From the NCBI GenBank assembly GCA_025917655.1, contig CP084608.1, positions 744,001-808,000 on the forward strand: a stretch of DNA of 64,000 nucleotides, written 5' to 3'. Made by a program: the position numbers and the translations under genes. The stretch is from Chlorella sorokiniana. Lineage: Eukaryota > Chlorophyta > Trebouxiophyceae > Chlorellales > Chlorellaceae. The stretch's first letter is position 1, and the number at the start of each line of letters is the position of its first letter. A model generated the notes under the pieces. It saw nothing but the letters and a program-made list of their open reading frames with translations, was not told where the DNA came from and ran no database searches. This document shows positions 1 to 64,000 of this stretch, piece by piece.

Positions 1-347
1 GGAGGTGCTGCTGGTCAAGAGCGCAGAGGTGCTGAGGGAGTTGGATGTTTTTATGGGGGAGGGGGGAGAGTGGGGTGGCCAGTGTCGAGCACTGCAATCA
101 GCATGTGAGTTGCGCTGGGATGTGCTCCAAGCTGTGGCTTGCACGCTTGGTAGATCTCCGCTTGTCCACCCTCCTGCTGCAGTTCGACGAACTAGTTGCG
201 GCTGAAAAGGACGCAGCAGCATTAGAGACTGCAGAACAGGCCACAGAGGCTGGAGGCGCTGACAAGCTTGTGGCGGCTGGGGCACCCGAAGATGCTTCGG
301 TGAATGGCGCAGTGCAGGAGGCAGCAGCAGATGCCACGGCTGCATAG
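1..347 (+). CDS. 3' end of an unidentified gene (partial)
   Basis: Probable last exon(s) of a gene entering from the left edge. A plausible acceptor (CTGCAG) at 177-182 opens a 55-codon exon, 183-347, that begins Phe-Asp-Glu-Leu-Val, is rich in Ala, Glu and Gly, and stops with TAG at 345-347. An upstream coding stretch (about 1-40, Glu-Val-Leu-Leu-Val-Lys) may be the previous exon. The low-complexity acidic/alanine tail gives no family. I do not recognise the gene; it could also be a chance open frame, because GC-rich DNA of this kind leaves many frames open. Confidence 0.35.
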
Positions 348-574
348 TTGCGTACGACCAGCCAAGCAAGATGGCTGGTCATCCTACGCCTGGCCACCAG
401 TCCAGCAGGGAACGCATGCTTGCAGTAGGCGCAGCAGATGGTTGTCACTCTGTTATGCCACTGGCTCAAACTCCCGCTTTTGGAACACACTGCACTGCAG
501 TCTGCCTTCCGCATCCTGGGCAACTCCTGAACACTGCTTCACAATTTTCTTGCCTTTGCGTGAATGTTGTATGA

Positions 575-579
575 TTACA
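575..579 (-). terminator. TGTAA poly(A) signal of the BSD gene
   Basis: TTACA on the plus strand reads TGTAA on the minus strand, about 65 nt past the stop codon of the BSD-domain gene. TGTAA is the usual polyadenylation signal of green algae. Confidence 0.5.
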
Positions 580-643
580 GCAAGAAGTTTTGCCTTGCAT
601 TCTCTAGAGAAAAACATTGTGACCACTGCGGGATGCACAAGGG

Positions 644-1476
644 TCAGTCCTGCTTACCGTCGTTGTCTGCCGCTGGTTGTGCTGCAGACACGACACCCTC
701 CTCTCCTTGTTGCTGCTGCTGCTGCTGCGCCGCCGCCGCCTCCACCTCCTCTGTGAGCTCATTGATGTACGAGTCGAGGTCGAGGTCGTCCTCCTCCTCG
801 CCGCCGACATCAAAGCCGCTGCCCTCCTCCCCGGCGCCGCTGCCTGCCTGCGACCCGCTGATGGCCACCTGCAGATACGCCTCCAGGTCCGGGTCCTCCT
901 CAAGCAGGCCTGCAGGAGGGCCGGCCCCCCGCCGCGGCTGCTGCGCCGGCTGCTGCTGTGGTGGTGGAGCCAGCCGGAGGTTGCGGGGGCGCCGCTGAGC
1001 TGCTGCTGCCTGCGCCAAAGGCCGTCAGCTCCAGGCCGGCAGGGCGCACCGCGGAGGTGGCGCTCTGCAGCTGGCTGCCCAACCGCATGAGCTCCTTGCC
1101 AAGACCTGCCAGCGAAAATGACTCCTCGCTCGCTTCGCTTGTCCCAAAACTGGGCAGCGTGTCGCCAGGAGCCCATGAGAAGGCCTTGTCCGGCAGGTAC
1201 TTGCGGGCCAGGGTGAAGTAGACGTGCCAGAAGTGCTCATCAGTCATGTACCTGCAGTTGGCGTGGGTCAGCAGGCACAGTGCAGGGGAACTGAAAGCTC
1301 ATGCATGCAGCCTGCCCTGCAGCTTGAGCAAAGCGGTGACTCACTGCTGCCGCCTGCGGCAAGGTGCACTTCTGCAGCGCTCACTTTGGGCACAGCACGA
1401 AGCGCAGCTCGTTGACCTCCTTCAGGGCTTGGACCACGAGCGTTGCATGCCGCACCTGCCAGGGGTTCAGCTGATA

Positions 1477-1509
<33 letters not shown>

Positions 1510-2141
1510 ACCCGCGGCGCTGTTGTCCGTGGCAGGCAGCAGGTGCTCTGCGGGGAAGTCCCGGAATGCACTGCACGGCCAGCGAGCCAGCAGGAACAAG
1601 TAAGCATGGGCATTGCAAACGCAGCCAGTCTTAACAGGTGTGCGCAGGTATCTTTCTAAGCAAAGCATAACTACAATGGTTGCCCTCACCTGAAGTTGAG
1701 TGTGCGCACAAAGTCGGCAAATTCTGGTGTGATACCATACGCATGCAGCTCTGCCTCCGAGGGCGGCTCCTGCGTGGGCGGTCCAGCCCCAACCTTCTCG
1801 TGCAGGTTGAGATTGAGCTTCTTGCTGGCCTCCTCTGCAGTGGCTTCCACAGCCTCCTGCATGCGGCGGTGGCTTGGGGGCAAACGCTCGCAGGCGGGAC
1901 GACGTGAACCGCAGGAGGGGCAGAGGAAGCTGTAGCTTCTTGGCCGCAGGGCTGCTGCAGCCCCTGTCGTCACACGATGCACACATGCATCTGGTATCAG
2001 GCCGTCACGGGCGAGCGAAGCAGAGAGCTGGTGGCGGGGGGGGCAGTGCAGGGCACAAGCTCACCAGTCCTTTTTGCCCAAGTCCTTGGCTGCTATGGCC
2101 GCCTTTTCGGCCGCCGCTTGCACGTTTTTCCAAAAGTCCAT
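644..2141 (-). CDS. BSD-domain protein (BSDC1/SYAP-like)
   Basis: Four exons on the minus strand: 2065-2141, 1690-1856, 1385-1570 and 644-1251. The start at 2141 gives MDFWKNVQAAAEKAA. Exons 2-4 join into a BSD domain: ...FVRTLNF, then ..FRDFP.., a poly-Ala insertion, LNPWQVRHATLVVQ, LRFVLCPK and YMTDEHFWHVYFTLARKYLP. The aromatic residues of DEHFWHVYF are the family hallmark. The C-terminus is Ala/Gln-rich (CTG repeat near 712-727) and acidic, ending near DSYINELTEEVE, as in plant BSDC1-like proteins. The role is unknown in detail; BSD domains occur in TFIIH p62 and in synapse-associated proteins. The frame changes in a C6 run at 925-930, where one base seems missing, and exon 1 may also lack an A in its A5 run. 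Splice sites were chosen by GT-AG and frame continuity. Confidence 0.8.
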
Positions 2142-2430
2142 GGCAGTTCCGATCGCTTGTTGCCCTTTGTCAGCCGCTGCAGCTTATCACTAATCTGAAT
2201 GCAAGGGCTGTCGTACACTTTCACACACCTACGGCGATCAGGTTGACGACCTGCTATGAAGGGGAGGTACGTCCAGCAGGACAATGGCCGGGTTCTTTCT
2301 GCATGCCTGGCGGTTTCCAAGGCCGCGCCAGATATCTGTAGCAGTTATAACTGTACCGTTCCCCAGCTCGACGGGCTCACCTGCCATCAGCTGCCAGTGT
2401 CTGCCTGCTCTTTGGCAAGCAGCGGGCGCT
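2142..2430. promoter_or_regulatory. Bidirectional intergenic promoter region
   Basis: Only 289 bp separate the divergent start codons of the BSD gene (minus) and PSF1 (plus), so both promoters and 5' UTRs must lie here. I see no TATA box in a convincing position. Confidence 0.5.
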
Positions 2431-3543
2431 ATGTTCGGCAAGCAGGCCTACGAGCTGCTGCAGGAAGTAGCACAGTGCCCGGCAGACAACTTGCCGCCGT
2501 TCAACGTGAGTATCACTCGCGTTTCAAAGCGGTGCCCCCTGACGTGGCTGTTGTGCGGTTTTGGAATCATAGGCTGCTTCTCTTATCGCAGGAAGAGCTG
2601 TTTCGCTCTGTGATCGACGAAGTGCACATCCAGCATGAAAGTCTCACAAAAGTGTACAAGTGAGGACGGATGGTTTGCACATGGCACGACGCTTGGTTGG
2701 ATGGCAACAAATGATATGGATGCTTCTCAGCCATGTTTGATGCTTGTGGGATTTGATGTCCTTCTACTCGCACTCATTTTGGCCAATGCAGTGAGTCACT
2801 GGAGCGACACAGGCAGCGGCAGCTTGAGGCGGGCGAGATCCCGACCAGGGACCCGCTGGCTGGCGGGGAACAGAGGAGGAGGCAACTGAGCTGATGGTCT
2901 ACCATACCAGCATCCTGCGCAACAAGCGCCTCCTGTTCACATATGTGTAAGTTACATTGCCCTGGTGCAGTTTGGCTGATGGAGTATAGCGGTTGCGTGC
3001 TGTTGCCTGCGCCGCTGTTGCACCAGCTGGTGCTCACGCCCCAAGGCCTTGCCTTTGCCATGTTGCAGCAAGGAGCGTGTAGACCGCATCCAAGAGCTGC
3101 GTTGGACGCACCGCACGTTACCAGAGCATGTGAAGGCAAACCTGAGCCCTCTGGAGTTGCAGTACTTCCGTTCCTACGACAAGCTGCTCAACAAGTACTG
3201 CCGAACTGGCGGCGGCGGCGTGGGCCTGGACCTCACCGCAGATCCCGCACCGCCCGACGACCCTTATGTGCAGGTGCAGTTTCTCCTAGCTGCAAGGCAC
3301 CCTGCATGGTTAGAGGTGTCATACCTGAGGTTGCGAATGGGTTGTGGGTATGCCAGCCTCACCTCCGTCTTCGATCCCTGGGCTGTGCAGGTGCGCGTGC
3401 TGCGCGACTACAATGATGTGGTGTTCAGCAGCGGCAAGGTCAGCCTGCAGTGCGGCAAGAGCCACTGGCTGCCTAGCGACGAGGTACACCCGCTCGTCAT
3501 GGATGGAGTGCTGGAGCTGGTGGGCAGCGGTGGCAACAGCTGA
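2431..3543 (+). CDS. GINS1: GINS complex subunit PSF1
   Basis: Subunit of the GINS tetramer (PSF1/PSF2/PSF3/SLD5), which joins CDC45 and MCM2-7 to form the replicative helicase in the nucleus. Five exons: 2431-2505, 2592-2659, 2792-2946, 3069-3273 and 3391-3543, all GT-AG. The start gives MFGKQAYELLQEV, matching the PSF1 N-terminus. Further hallmarks are ELMVYHTSILRNKR (helical A-domain), IQELRWTH, the GLDLTADPAPP linker and the C-terminal B-domain with VRVLRDYNDVVF and a basic/hydrophobic end. About 218 aa, slightly longer than the usual ~200. In exon 3 the frame breaks in the GGGG run near 2867; one extra G restores the conserved ELMVYH segment. The gene is head-to-head with the BSD gene. 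Confidence 0.92.
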
Positions 3544-4108
3544 CAGGCTTGCTGCAGGCAGGTCCAGCGCAGAGAGCATGTAGACATTCGAGACAAATTG
3601 ACTGACCGTAGGCAGCTTTCGTGTTTACGCTTTTCAAGCTCTCTTTGGTCCAGACAGGCTGGAGACCTCGCGACCTGCTCTGAAGCTAACTCCCATTAGT
3701 CAGAATTATCTTCACACAATTCATTACTCACGTGCAACTCATCGTGCTCCAGCCATGTTGAGCCATTCGCTGTGAGGATTCAGAAGATTTTGAGAGAGGA
3801 TGTGAGCTGGCTGCCAATGGCTGCCGGCCCGCTGCGCACGCTGCCGGTCTGAACTGGCGGAGTAGTCTCTCTTTGCGCGGGCGGCACGATTAGACGCCCT
3901 TACGATATCCGGGCCTACTTAATCTGCTGTGGTGCTTGCGCCGAGAGACTTCAGCCTGAGCACGCCTGTAGCCGGCAGCCGCGACTGCGCTTAATCGCGC
4001 TGCACCAATGATCATGCACTAGCCAAGCAATAAAGACCCCAACGGCTTGTGCTGGCCAACCGGCAAACATCGTCCAGCGGCGACGGCAGCCGGCCTCTTG
4101 CGCCTGCC
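3544..4108. other. Intergenic region, no gene seen
   Basis: 565 bp between PSF1 and the TRAIP-like gene. It must hold the PSF1 3' UTR and the next promoter. No open frame of interest, repeat or RNA gene is visible, and I found no TGTAA signal close to the PSF1 stop. Confidence 0.6.
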
Positions 4109-6303
4109 ATGCCGGGCGTGCAGTGTGTTATCTGCCTGTCGGCAGACACCAGCACCGAGGAATGGTGCATGTTGCGAGACTGCGGCCATGTGTTTCATAC
4201 CCATTGCCTTGTGCAGTCACTGGAGCACAACAAGCGATGCCCGCAGTGTCGCGTGAGCGTGCGCTGTGCCGTGTGCCTGTCGCAAGTCTCTCACTTGCCA
4301 AAACGTGCACGCTAACGCCTCGAACCTGCCCTGTCTCGACCTCCTGCAGATGGAATACAAGAACCGCAAGTATACCGCCACCAATCCGCCATATCAGCGT
4401 GTCTTTTTGAGTTTAGTGAGGAGCCAGGCTCGCAGCCGCTCCTCAGCAGTGGGGACGGCGTCGGCGGTAGCGGCAGTGCTGCAGCCGACCTGCAGCAGAT
4501 AGCCTTCCTTCAGGGCCAGCTGCGTGATAAGGACCGTCGCATCCAGACCATCAGCACGCAGCTGAGGGAGGAGGAGGAGCGGGCGCAGCGTGCTGAGGAA
4601 CAGCTAGCAGCGACTCGGGAAGCGTGAGCCAGGGTGGCGCGCCTGCCAGGCTTCGCGCACTGGCTGCCGCTGCTTGTACTGCGGGAGCATTGACATCCTG
4701 CACTGCAGGGCTCCTGCTGAAACATCCCAGTCGCTCGTGCTGTGATGCAGGCTGCGCGACAAAGATGCGCGGCTGCAGGAGAAGATCCAGGAGCTGAGCC
4801 GGGGCACAAGCTGGTCAAGCACTTGAACAACCAGCTGGCCAACATGGTGAGCTTTGTTTCTGTTGTTGACACCAGTACGTATGTACCATTCACTGGCAAT
4901 TACGATGCATTGTATGCACCCCTTGCCTACTCATCCCTTGCAGAGTGCACACCTCAAAAGCGAAACAGCTCGAGCCTCTTACCTCTCGTTGCATGGGGAC
5001 CCCACGCTCGCGGGCTCTGCGCTGGCAGCCGAGGTGGACAAGCTGGTGCAGAGCGGCATCAAGGGCCCCCGGACTTTTGGGAGCGGCTGATGAGCCAGCG
5101 CAGCCAGGTCATTATTGCGGCCAACAACAAGCACATGAAGGAGAAAGCGGCCCTCGAGCAGCGGCAACAGCAGCTGCAGGTGGGATTGGGCAGGAATGCA
5201 GGGCTCTTTGCTATTGCCGCTTGGCTTTTTGATGTGTGTTAAAAGCTTTGACTGAACACATTGCTGCCAGCTTTCTCTGCTTTGAATCATGGTGTGCAGG
5301 CTGATGTGAAGCATCTGCAGGAGCAGCTGGCAGCGTTGAAGCGCAGGCAGGCAGCAGTCGGCTACAAGCAGCTTGCAGCAGATATAGAAGTTCGGGAGCC
5401 TGCATCAGAGGAGCAGCCGCTGGCCAAGTCAGGTGCTGCGGGCTTGCGCGCAATTCGTCGCATGACATCCTTGAGCGGGCAGCGCTCGGCATCAGCAGCG
5501 GCAAGTTTCGGGCAGGATGAGGACGACCCTCTCACGCGCCCTTACTACCTCCTTAACATGCGTCAGGGGCAGCTGTCCTCGGCCACCAGCAACCATCTGC
5601 GCCAGCCCCAGCAGCAGGGAATGAGGCAGCGCGATGGACAGGTGGACGAAGACGAGGAGGCTGTGGTGCTGCTTGAAGATGTTTCTGATGAGCAGCTTGA
5701 TAGCGGCAGCTGGAGCGAGGTGGAGTCTGACGGAAGCGATGGCCGCCACGCACAGCAGACAGCAGCGCCAGGCAGGCACTTGCAGAAGGCTGCGCCTACG
5801 CAGCAGAACGCAGGCGCAGCGGGCAGCAGTTTGGGTAAGCGAGAGCAGGCTGGTGCAGGCAGCAGTAGGCATGGCGGCAGGGGCGGATCCCCCAATGAGA
5901 ACTTGCCAGAAGGCAATCACGGCGTGCCCTTGCTGGCAGCTGCGGGCCCAGGTCGCCTAGCAATGCAGCACGCCCGGGAAAAAGCTTCATTCGCAATGTG
6001 GCAGTGGCAAGCATCGGCATCGATCGCGGCAAGTATATCAGCAGCGGCCCGGATGGCAAGGGCGGCGTCACCACGGCATACAAGAACGGGGGCAGCTTGC
6101 CAACCCGGGTGGGCGGCCTAAATGATCAACTCCTGATGATGGTTCCATACTGCCGCTTGGGCACTCTTGTGCTTCCACAGTATCCATGCGTGATCCAACC
6201 CTTGATGTGCTCCCTGCAGATGGCCAGCAGCAAAAAGGCTCGTGTTGGCGGTAGCGGCGCCGCCGTGCCAATCACAAGCTTCTTCAGCCGCGCACAACAG
6301 TGA
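4109..6303 (+). CDS. TRAIP/NOPO-like RING E3 ubiquitin ligase
   Basis: Six exons: 4109-4252, 4350-4623, 4751-4846, 4944-5179, 5300-6108 and 6220-6303; about 549 aa. Exon 1 is a complete RING-H2: CVIC, 11 residues, then CMLRDCGHVFHTHCL and CPQCR. Exons 2-5 form a long Gln/Glu/Arg coiled coil (LREEEERAQRAEEQLA). A later segment reads FIRNVAVA..GPDGKGG, similar to plant TRAIP homologues. The protein ends ..AVPITSFFSRAQQ, a PIP-box-like PCNA-binding tail. TRAIP acts on replisomes, ubiquitinating CMG at stalled forks, which fits the neighbouring GINS gene though adjacency is probably chance. An in-frame ATG at 4049 is possible; 4109 is preferred because the RING starts there in the family. Single-base losses break the frame at 4404-4408, 4801-4804, 5066-5070 and 5979-5983. 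Confidence 0.8.
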
Positions 6304-6519
6304 CGCCGAATCCAACACTACCATGCAACACTACCTTACCATTGGTTGTCCATGAAATTGTCTCATTCAGGCAGTTCACAGTGCAATGTACTCCCAGCCA
6401 GTCCTGAGATGAGCAATGGTCAAGGAGGTACACCACTGAGCGGCATGGCTGGGGTGAAGTCTTTCGGTGATCTTGTGGCGCATTGGGCATTCCACATATA
6501 CACTTTTCCTTTTGTCACA

Positions 6520-9500
6520 ATGTCGGACCCAGCGCCGCCCGTGGCGGAAATGGAGCAGCTGAAAACCTCTACGAGCGAGTCATTGGTGCGATCGCTGCGT
6601 GGTTGCCAACGCTGATTGTCCCAACATTGAGCCGAGCTTTAACGACGGCAACGCTGGGTCTGCATGTTGGGAGCTTCAGCTCTTGCATGAGCGCGGCACG
6701 GGGGCTGTGTGTTCATTTTCGTTGGCATACATGGATTGGGGCTCCCTGCGCTTAACAGCTGACCACGGGTTGTTGCCTTGGGGCGGGTGCAGGAGGCGGA
6801 GCGGGAGGCGCGCAAGAAGGCGAAGGCAGCGGAGAAGGCGGCCAAGGAGGCTGCCAAGGCTGCCAGGGTGGGCAGGCTGCCCTCAGCACCACTGTCAAGC
6901 TGTAGCCTGAGTACTGAGCTTGTCTGCCTTGGTTACGTGCGGCTCCTTGGCCCGACAGTCGTGGCCTGCGCACTCCCATGAACCGTCCTTGCAGGCCGCG
7001 CAGCGTGGCCAGAAGCAGGCCCCCGCCACCGAGCCCGATGCCGACGACCCGCTGGCCTCGCACTACGGCGACACCGAGCTGGTGCAGAGCGCGGTGCTGA
7101 CGGGGCGCGCGTGGACCGATGTGGGGGCGCTGACCCCGAGCTGGCGGGGCAGCCGGTGCTGGTGCGGGCGCGCGTGCACACCGTGCGCGGCAAGGGCAAG
7201 TCGGCCTTCCTGGTGCTGCGCCAGGCCACGGCCACGGTGCAGGCCACTCTGTTTGTGGATGACGTGAACGTGAGCAAGGGCATGGTCAAGTATGCGTCGG
7301 CCATCCCTCGCGAGTCCATCGTGGACGTGGAGGGCCGGGTGACCACCCCTCAGGCGCCCATCGAGGCCTGCTCGCAGTCGCAGGTGGGTGGGCCTCGCCC
7401 AATGGGGATGCGTTCGCACCCTGCCAGCGTGGGACGCACAACAGCTGCTGGTGTTTCAAGCGAAGGAGACTTGGTGAATTCTCGCTCCTCACCTGCAAGC
7501 CTCTGCCCACACCCTTTTTTCTGGATCCCCAGGTGGAGCTGTCGGTGACTGCCATCCGTGTGGTCAGCCGCGCGGCGCCGCTGCCCTTCGAAGTCACCGA
7601 CGCTGCGCGCAGCGCCGAGGCCGTGCGCAAGGCGGCAGAGGCGGGAGAGGTGCTGCCCACCGTGGGGCAGGTAAAGAGCGTCCCGCCGCGGCACTGCGGG
7701 CCCTGTGATGGCTGGCGGCAGCGCAGCCGCCGCTCCCGGTTCTGAGTCCCCGCCTCCCCGGGGTTGCTGCCGCCACGCAGGATGTGCGCCTGGACAACCG
7801 GTTTGTTGACCTGCGCACCCCCGCCAACCAGGCCATCTTCCGGGTGCAGTCGCAAGTGTGCCAAGTGAGCTCAGGCACAGGGGCAGAGGGCTGATTGGTG
7901 CTCCGTGCTGGGTATGTGCTGCAGAGCCAATGCTGCTGTGCTAAGCTTGACAGCGTTGTTGTGCCCCCCGTGCACTTGCAGCTGTTCCGCGAGAGCCTTC
8001 AGTCGCGCGGCTTCATCGAGATCCACACACCCAAGCTGCTTGCGGGCGCGTCGGAGGGCGGCGCCGCCGTCTTCCGCTTTGACTACATGGGCCGCCCGGG
8101 TGCCTGGCGCAATCCCCCAGTTCTACAAGCAGATGGCCATCTGTTCCGACCTCGGCCGTGTGTTTGAGATTGGGCCGGTGTTCCGGGCCGAGAACTCCTA
8201 CACACACCGCCACCTGTGCGAGTTCACGGGGCTTGACATGGAGATGGCGCTGCATGAGTCGTACCACGAGGTGCTGGATGTGTTGGACGCGCTCTTCGTC
8301 CACATGTTCACGGTGAGGGTGGCGGCAGCTGATAGCAGTGGTGGTTGGCAGGGCGCACGCGTTGTGAGGCAAGCTGTCAGCTGGTTGTGGGGCCGCATCT
8401 CAGTACGAGAGTGCCGACGGCTGGTAGAGCCCTCACGCTGGCAGCTGCCCCTGCTGGTGTTGTAGGCGGGGGCGGTTTGTGCTTGGTGGTGATAATGTCC
8501 CGCCACCCCCGCAACACCCCCTCCTCCCAAACACCCACACACCCAGGGTCTGAACGAGCGGTGCGCCAAGGAGCTGGCGGTGATCGGCGAGCAGTTCCCC
8601 TTTGAGCCCCTCCAGTTCCTGCCCAAGTCGCTGCGCCTCACCTTTGCCGAGGGCATCCAGATGCTGCAGGAGGCTGGATACGACGTGAGGGGGAGTCCAG
8701 GCGGGAGGAGCACCTCCGGTTTGCATCGACTTGTTGATGCAGCTGTGGCCCCTCGTGGCAGCGGCAGCGCGGCCAGGCCGAACCGCGCTGCCCCGCCCCT
8801 GCCTGCAGGTCGACCCCTTTGGCGACCTCAACACCGAGCTGGAGCGCGCGCTGGGCAAGCTGGTGAAGGAGAAGTACAACACGGGTGAGTCGTGGCGCAA
8901 GTGCAAGCCTACAGAACCAGGCAGCGGGAAGCTGTACCATCACCCCGAGAGGTCTGCCTGCGGGGCGCCCTGTCTCCGTAGCCACTGGCCAAATGCCGGC
9001 ATCTTTACGCTGGCGGCCCCTCCCCCTGCGCAGAGTTCTACATGCTGCACCGCTACCCGCTGGCAGTGCGCCCTTCTACACCATGCCATGCAAGGACGAC
9101 CCGCGCTACTCCTGCTCCTTCGACATCTTCCTGCGCGGCGAGGAGATCATCTCGGGGCGCAGCGCATCCACGACCCCGCCCTGCTGACGCAGCGCGCGCA
9201 GGAGATGGGCCTGCCCCTGGAGACCATCCAGTCGTACATCGACTCGTTCAAGTGAGCGGCCAAGGCTGCGCCGGAACAAGGGCGTGCAGCGGCTGCGGTG
9301 CTGCGCTGCTGTCCAGGCTGCGCTGACAGGAGCAGGGGTCCTGATGTTGTATGTTGCGTTGCCAACCTCAGGTTTGGCGCGCCTCCCCACGGCGGCGCGG
9401 GTGTGGGGCTGGAGCGCGTTGTCATGCTCTTCTGCGGCCTGGACAACATCCGCAAGACCTCCCTATTCCCGCGTGACCCCAAGAGGCAAGTGGCTGCCAG

Positions 9501-9686
9501 CAGCGCTTCTATTTTAAGCCTGCTTGTAACCGGAGCAGGTGGCTGTAGCCAGAGAGGCCGGTAGGGTGCAACAAGGACTTTGCCAACACTCATCCCGCCG
9601 CCAGCGTTGCCATCCCCGCCATCTGAAAGCAGATGCTGCCATGCCCAACGTGGCCCTGTTTGTGCTGATGCAGGCTGACCCCATGA
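6520..9686 (+). CDS. Cytosolic aspartyl-tRNA synthetase
   Basis: Class IIb synthetase that charges tRNA-Asp in the cytosol. Eleven exons: 6520-6585, 6793-6867, 6995-7383, 7533-7670, 7781-7864, 7982-8312, 8547-8684, 8809-8884, 9034-9251, 9372-9485 and 9674-9686; about 547 aa. Exon 2 encodes a Lys/Ala-rich amphipathic extension. Exon 3 holds the OB-fold anticodon domain ([13 protein letters not shown]). Motif 1 is around [18 protein letters not shown], motif 2 is [14 protein letters not shown] and motif 3 is [14 protein letters not shown]. The end FPRDPKR plus LTP-stop matches eukaryotic AspRS, and the LTP comes from a 13-nt last exon behind a GC-AG intron (9486-9673). Single missing bases break the frame near 7125, 8095-8115, 9071-9073 and 9154-9157. 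The exon 1 donor is the least certain boundary. Confidence 0.93.
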
Positions 9687-9848
9687 AGACAAGGTGGATC
9701 TGTCCCACGGGGTAGCAGCATGCAGCTTGAGCTCAACTGCTGGATCACGTTATGTGCTTGGGTGGTGGTCAGCACAGCTGACAGCAGGCTGCTGCTGTTG
9801 CATGCTGCAGCCATGCAGCACGATAAACAAATCTGCAAACTTGCTTAT

Positions 9849-9853
9849 TGTAA
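9849..9853 (+). terminator. TGTAA poly(A) signal after AspRS
   Basis: TGTAA about 165 nt after the AspRS stop codon, the only such match at a suitable distance. Confidence 0.45.
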
Positions 9854-10072
9854 CTCGCATTGCCACTCCGCTCAGTTGATCCTGCTGCACTGAAAAGGCC
9901 ACAATGATGTTTTTGGGGGCTGCGTCAAGCAGCGGGGAAGTGCAAGTGTTGCGCATGTTCTTGCGCTGCCAGCAAAGCCCGGCATCCAAGATAATGCCAC
10001 GTGTGGTCACAGGCTGTACATGAATTCTAGATCGGTTGTGCCACAGAGTTCCAGCAGCTGAGTTACAGAATG

Positions 10073-10077
10073 AAAGA
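10073..10077 (-). terminator. TGTAA poly(A) signal of the mTERF-like gene
   Basis: TTACA on the plus strand, i.e. TGTAA on the minus strand, about 80 nt beyond the stop at 10158. Confidence 0.45.
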
Positions 10078-10157
10078 AAGTAATGAATTTAAGAACATGA
10101 CTGAAAGCGAGCAGCAGGTTGTCATACTGTATTGGCTGGCGGGTGTAAAGGCTGCCA

Positions 10158-11145
10158 TTAAAACTGCGCCCAGCAACGCGTGCACAGCCCCGCGCACGTG
10201 CCCTCGCAGTCAATGATATTGCCCAGCGCCCGCGGCTTGCGCTTGATGGAGTTGAGCAGCACATTGCCCTGCAGTAGCCCAGCAGAGAAAGAAGGACCGG
10301 CTGCCTGGTTGGAAAGCAGTCAACCAAGCCGTTAGCCCCGCCGCAGGCCCTATCCCCCCTTAATTCCCGGCCACGCATCACTGCACTATGAGCCCCTCCC
10401 ACCTTGAGGAACCACTTCTTCTTGAGCACATCCACGTTCTCCTGCATCACCTCCACCCGCAGCCCCAGCACCTCGGGAAGCCGCACACCAGCGGGCCCAG
10501 GTCTGCTGCGTCGCTAATCCCCAAGCCTACCAGGAAGTCCAAGGCTGCCGATACCTGCTCTGGGCAGGGCACTTGCTTCACCCGCTCCTACACAGGCGAC
10601 AGCGGCCACAGAATGCGCCAAGTCAGCTCAGACAGCCTGGCGCTTGTGGCAAAGGCGGCGACGGCTGAAGACTCGCTACCTCTGACATTCGAGTTGACGA
10701 TCGGTTTCCTCACCTGGCGCCAGAAGCCCTGGCCTTTCCATCCAAAGGCACGCAACAGTGCAGTGTTGGCTTCCTCCTCATTCACCCCACACCGCTGCTG
10801 CACGAGCTGGTTGCATGCAGCCCACTGCTCCCGGTCAACCGCCTCCGTGACTGTCTCTGGAACAGTCGATGCCGCACCAAATCGCCAACGGCTGCAGTGA
10901 AGCCGCGGCCTGGTTTGAGGGAAACTGCTCGCTGCTGCTCTGCCTGCTGTTGACCAGGCTGTGGCGGGTGAGGGCGGCGCCCGCAGTTGGAAGGCATTTG
11001 CCGTCAGTAGCGATGCCTGCGCCTGCACATTGGAATCGTATGCGGTGCAGGTGGTGTGGGTGACACCCGCTGGTGCGACAAGCTCGTGGTGAAGGCACCA
11101 CAAAAATGCCCGCAACAGAAACAATGATAGCGCGATCGGGGGCAC
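10158..11145 (-). CDS. mTERF-like organellar protein with Cys-rich C-terminus
   Basis: Minus-strand gene with at least three exons: about 11145-10714 (5' end uncertain), 10587-10403 and 10268-10158. The body has mTERF-type helical repeat signatures: CGVNEEEANTALLRAFGW, then VSAALDFLVGLGI with CGFPEVLGL (proline-containing repeat). The last exon gives NSIKRKPRALG followed by a compact Cys tail, DCEGTCAGLCTRCW, ending Ala-Gln-Phe. mTERF proteins bind nucleic acid in plastids or mitochondria and affect organellar transcription or splicing. The residues before the repeats are rich in Ser, Ala, Arg and Pro and lack acidic residues, as in a plastid transit peptide, but the true start is not resolved. 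One base is missing in GGG 10475-10477 (plus strand), which splits CGFP from EVLGL. The Cys tail is the feature I recognise least. Confidence 0.65.
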
Positions 11146-11674
11146 TTACCATCTCAGCCATTCACATTCATCAAAGGCAAGGTATACCAGGTGCGCTTAT
11201 GAACCTGTGCTCAGCAGTGTACCGGGCCAGGTTGGCAGTGGGGAATGGCGGCTGCAGGCCGGCGGCGTGCATGCCAAACGACTTGTAAGTATTGTAAGTA
11301 ACAACTCGTATGTCTTAATCGATGGGTCAGAACGGCGAGCCTGTCCCTACCATGCATTGTGCTATGCAGTAGGAACGTAGGGCGGCTGCGGTGTTGCCCA
11401 GACAATTGGTGAGTGTAACATAATATAAGCTCGCGGGCACGGCCGCTGAAGGGTGCTGAAGTCAGCGCCGGCAATGTATATTTGCAAGCAGCTGCCCTGA
11501 GGGCTCTTGGACGTGGCTTTTGCGTCATCTTAGCGTGTCGTCTGGCTTGAACCGGGGCCGCAGGGCGATCTCCTGTCATAATCAAGGCCCACCTTCTGCC
11601 GCCATCACCACGTCCGCGAGCGGCTAGGAGAGGCGCAGACAGCGCGAGCGCCCGCGTCCCCTTGCACCTGCGTC
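11146..11674. promoter_or_regulatory. Divergent intergenic region upstream of RRP12
   Basis: About 530 bp between the mTERF-like gene (minus) and RRP12 (plus). It must hold both promoters. AT content is locally higher near 11284-11430 (direct repeat of TTGTAAGTA at 11283-11299); no motif is decisive. Confidence 0.4.
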
Positions 11675-14600
11675 ATGGAGGACCTAAGCTCACTGCGTCT
11701 GAGCCTGGGCGTTCGCAGCGTGCGCACGCACCAAGACCAGGAGCTGCCAGCGGACGATGCGCCCTCCGGGCCTAGCCTGGCGCAAGAAATATTTGTCAAG
11801 TACGCGGGCAAGACGCAGCCTGAGAGTAAGCAGCTGGTGGCCATTCTGTCAGCGGTGCAGGAGGTGATCAAGGCGCAGGGGATGGAGGTGACGCCGACCG
11901 CCATGTTTGCCGCCCTGATGGCCAGGTGAGGGCGCTGCTTCGAGTGTCTGTACCGGGTCATGCCTGCTGCAGCCCCGCCCCGTTTGGCACTCCTGCACCC
12001 GTGCAAGCCCACCCCTCCTGCTTGTCGCAGCCTGGAAAAGCCTGAGACGCTGGCCAGCGGTGAGGTGCTGGCGGCCATGTGCCACCTGCTGTCCATCGTG
12101 CTGGGTCGCGTGCCCAACCAGGTGCTGCGCTCCAAGTTCACGGCCGGCAGCCAGGTGCTGTGCGCCGTCATGGAGGCCAAGCAGGTTGGCGGGGTGGTGG
12201 AGAGGAGCGGGAAGGGGTGCACTGCAAACGGCGAACACAGAGCTGGAGCGTTCGCTGCCAGCCTGCAGCACGAACGAGCTCCCCTCCCCCATGCTGCCTT
12301 GGCGGCTGCAGGGCGACACAGGCGTGGCCAAGAACGCGGTGCCCTGCCTGGGCCAGCTGCTGGCGGCGTTCAACCACGCCGACTGGCCCTCGGCGGTGCG
12401 CCCCTTCAACCTGCTTCTCAGGTGCGAGGGAGGCCGAGGGGCTGACGGTGCAGGTCTGCCGTGGCAGCTCATTCGTTTCCCAGCCTCCCGCGTCACCCGC
12501 CGCCTCACCTGCCGTGCCCTGCGCAGCCTGACCCTGGATGCACGGCCCAAGGTGCGTCGCGCCTCGTACGCCGCCGTTAGCGACGTGCTGGCGGCTCTGC
12601 AGCCCTCGCCACCCACCCTGGGCGGCGCCAGCGGGCGGTGCTGAAGCTGTGCCAGCGCGTGCTGCCGGGGCCCGAGGCGGCAGCACACGCGGCGGCGGCG
12701 GCCCCTCCAAGAAGCGGCAACAGGCGGAGGAGGCCATTTCGGCGGCTGTGGCCGACGCGCTGCACCTGCTGGGCGGCCTGAAGCAGTGGATTGCCCTGCT
12801 GTCAGGTGCGCTTCTGCTGCGGTTGCGGCGGTGCCATCCCACAGTTCTTTGTTGTGCTGATGCTGTTTCCGCCAGAGTCACCGTGCTTGCTTGCTGTGGT
12901 TTGCCCTGCCATTGACGCTTCCCGCGCCTCACACTCCTCACCCCACCCCAAGCAGGCTCCGTTGCCGCCGCTACCTGCGACCTGCTGCTCAAGCTGTACC
13001 CGCTGCGCCAGCCGCTGCTGTCGCGGCACGCTACCGACGTGCTGAGCGCGCTGTGCGCCGCCCCCGGCGCCCACCTATCGGCCAAGGCGCTGCCGCAACT
13101 GCTGGGTGCTGCGCTGGACGCGGAGCAGCTGTGGGATCGGCGCGACCACGGCACCACGCTGGCCGCCATCAAGCTGCTGGAGGAGGGGCTGGGCCGGCTG
13201 GCGGCCGCCGACGCGGCGCCGCCCGCGCAGCGCCTGCCCCGCGTCTTCCACACCCTGGTGGCCCAGCTGGGTGCGGAGCAGGAGGGGGTGCGCTACGCGG
13301 CGGGGGCCTGCCTCAAGAACGTCATCCACGAGTGCGTGGACGAGGCGGCGGTGGCCGACGCGCTGGCCGGGGGCGGCAACGGCGGGCCGCCCCGCCGCTG
13401 GCCCGCGCTCTGGCGGCCCTGGAGGGCTCCCTGGGGCCGCGCTACCAAGAGGCCTGGGACGCCTGCCTGCCAGGTGGGTGGGGGTGGGGCGGGGTCGCTG
13501 GGCGGGCGCCCAGGCTGAACAAGTGGCGGACAGCGAAAGCGCTGGCCCCTCCCCACTTTCTACACACACGCCAGCACTCAACGCCCCCTTCCCCCGGGCC
13601 TGCAGTGTGTGTGGAGATGATCGAGAAGCTGGGCAGCCAGGGCGCCCCGCTGGCGGCCCCCTGCTCGAGCGCATCGGCGAGCTGTGCGCCGGCGGCGACG
13701 ATGCAGCGGCGGAGGGCCGCGCGGCGGACGATGCGTTGCTGCTGCGGGCGCAGGAGGCGCTGGGCGCTGCGCTGCGCGCGCTGGGCCCGGGGCGGTGCTC
13801 GCCGTGCTGCCGCTCAACCTGGCGCAGGGGCTGGCGGGCACGGGCGAGGCGCGCACGTGGCTGCTGCCGCTGCTGCGCATGCATGTGCGCGGCGCGCACC
13901 TTGGCTACTGGGGCAGGGTGCTGCTGCCGCAGGCGCGGGAGTTGGGGGCGCACGCTGCGGCCGCTGCAAGGTGAGGCGCGCGGGCAGGGAGTGCAGCAGG
14001 CGGCTGGCTTGCGCAGCACCCTTGTCTGCAGGGGGCCCAGTGCTTGCCTGTTCAGCAGCCATGTGCACTCGCGCCGTTTGCCCCTTAGCCGCTCCCTGCC
14101 CCACCCTGCAGCGACCCGGCCCGGGCACGCGAGGCTCAGGTGTGTGGTGCGCTGGAGGCGCAGCTGTGGGCCACGCTGCCCTCCTTCTGCAGCTGGGCGC
14201 AGGACACGGCAGAGGCCTTCAGGTGTGTGTGTGTGTGGGGGCGCGCGTAGTGGGGCGACGACCCCTTCCTGGGGTTTGAAGCGCCGCGGACGGTTGTTAG
14301 CATTGGTTAAACGCGATGCGGCCTGTCATGCAATGCGCAGCGTCGCTTGGCTCGCACCCCCTTGCTGACACGGCAGCACTACCTGGCCTCGCCTTGCCCC
14401 CTGCAGGGAGCTGTCCAAGCTGCTGGCGGCGGCCTTTGAGAAGCGCAGCGACCTGCGTGTTCCCATTTGCCACGCGCTGCGCCGCCTGTGCACCCAGAAC
14501 AGGGCGGTGCTGGCACAGGCGGGGGAGGCGGTGGGCTACGCCGACCCCTGTGCAGCGCCAGACGACGACGGCGGTGCTGGCGGGCAGGAGGAGGCGGCGC

Positions 14601-17600
14601 ACAGCGAGGTGCCCGAGGGCTACACGCCCGAGGCGGCCCGTAGGCAAGCAGCAGAAGCAGCTCCTGCTTGACCGCGCTGGCCGGGCTTGTTTGCCTGCCG
14701 CGGCGCTCGTCTGGCCCCAGAAAGCATGTGGTGGCTGTACGTTTGGCAGGGGGTTGCCCATGGGGTGGGGAGCAGGGCGGCGCGCACCCGAGCCGCCCCG
14801 TCAACAACCGACCCCAGGCCCCCACCCCACCCACCTTCTTCCCTGCCGCGTGCAGGAATCTGGCGGTCATCCGGGCCCTGGCCAAGAACTGGCTGCCGCT
14901 GCTGCTCAACGCGTTTGTGGCCACGCCGGCGGTGCAGCGCGCCCCGCTGCAGGCCGCCATCTCGGCCTACGCCGCCTGCTGCGACCCCGCCACCGCCGCC
15001 CAGTTCTTCCGCGCCGCCGTCACCAAGCTGCTGCGTGTGACGGAGCAGGCGCGCAGCGGGGAGCTGGGGCCGGGTGCGGTGCTGGAGGGCGGGGAGAGCG
15101 ACGGCGAGCGGCGGGCCACCTACCTGGAGCTGTGCCTGGCGCTGGCGGGGGGCTGGACGCGGCGGGGCTGCAGACGCTGCACAAGGCGGCGCGGCCAGGC
15201 ATACTGGTGAGGCATGGCGCTGCAAGTGCCTGGGGTGTACGGCCTCCTCTTCACAGGACAGCACGTGCAATGCAGGGCTGGGTGGCTGTGAGCGCAGCAA
15301 GCAGCTGCCCTGCCCCGGCTTGCCCTGGCCCCAGCCTCTGTGTCTGTGTCTGGTTGCCCACCCGCCTGCGCCCGCCCTTGTCCCGGTGGTCAGGAGCGGG
15401 ACGCGTCGGCCCAGAAGAAGTGCTACAAGGTGCTGGCCTACCTGTGCGAGCAGCGCCCGACTTCTTGCACGCCCACTTTGCCGAGGTGGCGGGCGCCCTG
15501 GCCGAGGCGCAGCCCGCCGCGCTGTCCGCCGCCAAGCGCAACCGCCTGCGCTGCCTCAAAGCCGCGGTGCTGGCGCTGGCGGCGCCAGACGGGCCGGTGC
15601 TGGCGGCGGGCGAGGATGAGGCCAGCCGTGAGGAGGCCACGAAGCAGGTGGGAACGCTGTGCTTTGTGCCCGCGCTCTGCGCGTCTACGAGCTTGACGCC
15701 AGTTGCAGCCCTGCACAAGTAAGCCCCCACTTTCTGTCCATCCTCCGTCCCCCGCCAGATGGTTGCCTCAATGGTGTCTGAAATCATCTTGTGCGTCAAG
15801 GAGCGCAACAAGGCGACACGCGCCGCCGCCTTTGAGCTGCTGGTCCAGATTGCGCACGCCATGCACGAGGCGCAGCCGCCGCCTCCGGGCGTGGAGGCGA
15901 TGATGGACGGTGCGCAGCGGCGGTGGCCATGGCGGCAGGATGCACATGGCTCCTGCCCTGCGTCGTGCTGCCAAGGTGCTGGCTGGGCTGTGCTTCACAC
16001 CTGCGCATACGTGCCCCCCGTGCCGCGTTGTGCAGATGGCGAGAGCGCCGCGTTTGGCGCTCGCGGCGGCCTGCACGAGCTGTTTGCCATGGTGCTGGGG
16101 GCCTGGTGGGGGCCACCCCCACATGGTGTCCGCCGCCGTCATGGCCCTGGCGCGCCTGCTCTACGAGTTTGCGCCGGTGCTGGTGGGGCTGGTGCCCGAC
16201 CTGCTGCCCGCGGTGCTGCTGCTGCTGCGCTCCAAGGCGCGGGAGGTCATCAAGTCCGTGCTGGGCTTCATCAAGGTGTTTTTGGGGGGGAGCAATGGAG
16301 CTGCTGCCTGCGTGCTGCTATGCCTGCTGCTATGTTGCTTGAGACCTTGCCCCAGCCCTTGCGGCATGCTGCTGCACCACGCGCCCCGCCGTGACACAGC
16401 TGGCGGTCGTGCAGCGCAGCGTGCCCACATTGCCCGCATGCCTTGCAACATCGGGCAGCGCCCGCCCCGGCCGCCCGGTGATCTATATCATGCGACATGC
16501 CCTCCCCCTGCCCTGGCAGGTGGTGTCGCTACGGCTGCCGGCCGACGACCTGGCGCGCTTCCTGCCCCAGATCTTGGAGGGCTGCCTGCTGTGGGCGGAG
16601 GACTCAAAGAACAAGTTCAGGGCTAAGGTGAGGGTGCCTCCCGGCAGGCAGGGCCACAGCAGGGCAGGAGGTGGGCAGCGCTGGCCGTGTTCGCGCCCTA
16701 GCGGCACTGCCTGCGTGGATCACCTTTCAAGCCAGCGCTTCTGCTATTGTTGCAGGTTCGTTGGATTGTGGAGAAGCTGGCCAAGCGTTGTGGGTTCGAT
16801 GCGGTGGCAGCACACATGCCACAGGCGCACAGCAAGCTGCTGGCCCACATCCGCAAGGAAAACCACCGGAAGGAGCGGCGGCGCAGCGAGGCGGGGAGCC
16901 AGGTGGGAATGTTGTGCCTGCATGTCAGAGGCTGCAGCACACGGCCTTCTTTCGGGGGAGATGGACAGCGTGCCACGGTGCCTACACGTACAGGTAGTAC
17001 CAGACGCGCAGCTGGTGCCAGACCTTGTGAGCAGCTACGTGGTGCGTGCACCGACACAACAGCGGGTCCCTAGCTGCTGAGCCGACGCCATTTCTCCCTC
17101 CGTCCTGCCCGGTGCAGATGGATGTGGATGAGGCGGAGGAGGCGCGCAGCCAGCGGTCGCGGGCCGACACGGCGGCGCGCACAGCGCGGCGCAGCGAGTG
17201 GGACGAAGACGTCTTCTCCGGTGAGCTGCGCTGCTGCACATGGGCATGCGGTGTTGCTGCCCAGCTGTATGCCAGCCAGCCATGCAAAAGCTGTAGCCAC
17301 CTCAGATCAACCAACTGGCCCGGCCGTGCCCTCCCCATGCAGACTCGGAGGGTTCCGGCGAGCAGACGGCTCGCACCGCCCGCACCGCCCGCACACGCAT
17401 GACCGACGGCACGCGCAGCAAAGGGCATCGGCAGCGTGAGGTCGGCGCAGCGGGCATGCTGCCTGCCAGCCGGGCGGGCGCCGATCCCGTGGACCTGCTA
17501 GATGCCGGGGCCTCACGCCAGCTGGTGCAGGCGGCAGGCGGCAGGGCGCGGCGCGCGCGCGGCGACGACGATGGGCCGGACTTCCAGACCAACGCGGCGG

Positions 17601-18306
17601 GGCAGATGATCATAAAGGTACGGTCCGCTGACCATCCTTGCTGTGCCGTCGGCACCGCTTTCACATGGCCGCCCACCGAACGCTGATCGCAGGAGGACAA
17701 GAAGCGCAAGCGGGCGAACGATGGCTGGGATTCGGATGACTCCGATTTTGAGGACCTCAAGGGCTTCGAGCGCTCCGGACTCTCGCTGGCGCTGCGCGGT
17801 GCCAAGTCGGTGGCACTGGCGCCATCCATCGCGGCCTCCCTGGGCGGCAAATCCCTCGGCGCAAAATCTACAGGCGCGCTGTCACGAGGAGCGCGGACGG
17901 CCGGTGGCCAGAGCGTGCTATCGCATGGCGAGCGCAGCCAGAAGCACCAGAAGGGCTCGCAGCACAGTGGCGACCGCTTCAAGGCCAAGAAGAAGGGTAC
18001 AGGTGGGCTACACTTACACATGGAGGCATCATCATGCCCCGCACTAGTAGGGGTTGTCGTTGATGTTGCCTGCTGAGAGCCGGCAATCTTGGGCGCCTAT
18101 TGCTGCTGTGCTGCTTCTGTGCAGGCGGTGATGTCAAGGGGTCTGCCAAGGTGGAGCCATACGCTTACTGGCCGCTGGATCGACGGTTAATGAACAGGCG
18201 GCAGCAGAAGAGCAAAAGGGCCAAGCAAGGCTTGGACAAAATTGTGGCTGCAGCAAAGGATGGAGCTGCGAAGGGCAGCAAGGCAAAGAGAATGCGACGA
18301 AAGTGA
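11675..18306 (+). CDS. RRP12: RRP12-like ribosome biogenesis HEAT-repeat protein
   Basis: Large HEAT-repeat karyopherin-like factor needed for nuclear export and maturation of pre-40S (and pre-60S) particles. About 18-19 exons, roughly 1,380 aa; confident exons include 11675-11925, 12031-12184, 12312-12421, 12527-12805, 12956-13473, 13606-13970, 14112-14222, 14407-14643, 14856-15206, 15394-15647, 15759-15909, 16036-16275, 16520-16627, 16756-16902, 17118-17220, 17343-17617, 17693-18002 and 18125-18306. The NUC173-type core shows LARLLYEF, LRSKAREVIKSVLGFIKV and KVRWIVEKLAKRCGFD. The C-terminus has DPVDLLD, an acidic GWDSDDSDFEDL patch and VEPYAYWPLDRRLMNRR, then a Lys/Arg-rich end likely serving nuclear or nucleolar targeting. 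The intron after 14643 begins GC (GCAAGC), a GC-AG intron. Several single-base losses occur (for example near 12630, 15150 and 15455). Confidence 0.9.
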
Positions 18307-18348
18307 TGTTTGCGTCGGCTATTCCAATCCTGTCTTTGGAAAACTTGT

Positions 18349-18353
18349 TGTAA
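18349..18353 (+). terminator. TGTAA poly(A) signal after RRP12
   Basis: TGTAA 43 nt past the RRP12 stop; the last recognisable host-gene element before the transposon block. Confidence 0.6.
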
Positions 18354-18420
18354 GCTGGAATGGTGCACGCTAGTTTGCAAGCGTCATACCATTGCCACCG
18401 CCGGGCCAGCCGTGATAAGA

Positions 18421-18690
18421 TACGCCGTCAGCTAAACAGGGCCGATTACAGTGAGTCTCTTTTTGGGGTCGGTCAGGGCCCGCCCAGCGGGGGCCTCAGC
18501 CTCGCTGCTGCGGGTGTTGTCTCCAGCCGACGACAGACGGTAGCAATGGTGCACAAAGCTGGCCACTGCCACGGGATCCTGCTCAAGGAACTGTGCCAAA
18601 GTTCCTCCCCCGCCAACGTACCGCTGGGCGGGCCCTGACCGACCCCCAAAAGAGACTCACTGTAATCGGCCCTGTTTAGCTGGCGGCGTA
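18421..18690. repeat. Foldback of a LINE 3' coding end
   Basis: Arms 18421-18490 and 18621-18690 are near-perfect inverted repeats (both contain GGGCCCGCCCAGCG or its complement). The left arm matches the end of the LINE reverse-transcriptase ORF also seen at 63219-63265 (coding ADYSESLFGVGQGPPSG). The 130-bp loop holds LINE 3' UTR-like sequence shared with 57136-57200. Confidence 0.7.
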
Positions 18691-18745
18691 ATACCAGCCC
18701 CAGCGCGAGGCAACCTTGGCTTGAGTGGGCGTGCGTCGCCGTTCT

Positions 18746-19189
18746 CGCGGCCCCTGCCAGCCCGTGCCCGGCTTGCGTTGGATTCTTCCTTGCCTTTTCT
18801 GACTCTTTCACATTTTGCCTTGCGTTGCATCCTTGTCATCGTGCTTTGCGTGCATGGTTGCTTGCCATCCCGTGTGCTTGCTGCATAATGCATCTTAACC
18901 TCGGCGCGATGGGGGTGCGCGGGCACGGGCTTGGACTCCCGTGCGCTGCTGGCCTGATGAGTTCCCGGTTTCGAGGGCCTGCCCGTTCCTGTTTGTTGGC
19001 TTCGGCCGCGTTAGGGATGGGCCCGTTTGCGTCGGAGCTGCATGGGCCCTATGCCCCGTCCGCGAGAGACAGTGATTGTCCCGAGGGCAGACGTTAAACC
19101 AGCGTAACATAACATGGGCCCTATGCCCCGTCTGCGAGCGACAGTGATTGTCCCGAAGGCAGACGTTAAACCAGTGTAACATAACATAA
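18746..19189 (+). repeat. RepY copy 1 with duplicated TAACA end
   Basis: About 365-bp repeat beginning near CCCGTGCCCGGCTTGCG and ending GTAACATAACAT at 19111. The last ~78 bp are then repeated (19112-19189). Same unit recurs at 20957, 56738, 57258, 61560 and 63848. The short tandem tail suggests the 3' UTR of a non-LTR element. No coding frame is shared by the copies. Confidence 0.7.
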
Positions 19190-20754
19190 CCCGCCCCACC
19201 GTGCGCCCGCAAAAGGTCTAACTGCTCAAAGAGTTCCCACTTGGTGACGCGCGTATCTGGAAGGCCCACCAGCCTGTTCCAGAAACGGGTCACCAGCTTG
19301 CCCCAGTGAGTGGCAAGGGGTAAAACCCTGCCTCGGCCAACACCACAGGAGCGGGAGTGCTTTGCGGCAGGCGCCCCATCGCGTGCCGCAAAAACGAGCG
19401 CAAGAGCCGCTCGGAAGCATTCTCCCCGCCCCCTCGCAAGAACTGCGGCGCCCACACCTCGCAGCCGTACGACACCACAGGCAGCACCAAAGCCTGGAAA
19501 AGCCGCCTTTGCAACCCAAAGTCAGACGTGCCAATGTGTGAGAGCTTGCGCCGCATGGCGTGCAAGGCCCGCTGGCCCGCCCTGCCCAACTCTGCGCAGG
19601 CAAAGGGCCCAAACGCGTGTAGCTGATGTACCTCCACCCCAAGGTACCTAAAGGGGCGGTGGCCAGCCGCTCCCCCGGTACGTGAGGCGTGGTGCTGGCC
19701 TTGTCGCCACGCGAGAAGAGGCGGGGAAGACCACCACCTTGGTCTCCTCAACATTAACGGTCAGGCCCCAACGCTCACAGTACCGCTCCAGCACCCCAGC
19801 TGTGCTTGGAGCCCAGCTGCCGTCACGGACACGAGCAGCAAGTCGTCAGCATACAACAACGGTGGGACCCTGTGACCACGCAGGGTGGGCAGCTCAACCC
19901 CATCCGCACTCATCACCCACTGCTCAAAGTCGTCTAGAAACAAGCCAAACAAAGTGGGGCTCAGCGGGCACCCTTGCTTGACGCCAATGGAGGATTGGAA
20001 CAAAGGAGTGAGGCCCTCTTGCGTGCGGACACACATGGGCACATCCCCGTACAATGCCTTCACCGCATCAAGCAACGCCGTGGGCATCCCACGGCGTGCA
20101 AGCTTGTCCCAGAGCAACCTCCTATCCACCAAATCGTACGCTTTCTTGAAATCCACAAAGCAAGTGAACAAGGGAGCACCCCGTGCCCGAGCGGATTCAA
20201 TCAGCGTGCGCAACACGAAAATCTGGTCAGCGGTCCGGTGGTCCTTCCGGAACCCTGCTTGGCCTGCAGCTCTCAGGCCTGCCCCCTCCGCCCAGTCCGT
20301 GACCCTCTTGTTCACCAAGACGGCATACAGCTTTGCCAGCAACGTGCCAACTGCAATGCCCCTGTAGTTGCCAGGCTCCAACGGATCACCGGCCTTGAGT
20401 ATGGGAGTGATAGCACTCACAGCAAGGACCGACATGGTGCCAAGGCGACGGCAGGCATTGAAGACAGCTGCTATGGCTGGAGCCAATGCGTCACATCCCC
20501 CTTTAGGATGTCAACCTGCTCAAAGCCTGTCACGGCGGCTCGCCGTTTGAGGTGGGGAACGGCAGCTCGCACCTCAGCTGCGGTGAAGGGCCCATCAAAG
20601 GACTGGGGCGCAGTGCTGACCTCATTCGGTTGCGAATGGGTGGGTGGGTGGTTTGCGGGTAAGGGTTGAGTGTGGCCAGAGCTCTCATGGGAAGGCAAAG
20701 GGGCAAGGGGTTGTGCCAACAATCCCTTGAAGTAGTCGTACCACTGGCACCAGC
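19190..20754 (-). mobile_element. Zepp-like LINE fragment 1 (reverse transcriptase)
   Basis: Minus-strand non-LTR element lacking its endonuclease and 3' end. Reading leftward: a pre-RT segment (WYDYFKGLLAQPLAPL near 20720), the RT palm with NYRGIAVG, FVDFKKAYDLVDR, GVKQGCPLSPTLFGL and YADDLLLVS near 19840, then the thumb (RRKLSHIGTSDFGLQ, SYGCEVWAPQFL). The RT reads open from about 20486 to 19761 and is interrupted by frameshifts on either side. The right edge at 20754 joins unrelated sequence and the left edge runs into RepY. Function would be target-primed reverse transcription; this copy is dead. Confidence 0.85.
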
Positions 20755-20956
20755 AAAACTGCCGTGTTGCTGGTGCCAGGGTCAGCCTCGGTTGAAGCAT
20801 CGGCAGTTTGCGTGCCGACAAGCGGCGCAACGACACCAACCGCCACCACTGCGTCATCGATCCCATCCCGAGAGACACCTCCAGCCACCTTCGAACGCAA
20901 AAAGACTAAAAGCCGATCGCGGAGGGCAGCAGTGGTCACCTTGGGAGGGAGGGAGA
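20755..20956 (-). other. Unidentified coding-like segment at LINE edge
   Basis: 202 bp between LINE fragment 1 and RepY. On the minus strand it reads as an open segment (TTAALRDRLLVFLRSKVAG...) continuous for about 60 codons toward the LINE, so it may be LINE ORF1 sequence or a captured fragment. Not found elsewhere in the window. Confidence 0.35.
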
Positions 20957-21310
20957 CGCCCGGCTTGCGTTGGATTCTTCCTTGCCTTTTCTGACTCTTT
21001 CACAGTTTGCCTTGCTTTGCATCCTTGTCATCATGCTTTGCTTGCGTGCTTGCTTGCCATCCCGTGTGCTTGCTGCATCTTGCATCTTCACCTCGTCGCG
21101 ATGGGGGTGCGCGGGCCCGGGCTTTGACTCCCGTGCGCTGCTTGCCTGATGAGTTCCCGGTTTCGAGGGCCAGCCCGTTCTCGTCTGTTGGCTTCGGCTG
21201 CAACAGGGGTGGGCCCGTTTGCGTCTGAGTTGCATGGGCCCTATGCCCCGTCTGCGAGGGACAGTGATTGTCCCGAAGGCAGACGTTCAACCAGTGTAAC
21301 ATAACATAAC
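20957..21310 (+). repeat. RepY copy 2
   Basis: Full-length RepY, from GCCCGGCTTGCGTTGG to the GTAACATAACATAAC tail. Differs from copy 1 by scattered substitutions. Confidence 0.8.
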
Positions 21311-22352
21311 GGGTTGCACCACGCCCGGGCGTCGGTTAACTCTCCGCCCTGCCCTTTTCTGGCTGGGGCCCTCCTCTTCTTTGCGGGCGCTTTCCCACGG
21401 CCTCAACGGCCTTCTTGTTATTTTACACTCGACCGTGCTGCTTCCACTCCCTTTTGGGCCATGCGATACAGCCTGACTTCTGTTCATCTTTACATGCGCG
21501 CTGCTGGGGCTCCTTCCATTCCTGCAGGCGGCGGCAGTTGGGCGGCCGGCAGCGGCAGCGGCGATGGCGGCAAGTGCGTGTGTAGTGGCGCGGCGGGTGA
21601 TGGGCGTTCGCCACCGTGTGTGGCAACGTGCCGGCGGGGTCCGCCGCCCCCGCCCGGCTTGCCTTGCGGCACCCGCGCCGCCGGTCCTAGCGGGCCGGCA
21701 GGCACACCTGCGGAGCGCGTACATGCCCTTGCTGTCGGTAGTCGTGTGCCCGCTAGCCCTCGGCTTGCCCCGTCCTTGCTCTTTGCATCCATTGGTTGAC
21801 GGTTCCCCTGCGCTCGGCTCCTGCGTTGACTTGTCCCTGTTCCCATGGCTCCCTCCAGCACGCTTCCACACTCGATTTCCTCGCCCCTTTCTGAGTGGCT
21901 TGCACCTTCCCTTTCCATGGCTCCCCTCCTTTTCTTAGCCTGCCCCCTCCTGGACGCCCCCTTCTCCTTGTCCCAGTACGCCCCCCCTTTTTTTGTCTTG
22001 GCCTGGTTGCCTTTGCGTCTCTTCCGTGGTGGGTTGCTCCATCCTCGCCTCGCGTCTTTCAGTTCTTTGCCTTGCCCTGTTGTGCCGCTGCCTGCCCCAG
22101 TCTGGCGGTTGCCGGGATCTCGCGTTTCATCTGCCTTCACAGCGACATACCGAACACACACACGCACAAAAAAGAACAAAACAAAAAATATGCATACCAC
22201 CCCGTGACTGCATGCCCCATCTTGCTGTCACATGCGCGTTCGCGCTGCTGTTTGGCTGCCTCATCGGTCATGATGCTTCGTGGCTTCGGCCTACCTACGC
22301 TTCTTGAGATCCCCCACGTCTCAAGTGTAAGAGCACCCCCTCAAAAAAAATG
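21311..22352 (+). mobile_element. RepX copy 1, poly(A)-tailed non-LTR 3' region
   Basis: RepX proper runs from about 21461 (CATGCGATACAGCC) to GTGTAAGAGCACCCCCTC plus A8 at 22352; 21311-21460 is a shared leader also seen near 58580-58680. RepX recurs at 27053-27783 (minus), 37804, 53395, 60838 and in short 3' pieces near 61769 and 62000. Copies share the poly(A) end and differ in 5' extent, as expected of target-primed reverse transcription. A TGTAA signal lies just before the A tract. No conserved protein is visible. Confidence 0.7.
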
Positions 22353-22660
22353 TTGAGAAGACCAAGGTGGTGGTCTTCCCCGCCTCTTCTCGCGTGGCGG
22401 CAAGGCCAGCACCACGCCTCACGTACCGGGGGAGCGGCTGGCCACCGCCCCCTCCTTCAGGTACCTTGGGGTGGAGGTACATCAGCTACACGCGTTTGGG
22501 CCCTTTGCCTGCGCAGAGTTGGGCAGGGCGGGCCTACGGGCCTTCACTGAGGTCATGGGAAAGCGCCCCGCAAAGAAGAGGAGGGCCTCAGCCAGAAAAG
22601 GGCAGGGCGGAGAGTCAACCGACGCCCGCGCGTGGTGCAGCCCGTGCCAGTGCTGTTGCA
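22353..22660 (+). mobile_element. LINE reverse-transcriptase fragment
   Basis: Starts abruptly at VEKTKVVVFPASSR, directly after the RepX A tract, and covers the RT thumb (TYRGSG.., LGVEVHQLHAFGPFAC). From about 22550 it switches to a sequence found inverted near 58570-58690. 5'-truncated copy in the same orientation as the upstream RepX. Confidence 0.7.
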
Positions 22661-22768
22661 GGGATGGGCCCATTTGCGTCTGAGTTGCATGGGCCCTATG
22701 CCCCGTCTGCGAGGGACAGTGATTGTCCCGAAGGCAGACGTTAAACCAGTGTAACATAACATAACATA
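22661..22768 (+). repeat. RepY 3' end (truncated)
   Basis: About 108 bp of the RepY terminus, ending GTAACATAACATAACAT. It abuts the copia family B coding sequence. Confidence 0.75.
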
Positions 22769-23880
22769 CAGCCGAAGGAGAGGTCTTAATGCAGACCAGC
22801 GACTCTACGGTCCATCTCAGAGACGTACTTCTGATTCCTGAGGCGTCGGAGCACCTCATCTCTGTGCGACACGCTACCAAGCGGGGAGTGGACTTCAAGT
22901 TCAGCAACGACCGATGCGAGATCAGCCACAACGGCAACACACTGGCAGTCGCTCCATCAACCGGAGATGCCATCTACTACCTGAACGGGCACAGCATGCA
23001 CGAGAGCCTTATATTGCAGCCGGCGATGATTGCTCGACAACAGGAGACAGCTCAGCTCTGGCATGAGCGCTTCGGACACCTGGGCTATGACAGACTGGCG
23101 CAGCTACCAAGTCTGGTCAGGGGCATGAACATCAGCCCGGATGAGTTCAAAACAGCGGGGGCAGACATCTGCGAGCCCTGCGTGCTGGGAAAGCAGCACC
23201 GGACATCCTTCAAGAGATCATCTGGCGCAGCAACGCGACCACTGGCTCTTCTACACACGGATCTGTGTGGACCATTACCGATCACCTCCATCGGCGGCAA
23301 CAACTACTTCCTTACCATTTTAGACGACTACTCCAAGTTCTCGGTGGTACAGCCCATTCCACACAAGAAGGATACGACGAGGGCAGTCAAGGACATCATC
23401 AACCTCCTTGAGAATCAGACCGGACAGACAGTCCAGCGTCTACGCAGCGACAACGGGTCAGAGTTCATCAACCAAGACCTGCAGGACTTCTGCAGCGACA
23501 GAGGTATCAAGATGGAGACCACTGTGCGAACACACCGGAGCAGAATGGCGCAGCAGAACGGCTGAATCGCACCCTGATGGACAAAGTGCGACCCATGCTG
23601 GCAACGACAGCAATGCCCAAGTACCTGTGGGCAGAGGCTTTGGCGACGGCCAACTACGTGCGGAACAGATCACCAGTCAGCGATCGCAGCAAGACACCTT
23701 ACGAGCTTCTCTTTGGCACGAAGCCAAACGTCGCTCACTTGCGCACCTTTGGAGCACGGGCCTATGCCGTCACTCCAAAGCAGCTTCGGACCAAACTGGA
23801 CCGCACCAGCGAGCCTGGCAGGTTCATCGGCTATCCACCTTGCACCAAAGGAGATAGAAGATTCTCCTGGACGACGGGCG
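22769..23880 (+). pseudogene. Copia family B, protease end and integrase (5' half of a split copy)
   Basis: Plus-strand Ty1/copia polyprotein fragment. It opens in the protease-to-integrase linker (VHLRDVLLIPEASEHLISV), then the HHCC-type GAG-pre-integrase domain (LWHERFGHLGYDRLAQL and CEPCVLGKQH) and the integrase core with HTDLCGP, LDDYSKF and RSDNGSEF, followed by TKPNVAHLRTFGARAYA and GRFIGYP. The Asp and Glu of the D-D-E triad are visible in TDLCG, SDNGS and the AERLN region. A single base is missing near 23532, shifting the frame before AERLNRTL. The reading stops at 23880, where a family A LTR interrupts it; the continuation (RIIISRDVTF) is at 36681. Confidence 0.85.
23876..23880 (+). 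repeat. Target-site duplication GGGCG, left
   Basis: GGGCG directly left of the LTR at 23881 and again directly right of the LTR at 36304-36675 (36676-36680). Together they mark one insertion into copia family B. Confidence 0.85.
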
Positions 23881-24250
23881 TGTTAGATGGAGGCAGTTAC
23901 AAAGTGCGCAAGAGTATGGGAAAGGGCGCAGAATGGCGCTAAGTATGGAGGAGCAGAACAATGCTGCTTTTGGCATTATTCCGGCATTTGCGGAGTGGTG
24001 TCCGAAGTGGTGGTATCCAGGGTGGCCAGAGGAATAACGGCGGGGCTCAGGTGCACAGAAATGCATGGCGTTTGTGTCGATCAACTTAGAATAAAGTGGG
24101 GAAGCATAATCGAAGGGTGTCTGAGCATATTAGCTAAGTTGGGCTCATGCATGACGAAAATGTGTCCACGTCAGCAGCGCCTGCCACGTGGCAGCTGGGG
24201 AGATGCTGCGGGTGTGCAGGCTGGACATGTGGCTCAGCCACATCTCAACA
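23881..24250 (-). repeat. Copia family A LTR (TGTTAG type), 3' LTR of nested insertion
   Basis: 370 bp; in element orientation it runs TGTTGAGATG...CATCTAACA, with TGTT/AACA ends. It contains a TATA-like CTTAGCGCC region and a TGTAA signal about 20 bp before its end. A nearly identical LTR is at 36304-36675. The PPT-like GCGTGGGAG precedes it on the element's internal side. Confidence 0.85.
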
Positions 24251-24279
24251 CTCCCACGCAGGCTGCACAGCCGCTGCAC

Positions 24280-26545
24280 TCAGGCGATGCCCATAGCTGC
24301 GCGGCAGTACTTGAACTTGTTGGTGGGCACGGGCTTGGTCAGGATGTCAGCAACCATGGCATCGGTGGGGATGTAGCTGAAGTTGACTTCGCCACGGATG
24401 ACGCGCTCGCGTGCAAAGTGGTGGATGATGTCGATGTGCTTGGAGCGAAGGGAGATGACTGGATTCTTCAGCATGTGAATGGCTGATTGGCTGTCTGACT
24501 TGATGTCGATGCAGGCGATGTGCAGGTCCAGGTCAGCGAAGAGCTTGCGCAGCCACAGTGCTTCCTTGACGGCGGAGGCGGCTGCCATGTACTCAGCTTC
24601 TGTAGTAGATGCGGCGACGGTGGGTTGCAGGCGTGAGCTCCAGGTGATGGCGCCGTTCTTGAAGGTGAAGACGTAGCCGGTGGTGGAGCGGCGGGTGTCG
24701 ATGTCGCCAGCATGGTTGGCGTCGCAGTAGGCGTCGAGGGTAGCGTTGGACGGGCTGAAGATGATGCCGTAGTCAGGGGTACCAGCGAGGTAGCGCAGCA
24801 CATGCTTGGCTGCAGTCCAGTGGGAGGTGGTGGGCTTGGACATGTAGCGGGCCAGCGCTCCCACGGCTTGGGCGATGTCGGGTCTGGTGCAGGATGCCAG
24901 GTACATGAGGGAGCCGATGAGTGTGGAGTAGGGGTGCTCTGAGATGTCCAGTGGGTCGCCGTCGGCGGTGAGCTTGAAGGCGATGCTTGAGGGTGTGTCG
25001 AAAGGCTTGGACTTGTCCATGCTGAACTTGGACAGCAGGTCGGTGGTGTGACGGGTCTGGGTCAGCTTGATGGTCTTGGCGGCACGGTCTCGCATGATGT
25101 CGATGCCTAGGAAGAAGGAGGCTGGGCCCAGGTCGCGGGTGTCGAAGGCGGTGGCTATCTGGTTCTTGATGGAGCTCAGCATGGATGTGTCGGCGGTGAT
25201 GACCAGGATGTCATCGACGTAGATGAGCAGGTAGAATGGTGGAGAGGAAAGCTTGATGAAGAGGCCTGGGTCAGCTGTCGACTCGGTGAAGCCCATGGAC
25301 TCGATCTCGGTCTTCAGGGTGCGATGCCAGGCTCGAGAAGCTTGCTTGAGTCCATAGAGGGCCTTGTTCAGCTTGCAGGCTTGGTCGTGGTTGCCGTTGT
25401 GGTAGCCAGGAGGTTGCTGAATGTAGACGTCTTCGTCCAGCTTGCCGTTGAGGAAGGGGGTCTTGATGTCCAGCTGGTGAATCTCCAGGTCAAGGTCGGC
25501 AGCAATGGCCAACACGGTGCGCAGGGTGGAGTACTTAGAGACAGGAGCAAACACTTGGTCGTAGTCGATGCCTTCGCGTTGGTGGAAGCCTTTGACGACG
25601 AGGCGGGCCTTGTAGCGCTCGATGTTGCCGTTGGCGTCGCGCTTCTCCTTGTAGACCCACTTGATTGGAATGGGCTTGATGCCAGGAGGTGTAGGTTGCA
25701 GGGTCCAGGTGTTGTTGGCGGCCAGGGAAGCGATCTCCTCGTCCATGGCGGAGCGCCAAAGGTCGGCGTTGGGAGATTGTAGGGCTTCCTCCAGGGTGGT
25801 AGGCTCAGTGGTCGTGGTGGCGACGTTGGCGGTGGCTCGAGCTGTGATGCGGTATGCGTCATCCTGCCACTGGCTGGCTGGGCGGCGCGCAGCGGCACGC
25901 TCGGTGCGCCGCAGGGCGATGGGAGGAGAAGGTGGGTCTTCAGGCTCGGCTGGTGCTCCCACGGACTCGGTGTCGCCGGTGTCATCGTTGTCGATGAGGG
26001 AAATGGTCTCTGGCAGGTTGGGCTTGGGCAGGTTGGTCTTGGGCAGGCTTGGCTTGGGCAGATTGGTCTTGGGCAGGTTGGAGCTGGTCTCATTGAAGGT
26101 GACATCGCGGCTGATGACGATGGAGCCGTTGTCCAGCAGGATCTTGTAGCCTTTGGTGTTGGTGGGGTAGCCGATGAAGCGGCCGGGCTCGCTAACGGCG
26201 TCGAGCTTGGAGCGTAGTGCTGTTGGAATGTGGGCGTAGGCACGGGCGCCAAAGATGCGCAGGTGGGAGAGGTCAGGCTTGGTGCCGTGGAGCATCTCGT
26301 AGGGGGTGACGTCTTGGGCAGATGTTGGCGAGCGGTTGCGCAAGTAGTTGGCGGTGAGGATGGCTTCGGCCCAAAGGTGCTTGGGCAGGTTGTACTCGGC
26401 TAGCATGGGGCGCGCCTTGTCCAGCAGGGTGCGGTTGAGACGCTCGGCCTTGCCGTTTTGCTGGGGCGTGTAGGCGACGGTGGTCTCGGACTGGATGCCC
26501 TTGGACTTGTAGAAGGTGTCCAGGTCGTTGTTGAGGGTGATGCCG
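24280..26545 (-). pseudogene. Copia family A copy 1, C-terminal integrase to RNase H
   Basis: 5'-truncated gag-pol on the minus strand, about 755 codons open to the stop at 24280-24282. Order: rest of integrase core (YTPQQNGKAERLNRTLL), GRFIGYPTNTKGYKILL, a proline/leucine repeat (LPKTNLPKPSLPK), RT (VKWVYKEKRDANGNIERYKARLV, QLDIKT.FLNGKL, LYGLKQASRAWH, YVDDILV) and RNase H ([30 protein letters not shown]). Note a Phe-Leu context change: TPFLNG instead of the TAFLNG of the other copies. Coding is intact over this length; it joins unidentified sequence at 26546 inside the integrase core, so gag, protease and the integrase N-terminus are missing. Confidence 0.9.
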
Positions 26546-27048
26546 CACCTACGCAACGTGGGCAGCAGCATGGGGGCGACGGTGGGGAGTTGGCTGCCCA
26601 TGGGCTGCAGGCAGGTGTGGGTGATGCCACTGCCCGTCCTGACGCCCATCCTCGGCATGTAGCGCTGGCGTCGCCCGGCTACATACCGTTGGAGCAGGCA
26701 GCTTTGCTGTTGCAGTTGGTTGCCAGGCAGCACTCCCACCAAGCCGCCAGTACCAGTGGCAGGGGGGCCAGCAACCGCAGCATTCCAATGCGAGCCAAAG
26801 CTGGTTTTCATGGGATTGCCTGTGGCAGCTGGCAGCCCTCCTGCGGCTGTGGAGCAGATGTTGCAACACTTCTGCTCCACAGTCATGGGCCTGCAGGTCA
26901 CGCCGCAGGTCCATTTTGTGCGTGGTGCACATGCGCCGTGGGTGGACGGCCTCAAAGCACGGTGGTGGCTACCTTCAATATCTCTGAAGGACGCGCCATC
27001 CTCGCTGCTAAGAGGCACTTGCCCAGGGGGTGTTGGGTTAGCATCGAC

Positions 27049-27052
<4 letters not shown>
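26546..27052 (-). other. Unidentified sequence between copia and RepX
   Basis: 507 bp, open on the minus strand in frame with the copia fragment. It encodes Cys-, Ala- and Gln-rich peptide (for example KCCNICSTAAGG) without a recognisable domain. The 157 bp next to the T tract (26896-27052) recur inverted at 54215-54370. It could be a host fragment carried by a retroelement or an unknown element. Confidence 0.4.
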
Positions 27053-27088
<36 letters not shown>

Positions 27089-27783
27089 GGTGCTCTTACA
27101 CTTGAGACGTGGGGGATCTCAAGAAGCGTAGGTAGGCCGAAGCCACGAAGCATCATGACCGATGAGGCAGCCAAACAGCAGCGCGAACGCGCATGTGACA
27201 GCAAGATGGGGCATGCAGTCACGGGGGTGGTACGCAGATTTTTTTCTTTTTGTTTTGTGTGTGTATGTGTGTTCGGTATGTCGCTGTGAAAGCAGATGAA
27301 ACGCGAGATCCCGGCAACCGCCAGACTGGGGCAGGCAGCGGCACAACAGGGCAAGGCAAAGAACTGAAAGACCCGAGGCGAGGATGGAGCAACCCACCAC
27401 GGAAGAGACGCAAAGGCAACCAGGCCAAGACAAAAAAAGGGGGGGGCGTACTGGGACAGGGAGAAGGGGGCGTCCAGGAGGGGGCAGGCTAAGAAAAGGA
27501 GGGGAGCCATGGAAAGGGAAGGTGCAAGCCACTCAGAAAGGGGCGAGGAAATCGAGTGTGGAAGCGTGCTGGAGGGAGCCATGGGAACAGGGACAAGTCA
27601 ACGCAGGAGCCGAGCGCTGGGGAACCGTCAGCCAATGGATGCAAAGAGCAAGGACGGGGCAAGCCGAGGGCTGGCGGGCACACGACTACCGACAGCAAGG
27701 GCATGTACGCGCTCCGCAGGTGTGCCTGCCCGGCCCGCTAGGACCGGCGGCGCGGGTGCCGCAAGGCAAGCGGGTGCGGGGGT
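27053..27783 (-). mobile_element. RepX copy 2 with T31 tract
   Basis: Reverse-orientation RepX: a run of about 31 T (poly(A) of the minus strand) at 27053-27083, then GAGGGGGTGCTCTTACAC through CAAGCGGGTGCGGG. The flanking sequence past the T tract is the same as at 54215, so this insertion exists twice. Confidence 0.8.
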
Positions 27784-29310
27784 GAGGAGGAGCTGCTGAT
27801 CACCATGCAAAACACCTACGGGCGCTGCGACGTCAGCCCTCGTCTGTGTTTAGCACGGTTCGGGGAGAGCATATCCTGATCTATACTGAGGCTTGGCTAC
27901 CAGAGGGGGGCCAGTTCCAGTGCTGTCCGGGTATGAGGCGTATCATTTTCCCCGCCCTTCCTTGGACCCGTCCCTCCACTCACGGGGCGGCATCGTGGTC
28001 TACGCGCGTGCTGACGTGGCACAGTACGTGACCCTTGGTCGCGGGATGCTCACGGCCGGTATGCGTGGTTACATCTGCACCGTGCGGTTGGGCTAGGAGA
28101 TGACCTCGCCTTGTGCGTGGCATACTTTGCACCCAAACGGTACGGGGCGGTGTACGAGGCAGACGAGGGGATGTGGGGGACGTTGGGGAGGACATTGTTG
28201 CAGCACAAGGGCGCGGACTTGTGCTGCTTGCTGGCGATGTCAATGCCAGACCCAGGGAGCGTCCTGATTGGGTGGCTGGTGGCTCGGATGAGCACAACGT
28301 CGCCCTCCAGCACGCGTTGGCCGTGGGCGAGGAAGGGGCCTCCCCACGGGCATCCCGCGGCAGTCCCAAGATCGTGGCACCAACATTGGCTATGCCAATG
28401 AGTTGCTACACTTGTGTCAGACGACGGGCATGCGCATTGCCAATGGCAGAGTGGCAGGCGATGAGACAGGCGCCTGCACCTGCTACCCTGTGGGTGGGGG
28501 CAGCAGCCAGGTTGACTTCTTCCTGGGCTGCCCCGGGTCTTCCCCCTCCTCTCACGCCTTGTTGTGCGGGAAATTGACGCCCATTCGGACCATTGCCGGG
28601 TCAGCCTGCGGGTGTCGCTCCCTGCTGGGGTGCTGGGTGGGGCTGCAGAGGCTGAGCAGGGGGGGGGCACGTTTGTTTATACCCTGCCTGACCCTGTGGC
28701 GCCCACTTGGGACCCCGCCAAAGCGGAGGAGTGGCAAGCCCTCCTGCAGTCTGACGCTGTTCAGGCACGCTTGGCCGAGGTCGTTAGCGCCGCGGCCACC
28801 GTGTCTGACAGCGAGGGCCTGCAAGGCGTCATTGCAAACCTGCGCTCGGTCGTGGGTCAGTCGTTGGCGGAGGTGATGCCGCAGGATGAACGCTCCACTC
28901 GGGGCCAGGGCCGCCGCCGCGCCAGCCGTGTAGAGGTTCGCCGTCAGGTTAACAGGGCACGCCGCGAGGTGCAGCGCCAACTGCGCTCCGCGGGCCCTGA
29001 GTCTCACGCCTATCGTCAGGCAGCCAAGGAGTACCGTCGCCTTGCTGCCCGCATGAAGCGTGAGCTGCGGCGGACAAAAGGGGCTTTGGCTGTCAAGCTT
29101 GCCAATGCGGACATGGCAGCTTTCTGGCGGAAAGTTTGGAGGCCGTTGGGCCGCATGGGTCACCCGACCACACCTGCCATTACGCCTCGCCAGTGGTACG
29201 ACTACTTCAAGGGGTTGTTGGCACAACCCCTTGCCCCTTTGCCTTCCCATGAGAGCTCTGGCCACACTCAACCCTTACCCGCAAACCACCCACCCACCCA
29301 TTCGCAACCG

Positions 29311-29467
29311 TTGTTGTTGTTGTTGTTGTGTGTTACAGGACGTGGCGGTTCGGTAACGAACCTCTAGATCCAGCCTGATAGGGAAAGCAAGCAAGCCAAG
29401 CAGCTCCGTATTGCAAGCACCGCCAGGAACGCTCGATCCCGAAGAAGGGGCACAGGCCAACTCTGTG
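29311..29467 (-). mobile_element. 157-bp SINE-like insertion
   Basis: Inserted in the LINE with a 7-bp duplication GCAACCG (29304-29310 and 29468-29474), as shown by uninterrupted copies at 20620 and 59745. On the minus strand it ends in (CAA)n and contains GGTTCGTTACC, one base from the tRNA B-box consensus. No A box is convincing. Confidence 0.5.
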
Positions 29468-29482
29468 GCAACCGAATGAGGT

Positions 29483-29562
29483 TGTTGGAATACGATCAAC
29501 GTCCCTATATGGCACCACAAATGGGCACATACTAATTAACCTCCGGGTTGGCGCTTTTAACA
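29483..29562 (+). mobile_element. 80-bp TG...CA insertion with 5-bp duplication
   Basis: Begins TGTTGG and ends TTAACA, flanked by GAGGT (29478-29482 and 29563-29567). The LINE reads through cleanly once it is removed. Looks like a very short solo LTR or a TRIM-type LTR. Confidence 0.55.
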
Positions 29563-30866
29563 GAGGTCAGCACTGCGCCCCAGTCCTTTGATGGGCCCTT
29601 CACCGCAGCTGAGGTGCGAGCTGCCGTTCCCCGCCTCAAACGGCGAGCCGCCGTGACAGGCTTTGAGCAGGTTGACATCCTAAAGGGGGATGTGACGCAT
29701 TGGCTCCAGCCATAGCAGCTGTCTTCAATGCCTGCCGTCGCCTTGGCACCATGTCGGTCCTTGCTGTGAGTGCTATCACTCCCATACTCAAGGCCGGTGA
29801 TCCGTTGGAGCCTGGCAACTACAGGGGCATTGCAGTTGGCACGTTGCTGGCAAAGCTGTATGCCGTCTTGGTGAACAAGAGGGTCACGGACTGGCGGGAG
29901 GGGCAGGCCTGAGAGCTGCAGGCCAAGCAGGGTTCCGGAAGGACCACCGGACCGCTGACCAGATTTTCGTGTTGCGCACGCTGATTGAATCCGCTCGGGC
30001 ACGGGGTGCTCCCTTGTTCACTTGCTTTGTGGATTTCAAGAAAGCGTACGATTTGGTGGATAGGAGGTTGCTCTGGGACAAGCTTGCACGCCGTGGGATG
30101 CCCACGGCGTTGCTTGATGCGGTGAAGGCATTGTACGGGGATGTGCCCATGTGTGTCCGCACGCAAGAGGGCCTCACTCCTTTGTTCCAATCCTCCATTG
30201 GCGTCAAGCAAGGGTGCCCGCTGAGCCCCACTTTGTTTGGCTTGTTTCTAGACGACTTTGAGCAGTGGGTGATGAGTGCGGATGGGGTTGAGCTGCCCAC
30301 CCTGCGTGGTCACAGGGTCCCACCGTTGTTGTATGCTGACGACTTGCTGCTCGTGTCCGTGACGGCAGCTGGGCTCCAAGCACAGCTGGGGGTGCTGGAG
30401 CGGTACTGTGAGCGTTGGGGCCTGACCGTTAATGTTGAGAAGACCAAGGTGGTGGTCTTCCCCGCCTCTTCTCGCGTGGCGACAAGGCCAGCACCACGCC
30501 TCACGTACCGGGGGAGCGGCTGGCCACCGCCCCCTCCTTTAGGTACCTTGGGGTGGAGGTACATCAGCTACACGCTTTTGGGCCCTTTGCCTGCGCAGAG
30601 TTGGGCAGGGCGGGCCAGCGGGCCTTGCACGCCATGCGGCGCAAACTCTCCCACATTGGCACGTCTGACTTTGGGTTGCAAAGGCGGCTTTTCCAGGCTT
30701 TGGTGCTGCCTGTGGTGTCGTACGGCTGCGAGGTGTGGGCGCCGCAGTTCTTGCGAGGGGCGGGGAGAATGCTTCCGAGCGGCTCTTGCGCTCGTTCTTG
30801 CGGCACGCGATGGGGCGCCTGCCGCAAAGCACTCCCGCTCCTGTGGTGTTGGCCGAGGCAGGGTTT

Positions 30867-31219
30867 TGTTGGATGGAGGCAGTTACAAAGTGCGCAAGAG
30901 TATGAAAGAGGGCGCAGAATGGCGCTAAATAGGCTGGAGCAGCACAATGCTACTATTGGCATTATTCCGGCATATGCGGGGTAGTGTTTGTGGTAGTGGC
31001 ATGACGGCGGGGCTCAGGTGCACAGAAATGCATGGCATGGGGGTCAATCAACTTAGAATAAAGTGGGATAGCATAATCGAAGGGTGTCTGAGCATATTAG
31101 GCGGGTCAAGCTCATGCATGACGAAAGGGTGTCCACGTCAGCAGCGTCTGCCACGTGGCAGCTGGGGAGATGTGCTGCGGGTGTGCAGGCTGGACATGTG
31201 GCTCAGCCACATCTCAACA
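30867..31219 (-). repeat. Copia family A LTR (TGTTGG type), 3' LTR of copy 2
   Basis: 353 bp, TGTTGGATGG...CATCTCAACA in window orientation. About 20 bp shorter than the 23881/36304 type, with a divergent central third (GGCATATGCGGGGTAGTG). It lies immediately 3' of copy 2 gag-pol. Confidence 0.85.
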
Positions 31220-31248
31220 CTCCCACGCAGGCTGCACAGCCGCTGCAC

Positions 31249-34200
31249 TCAGGCGATGCCCATAGCTGCGCGGCAGTACTTTGAACTTGTTGGTGGGCAC
31301 GGGCTTGGTCAGGATGTCAGCAACCATGGCATCGGTGGGGATGTAGCTGAAGTTGACTTCGCCACGGATGACGCGCTCGCGTGCAAAGTGGTGGATGATG
31401 TCGATGTGCTTGGAGCGAAGGGAGATGACTGGATTCTTCAGCATGTGAATGGCTGATTGGCTGTCTGACTTGATGTCGATGCAGGCGATGTGCAGGTCCA
31501 GGTCAGCGAAGAGCTTGCGCAGCCACAGTGCTTCCTTGACGGCGGAGGCGGCTGCCATGTACTCAGCTTCTGTAGTAGATGCGGCGACGGTGGGTTGCAG
31601 GCGTGAGCTCCAGGTGATGGCGCCGTTCTTGAAGGTGAAGACGTAGCCGGTGGTGGAGCGGCGGGTGTCGATGTCGCCAGCATGGTTGGCGTCGCAGTAG
31701 GCGTCGAGGGTAGCGTTGGACGGGCTGAAGATGATGCCGTAGTCAGGGGTACCAGCGAGGTAGCGCAGCACATGCTTGGCTGCAGTCCAGTGGGAGGTGG
31801 TGGGCTTGGACATGTAGGGGGCCAGCGCTCCCACGGCTTGGGCGATGTCGGGTCTGGTGCAGGATGCCAGGTACATGAGGGAGCCGATGAGTGTGGAGTA
31901 GGGGTGCTCTGAGATGTCCAGTGGGTCGCCGTCGGCGGTGAGCTTGAAGGCGATGCTTGAGGGTGTGTCGAAAGGCTTGGACTTGTCCATGCTGAACTTG
32001 GACAGCAGGTCGGTGGTGTGACGGGTCTGGGTCAGCTTGATGGTCTTGGCGGCACGGTCTCGCATGATGTCGATGCCTAGGAAGAAGGAGGCTGGGCCCA
32101 GGTCGCGGGTGTCGAAGGCGGTGGCTATCTGGTTCTTGATGGAGCTCAGCATGGATGTGTCGGCGGTGATGACCAGGATGTCATCGACGTAGATGAGCAG
32201 GTAGAATGGTGGAGAGGAAAGCTTGATGAAGAGGCCTGGGTCAGCTGTCGACTCGGTGAAGCCCATGGACTCGATCTCGGTCTTCAGGGTGCGATGCCAG
32301 GCTCGAGAAGCTTGCTTGAGTCCATAGAGGGCCTTGTTCAGCTTGCATGCTTGGTCATGGTTGCCGTTGTGGTAGCCAGGAGGTTGCTGAATGTAGACGT
32401 CTTCGTCCAGCTTGCCGTTGAGGAAGGCGGTCTTGATGTCGAGCTGGTGAATCTCCAGGTCCAGGTCGGCAGCAATGGCCAACACGGTGCGCAGGGTGGA
32501 GTACTTGGAGACAGGTGCAAACACTTGGTCGTAGTCGATGCCTTCGCGTTGGTGGAAGCCTTTGACGACGAGGCGGGCCTTGTAGCGCTCGATGTTGCCG
32601 TTGGCGTCGCGCTTCTCCTTGTAGACCCACTTGACTGGAATGGGCTTGACGCCAGGAGGTGTAGGTTGCAGGGTCCAGGTGTTGTTGGCGGCCAGGGAAG
32701 CGATCTCCTCGTCCATGGCGGAGCGCCAAAGGTCGGCGTTGGGAGATTGCAGGGCTTCCTCCAGGGTGGTAGGCTCAGTGGTCGTGGTGGCGACGTTGGC
32801 GGTGGCTCGAGCTGTGATGCGGTATGCGTCATCCTGCCACTGGCTGGCTGGGCGCGCGCAGCGGCACGCTCGGTGCGCCGCAGGGCGATGGGAGGAGAAG
32901 GTGGGTCTTCAGGCTCGGCTGGTGCTCCCACGGACTCGGTGTCGCCGGTGTCATCGTTGTCGATGAGGGAGATGGTCTCTGGCAGGTTGGGCTTGGGCAG
33001 GTTGGTCTTGGGCAGGCTTGGCTTGGGCAGACTGGTCTTGGGCAGGTTGGAGCTGGTCTCATTGAAGGTGACATCGCGGCTGATGACGATGGAGCCGTTG
33101 TCCAGTAGGATCTTGTAGCCCTTGGTGTTGGTCGGGTAGCCAATGAAGCGGCCGGGCTCGCTGACTGCATCGAGCTTGGAGCGAAGCGCTGTTGGAATGT
33201 GGGCGTAGGCACGGGCGCCAAAGATGCGCAGGTGGGAGAGGTCAGGCTTGGTGCCGTGGAGCATCTCGTAGGGGGTGACGTCTTGGGCAGATGTTGGAGA
33301 GCGGTTGCGCAAGTAGTTGGCGGTGGCGATGGCTTCTGCCCATAAGAACTTGGGCAGGTTGTACTCGGCCAGCATGGGGCGCGCCTTGTCCAGCAGGGTG
33401 CGGTTGAGGCGCTCGGCCTTGCCGTTCTGCTGGGGCGTGTAGGCGACGGTGGTCTCTGACTGGATGCCCTTGGACTTGTAGAAGGTGTCCAGGTCGTTGT
33501 TGATGAACTCGCCGCCGTTGTCAGAGCGGATGCGCTTGACGGTGTGGCCGGTTTGACGCTCCAGCAGGTTGATGGTGGTCTTCAGGAAGTCAGCGGCGTC
33601 AGACTTGCGGCGCAAGGGGAGCGATGTGAGAGTAGCCAGTGTAGTCATCCAGGATGGTCATGAAGTACAGGCTGCCACCGTGGGAGGGGACTGGCATGGG
33701 ACCGCAGAGGTCGGTGTGCAGCAGCTCCAGAGGCTTGTGGGTGAAGGAGGTGGAGGCGTTGAACGGTTGGCGATGTTGCTTGCCCAGGGTGCAGGCGTCG
33801 CAGGTGTCTGCGCTGGTGGCTTTGAAGTCGGAGGGGTCGATGCTGATGCCGGTGGCCATGGTGGTGAGCTTGGCCAGGTTGTCGTAGCCGAGGTGGCCGA
33901 GGCGGCGGTGCCACAGGTTGGGTGTGTCGGCGCGTGCAGCGTAGGCGATGGTGAGGGCGTAGGCGGCGGAGCCTGGCTCGAGGCAGCGGCTGGCCAGGTG
34001 GTAGGTGTTGCTGGTGGCGTCGGTGTAGCCGTAGGCAATCATGTGGTTGCCCATGGAGATCTGGCAGCCGGTGCGGTCAAAGGAGAAGCTGATGCCTTTC
34101 TGGGTAGCTCGGTTGACGGACAGGAGGTTGTCGGCGGCGTCGGGCATGTAGAGCACATCGGTGAGCTTGATCAGGTTGTCTGGGTTGGGCTGCAGGTACG

Positions 34201-35341
34201 CGTCGCCGATGAGGGTGGCCTCTCCGACGCTGCCGTTGCCGAAAGTGATGCGGATGGGCTGCGGCGCCGGGCGCAGGTTGGTGAGGAGTTGCTGGTGTGG
34301 TGTGATGTGCCGGCTCGCTCCAGTGTCCACGATCCAGTTGTCGCTGATGGTGTTGGAGGTGGTGGCGGCGGTGAAGGCGATGGCGCTGTACTGGGCGTTG
34401 ACGCTGCGGTTGGAAGGCGGCGGGCGTTGGTTGAAGCGGCGGGCTTCCATGTCGCGGCGCTTCTTGTTGCACTCGTGGGCGTAGTGGCCAGGCTTGTGGC
34501 AGTAGAGGCAGGTGCCTTCGGCGTAGGCGCGGGCATCGCGGGAGGAGCGCTCGTCGACGCGGATGCCGAAGGTGCGTGGTGGGCCAAAGTTGGGTGGTGG
34601 ACCGTTGAAGTTGGGCGGCCGCATGCGGGGGTTGCTGCTGCGGGGGCCACTGCCACGAGGGCCGTTGTTGCGGTTGATGCCGTTGATGTTGCGGGGAGCG
34701 CCATTGCTGTTGGAGTGCCGGTCGTCGCGGCGAGGATGGAAGGAGGCCATCAGGGCTGAGTCGGAGCTGCGGATGACGTCGGGCTTGGCGCGGCGGTGCT
34801 CGGCTTGCAGAAGGTGGGGCAGGATGTCATCCACGGTGAATGTGCCGGCGGAGGCGGTGGTGGTTTCGATGACGGTGACGACTGTGTCGAAGGTGGAGGG
34901 CAGGCCAGCCAGGACTTGGCACGCCACGTCGATGTCTTCGACCTTGTGGCCGGCGGCGTTGAGCTGGTCTTGCAGGGCCTTAGCACGGTTGGTGAAGGCG
35001 GTGACAGTCTCGGTGGAGGCCATCTTCAGGGAGTTGAGCTCACGGCGCAGTTGGAGCTTGCGTGCGAAGGACTTGGCGGCGAAGATGCCTTGCAGAGTGG
35101 TCCAGGCTTGGTTGGCGGTGGTGCAGCGCAGGATGGTTGGCTGGTGGTGGGGCTTGACGAGGAGGCCGATGTAGGAGAGGGCGAGCTCGTCTGCCTTGAT
35201 GTCCTCGGGAGTGGTTGGGGCCTCAGTGCTGACGACGGTGTGCCAGCACTTCTTGGTGGTGAGGAAGAACTTCATGTTTGCTGCCCACACTGGGTAGTTG
35301 TCCCAGTCCAGCCGCTCAATGGACATGCCGTCGGTCGCCAT
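31249..35341 (-). pseudogene. Copia family A copy 2, near-complete gag-pol
   Basis: One long gag-pol reading frame, about 1,360 codons, starting MATDGMSIERLDWDNY (an in-frame ATG at 35401 adds 20 codons). Gag (UBN2-like, ..WHTVVSTEAPTTPED..) ends in a CCHC knuckle, CLYCHKPGHYAHEC. The protease has WIVDTGASRHIT. Integrase has LWHRRLGHLGYDNL, CDACTLGKQH, HTDLCGP, LDDYTGYS and RSDNGGEF. RT has VKWVYKEKRD, LDIKTAFLNG and YVDDILV; RNase H has CDANHAGD and STTEAEYM. The order protease-integrase-RT-RNase H defines Ty1/copia. Three single-base changes break it: an extra G near 33617, a lost G near 32853 and an extra T near 31281. Otherwise coding is preserved, so the copy is young or the changes are read errors. 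Confidence 0.92.
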
Positions 35342-36287
35342 GATGTCCACGCTTGTGTGCAAACTGCTGACTGCTGACGGCTGGCGGCCGCTAGCAGGCA
35401 CCTTGTGCCTCTGCTAGTGCGTGCTCGGAGGTGCCGCGGCAAAGTGTGCCGCAGATTGTGCCGCCGAAGATGGCTGGCGGAAAGGTGGGGAAGGTCGGTG
35501 CCTTAGAATAAGTAGCCGGTACGTGGCACACGAGGCCAGGCACCGAACGGGGAGCTGCGTGCCACACGAGGACAGCACAGCCCAGGCACCACCTTTGAGT
35601 AAATGTTGGAGAAGTGGAGGAATAGACGGGAAAGGGGGGCAGGACAGATGTGGATGGCAGCGGCGCTCGACGGCGCTAGGGCACTGCCAAAAGGAGAGTG
35701 CCCAGGGGGCAAAGGCAGCGGCGCACTTAGGCGCTGGGGCACTGCCAATAACGGAGGGGCCAGAGGGGCGGAGCAGCGGCGCGCGGAGGCGCTAGGGCGC
35801 TGCTTGCACTTATCTTAAGTGGTTGTGTCAGCGTAGAGCTACGGCAGTGGGTTGAGGCAAAGTAGAAGTTTAGTAACTTGGCGGGAGGCGGGGTATCGAG
35901 CTGGTCACAAGTGACCCAACTCGCTTACTCGCTGTCGGCTGCTACACAGCTGCTCAAGCAGCTGTCTCTTTGCAAGCAGGTGCTGTCGAAAGCAGGTTTA
36001 GGCTGCCGGAAAGTAGAATTAGGCTGCCGGCTGCAGGCTGGCAGCTATGCAGCAAAAGGCGCTGGCTGTGCGAGCGAAAGGCGGCGCTGTGCGAGCGAAA
36101 AGGCGCTGCTATGCACGAAATATGCCGCAAGCAAAGGCGGGCTTAGTCTGAGAGGCTTCGGTCTGTAGGCGCCGGTCCGGAGGTCGAGGCGGAAGGGCTC
36201 GCGTGCAGTGCTCGGGTCGCTGGCAGCGAGAAAAGGCGTCTGGGGTGACGGCAAGAGCGTGTGCCGGACTCAAGGGCAGAGGAGGGA
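35342..36287 (-). other. Copia family A 5' leader
   Basis: About 950-nt untranslated leader between the 5' LTR and gag of copy 2. Contains short repeated phrases (AGGCGCTAGGGC, GGCACTGCC, AAGGCGCTG) and many purine runs. Nearly identical leaders lie at 42843-43729 and 50926-51871. No conserved ORF. Confidence 0.7.
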
Positions 36288-36303
36288 GCTGGGGCCCATA
36301 ACC
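36288..36303 (-). promoter_or_regulatory. Primer-binding site matching initiator tRNA-Met anticodon arm
   Basis: Directly at the LTR edge, minus strand reads GGTTATGGGCCCCAGC. Twelve bases (GGTTATGGGCCC) are complementary to GGGCCCATAACC of the eukaryotic initiator tRNA-Met anticodon arm, not to the 3' acceptor end. Same site at 51872-51887. Confidence 0.75.
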
Positions 36304-36675
36304 TGTTAGATGGAGGCAGTTACAAAGTGCGCAAGAGTATGGAAAAGGGCGCAGAATGGCGCTAAGTATGCAGGAGCAGCACAATGCTGCTTTTGGCATT
36401 ATTCCGGCATTTGCGGAGTGGTGTCCGAAGTGGTGGTATCCAGGGTGGCCAGAGGAATAACGGCGGGGCTCAGGTGCACAGAAATGCATGGCGTTTGTGT
36501 CGATCAACTTAGAATAAAGTGGGGAAGCATAATCGAAGGGTGTCTGGGCGTATTAGCTAAGTTGGGCTCATGCATGACGAAAATGTGTCCACGTCAGCAG
36601 CGCCTGCCACGTGGCAGCTGGGGAGATGTGCTGCGGGTGTGCAGGCTGGACATGTGGCTCAGCCACATCTCAACA
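36304..36675 (-). repeat. Copia family A LTR (TGTTAG type), 5' LTR
   Basis: 372 bp, TGTTAGATGG...CATCTCAACA. Matches the LTR at 23881-24250 and is followed by the second GGGCG duplication. On its internal side it meets the primer-binding site and the leader of copy 2. Confidence 0.9.
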
Positions 36676-37803
36676 GGGCGCATCATCATCAGTCGTGATG
36701 TGACATTCGTGGAGAACAACAAGACCATCAGTCGCAAGCCTGAAGCAGATCCTGTTACTTCAGATGATGAAGAAGACCAAGATTCCGTGGGAGAAGATCA
36801 GCCTGACGATCAGCCCATGGAGACCGAGCCGACACAGACAGATGGCAGCAACCGGCGTACACCACCAGCACCTGGGAAGCGGCCGAAACGGTCAGCAACA
36901 GACGTCCCAGCATCAGTATGGAGGGAAGAAGGCTACCAAATCACCGGACGAAAGCGAAACCTAGCTGCAGCACACGCAGCTATCATCAAGGAGCCGGCCG
37001 ACCTGGAAGAAGCACTGGACTCAGAGCAAGCAGAGCTCTGGCAACAAGCAGCTGATGAGGAGATGGAATCACTGCTGGCAAACAACACCTGGACTCTGGA
37101 GAAGATACCAACCGGCATCACGCCCATTCCGGTCAAGTGGGTGTTCAAGCTCAAGAGAGATGCATCGGGCAACATCGAGCGCTACAAGGCACGCCTAGTG
37201 GCCAAGGGATTTCGCCAGAAGGAGGGCATAGACTACGATGAAGTCTTTGCACCTGTCAGCAAGTACACCACCCTGCGCAACTACTGGCGCTAGCAGCATC
37301 CGAAGACCTGGAGATTCACCAGCTCGACATCAAGACCGCATTCTTGAATGGAGAGCTTGAGGAGGATGTATGGATTGAACAGCCACCTGGCTACAGCAAC
37401 GGCGATTCCAGTACGGCATGCCACCTACACAAGTCACTTTATGGACTGAAGCAAGCTCCAAGAGCCTGGCATACCAAGCTGAAGGAAGAACTGGAAGCCC
37501 AAGACTACATATCATCAGCGGCCGACCCAGCTCTCTTTATCAAGCAGGCAGAAGACCCTGTTTATCTGCTCACCTACGTGGATGACATCCTGATCATCGC
37601 ACGACACATCAGCTCAGTGGATGAAGCAAACGCCAAGATTCTCTCGGCGTTTGAAGCACGAGACATGGGAAAAGCAACCTGTTTTCTTGGAATGGACATC
37701 CACAGAGACAGAGACAACCGCACCATCAGTCTGGCTCAGAGCAGACTCATCAGCGATCTGTTGGAGAAGCACAACATGAAGGAATGCAAGACCCAGACTG
37801 TGC
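36676..37803 (+). pseudogene. Copia family B, RT portion (3' half of the split copy)
   Basis: Resumes the family B frame broken at 23880 with RIIISRDVTFVE, then an acidic linker (DDEEDQDSVGED), and RT motifs: NNTWTLEKIPTGITPIPVKWVFK, ERYKARLVAKGFRQKEGIDYDEVFAPVSKY, QLDIKTAFLNGELEEDVWIEQPPGY, LYGLKQAPRAWH and LTYVDDILII. One base is lost at about 37280 (CGCAACTACTGG against CGCACACTACTGG, two bases net, in the second copy). RNase H is missing because RepX joins at 37804 after the sequence GACTGTGCTG. Codon usage is less GC-biased than family A. Confidence 0.88.
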
Positions 37804-38418
37804 TGGCGATGGCGGCAAGTGCGTGTGTAGTGGCGCGGCGGGTGATGGGCGTTCGCCACCGTGTGTGGCAACGTGCCGGCGGGGTCCGCCGCCCCCGCCC
37901 GGCTTGCCTTGCGGCACCCGCGCCGCCGGTCCTAGCGGGCCGGCAGGCACACCTGCGGAGCGCGTACATGCCCTTGCTGTCGGTAGTCGTGTGCCCGCTA
38001 GCAACCGGCTTGCCCCGTCCTTGCTCTTTGCATCCATTGGTTGACGGTTCCCCAGCGCTCGGCTCCTGCGTTGACTTGTCCCTGTTCCCATGGCTCCCTC
38101 CAGCACGCTTCCACACTCGATTTCCTCGCCCCTTTCTGAGTGGCTTGCACCTTCCCTTTCCATGGCTCCCCTCCTTTTCTTAGCCTGCCCCCTCCTGGAC
38201 GCCCCCTTCTCCCTGTCCCAGTACGCCCCCCTCTTTTTTTGTCTTGGCCTGGTTGCCTTTGCGTCTCTTCCGTGGTGGTTGCTCCATCCTCGCCTCGGGT
38301 CTTTCAGTTCTTTGCCTTGCCCTGTTGTGCCGCTGCCTGCCCCAGTCTGGCGGTTGCCGGGATCTCGCGTTTCATCTGCCTTCACAGCGACATACCGAAC
38401 ACGCACACACACAAAAAG
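37804..38418 (+). mobile_element. RepX copy 3, truncated at both ends
   Basis: Starts GCGATGGCGGCAAGTGC and runs to the ACACACACAAAAAG before the LTR at 38419; the poly(A) end is absent. The same 5' junction with family B recurs at 53394/53395. Confidence 0.8.
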
Positions 38419-38771
38419 TGTTGGATGGAGGTAGTTACAAAGAGCGCAAGAGTATGAAAGAGGGCGCAGAATGGCGCTAAATAGGCTGGAGCAGCACAAT
38501 GCTACTATTGGCATTATTCCGGCATATGCGGGGTAGTGTTTGTGGTAGTGGCATGACGGCGGGGCTCACGTGCACAGAAATGCATGGCATGGGGGTCAAT
38601 CAACTTAGAATAAAGTGGGAAAGCATAATCGAAGGGTGTCTGAGCATATTAGGCGGGTCAAGCTCATGCATGACGAAAGGGTGTCCACGTCAGCAGCGTC
38701 TGCCACGTGGCAGCTGGGGAGATGTGCTGCGGGTGTGCAGGCTGGACATGTGGCTCAGCCACATCTCAACA
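38419..38771 (-). repeat. Copia family A LTR, outer end of left palindrome arm
   Basis: 353-bp TGTTGG-type LTR. It carries GGAGGTAGTTACAAAGAGCG near its edge, a variant shared only with the LTR at 46916-47270, its inverted partner. Confidence 0.85.
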
Positions 38772-38800
38772 CTCCCACGCAGGCTGCACAGCCGCTGCAC

Positions 38801-41800
38801 TCAGGCGATGCCCATAGCTGCGCGGCAGTACTTGAACTTGTTGGTGGGCACGGGCTTGGTCAGGATGTCAGCAACCATGGCATCGGTGGGGATGTAGCTG
38901 AAGTTGACTTCGCCACGGATGACGCGCTCGCGTGCAAAGTGGTGGATGATGTCGATGTGCTTGGAGCGAAGGGAGATGACTGGATTCTTCAGCATGTGAA
39001 TGGCTGATTGGCTGTCTGACTTGATGTCGATGCAGGCGATGTGCAGGTCCAGGTCAGCGAAGAGCTTGCGCAGCCACAGTGCTTCCTTGACGGCGGAGGC
39101 GGCTGCCATGTACTCAGCTTCTGTAGTAGATGAGGCGACGGTGGGTTGCAGGCGTGAGCTCCAGGTGATGGCGCCGTTCTTGAAGGTGAAGACGTAGCCG
39201 GTGGTGGAGCGGCGGGTGTCGATGTCGCCAGCATGGTTGGCGTCGCAGTAGGCGTCGAGGGTAGCGTTGGACGGGCTGAAGATGATGCCGTAGTCAGGGG
39301 TACCAGCGAGGTAGCGCAGCACATGCTTGGCTGCAGTCCAGTGGGAGGTGGTGGGCTTGGACATGTAGCGGGCCAGCGCTCCCACGGCTTGGGCGATATC
39401 GGGTCTGGTGCAGGATGCCAGGTACATGAGGGAGCCGATGAGTGTGGAGTAGGGGTGCTCTGAGATGTCCAGTGGGTCTCCGTCGGCGGTGAGCTTGAAG
39501 GCGATGCTTGAGGGTGTGTCGAAAGGCTTGGACTTGTCCATGCTGAACTTGGACAGCAGGTCGGTAGTGTGACGGGTCTGGGTCAGCTTGATGGTCTTGG
39601 AGGCGCGGTCTCGCATGATGTCGATGCCCAGGAAGAAGGAGGCTGGGCCCAGGTCGCGGGTGTCGAAGGCGGTGGCTATCTGCTTCTTGATGGAGCTCAG
39701 CATGGATGTGTCGGCGGTGATGACCAGGATGTCGTCGACGTAGATGAGCAGGTAGACTGGTGGAGAGGACAGCTTGATGAAGAGGCCTGGGTCAGCAGCT
39801 GACTCGGTGAAGCCCATGGACTCGATCTCGGTCTTCAGGGTGCGATGCCAGGCTCGAGAAGCTTGCTTGAGTCCATAGAGGGCCTTGTTCAGCTTGCATG
39901 CTTGGTCATGGTTGCCGTTGTGGTAGCCAGGAGGTTGCTGAATGTAGACGTCTTCGTCCAGCTTGCCGTTGAGGAAGGCGGTCTTGATGTCCAGCTGGTG
40001 AATCTCTAGGTCCAGGTCGGCAGCAATGGCCAACACGGTGCGCAGGGTGGAGTACTTGGAGACAGGTGCAAACACTTGGTCGTAGTCGATGCCTTCGCGT
40101 TGGTGGAAGCCTTTGACGACGAGGCGGGCCTTGTAGCGCTCGATGTTGCCGTTGGCGTCGCGCTTCTCCTTGTAGACCCACTTGACTGGAATGGGCTTGA
40201 CGCCAGGAGGTGTAGGTTGCAGGGTCCAGGTGTTGTTGGCGGCCAGGGAAGCGATCTCCTCGTCCATGGCGGAGCGCCAAAGGTCGGCGTTGGGAGATTG
40301 CAGGGCTTCCTCCAGGGTGGTAGGCTCAGCTGTTGCGGTGGCGATGTTGATGGTGGCTCGAGAGGTGATGCGGTATGCGTCGTCCTGCCACTGGCTGGCT
40401 GGGCGGCGCGCAGCGGCACGCTCGGTGCGCCGCAGGGCGATGGGAGGAGAAGGTGGGTCTTCAGGCTCGGCTGGTGCTCCCACGGACTCGGTGTCGCCGG
40501 TGTCATCGTTGTCGATGAGGGAAATGGTCTCTGGCAGGATGGGCTTGGGCAGGTTGGAGCTGGCCTCATTGAAGGTGACATCGCGGCTGATGACGATGGA
40601 GCCGTTGTCCAGCAGGATCTTGTAGCCTTTGGTGTTGGTGGGGTAGCCGATGAAGCGGCCGGGCTCGCTAACTGCATCGAGCTTGGAGCGTAGTGCTGTT
40701 GGAATGTGGGCGTAGGCACGGGCGCCAAAGATGCGCAGGTGGGAGAGGTCGGGCTTGGTGCCGTGAAGCATCTCGTAGGGGTGACGTCTTGGGCAGATGT
40801 TGGCGAGCGGTTGCGCAAGTAGTTGGCGGTGACGATGGCTTCGGCCCAAAGATGCTTGGGCAGGTTGTACTCGGCCAGCATGGGGCGCGCCTTGTCCAGC
40901 AGGGTGCGGTTGAGACGCTCAGCCTTGCCGTTTTGCTGGGGCGTGTAGGAGACGGTGGTCTCTGACTGGATGCCCTTGGACTTGTAGAAGGTGTCCAGGT
41001 CGTTGTTGATGAACTCGCCGCCGTTGTCAGAGCGGATGCGCTTGACGGTGTGGCCGGTCTGACGCTCCAGCAGGTTGACGGTGGTCTTCAGGAAGTCAGC
41101 GGCGTCAGACTTGCGGCGCAAGGGAGCGATGTGAGAGTAGCCAGTGTAGTCATCCAGGATGGTCATGAAGTACAGGCTGCCACCGTGGGAGGGGACTGGC
41201 ATGGGACCGCAGAGGTCGGTGTGCAGCAGCTCCAGAGGCTTGTGGGTGAAGGAGGTGGAGGCGTTGAACGGTTGGCGATGTTGCTTGCCCAGGGTGCAGG
41301 CGTCGCAGGTGTCTGCGCTGGTGGCTTTGAAGTCAGAGGGGTCGATGCTGATGCCGGTGGCCATGGTGGTGAGCTTGGCCAGGTTGTCGTAGCCGAGGTG
41401 GCCGAGGCGGCGGTGCCACAGGTTGGGTGTGTGGGCGCGTGCAGCGTAGGCGATGGTGAGGGCGTAGGCGGCGGAGCCTGGCTCGAGGCAGCGGCTGGCC
41501 AGGTGGTAGGTGTTGCTGGTGGCGTCGGTGTAGCCGTAGGCAATCATGTGGTTGCCCATGGAGATCTGGCAGCCGGTGCGGTCAAAGGAGAAGCTGATGC
41601 CTTTCTGGGTGGCTCGGTTGACGGACAGGAGGTTGTCGGCGGCGTCTGGCATGTAGAGCACGTCGGTGAGCTTGATCAGGTTGTCAAGGTTGGGCTGCAG
41701 GTACGCGTCGCCGATGAGGGTGGCCTCTCCTACGCTGCCGTTGCCGAAAGTGATGCGGATGGGCTGCGGCGCCGGGCGCAGGTTGGTGAGGAGTTGCTGG

Positions 41801-42842
41801 TGTGGTGTGATGTGCCGGCTCGCTCCAGTGTCCACGATCCAGTTGTCGCTGATGGTGTTGGAGGTGGTGGCGGCGGTGAAGGCGATGGCGCTGTACTGGG
41901 CGTTGACGCTGCGGTTGGAAGGCGGCGGGCGTTGGTTGAAGCGGCGGGCTTCCATGTCGCGGCGCTTCTTGTTGCACTCGTGGGCGTAGTGGCCAGGCTT
42001 GTGGCAGTAGAGGCAGGTGCCTTCGGCGTAGGCGCGGGCATCGCGGAGGAGCGCTCGTCGACGCGGATGCCGAAGGTGCGTGGTGGGCCAAAGCTGGGTG
42101 GTGGACCGTTGAAGTTGGGCGGCCGCATGCGGGGTTGCTGCTGCGGGGCCACTGCCGCGAGGGCCGTTGTTGCGGTTGATGCCGTTGATGTTGCGGGAGC
42201 GCCATTGCTGTTGGAGTGCCGGTCGTCGCGGCGAGGATGGAAGGAGGCCATCAGGGCTGAGTCGGAGCTGCGGATGACGTCGGGCTTGGCGCGGCGGTGC
42301 TCGGCTTGCAGAAGGTGGGGCAGGATGTCATCCACGGTGAATGTGCCGGCGGAGGCGGTGGTGGTTTCGATGACGGTGACGACTGTGTCGAAGGTGGAGG
42401 GCAGGCCAGCCAGGACTTGGCACGCCACGTCGATGTCTTCGACCTTGTGGCCGGCGGCGTTGAGCTGGTCTTGCAGGGCCTTGGCACGGTTGGTGAAGGC
42501 GGTGACGGTCTCGGTGGAGGCCATCTTCAGAGAGTTGAGCTCACGGCGCAGTTGGAGCTTGCGTGCGAAGGACTTGGCGGCGAAGATGCCTTGCAGAGTG
42601 GTCCAGGCTTGGTTGGCCGTGGTGCAGCGCAGGATGGTTGGCTGGTGGTGGGGCTTGACGAGGAGGCCGATGTAGGAGAGGGCGAGCTCGTCTGCCTTGA
42701 TGTCCTCGGGAGTTGTTGGGGCCTCGGTGCTGACGACGGTGTGCCAGCACTTCTTGGTGGTGAGGAAGAACTTCATGTTGGCTGCCCACACTGTGTAGTT
42801 GTCCCAGTCCAGCCGCTCAATGGACATGCCGTCTGTCGCCAT
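38801..42842 (-). pseudogene. Copia family A copy 3, gag-pol (left arm plus gag)
   Basis: Gag-pol with the same domain order as copy 2: gag from MATDGMSIERL at 42842, CCHC knuckle, protease WIVDTGASRHIT, integrase, RT with YVDDILV, RNase H to the stop at 38801. Subgroup markers are ETTVSYTPQQNG, HLWAEAIVTANY, RDRASKTIKL and a shortened linker (LPKPILPETI in place of the longer LPKTNLPK repeat). Single-base losses at about 40784 (GTAGGGG), 42046 (CGCGGAGG) and in the 42130-42200 GGGG runs break the frame; pol from 38801 to 40785 is otherwise open. The segment 38419-41969 is the left arm of the large inverted repeat. Confidence 0.9.
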
Positions 42843-43729
42843 GCTGTCCACGCTTGTGTGCAACTGCTGACTGCTGACGGCTGGCGGCCGCTAGCAGGCA
42901 CCTTGTGCCTCTGCTAGTGCGTGCTCGGAGGTGCCGCGGCAAGGGGTGCCGCAGATTGTGCCGCCGGAGATGGCTGGCGGAAAGGTGGGGAAGGTCGGTG
43001 CCTAAGAATAAGTAGCCGGCACGTGGCACACGAGGCCAGGCACCGAACGGGGAGCTGCGTGCCACACGTGGACAGCACAGCCCAGGCACCACCTTTGAGT
43101 AAATGTAACAGAAGTGGAGGAATAGACGGGAAAGGGGGGCAGGACAGATGTGGATGGCAGCGGCGCTCGACGGCGCTAGGGCACTGCCTGAAGGAGAGTG
43201 CCCAGGGGGCAAAGGCAGCGGCGCACTTAGGCGCTGGGGCACTGCCAATAACGGAGGGGCCAGAGGGGCGGAGCAGCGGCGCGGAGGCGCTAGGGCGCTG
43301 CTTGCACTTATCTTAAGTGGTTGTGTCAGCGTAGAGCTACGGCAGTGGGTTGAGGCAAAGTGGAAGTTTAGTAACTTGGCGGGAGGCGGGGTATCGAGCT
43401 GGTCACAAGTGACCCAACTCGCTTACTCAGCTGCCACACAGCTGCTCAAGCAGCTGTCTCTTTGCGAGCAGGTGCTGTCGAAAGCAGATTTAGGCTGCCG
43501 GAAAGCAGAATTGAGCTGTCGGCTGCTGGCTGGCAGCTAGGCAGCAAAAGGCGCTGGCTGTGCGAGCGAAAGGCGGCGCTGTGCGAGCGAAAAGGCGCTG
43601 CTATGTGCGAAATGTGCCGCAAGCAAAGGCGGGCTTAGTCTGAGAGGCTTCGGTCGAAGGCGCCGTTCCGGAGGTCGAGGCGGAAGTGCTCGCGAGTGGT
43701 GCGAGGGGCGCTGGCAGCGAGAAGCGCCG
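42843..43729 (-). other. Copia family A leader of copy 3, cut by the inversion
   Basis: Homologous to 35342-36287 but lacks the primer-binding site and 5' LTR: it stops at GCTGGCAGCGAGAA, where the inverted copy begins. Part of the 1.76-kb spacer between palindrome arms. Confidence 0.75.
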
Positions 43730-46700
43730 CGACATGGAAGCCCGCCGCTTCAACCAACGCCCGCCGCCTTCCAACCGCAGCGTCAACGCCCGGTACAGCG
43801 CCATCGCCTTCACCGCCGCCACCACCTCCAACACCATCAGCGACAACTGGATCGTGGACACCGGAGCGAGCCGGCACATCACACCACACCAGCAACTCCT
43901 CACCAACCTGCGCCCGGCGCCGCAGCCCATCCGCATCACTTTCGGCAACGGCAGCGTAGGAGAGGCCACCCTCATCGGCGACGCGTACCTGCAGCCCAAC
44001 CTTGACAACCTGATCAAGCTCACCGACGTGCTCTACATGCCAGACGCCGCCGACAACCTCCTGTCCGTCAACCGAGCCACCCAGAAAGGCATCAGCTTCT
44101 CCTTTGACCGCACCGGCTGCCAGATCTCCATGGGCAACCACATGATTGCCTACGGCTACACCGACGCCACCAGCAACACCTACCACCTGGCCAGCCGCTG
44201 CCTCGAGCCAGGCTCCGCCGCCTACGCCCTCACCATCGCCTACGCTGCACGCGCCCACACACCCAACCTGTGGCACCGCGCCTCGGCCACCTCGGCTACG
44301 ACAACCTGGCCAAGCTCACCACCATGGCCACCGGCATCAGCATCGACCCCTCTGACTTCAAAGCCACCAGCGCAGACACTGCGACGCCCGCACCCTGGGC
44401 AAGCAACATCGCCAACCGTTCAACGCCTCCACCTCCTTCACCCACAAGCCTCTGGAGCTGCTGCACACCGACCTCTGCGGTCCCATGCCAGTCCTCCCAC
44501 GGTGGCAGCCTGTACTTCATGACCATCCTGGATGACTACACTGGCTACTCTCACATCGCTCCCTTGCGCCGCAAGTCTGACGCCGCTGACTTCCTGAAGA
44601 CCACCGTCAACCTGCTGGAGCGTCAGACCGGCCACACCGTCAAGCGCATCCGCTCTGACAACGGCGGCGAGTTCATCAACAACGACCTGGACACCTTCTA
44701 CAAGTCCAAGGGCATCCAGTCAGAGACCACCGTCTCCTACACGCCCCAGCAAAACGGCAAGGCTGAGCGTCTCAACCGCACCCTGCTGGACAAGGCGCGC
44801 CCCATGCTGGCCGAGTACAACCTGCCCAAGCATCTTTGGGCCGAAGCCATCGTCACCGCCAACTACTTGCGCAACCGCTCGCCAACATCTGCCCAAGACG
44901 TCACCCCTACGAGATGCTTCACGGCACCAAGCCCGACCTCTCCCACCTGCGCATCTTTGGCGCCCGTGCCTACGCCCACATTCCAACAGCACTACGCTCC
45001 AAGCTCGATGCAGTTAGCGAGCCCGGCCGCTTCATCGGCTACCCCACCAACACCAAAGGCTACAAGATCCTGCTGGACAACGGCTCCATCGTCATCAGCC
45101 GCGATGTCACCTTCAATGAGGCCAGCTCCAACCTGCCCAAGCCCATCCTGCCAGAGACCATTTCCCTCATCGACAACGATGACACCGGCGACACCGAGTC
45201 CGTGGGAGCACCAGCCGAGCCTGAAGACCCACCTTCTCCTCCCATCGCCCTGCGGCGCACCGAGCGTGCGCGCTGCGCGCGCCGCCCAGCCAGCCAGTGG
45301 CGGGGACGACGCATACCGCATCACCTCTCGAGCCACCATCAACATCGCCACCGCAACAGCTGAGCCTACCACCCTGGAGGAAGCCCTGCAATCTCCCAAC
45401 GCCGACCTTTGGCGCTCCGCCATGGACGAGGAGATCGCTTCCTGGCCGCCAACAACACCTGGACCCCGCAACCTACACCTCCCGGCGTCAAGCCCATTCC
45501 AGTCAAGTGGGTCTACAAGGAGAAGCGCGACGCCAACGGCAACATCGAGCGCTACAAGGCCCGCCTCGTCGTCAAAGGCTTCCACCAACGCGAAGGCATC
45601 GACTACGACCAAGTGTTTGCACCTGTCTCCAAGTACTCCACCCTGCGCACCGTGTTGGCCATTGCTGCCGACCTGGACCTAGAGATTCACCAGCTGGACA
45701 TCAAGACCGCCTTCCTCAACGGCAAGCCGGACGAAGACGTCTACATTCAGCAACCTCCTGGCTACCACAACGGCAACCATGACCAAGCATGCAAGCTGAA
45801 CAAGGCCCTCTATGGACTCAAGCAAGCTTCTCGAGCCTGGCATCGCACCCTGAAGACCGAGATCGAGTCCATGGGCTTCACCGAGTCAGCTGCTGACCCA
45901 GGCCTCTTCATCAAGCTGTCCTCTCCACCAGTCTACCTGCTCATCTACGTCGACGACATCCTGGTCATCACCGCCGACACATCCATGCTGAGCTCCATCA
46001 AGAAGCAGATAGCCACCGCCTTCGACACCCGCGACCTGGGCCCAGCCTCCTTCTTCCTGGGCATCGACATCATGCGAGACCGCGCCTCCAAGACCATCAA
46101 GCTGACCCAGACCCGTCACACCACCGACCTGCTGTCCAAGTTCAGCATGGACAAGTCCAAGCCTTTCGACACACCCTCAAGCATCGCCTTCAAGCTCACC
46201 GCCGACGGAGACCCACTGGACATCTCAGAGCACCCCTACTCCACACTCATCGGCTCCCTCATGTACCTGGCATCCCGCACCAGACCCGATATCGCCCAAG
46301 CCGTGGGAGCGCTGGCCCGCTACATGTCCAAGCCCACCACCTCCCACTGGACTGCAGCCAAGCATGTGCTGCGCTACCTCGCTGGTACCCCTGACTACGG
46401 CATCATCTTCAGCCCGTCCAACGCTACCCTCGACGCCTCTGCGACGCCAACCATGCTGGCGACATCGACACCCGCCGCTCCACCACCGGCTACGTCTTCA
46501 CCTTCAAGAACGGCGCCATCACCTGGAGCTCACGCCTGCAACCCACCGTCGCCTCATCTACTACAGAAGCTGAGTACATGGCAGCCGCCTCCGCCGTCAA
46601 GGAAGCACTGTGGCTGCGCAAGCTCTTCGCCGACTGGACCTGCACATCGCCCGCATCGACATCAAGTCGACAGCCAATCAGCCATTCACATGCTGAAGAA

Positions 46701-46884
46701 TCCAGTCATCTCCCTTCGCTCCAAGCACATCGACATCATCCACCACTTTGCACGCGAGCGCGTCATCCGTGGCGAAGTCAACTTCAGCTACATCCCCACC
46801 GATGCCATGGTTGCTGACATCCCGACCAAGCCCGTGCCCACCAACAAGTTCAAGTACTGCCGCGCAGCTATGGGCATCGCCTGA
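43730..46884 (+). pseudogene. Copia family A, inverted degraded pol (right palindrome arm)
   Basis: Plus-strand near-duplicate of 38801-41969. It starts inside the end of gag (KRRDMEARRFNQRPPPSNRS) and covers protease, integrase, RT and RNase H to GIA-stop at 46882-46884. It shares the copy 3 markers (VSYTPQQNG, IVTANY, RASKTIKL, LPKPILPETI), so it was derived from that copy. Unlike the left arm it has at least ten small indels (for example near 44281, 44380, 44493, 45270, 45442, 46437 and 46637) and repeated CTG-to-CCG changes; one turns the integrase Cys of CDACTLG into Arg. Confidence 0.9.
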
Positions 46885-46915
46885 GTGCAGCGGGGCTGTG
46901 CAGCCTGCGTGGGAG

Positions 46916-47270
46916 TGTTGAGATGTGGCTGAGCCACATGTCCAGCCTGCACACCCGCAAAGCACATCTCCCCAGCTGCCACGTGGCAGACGCCGCCGAC
47001 GTGGACACCCTTTCGTCATGCATGAGCTTGACCCGCCTAATATGCTCAGACACCCTTCGATTATGCTTTCCCACTTTATTCTAAGTTGATTGACCCCCAT
47101 GCCATGCATTTCTGTGCACGTGAGCCCCGCCGTCATGCCACTACCACAAACACTACCCCGCATATGCCGGAATAATGCCAATAGTAGCATTGTGCTGCTC
47201 CAGCCTATTTAGCGCCATTCTGCGCCCTCTTTCATACTCTTGCGCTCTTTGTAACTACCTCCATCCAACA
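46916..47270 (+). repeat. Copia family A LTR, outer end of right palindrome arm
   Basis: 355 bp, TGTTGAGATG...CCATCCAACA, preceded by the PPT-like GCGTGGGAG (46907-46915). Right flank is copy 4 RNase H coding sequence, with no matching target duplication at the left end. Confidence 0.85.
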
Positions 47271-50200
47271 GGCGTCGCAGAGGCGTCGAGGGTAGCGTTG
47301 GACGGGCTGAAGATGATGCCGTAGTCAGGGGTACCAGCGAGGTAGCGCAAAGACATGCTTGGCTGCAGTCCAGTGGGAGGTGGTGGGCTTGGACATGTAG
47401 CGGGCCAGCGCTCCCACGGCTTGGGCGATGTCGGGTCTGGTGCAGGATGCCAGGTACATGAGGGAGCCGATGAGTGTGGAGTAGGGGTGCTCTGAGATGT
47501 CCATTGGGTCGCCGTCGGCGGTGAGCTTGAAGGCGATGCTTGAGGGTGTGTCGAAAGGCTTGGACTTGTCCATGCTGAACTTGGACAGCAGGTCGGTGGT
47601 GTGACGGGTCTGGGTCAGCTTGATGGTCTTGGCGGCACGGTCTCGCATGATGTCGATGCCTAGGAAGAAGGAGGCTGGGCCCAGGTCGCGGGTGTCGAAG
47701 GCGGTGGCTATCTGGTTCTTGATGGAGCTCAGCATGGATGTGTCGGCGGTGATGACCAGGATGTCATCGACGTAGATGAGCAGGTAGAATGGTGGAGAGG
47801 AAAGCTTGATGAAGAGGCCTGGGTCAGCTGTCGACTCGGTGAAGCCCATGGACTCGATCTCGGTCTTCAGGGTGCGATGCCAGGCTCGAGAAGCTTGCTT
47901 GAGTCCATAGAGGGCCTTGTTCAGCTTGCAGGCTTGGTCGTGGTTGCCGTTGTGGTAGCCAGGAGGTTGCTGAATGTAGACGTCTTCGTCCAGCTTGCCG
48001 TTGAGGAAGGCGGTCTTGATGTCGAGCTGGTGAATCTCCAGGTCCAGGTCGGCAGCAATGGCCAACACGGTGCGCAGGGTGGAGTACTTGGAGACAGGTG
48101 CAAACACTTGGTCGTAGTCGATGCCTTCGCGTTGGTGGAAGCCTTTGACGACGAGGCGGGCCTTGTAGCGCTCGATGTTGCCGTTGGCGTCGCGCTTCTC
48201 CTTGTAGACCCACTTGACAGGAATGGGCTTGACGCCAGGAGGTGTAGGTTGCAGGGTCCAGGTGTTGTTGGCGGCCAGGGAAGCGATCTCCTCGTCCATG
48301 GCGGAGCGCCAAAGGTCGGCGTTGGGAGATTGCAGGGCTTCCTCCAGGGTGGTAGGCTCAGTGGTCGTGGTGGCGACGTTGGCGGTGGCTCGAGCTGTGA
48401 CGCGGTATGCGTCATCCTGCCACTGGCTGGCTGGGCGGCGCGCAGCGGCACGCTCGGTGCGCCGCAGGGCGATGGGAGGAGAAGGTGGGTCTTCAGGCTC
48501 GGCTGGTGCTCCCACGGACTCGGTGTCGCCGGTGTCATCGTTGTCGATGAGGGAAATGGTCTCTGGCAGGTTGGGCTTGGGCAGGTTGGTCTTGGGCAGG
48601 CTTGGCTTGGGCAGATTGGTCTTGGGCAGGTTGGAGCTGGTCTCATTGAAGGTGACATCGCGGCTGATGACGATGGAGCCGTTGTCCAGCAGGATCTTGT
48701 AGCCCTTGGTGTTGGTCGGGTAGCCAATGAAGCGGCCGGGCTCGCTGACTGCATCGAGCTTGGAGCGAAGCGCTGTTGGAATGTGGGCGTAGGCACGGGC
48801 GCCAAAGATGCGCAGGTGGGAGAGGTCAGGCTTGGTGCCGTGAAGCATCTCGTAGGGGGTGACGTCTTGGGCAGATGTTGGAGAGCGGTTGCGCAAGTAG
48901 TTGGCGGTGGCGATGGCTTCTGCCCATAAGAACTTGGGCAGGTTGTACTCGGCCAGCATGGGGCGCGCCTTGTCCAGCAGGATGCGGTTGAGGCGCTCGG
49001 CCTTGCCGTTCTGCTGGGGCGTGTAGGCGACGGTGGTCTCGGACTGGATGCCCTTGGACTTGTAGAAGGTGTCCAGGCCGTTGTTGATGAACTCGCCGCC
49101 GTTGTCAGAGCGGATGCGCTTGACGGTGTGGCCGGTTTGACGCTCCAGCAGGTTGATGGTGGTCTTCAGGAAGTCAGCGGCGTCAGACTTGCGGCGTAGG
49201 GAGGCGACGAGAGAGTAGCCGGTGTAGTCGTCCTGGATGGTCATGAAGTACAGACTGCCACCGTGGGAGGGGACTGGCATGGGACCGCAAAGGTCGGTGT
49301 GCAGCAGCTCCAAAGGCTTGTGGGTGACGGAGGTGGAGGTGTAGAACGGTTGACGGTGTTGCTTGCCCAGGGTGCAGGCGTCGCAGGTGTCGACGCTGGT
49401 GGCTTTGAAGTCGGAGGGGTCGATGTTGATGCCGGTGGCCATGGTGGTGAGCTTGGCCAGGTTGTCGTAGCCGAGGTGGCCGAGGCGGCGGTGCCACAGG
49501 TTGGGTGTGTCGGCGCGTGCAGCGTAGGCGGTGGTGATGGCGTAGGCGGCGGAGCCTGGCTCGAGGCAGCGGCTGGCCAGGTGGTAGGTGTTGCTGGTGG
49601 TGTCGGTGTAGCCGTAGGCAATCATGTGGTTGCCCATGGAGATCTGGCAGCCGGTGCGGTCAAAGGAGAAGCTGATGCCTTTCTGGGTAGCTCGGTTGAC
49701 GGACAGGAGGTTGTCGGCGGCGTCGGGCATGTAGAGCACATCGGTGAGCTTGATCAGGTTGTCTGGGTTGGGCTGCAGGTACGCGTCGCCGATGAGGGTG
49801 GCCTCTCCGACGCTGCCGTTGCCGAAAGTGATGCGGATGGGCTGCGGCGCCGGGCGCAGGTTGGTGAGGAGTTGCTGGTGTGGTGTGATGTGCCGGCTCG
49901 CTCCAGTGTCCACGATCCAGTTGTCGCTGATGGTGTTGGAGGTGGTGGCGGCGGTGAAGGCGATGGCGCTGTACTGGGCGTTGACGCTGCGGTTGGAAGG
50001 CGGCGGGCGTTGGTTGAAGCGGCGGGCTTCCATGTCGCGGCGCTTCTTGTTGCACTCGTGGGCGTAGTGGCCAGGCTTGTGGCAGTAGAGGCAGGTGCCT
50101 TCGGCGTAGGCGCGGGCATCGCGGGAGGAGCGCTCGTCGACGCGGATGCCGAAGGTGCGTGGTGGGCCAAAGTTGGGTGGTGGACCGTTGAAGTTGGGCG

Positions 50201-50925
50201 GCCGCATGCGGGGGTTGCTGCTGCGGGGGCCACTGCCACGAGGGCCGTTGTTGCGGTTGATGCCGTTGATGTTTGCGGGGAGCGCCATTGCTGTTGGAGT
50301 GCCGGTCGTCGCGGCGAGGATGGAAGGAGGCCATCAGGGCTGAGTCGGAGCTGCGGATGACGTCGGGCTTGGCGCGGCGGTGCTCGGCTTGCAGAAGGTG
50401 GGGCAGGATGTCATCCACGGTGAATGTGCCGGCGGAGGCGGTGGTGGTTTCGATGACGGTGACGACTGTGTCGAAGGTGGAGGGCAGGCCAGCCAGGACT
50501 TGGCACGCCACGTCGATGTCTTCGACCTTGTGGCCGGCGGCGTTGAGCTGGTCTTGCAGGGCCTTAGCACGGTTGGTGAAGGCGGTGACAGTCTCGGTGG
50601 AGGCCATCTTCAGGGAGTTGAGCTCACGGCGCAGTTGGAGCTTGCGTGCGAAGGACTTGGCGGCGAAGATGCCTTGCAGAGTGGTCCAGGCTTGGTTGGC
50701 GGTGGTGCAGCGCAGGATGGTTGGCTGGTGGTGGGGCTTGACGAGGATGCCGATGTAGGAGAGGGCGAGCTCGTCTGCCTTGATGTCCTCGGGAGTGGTT
50801 GGGGCCTCAGTGCTGACGACGGTGTGCCAGCACTTCTTGGTGGTGAGGAAGAACTTCATGTTTGCTGCCCACACTGGGTAGTTGTCCCAGTCCAGCCGCT
50901 CAATGGACATGCCGTCGGTTGCCAT
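47271..50925 (-). pseudogene. Copia family A copy 4, gag-pol lacking its 3' end
   Basis: Gag-pol from MATDGMSIERL (50925) to within RNase H; the last ~120 codons and the 3' LTR are absent where the palindrome LTR adjoins at 47270. One inserted T near 50275 shifts gag; below that about 980 codons are continuously open, with CLYCHKPGHYAHEC, WIVDTGASRHIT, RSDNGGEF, LDIKTAFLNG and YVDDILV. It is the best-preserved pol here. Integrase residues differ from copies 2 and 3 in a block (FYTSTSVTHKP, IQDDYTGYSLVASLRR), while gag and leader are almost identical to copy 2. Confidence 0.92.
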
Positions 50926-51871
50926 GATGTCCACGCTTGTGTGCAAACTGCTGACTGCTGACGGCTGGCGGCCGCTAGCAGGCACCTTGTGCCTCTGCTA
51001 GTGCGTGCTCGGAGGTGCCGCGGCAAAGTGTGCCGCAGATTGTGCCGCCGAAGATGGCTGGCGGAAAGGTGGGGAAGGTCGGTGCCTTAGAATAAGTAGC
51101 CGGTACGTGGCACACGAGGCCAGGCACCGAACGGGGAGCTGCGTGCCACACGAGGACAGCACAGCCCAGGCACCACCTTTGAGTAAATGTTGGAGAAGTG
51201 GAGGAATAGACGGGAAAGGGGGGCAGGATAGATGTGGATGGCAGCGGCGCTCGACGGCGCTAGGGCACTGCCAAAGGAGAGTGCCCAGGGGGGCAAAGGC
51301 AGCGGCGCACTTAGGCGCTGGGGCACTGCCAATAACGGAGGGGCCAGAGGGGCGGAGCAGCGGCGCGCGGAGGCGCTAGGGCGCTGCTTGCACTTATCTT
51401 AAGTGGTTGTGTCAGCGTAGAGCTACGGCAGTGGGTTGAGGCAAAGTAGAAGTTTAGTAACTTGGCGGGAGGCGGGGTATCGAGCTGGTCACAAGTGACC
51501 CAACTCGCTTACTCGCTGTCGGCTGCTACACAGCTGCTCAAGCAGCTGTCTCTTTGCAAGCAGGTGCTGTCGAAAGCAGGTTTAGGCTGCCGGAAAGTAG
51601 AATTAGGCTGCCGGCTGCAGGCTGGCAGCTATGCAGCAAAAGGCGCTGGCTGTGCGAGCGAAAGGCGGCGCTGTGCGAGCGAAAAGGCGCTGCTATGCAC
51701 GAAATATGCCGCAAGCAAAGGCGGGCTTAGTCTGAGAGGCTTCGGTCTGTAGGCGCCGGTCCGGAGGTCGAGGCGGAAGGGCTCGCGTGCAGTGCTCGGG
51801 TCGCTGGCAGCGAGAAAAGGCGTCTGGGGTGACGGCAAGAGCGTGTGCCGGACTCAAGGGCAGAGGAGGGA
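50926..51871 (-). other. Copia family A 5' leader of copy 4
   Basis: Matches 35342-36287 with only a few indels (for example in the AAGGAGAG and GGGGGG stretches near 51273-51295). Confidence 0.75.
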
Positions 51872-51887
51872 GCTGGGGCCCATAACC
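51872..51887 (-). promoter_or_regulatory. Primer-binding site of copy 4
   Basis: Same GGTTATGGGCCCC motif, abutting the LTR at 51888, as in copy 2. Confidence 0.75.
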
Positions 51888-52259
51888 TGTTAGATGGAGG
51901 CAGTTACAAAGTGCGCAAGAGTATGGAAAAGGGCGCAGAATGGCGCTAAGTATGCAGGAGCAGCACAATGCTGCTTTTGGCATTATTCCGGCATTTGCGG
52001 AGTGGTGTCCGAAGTGGTGGTATCCAGGGTGGCCAGAGGAATAACGGCGGGGCTCAGGTGCACAGAAATGCATGGCGTTTGTGTCGATCAACTTAGAATA
52101 AAGTGGGGAAGCATAATCGAAGGGTGTCTGGGCGTATTAGCTAAGTTGGGCTCATGCATGACGAAAATGTGTCCACGTCAGCAGCGCCTGCCACGTGGCA
52201 GCTGGGGAGATGTGCTGCGGGTGTGCAGGCTGGACATGTGGCTCAGCCACATCTCAACA
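51888..52259 (-). repeat. Copia family A LTR (TGTTAG type), 5' LTR of copy 4
   Basis: 372 bp, indistinguishable by eye from 36304-36675, and followed by the same GGGCG and family B sequence. Confidence 0.9.
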
Positions 52260-53394
52260 GGGCGCATCATCATCAGTCGTGATGTGACATTCGTGGAGAA
52301 CAACAAGACCATCAGTCGCAAGCCTGAAGCAGATCCTGTTACTTCAGATGATGAAGAAGACCAAGATTCCGTGGGAGAAGATCAGCCTGACGATCAGCCC
52401 ATGGAGACCGAGCCGACACAGACAGATGGCAGCAACCGGCGTACACCACCAGCACCTGGGAAGCGGCCGAAACGGTCAGCAACAGACGTCCCAGCATCAG
52501 TATGGAGGGAAGAAGGCTACCAAATCACCGGACGAAAGCGAAACCTAGCTGCAGCACACGCAGCTATCATCAAGGAGCCGGCCGACCTGGAAGAAGCACT
52601 GGACTCAGAGCAAGCAGAGCTCTGGCAACAAGCAGCTGATGAGGAGATGGAATCACTGCTGGCAAACAACACCTGGACTCTGGAGAAGATACCAACCGGC
52701 ATCACGCCCATTCCGGTCAAGTGGGTGTTCAAGCTCAAGAGAGATGCATCGGGCAACATCGAGCGCTACAAGGCACGCCTAGTGGCCAAGGGATTTCGCC
52801 AGAAGGAGGGCATAGACTACGATGAAGTCTTTGCACCTGTCAGCAAGTACACCACCCTGCGCACACTACTGGCGCTAGCAGCATCCGAAGACCTGGAGAT
52901 TCACCAGCTCGACATCAAGACCGCATTCTTGAATGGAGAGCTTGAGGAGGATGTATGGATTGAACAGCCACCTGGCTACAGCAACGGCGATTCCAGTACG
53001 GCATGCCACCTACACAAGTCACTTTATGGACTGAAGCAAGCTCCAAGAGCCTGGCATACCAAGCTGAAGGAAGAACTGGAAGCCCAAGACTACATATCAT
53101 CAGCGGCCGACCCAGCTCTCTTTATCAAGCAGGCAGAAGACCCTGTTTATCTGCTCACCTACGTGGATGACATCCTGATCATCGCACGACACATCAGCTC
53201 AGTGGATGAAGCAAACGCCAAGATTCTCTCGGCGTTTGAAGCACGAGACATGGGAAAAGCAACCTGTTTTCTTGGAATGGACATCCACAGAGACAGAGAC
53301 AACCGCACCATCAGTCTGGCTCAGAGCAGACTCATCAGCGATCTGTTGGAGAAGCACAACATGAAGGAATGCAAGACCCAGACTGTGCTGGCGA
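52260..53394 (+). pseudogene. Copia family B RT, duplicate copy
   Basis: Same as 36676-37803 but with the intact LRTLLALAASEDLEIHQLDIKT join that the first copy has lost, so about 375 codons stay in frame up to YVDDILIIAR and MKECKTQTVL. Joined to RepX at 53395 exactly as in the first copy. Confidence 0.9.
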
Positions 53395-54172
53395 TGGCGG
53401 CAAGTGCGTGTGTAGTGGCGCGGCGGGTGATGGGCGTTCGCCACCGTGTGTGGCAACGTGCCGGCGGGGGGGTCCGCCCCCCCCCGCCCGGCTTGCCTTG
53501 CGGCACCCGCGCCGCCGGTCCTAGCGGGCCGGCAGGCACACCTGCGGAGCGCGTACATGCCCTTGCTGTCGGTAGTCGTGTGCCCGCTAGCAACCGGCTT
53601 GCCCCGTCCTTGCTCTTTGCATCCATTGGTTGACGGTTCCCCAGCGCTCGGCTCCTGCGTTGACTTGTCCCTGTTCCCATGGCTCCCTCCAGCACGCTTC
53701 CACACTCGATTTCCTCGCCCCTTTCTGAGTGGCTTGCACCTTCCCTTTCCATGGCTCCCCTCCTTTTCTTAGCCTGCCCCCTCCTGGACGCCCCCTTCTC
53801 CCTGTCCCAGTACGCCCCCCCTTTTTTTTTGTCTTGGCCTGGTTGCCTTTGCGTCTCTTCCGTGGTGGGTTGCTCCATCCTCGCCTCGGGTCTTTCAGTT
53901 CTTTGCCTTGCCCTGTTGTGCCGCTGCCTGCCCCAGTCTGGCGGTTGCCGGGATCTCGCGTTTCATCTGCCTTCACAGCGACATACCGAACACACATACA
54001 CACACAAAGAAAAAAGAAAAAAATCTGCGTACCACCCCCGTGACTGCATGCCCCATCTTGCTGTCACATGCGCGTTCGCGCTGCTGTTTGGCTGCCTCAT
54101 CGGTCATGATGCTTCGTGGCTTCGGCCTACCTACGCTTCTTGAGATCCCCCACGTCTCAAGTGTAAGAGCAC

Positions 54173-54214
<42 letters not shown>
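53395..54214 (+). mobile_element. RepX copy 4 with long A tract
   Basis: RepX from GCGATGGCGG to CACCCCTC followed by about 36 A (54178-54214). Retains the 3' end that copy 3 lost. Confidence 0.85.
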
Positions 54215-54215
<1 letters not shown>

Positions 54216-54370
54216 GTCGATGCTAACCCAACACCCCCTGGGCAAGTGCCTCTTAGCAGCGAGGATGGCGCGTCCTTCAGAGATATTGAAGGTAGCCACC
54301 ACCGTGCTTTGAGGCCGTCCCACCCACGGCGCATGTGCACCACGCACAAAATGGACCTGCGGCGTGACCC

Positions 54371-54402
<32 letters not shown>
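54215..54402 (+). other. Duplicate of the unidentified 157-bp flank, plus A tract
   Basis: 54215-54370 is the inverted match of 26896-27052. It ends in CCCC followed by about 30 A (54374-54402), a second poly(A) tract 160 bp after the first. Confidence 0.6.
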
Positions 54403-54404
<2 letters not shown>

Positions 54405-55571
54405 AAGGTACGATTGCGGGCGACGGCAGTACGTATCACGCGTGAGCCCCCCTCACACTAGCGCAGTAAAACTGCACTTTGGGCTGGGATGGTGCTCCCT
54501 GCGGGGACGCCCTCGACGTAGGCCTCGTCAGCGAGGCCGCACGCCTCTCGCCAACATCGACCTGGCGGGGCTCCCCACCATCAAGGGGACCCAACCCCAG
54601 GCTGCGAAGGTATCCTACAACCTGGGTCCCCACGGCTGGCGGGCCACCCCACCCGCCCCACCGTGCGCCCGCAAAAAGGTCTAACTGCTCAAAGAGTGCC
54701 CATTTGGTGACGCGCGCATCCGGAAGGCCCACCAGCCTGTTCCAGAAACGGGTCACCAGCTTGCCCCGGTGAGTGGCGAGGGGGTAAAACCCTGCCTCGG
54801 CCAACACCACGGGAGCGGGAGTGCTTTGCGGCAGGCGCCCCATCGCGTGCCGCAAGAACGAGCGCAAGAGCCGCTCGGAAGCATTCTCCCCGCCCCCTCG
54901 CAAGAACTGCGGCGCCCACACCTCGCAGCCGTACGACACCACAGGCAGCACCAAAGCCTGGAAAAGCCGCCTTTGCAACCCAAAGTCAGACGTGCCAATG
55001 TGGGAGAGTTTGCGCCGCATGGCGTGCAAGGCCCGCTGGCCCGCCCTGCCCAACTCTGCGCAGGCAAAGGGCCCAAAAGCGTGTAGCTGATGTACCTCCA
55101 CCCCAAGGTACCTAAAGGGGGGCGGTGGCCAGCCGCTCCCCCGGTACGTGAGGCGTGGTGCTGGCCTTGTCGCCACGCGAGAAGAGGCGGGGAAGCCCAC
55201 CACCTTGGTCTTCTCAACATTAACGGTCAGGCCCCAACGCTCACAGTACCGCTCCAGCACCCCCAGCTGTGCTTGGAGCCCAGCTGCCGCCACGGACACG
55301 AGCAGCAAGTCGTCGCATACAACAACGCTGGGACCCCGTGACCACGCAGGGTGGGCAGCTCAACCCCATCCGCACTCATCACCCACTGCTCAAAGTCGTC
55401 TAGAAACAAGCCAAACAAAGTGGGGCTCAGCGGGCACCCTTGCTTGACGCCAATGGAGGATTGGAACAAAGGAGTGAGGCCCTCTTGCGTGCGGACACAC
55501 ATGGGCACATCCCCGTACAATGCCTTCACCGCATCAAGCAACGCCGTGGGCATCCCACGGCGTGCAAGCTT
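54403..55571 (-). mobile_element. LINE fragment 3
   Basis: Minus-strand RT from RRGMPTALLDAVKALYGDVPM near 55560 through GVKQGCPLSPTLFGL and the thumb (RRKLSHIGTSDFGLQRRLFQALVL). The YADD tetrad is damaged: the sequence near 55315 has lost bases (TCGTCGCATAC against TCGTCAGCATAC). Past FEQLDL (about 54690) it continues with sequence not matched by the other LINE copies. Confidence 0.8.
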
Positions 55572-55712
55572 AACACGGCGTGGGAGTGTTAAGTGTGGCG
55601 GTGCCACGTGTCCAGTCTGCACATCCGCCGCACATCTGCCAAGCTGTCAGCTGGCAGGCGTTACTAGAGATTGTTAAGTCCGCTACTTGCCTGCCTTCCA
55701 TCCCAGCGACCC

Positions 55713-55735
55713 TTCTGGAACATTCTAGAAGCTTC
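55713..55735 (+). promoter_or_regulatory. Five-unit perfect heat-shock element
   Basis: TTC 55713, GAA 55718, TTC 55723, GAA 55728, TTC 55733: alternating units exactly 5 bp apart, the HSF consensus. Further units at 55756-55763 and 55776-55788. Confidence 0.8.
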
Positions 55736-55809
55736 CCGTGCGTTCTTCTACAAGCTTCCAGAAACCTCTAGATCCTTCCGGAAGCTTCTACACACTTCTG
55801 TGCATCCGC

Positions 55810-55866
55810 TTCTAGAAGCTTCTCGAACCTTCTCGAAGCTTCTACAGCCTTCCTTCCAGAAGCTTC
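55810..55866 (+). promoter_or_regulatory. Seven-unit perfect heat-shock element plus three-unit element
   Basis: TTC/GAA units start at 55810, 55815, 55820, 55825, 55830, 55835 and 55840 without a mismatch; a further TTC-GAA-TTC set starts at 55854. Confidence 0.85.
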
Positions 55867-56102
55867 CATTGCTCACCTAATCCCGGTGTAGGGGCTCACC
55901 AGAGGCTTACCTAATCCTGGTGCGGGGGCTCACTAGGGGCTCACCAAATAGTGCTGTGCATGCTTTGACTTTCTACCTGGCGGCCTACTTAACAGGCCTC
56001 TCGCCCCCACTCGCAACCATTCTATCCTTTTCTTTCAGCCTTTCTCAACAGCAGCCTCCTCTTGTAACCTCCAGCCCTACTTGAGCGCCTTCATCTCAAC
56101 AG

Positions 56103-56644
56103 CTGTGCGGTCCGCCGCTCCACTGTCAGAAACTTAGGCAGCATATCGTCGATGCTGAGATCCTGGTCGCTGCTTGTAAGCACCGTGCTGATCATGCCAT
56201 AAGCCGGTGGAAGGCCCGCCAGAAACTGTAAAGCGACTTCCGAGTCCTTTACTTCATCGCCAGCTGCTCGTAGCTGGGTCTGGATCTCCTTTGCCCGTGC
56301 CGCATAGACTGTAAGCGGCTCTGTCGGGCTGAGCTTGAGCTGAGTGAGCTCCCGTCGCAAGATGAGCTTGCGAGCGTTGGTCTTGGCCTCATACGTGGTC
56401 TTCAGTGTCTTCCACGCACTCTTGGCTGTCGCGCACTGTCCCACCGTTGTCAGGTGATGATCCTTCACGTGCAAGATGATCTGCGCCAGTGCCCTCTGGT
56501 CCCGATCTGAGGAGACGGTGTCCTCCGAGATCGCACTCCAAAGTCCTTGGAGATGAGCAGCGCACGCATGCGAATGCTCCATGTGGCGTAGTTGTCCACG
56601 TCCGGGCGTTCGACGGTGAGCTTGTCCTCCGCTGCCGTCGCCAT
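56103..56644 (-). pseudogene. Copia gag fragment (third family, gag C)
   Basis: Minus-strand UBN2-type gag from MATAAEDKLTVERLDVDNYATWSIRMRALLIS, then WSAISEDTV, AKSAWKTLKTTYEAKTNARKLILRRELTQLKL and DLSIDDMLPKFLTVERRTAQLL. It is cut before the zinc knuckle where the LTR end meets it at 56102. One C is lost near 56543 relative to the second copy, which shifts the frame at ISK. Could be the gag of family B or of the heat-shock LTR family; nothing in the window decides. Confidence 0.8.
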
Positions 56645-56737
56645 GATGTACCGCCTGCTTCAGAGGGATGACGAGATGTCCAAAGCGTGTGCGTAAGTGC
56701 GCCAAGCAGAGGTGAAGGATGTGAGCGCCTTAATTTA

Positions 56738-57092
56738 TGCCCGGCTTGCGTTGGATTCTTCCTTGCCTTTTCTGACTCTTTCACAGTTTGCCTTGCTTTG
56801 CATCCTTGTCATCATGCTTTGCTTGCGTGCTTGCTTGCCATCCCGTGTGCTTGCTGCATCTTGCATCACCTCAGCGCGATGGGGGTGCGCGGGCCCGGGC
56901 TTTGACTCCCGCGCGCCGCTGGCCTGATGAGTTCCCGGTTTCGAGGGCCAGCCCGTTTCTGTCTCGCTGGCTCCGGCTGCAGCGCAGAGGTGGGCCCGTT
57001 TGCGTCTGAGTTGCATGGGCCCTATGCCCCGTCTGCGAGGGACAAGTGATTGTCCCGAAGGCAGACGTTAAACCAGTGTAACATAACATAAC
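56738..57092 (+). repeat. RepY copy 3
   Basis: Full RepY with GTAACATAACATAACAT end; sits directly upstream (in gag orientation) of the gag C leader, as at 63848. Confidence 0.8.
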
Positions 57093-57257
57093 ATTATGCG
57101 TAGTTGGGGCCCATAACCAATGTTGAGATGAAGGCGCTACCGTCTGTCGTTGGCTGGAGACGACACCCACAGCAGCGATTCTGAGCCCCAGCCCCACCGC
57201 GAGGCGACCCCGGCTTGAGTGGGCCTACGTCGCCGTTCTCGCGGCCCCTGCCAGCCC
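57093..57257 (-). repeat. LTR-end/primer-site scrap plus LINE 3' UTR scrap
   Basis: 57100-57135 reads on the minus strand as AGCGCCTTCATCTCAACA (the end of the 516-bp LTR) then TTGGTTATGGGCCCCAAC, a primer-binding site like that of family A. The rest matches the loop of the foldback at 18500-18740. Confidence 0.6.
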
Positions 57258-57612
57258 GTGCCCGGCTTGCGTTGGATTCTTCCTTGCCTTTTCTGACTCT
57301 GTCACAGTTTTGCCTTGCTTTGCATCCTTGTCATCATGCTTTGCGTGCATGCTTGCTTGCCATCCCGTGTGCTTGCTGCATCTTGCATCACCTCAGCGCG
57401 ATGGGGGTGCGCGGGCCCGGGCTTTGACTCCCGCGCGCTGCTGGCCTGATGAGTTCCCGGTTTCGAGGGCCAGCCCGTTCCTGTCTGCTGGCTCCGGCTG
57501 CAGCAGAGGTGGGCCCGTTTGCGTCTGAGTTGCATGGGCCCTATGCCCCGTCCGCGAGGGACAGTGATTGTCCCGAAGGCAGACGTTAAACACGTGTAAC
57601 ATAACATGACAT
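57258..57612 (+). repeat. RepY copy 4
   Basis: Full RepY, ending CACGTGTAACATAACATGACAT. Confidence 0.8.
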
Positions 57613-58108
57613 ATAAGTAGGGCTGGAGGTTACAAGAGGAGACTGCCCATGAGAAAAGCTGAAAGAAAAGGATGGAATAGTTGCGAGTGGGGGCGAGAGG
57701 CCTGTTAAGTAGGCCGCCAGGTAGAAAGTCAAAGCATGCACAGCACTATTTGGTGAGCCCCTAGTGAGCCCCTGCACCAGGATTAGGTAAGCCTCTGGTG
57801 AGCCCCTACACCAGGATTAGGTGAGCTTTGGAAGCTTCTGGAAGGAAGGCTGTAGAAGCTTCGAGAAGGTTCGAGAAGCTTCTAGAAGCGGATGCACAGA
57901 AGTGTGTAGAAGCTTCCGGAAGGATCTAGAGGTTTCTGGAAGCTTGTAGAAGAACGCACGGGGAAGCTTCTAGAATGTTCCAGAAGGGTCGCTGGATGGA
58001 AGGCAGGCAAGTAGCGGACTTAACAATCTCTAGTAACGCCTGCCAGCTGACAGCTTGGCAGATGTGCGGCGGATGTGCAGACTGGACACGTGGCACCGCC
58101 ACACTTAA
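57613..58108 (-). repeat. 516-bp LTR with heat-shock elements (copy 2, reverse)
   Basis: Reverse copy of 55587-56102, from TTAACA at 58103-58108 back to CCCTACTT, lacking the last ~20 bp. The seven-unit array is intact: GAA 57855, TTC 57860, GAA 57865, TTC 57870, GAA 57875, TTC 57880, GAA 57885. TGTAA signal retained (TTACA at 57630). Confidence 0.8.
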
Positions 58109-58670
58109 CAAACATGCGCCGGCTGGACGGCACCTATGCTGAGTGGTTCCGTGGCCGCGACACCTCCCTCCGTATGGGCCAGTTCAAAGCGCGGTGGACC
58201 CACCACAGGGGCGCGCTTTGTGTTGTGGAGGCGGGTGCTATGTTATGTTACACTGGTTTAACGTCTGCCTTCGGGACAATCACTGTCCCTCGCAGACGGG
58301 GCATAGGGCCCATGCAACTCAGACGCTATGCGGTTGCGCTTCAGCCTGTCCCACCCGGTGGCCGCGCCAGCGGAGGGCCCTTCTGCGTCTCGGGTGCCTG
58401 CAATTGCCCCTGCGTCCTGCCTTGGTCCCTTGCCCCCTCCACGCCTGCAGCTCTCCCCTGCCTCCGCTCGCCCTGGTGGAGCCTCGCCTGCGGCTATCCC
58501 TCCGGCGGGGCCGCTGCTGGGTACGGAGCGTCAAGGCGGGACAGCCCCTTCAGGCGGCGAGGCAGCACTGGCACGGGCTGCACCACGCGCGGGCGTCGGT
58601 TGACTCTCCGCCCTGCCCTTTTCTGGCTGAGGCCCTCCTCTTCTTTGCGGGGCGCTTTCCCACGACCTCA
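58109..58670 (+). other. Unidentified coding-like segments with an inverted RepY tail
   Basis: 58109-58234 is open on the plus strand (MRRLDGTYAEWFRGRDTSLRMGQFK) with no family I recognise. 58235-58325 is the RepY end in reverse. 58326-58600 is open and Pro/Ala-rich, and 58575-58670 matches 22560-22650 inverted. These may be parts of LINE ORF1. Confidence 0.4.
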
Positions 58671-60837
58671 GTGAGGCCCGCTGGCCCGCCCTGCCCAACT
58701 CTGCGCAGGCAAAGGGCCCAAACGCGTGTAGCTGATGTACCTCCACCCCAAGGTACCTAAAGGAGGGGGCGGTGGCCAGCCGCTCCCCCGGTACGTGAGG
58801 CGTGGTGCTGGCCTTGTCGCCATGCGAGAAGAGGCGGGGAAGACCACCACCTTGGTCTTCTCAACATTAACGGTCAGGCCCCAACGCTCACAGTACCGCT
58901 CCAGCACCCCCAGCTGTGCTTGGAGCCCAGCTGCCGCCACGGACACGAGCAGCAAGTCGTCAGCATACAACAACGCTGGGACCCTGTGACCACGCAGGGT
59001 GGGCAGCACAACCCCATCCGCACTCATCACCCACTGCTCAAAGTCGTCTAGAAACAAGCCAAACAAAGTGGGGCTCAGCGGGCACCCTTGCTTGACGCCA
59101 ATGGAGGATTGGAACAAAGGAGTGAGGCCCTCGTGCGTGCGGACACACATGGGCACATCCCCGTACAATGCCTTCACCGCATCAAGCAACGCCGTGGGCA
59201 TACCACGGCGCGCAAGCTTGTCCCAGAGCAACCTCCTATCCACCAAGTCGTACGCTTTCTTGAAATCCACAAAGCAAGTGAACAGGGGCGCACCCCGTGC
59301 CCGAGCGGATTCAATCAGCGTGCGCAACACGAAAATCTGGTCAGCGGTCCGGTGGTCCTTCCGGAACCCTGCTTGGCCTGCAGCTCTCAGGCCTGCCCCC
59401 TCCGCCCAGTCCGTGACCCTCTTGTTCACCAAGACGGCATATAGCTTTGCCAGCAGCGTGCCAACAGCAATGCCCCTGTAGTTGCCAGGCTCCAACGGAC
59501 CACCGGCCTTGAATATGGGAGTGATAGCACTCACAGCAAGGACCGACATGGTGCCAACGCGACGGCAGGCATTGAAGACAGCTGCTATGGCAGGAGCCAA
59601 TGCGTCACATCCCCCTTTAGGATGTCAACCTGCTCAAAGCCTGTCACGGCGGCTCGCCGTTTGAGGCGGGGGACGGCAGCTCGCACCTCAGCTGCGGTGA
59701 AGGGCCCATCAAAGGACTGGGGCGCAGTGCTGACCTCATTCGGTTGCAAATGGATGGGTGGGTTGATTGCGGGCAAGGGTTGAGTGTGGCCAGAGCTCTC
59801 ATGGGAAGGCAAAGGGGCAAGGGGTTGTGCCAACAACCCCTTGAAGTAGTCGTACCACTGGCGAGGCGTAATGGCAGGTGCGGTCGGGTGACCCATGCGG
59901 CCCAACGGCCTCCAAACTTTCCGCCAGAAAGCTGCCATGTCCGCATTGGCAAGCTTGACAGCCAAAGCCCCTTTTGTTCTCCGCAGCTCACGCTTCATGC
60001 GGGCAGCAAGGCGACGGTACTCCTTGGCAGCCTGACGATAGGCGTGAGACTCAGGGCCCGCGGAGCGCAGTTGGCGCTGCACCTCGCGGCGTGCCCTGTT
60101 AACCTGACGGCGAACCTCTACACGGCTGGCGCGGCGGCGGCCCTGGCCCCGAGTGGAGCGTTCATCCTGCGGCATCACCTCCGCCAACGACTGACCCACG
60201 ACCGAGCGCAGGTCCGCAATGACGCCTTGCAGGCCCTCGCTGTCAGACACGGTGGCCGAGGCGCTGACGACCTCGGCCAAGCGTGCCTGAACAGCGTCAG
60301 ACTGCAGGAGGGCTTGCCACTCCTCCGCTTTGGCGGGGTCCCAAGTGGGCGCCACAGGGTCAGGCAGGGTATAAACAAACATGCCCCCTGCTCAGCCTCT
60401 GCAGCCCCACCCAGCACCCCAGCAGGGAGCGACACCCGCAGGCTGACCCGGCAGTGGTCCGAATGGGCGTCAATTTCCCGCACAACAAGGCGTGAGAGGA
60501 GGGGGAAGACCCGGGGCAGCCCAGGAAGAAGTCAACCTGGCTGCTGCCCCCACCCACAGGGTAGCAGGTGCAGGCGCCTGTCTCATCGCCTGCCACTCTG
60601 CCATTGGCAATGCGCATGCCCGTCGTCTGACACAAGTGTAGCAACTCATTGGCATAGCCAATGTTGGTGCCACGATCTTGGGACTGCCGCGGGATGCCCG
60701 TGGGGAGGCCCCTTCCTCGCCCACGGCCAACGCGCGCTGGAGGGCGACGTTGTGCTCATCCGAGCCACCAGCCACCCAATCAGGACGCTCCCTGGGTCTG
60801 GCATTGACATCAGTGGATGCAGCGGCAGCGCCGGCGG
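58671..60837 (-). mobile_element. Zepp-like LINE fragment 4 (endonuclease end + RT)
   Basis: Minus strand. Endonuclease C-terminal half at 60470-60800 (DVNARPRE, QVDFFLGC, AHSDHCRV), basic linker 59585-60380 continuously open (RRRASRVEVRRQVNRARREVQRQ), then RT 58668-59600 open over about 310 codons with SAITPIFKAG, VDFKKAYDLVDRR, GVKQGCPLSP and YADDLLLVSVAAAG. The best-preserved RT in the window. A frameshift separates linker and RT near 59600, as in other copies. Confidence 0.88.
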
Positions 60838-61555
60838 GCCATGCGATACAGCCTGACTTCTGTTCATCTTTACATGCGCGCTGCTGGGGCTCCTTCCATT
60901 CCTGCAGGCGGCGGCAGTTGGGCGGCCGGCAGCGGCAGCGGCGATGGCGGCAAGTGCGTGTGTAGTGGCGCGGCGGGTGATGGGCGTTCGCCACCGTGTG
61001 TGGCAACGTGCCGGCGGGGTCCGCCCGCCCCCGCCCGGCTTGCCTTGCGGCACCCCGCGCCGCCGGTCCTAGCGGGCCGGCAGGCACACCTGCGGAGCGC
61101 GTACATGCCCTTGCTGTCGGTAGTCGTGTGCCCGCTAGCCCTCGGCTTGCCCCGTCCTTGCTCTTTGCATCCATTGGTTGACGGTTCCCCAGCGCTCGGC
61201 TCCTGCGTTGACTTGTCCCTGTTCCCAGGGCTCCCTCCACCACGCTTCCACACTCGATTTCCTCGCCCCTTTCTGAGTGGCTTGCACCTTCCCTTTCCAT
61301 GGCTCCCCTCCTTTTCTTAGCCTGCCCCCTCCTGGACGCCCCCTTCTCCCTGTCCCAGTACGCCCCCCCCTTTTTTGTCTTGGCCTGGTTGCCTTTGCGT
61401 CTCTTCCGTGGTGGGTTGCTCCATCCTCGCCTCGCGTCTTTCAGTTCTTTGCCTTGCCCTGTTGTGCCGCTGCCTGCCCCAGTCTGGCGGTTGCCGGGAT
61501 CTCGCGTTTCATCTGCCTTCACAGCGACATGCCGAACACACACACACACAGCGGC
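60838..61555 (+). mobile_element. RepX copy 5
   Basis: From GGCCATGCGATACAGCC to ACACACACACACAG, where it joins RepY instead of continuing to its A tract. Confidence 0.8.
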
Positions 61556-61794
61556 CCCTGCCAGCCCGTGCCCGGCTTGCGTTGGATTCTTCCTTGCCTT
61601 TTCTGACTCTCTCACAGATTTCCTTGCTTTGCATCCTTGTCATCATGCTTTGATTGCGTGCTTGCTTGCCATCCCGTGTGCTTGCTGCATCGTGCATCTT
61701 CACCTCGACGCGATGGGGGTGCGCGGGCCCGGGCTTTGACTCCCGTGCGCTGCTGGCCTGATGAGTTCCCCCACGTCTCAAGTGTAAGAGCACC

Positions 61795-61825
<31 letters not shown>

Positions 61826-62163
61826 AGATGAGTTCCCGGTTTCGAGGGCCAGCCCGTTCCTGTCTGCTGGCTCCGGCTGCTGCAGGGATGGGCCCGTTTG
61901 CGTCTGAGTTGCATGGGCCCTATGCCCCGTCTGCGAGGGACAGTGATTGTCCCGAAGGCAGACGTTAAACACGTGTAACATAACATAACATAACACAAAA
62001 AAGAAAAAAAGAACAAATCTGCATACCACCCCGTGGCTGCATGCCCCATCTTGCTGTCACATGCGCGTTCGCGCTGCTGTTTGGCTGCCTCATCGGTCAT
62101 GATGCTTCGTGGCTTCGGCCTACGCTTCTTGAGATCCCCCACGTCTCAAGTGTAAGAGCACCC

Positions 62164-62197
<34 letters not shown>
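61556..62197 (+). repeat. Interleaved RepY and RepX ends with two A tracts
   Basis: RepY body (to 61768), RepX terminus with about 26 A (61769-61826), RepY terminus (61827-61996), RepX terminus with about 31 A (61997-62197). RepY reads straight through at GATGAGTTCCC if 61769-61828 is removed, so a RepX end inserted into RepY. Confidence 0.7.
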
Positions 62198-62204
<7 letters not shown>

Positions 62205-63318
62205 TGCCCGCTGAGCCCCACTTTGTTTGGCTTGTTTCTAGACGACCTTGAGCAGTGGGTGATGAGTGCGGATGGGGTTGAGCTGCCCACGCTGCGTGGT
62301 CACAGGGTCCCACCGTTGTTGTATGCTGACGACTTGCTGATCGTGTCCGTGACCGCAGCTGGGCTCCAAGCACAGCTGGGGGTGCTGGAGCGGTACTTGA
62401 GCGTTGGGGCCTGACCGTTAATGTTGAGAAGACCAAGGTGGTGGTCTTCCTCGCCTCTTCTCGCGTGGCGGCGAGGCCAGCACCACGCCTCACGTACCGT
62501 GGGGAGCGGCTGGCCACCGCCCCCTCCTTTAGGTACCTTGGGGTGGAGGTACATCAGCTACACGCGATTGGGCCCTTTGCCTGCGCAGAGTTGGGCAAGG
62601 CGGGCCCGCGGGCCTTGCACGCCATGCGGCGCAAGCTCTCCCACATTGGCATGTCTGACTTTGGGTTGCAAAGGCGGCTTTGCCAGGCTTTGGTGCTGCC
62701 TGTGGTGTCGTACGGCTGCGAGGTGTGGGCGCCGCAGTTCTTGCGAGGGGGTGGGGAGAATGCTTCCGAGCGGCTCTTGCCCTCATTCTTGCGGCACGCG
62801 ATGGGGCGCCTGCCGCAAAGCACTCCCGCTCCTGTGGTGCTGGCCGAGGCAGGGTTTTATCCCCTTGCCACTCACTGGGGCAAGCTGGTGACCCGTTTCT
62901 GGAACAGGCTGGTGGGCCTCCCAAATACGCGCGTCACCAAGTGGGCGCTCTTTGAGCAGTTAGACCTTTTGCGGGCACATAGTGGGGCAGGATAGTACTT
63001 CCTCCTCCCGCAACCGTACCTGACCGAGGTTGACAACCGTGCGCACATGGCCAGCCTGGCCAGGTTCCGCATGGGCTGTCATTGGTTGCGGGTGGAGACT
63101 AGGAGGCGCGAGGGGTTGGACAGGCCCAACCGGACCTGCCCCCACTACTCGTTGGGTGTGGTGGAGGACGAGCATCACATGGTGTTTGACTGCCCAAAGT
63201 ATGCCCGCTTGCGTGCCGATTACAGTGAGTCCCTTTTTGGGGTCGGTCAGGGTCCGCCCAGCGGTCCGTTGGCGGGGCAAGGAACCTTGGCACAGGTCCT
63301 TGCGCATGATTCGGTGGA
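62198..63318 (+). mobile_element. LINE fragment 5 (RT C-terminus and zinc-finger end)
   Basis: Begins at KQGCPLSPTLFGL directly after the A tract. YADDLLIVSV is at about 62325, the thumb follows, then the only copy here with the C-terminal part: FRMGCHWLRVETRR and CPHYSLGVVEDEHHMVFDCPKYARLRADYSESL, a zf-RVT-like C-H-C arrangement (usual first motif CPHC, here CPHY). It stops where gag C sequence joins near 63318 at shared GGTGGAAGGCCCGCC. Confidence 0.85.
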
Positions 63319-63752
63319 AGGCCCGCCAGAAACTGTAAAGCGACTTCCGAGTCCTTTACTTCATCGCCAGCTGCTCGTAGCTGGGTCTGGATCTCCTTTG
63401 CCCGTGCTGCATAGACTGTAAGCGGCTCTGTCGGGCTGAGCTTGAGCTGAGTGAGCTCCCGTCGCAAGATGAGCTTGCGAGCGTTGGTCTTGGCCTCATA
63501 CGTGGTCTTCAGTGTCTTCCACGCACTCTTGGCTGTCGCGCACTGTCCCACCGTTGTCAGGTGATGATCCTTCACGTGCAAGATGATCTGCGCCAGTGCC
63601 CTCTGGTCCCGATCTGAGGAGACGGTGTCCTCCGAGATCGCACTCCAAAGTCCCTTGGAGATGAGCAGCGCACGCATGCGAATGCTCCATGTGGCGTAGT
63701 TGTCCACGTCCAGGCGTTCGACGGTGAGCTTGTCCTCCGCTGCCGTCGCCAT
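63319..63752 (-). pseudogene. Gag C fragment, second copy
   Basis: Same gag as 56103-56644, in frame from MATAAEDKLTVERLD at 63752 to LAGLPP, with ISKGLWSAISEDTV intact (the base missing at 56543 is present). Truncated at the LINE junction. Leader 63753-63847, then RepY (63848 to window end). Confidence 0.85.
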
Positions 63753-63847
63753 GATGTACCGCCTGCTTCAGAGGGATGACGAGATGTCCAAAGCGTGTGC
63801 GTAAGTGCGCCAAGCAGAGGTGAAGGATGTGAGCGCCTTAATTTATG

Positions 63848-64000
63848 CCCGGCTTGCGTTGGATTCTTCCTTGCCTTTTCTGACTCTTTCACAGTTTGCC
63901 TTGCTTTGCATCCTTGTCATCATGCTTTGCTTGCGTGCTTGCTTGCCATCCCGTGTGCTTGCTGCATCTTGCATCACCTCAGCGCGATGGGGGTGCGCGG
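63848..64000 (+). repeat. RepY copy 5 (cut by window edge)
   Basis: First 153 bp of RepY, identical in arrangement to 56738, continuing beyond the window. Confidence 0.8.

Follow-up and report, generated by a model that had tools for sequence, protein, structure and literature searches.

The window, the whole stretch of 64,000 nucleotides that was analysed (GC content, 61.5%), contains two copies of a Copia-type long terminal repeat (LTR) in opposite orientations. The plus-strand copy is 515 bp long, with the ends TGTTAAG...CTCAACA, and the second, inverted copy carries the same four arrays of heat-shock elements (HSEs). The initial annotation described the plus-strand LTR as 55587..56102; its start is correct, and its end lies one base too far. 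The inverted copy, the truncation of the copies, their centromere-like clustering and the additional HSE promoter and ORF of a sister subfamily, all described below, were absent from that annotation. The features at the locus are as follows.

55578..55586, plus strand: nine-base polypurine-tract remnant GCGTGGGAG; the same bases precede 3' LTRs after the pol end on contigs C2 and C3
55587..56101, plus strand: Copia-type LTR of subfamily A, 3' LTR only, bounded by TGTTAAG...CTCAACA
55713..55735, plus strand: HSE array of 5 units, perfect alternating TTC/GAA at 5-bp spacing
55776..55788, plus strand: HSE array of 3 units, same pattern and spacing
55810..55842, plus strand: HSE array of 7 units, same pattern and spacing
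55854..55866, plus strand: HSE array of 3 units, same pattern and spacing
56103..56645, minus strand: copia-type gag fragment (Retrotran_gag_2, PF14223, 4.6e-30 on 56100-56645)
57107..57137, minus strand: putative primer binding site TTGGTTATGGGCCC (57107-57120) and the last bases of the minus-strand LTR
57615..58110, minus strand: second LTR copy from the LTR search (query bases 1-496, 97% identical)
57831..57985, minus strand: HSE arrays of the second copy at 57831 (3 units), 57855 (7), 57909 (3) and 57963 (5)

The sequence upstream of GCGTGGGAG is another repeat, and the plus-strand copy is therefore a 5'-truncated element. The assignment of LTR bases 1-81 to internal sequence, as might be read from the many copies that match only from base 81-82, was rejected because the copies on C2 and C3 start at base 1 directly after the polypurine tract. 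The first LTR bases of subfamily B and C copies differ from those of the window LTR. The gag fragment that adjoins the plus-strand LTR comes from an element of this family that lies on the minus strand and is cut by the plus-strand LTR. The minus-strand LTR is interrupted near its end by an inserted repeat that separates its last bases from the LTR body, and these bases are followed by TTGGTTATGGGCCC. As a putative primer binding site, TTGGTTATGGGCCC resembles the initiator-tRNA anticodon-arm site known from Drosophila copia; for the tRNA donor, a genome-wide search with a contiguous 15-base anticodon-stem pattern yields 0 matches. The window copies show no evident target duplication. They comprise only LTRs and gag, neither is a complete element, and both are truncated and presumably non-autonomous. 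Three stretches of the window, at about 56738-57100, 57241-57614 and 61551-61992, are copies of a repeat (about 94-97% alike) that terminates in an (AACAT)n-like stretch; the repeat is inserted in the minus-strand LTR and leader and may represent a non-LTR element's 3' end. The family leader and gag start occur once more on the minus strand at 63312-64000, 99.6% identical to 56205-56892.

The four arrays of the plus-strand LTR have exactly the positions and unit numbers initially read from the sequence (5, 3, 7 and 3 units from 55713, 55776, 55810 and 55854). They span the interval from 126 to 279 bp after the LTR start, in agreement with the earlier estimate of about 130-270 bp, and the runs of 5 and 7 units provide at least four adjacent nGAAn motifs in U3, as in the heat-responsive Arabidopsis element ONSEN. 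In 1000 dinucleotide shuffles of the LTR, 995 contain no array of at least three units and 5 contain one of exactly three, so that none exceeds three units, as the claim of an array far beyond chance had anticipated. Whole-window shuffles (n=50) generate 0.06 three-unit arrays per shuffle and none longer. Beyond the two LTR copies, no further array of at least three units was found in the window. A chance origin of the arrays is ruled out by the shuffles together with the composition-based expectation given below.

Long perfect HSE arrays are nearly exclusive to this family. The genome searched is the window's own assembly (38.8 Mb, 15 contigs), and copy counts from the genome searches, which score the best candidates only, are lower bounds. 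Five-unit matches on both strands number 77, of which 73 are located in family LTRs and 4 in an internal promoter of subfamily B, and the reversed control pattern gives 0. At four units, 55 distinct TTC-phase sites are present, 51 in LTRs and 4 in the internal promoter (50 placed directly and the other 5 from equal counts in family loci), with 1 match for the reversed control. The window base composition predicts about 0.015 five-unit and 0.65 four-unit sites (the latter figure halved because the site is palindromic). Three-unit matches are also concentrated, with 252 of 311 inside the analysed family loci (269,502 bases, 0.7% of the genome). The 59 outside are fewer than the 115 expected by composition and the 159 of the reversed control, and the possibility that long perfect HSEs are common in this genome was rejected on these counts.

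The LTR query returns at least 39 match pieces, on C2, C3, C4, C5, C6, C7, C9, C10 and C12. Twenty-five U3 pieces (20 distinct) were aligned and assigned by visual inspection to five working subfamilies, A to E. Counting arrays of at least two units, each A and B row contains 20-21 units, and all 12 have at least one seven-unit run; the six C rows contain 15-17 units, the five D rows 10-20 and the two truncated E rows 8. Many family copies are truncated. A subfamily B copy on C4 encodes Retrotran_gag_2, rve and RVT_2 in this order between LTRs. The family belongs to Ty1/copia, with integrase upstream of RVT_2 and a copia-type gag, and the Copia-type label initially given to the window LTR holds for both the adjoining gag fragment and this related copy. 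The LTR ends (TG...CA) and 5-bp target duplications are likewise those of Ty1/copia; CAGAG flanks the outermost LTRs of the C4 tandem element, and CATAA surrounds an LTR on C12. The C4 subfamily B copies form a tandem LTR-internal-LTR-internal-LTR arrangement, and one more LTR lies beyond an internal part that is interrupted. Over 422-423 aligned bases, four LTRs of this arrangement show 0-2 substitutions relative to one another; the alignments contain 0-23 gap columns, and one copy is 23 bases longer than the others. These near-identical LTRs and their CAGAG flanks indicate that the family moved recently. The arrays are thus present in copies other than those of the window, including the young tandem ones; their absence from intact copies would have told against the initial annotation.

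The arrays are made of similar short words (GAAGCTTC recurs), which is what would be expected if a short palindromic or tandem repeat (AGAAGCTTCT-like, with a period of about 10 bp) had expanded in U3 and left them as a neutral by-product; the HSE spacing would then be accidental, and heat-shock factor (HSF) would have no part in it. The diverged subfamilies bear on this explanation. By BLAST, subfamily D aligns to the window LTR only in the HSE block (query 122/132-282, 78-87%) and in a shorter stretch (query 358-453), the HSE block being the longest alignable stretch. In a simple neutral simulation, random substitutions were introduced into A or B fragments up to the observed distance, and units were counted in arrays of at least three; the simulation leaves out the tree, mutation bias and gene conversion. 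Two D rows, C10 and C3_2047, which are 27-32% diverged and differ in their spacers, keep 18 and 14 units, respectively, against neutral means of 1.0-1.8, and these counts are reached in 0 of 5000 runs in each of six comparisons. In a second series, which covered all 10 distinct rows of subfamilies C, D and E with 1000 runs for each of two references, the two rows again give 0 of 1000. The other rows lie closer to neutral decay, and several C, D and E rows fit it: the 6 units of a third D row are reached by 36-38 of 1000 runs, the 15 units of three C rows by 18-33, the 9 and 12 units of the other two C rows by 99-321, and the 6 units of the E rows by 52-83. Unit columns are less variable than the other U3 columns (column test; p ranges from 5e-6 to 0.006, depending on the reference row), which also argues against a neutral origin, but the contrast between units and spacers is a non-significant trend (e.g., 13/63 vs 12/34, p 0.146; range 0.14-0.61). 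Constraint on the units is strongly indicated in the two D rows by this sequence comparison and moderately indicated in some other rows; the decayed copies give no such indication. The separate arrays upstream of a TATA box in subfamily B, described next, provide a further argument against neutral expansion, which we regard as an improbable source of the arrays.

Subfamily B contains a second HSE region outside the LTR. After the pol end, arrays of 4, 5 and 4 units are followed by a TATA box (ATAAAAGG), and 67 bases after ATAAAAGG is the ATG of an additional reading frame, ORF3, which crosses the polypurine tract into the 3' LTR. Three copies on C4 contain ORF3, and one on C12 has it in damaged form. 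The corresponding regions are as follows.

L020:3559-4370, minus strand: ORF3 and HSE/TATA region, subfamily B
C4:2267413-2268127: ORF3 region, further copy
C4:2284109-2284820: ORF3 region, further copy
C12:1410987-1411940: ORF3 region, further copy

In the C12 copy, a deleted base disrupts one of the three arrays, indels occur in the ORF3 frame, and the TATA box is interrupted by an inserted LTR that lacks the HSE block, with the duplication CATAA. Subfamily A ends without ORF3. To our knowledge, a second HSE promoter before an orphan ORF is unusual for a copia element.

A Pfam search at an E value of 0.1 yields no match for ORF3. Sequence and profile searches of 5.8 billion proteins return the same three relatives, which come from short contigs of jgi/lgn sources; two are virtually identical to ORF3 over the overlap, and one is 61-71% identical. 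These relatives indicate that ORF3 is maintained outside this genome as well. Apart from indels, the copies on C4 and C12 are nearly identical, too close for amino-acid selection to be measured. The longest relative contains a middle stretch that is absent from the C4 copies. Its predicted structure (mean pLDDT 65, from 4 sequences) has a single 89-residue helix of high confidence at residues 72-160 (pLDDT about 70-96 by blocks), and the rest is disordered or poorly modelled. The predicted helix is consistent with a coiled coil, and inspection by eye gives no sign of membrane or envelope protein features in the model. ORF3 may function as an accessory protein.

The family is located in clusters of Copia elements. 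At least 89 Copia reverse transcriptase (RT; RVT_2) matches are present in the genome, and all 89 fall into one region per contig on 11 of the 15 contigs. The RT regions amount to 363 kb together, the longest spans 94 kb, and C9 has a single match. No RVT_2 match was found on C1 (5.25 Mb), C11, C14 or C15, and the lack of a match on C1 and C11 means that the clusters do not occur once per contig throughout. Among the 39 LTR pieces, 33 were tested; 14 lie inside the RT span of their contig and the rest within about 20 kb, and the six remaining pieces adjoin tested ones. The RT region of the window extends over 24991-53387. The window contains 8 other Copia RT matches and no other HSE array; HSE arrays are clearly not a general feature of centromeric Copia elements. 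Two further arrangements were observed within clusters. On C3 (2045001-2094000), two blocks about 28.6 kb apart resemble a large duplication, with LTR matches at, e.g., 2055855/2084447 and 2058179/2086776; on C5 (1463366-1474943), seven equal-score RVT_2 fragments with a spacing of about 1.9 kb suggest a copia pol-derived tandem array.

According to a study of Chlorella centromeres (PMC11005252), those of C. sorokiniana are Copia-rich, 28-104 kb long and in agreement with CENH3 ChIP-seq. By this likeness, the window is probably a centromere, and we infer a centromere identity for the clusters in general. All perfect arrays of at least five units are inside the centromere-like clusters or at most 20 kb away, and many of the copies are truncated, so the arrays could matter mainly as HSF-binding centromeric DNA, either as an HSF sink or as a source of heat-induced centromeric RNA as in human satellite III, rather than for transposition. 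This explanation does not account for the promoter position of the arrays, within the LTR as well as ahead of the TATA box of ORF3, and it is also opposed by the recent element activity evident from the near-identical LTRs of the tandem element; nothing points to a host function. It is quite unlikely, slightly more so than neutral repeat expansion.

The host genome contains a candidate factor for the arrays. At least one HSF DNA-binding match is detected, in an exon-wise search that may miss others. It contains the canonical recognition-helix sequence FSSFVRQLNTY, aligns to solved HSF domains and, by reading, continues past an intron as GFRKV. Among 11 host upstream stretches (10 HSP and 1 HSF), in a scan that possibly missed upstream exons of other HSP or HSF genes, only that of cytosolic HSP70 has HSE-like sites, namely three imperfect ones about 90-240 bp before the ATG (vs 1.2 expected over all 11). 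The single positive stretch and its imperfect sites lend no support to host use of long perfect HSEs. The genome also yields 41 chlorophyll a/b-binding exon matches, and the best solved matches of a CP26 exon are 8bd3, which we take to be a Chlorella ohadii structure, and 9hd7. These light-harvesting matches identify the host as a green alga. The size of the genome, the GC content of the window and the arrangement of repeats tentatively suggest Chlorella or a relative.

The algal family shares with ONSEN (ATCOPIA78) its Ty1/copia type and LTR HSEs with adjacent nGAAn motifs of class 4P or better, as described in the consulted part of PMC5059998, in which HSF-driven heat activation of ONSEN is the model. 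The parallel drawn in the initial annotation is sound as a working analogy; ONSEN is likened here as a way of working, apart from any sequence relationship to COPIA78. ONSEN has four adjacent motifs (PMC5059998), whereas runs in the algal family reach 7 units and each LTR has 20-21 units in total. Unlike ONSEN, the algal family is clustered in centromere-like regions, and one of its subfamilies has a second HSE promoter and an extra ORF. The same portion of PMC5059998 reports, for Brassicaceae COPIA elements, transcript rises of up to a thousand-fold with predicted four-unit heat-responsive elements (HREs) and up to a hundred-fold with three-unit HREs. It also describes LTR HSEs gained independently by TERESTRA, COPIA37 and other Brassicaceae COPIA elements, with up to six clustered nGAAn motifs in A. 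lyrata TERESTRA. The Brassicaceae arrays it presents are shorter and species-specific, whereas the algal arrays are common to several diverged subfamilies.

TCN3 of Cryptococcus neoformans is, in the part of PMC12810828 consulted, a centromere-restricted LTR element with putative LTR HSEs that is mobilised at higher temperature. It differs in being fungal and Ty3/gypsy and in having two putative HSEs, and that part describes no second promoter (PMC12810828). Copia-1_Chlorella_NS and other Chlorella centromeric Copia elements form Copia-rich centromeres (PMC11005252), which the centromere-like clusters here resemble; the main text of that paper does not contain the word 'heat'. Among the matches listed from the open-licence PMC literature, no title or abstract opening reports HSEs in an algal LTR. 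The algal family combines ONSEN-type HSEs with a clustering in centromere-like regions that recalls the centromere restriction of TCN3, and adds longer arrays and a second promoter.

The arrays most probably constitute the U3 promoter of a heat- and HSF-driven Ty1/copia family that is located in centromere-like clusters of a Chlorella-like alga and that has, in subfamily B, an ORF3 promoter. Judged from their sequence, the arrays would be bound by HSF and transcription of the family would be heat-induced. In this mechanism, the host HSF would trimerise in heat and bind several adjacent U3 sites cooperatively, and the LTR-bound HSF would drive the genomic RNA of the element; in A and B rows, the 20-21 HSE units would sit upstream of the presumed start site. 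In subfamily B, the second TATA promoter, which lies after pol and ahead of the 3' LTR (arrays of 4, 5 and 4 units), would drive a separate ORF3 mRNA. A bolder proposal, which we consider speculative, is that the heat response serves twice over as a life-cycle switch, through the LTR HSE promoter for gag-pol and through an independent HSE and TATA promoter for a long-helix ORF3 protein made only in heat. If this were true, ORF3 could act in trans, e.g., against silencing or in centromere targeting, and all of the longest perfect HSF sites of the genome would lie at or beside centromeres, which would tie heat stress to centromere renewal.

If heat drives the family, it would be an algal counterpart of ONSEN with arrays longer than the four to six motifs reported for Brassicaceae in the consulted part of PMC5059998, and HSF-responsive promoters would be present at the centromere-like regions of many chromosomes. 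An alga in which one HSF gene is detected would then offer a way to ask if distant lineages of retroelements have repeatedly acquired HSE promoters, and if heat pulses remodel centromeres via retrotransposition.
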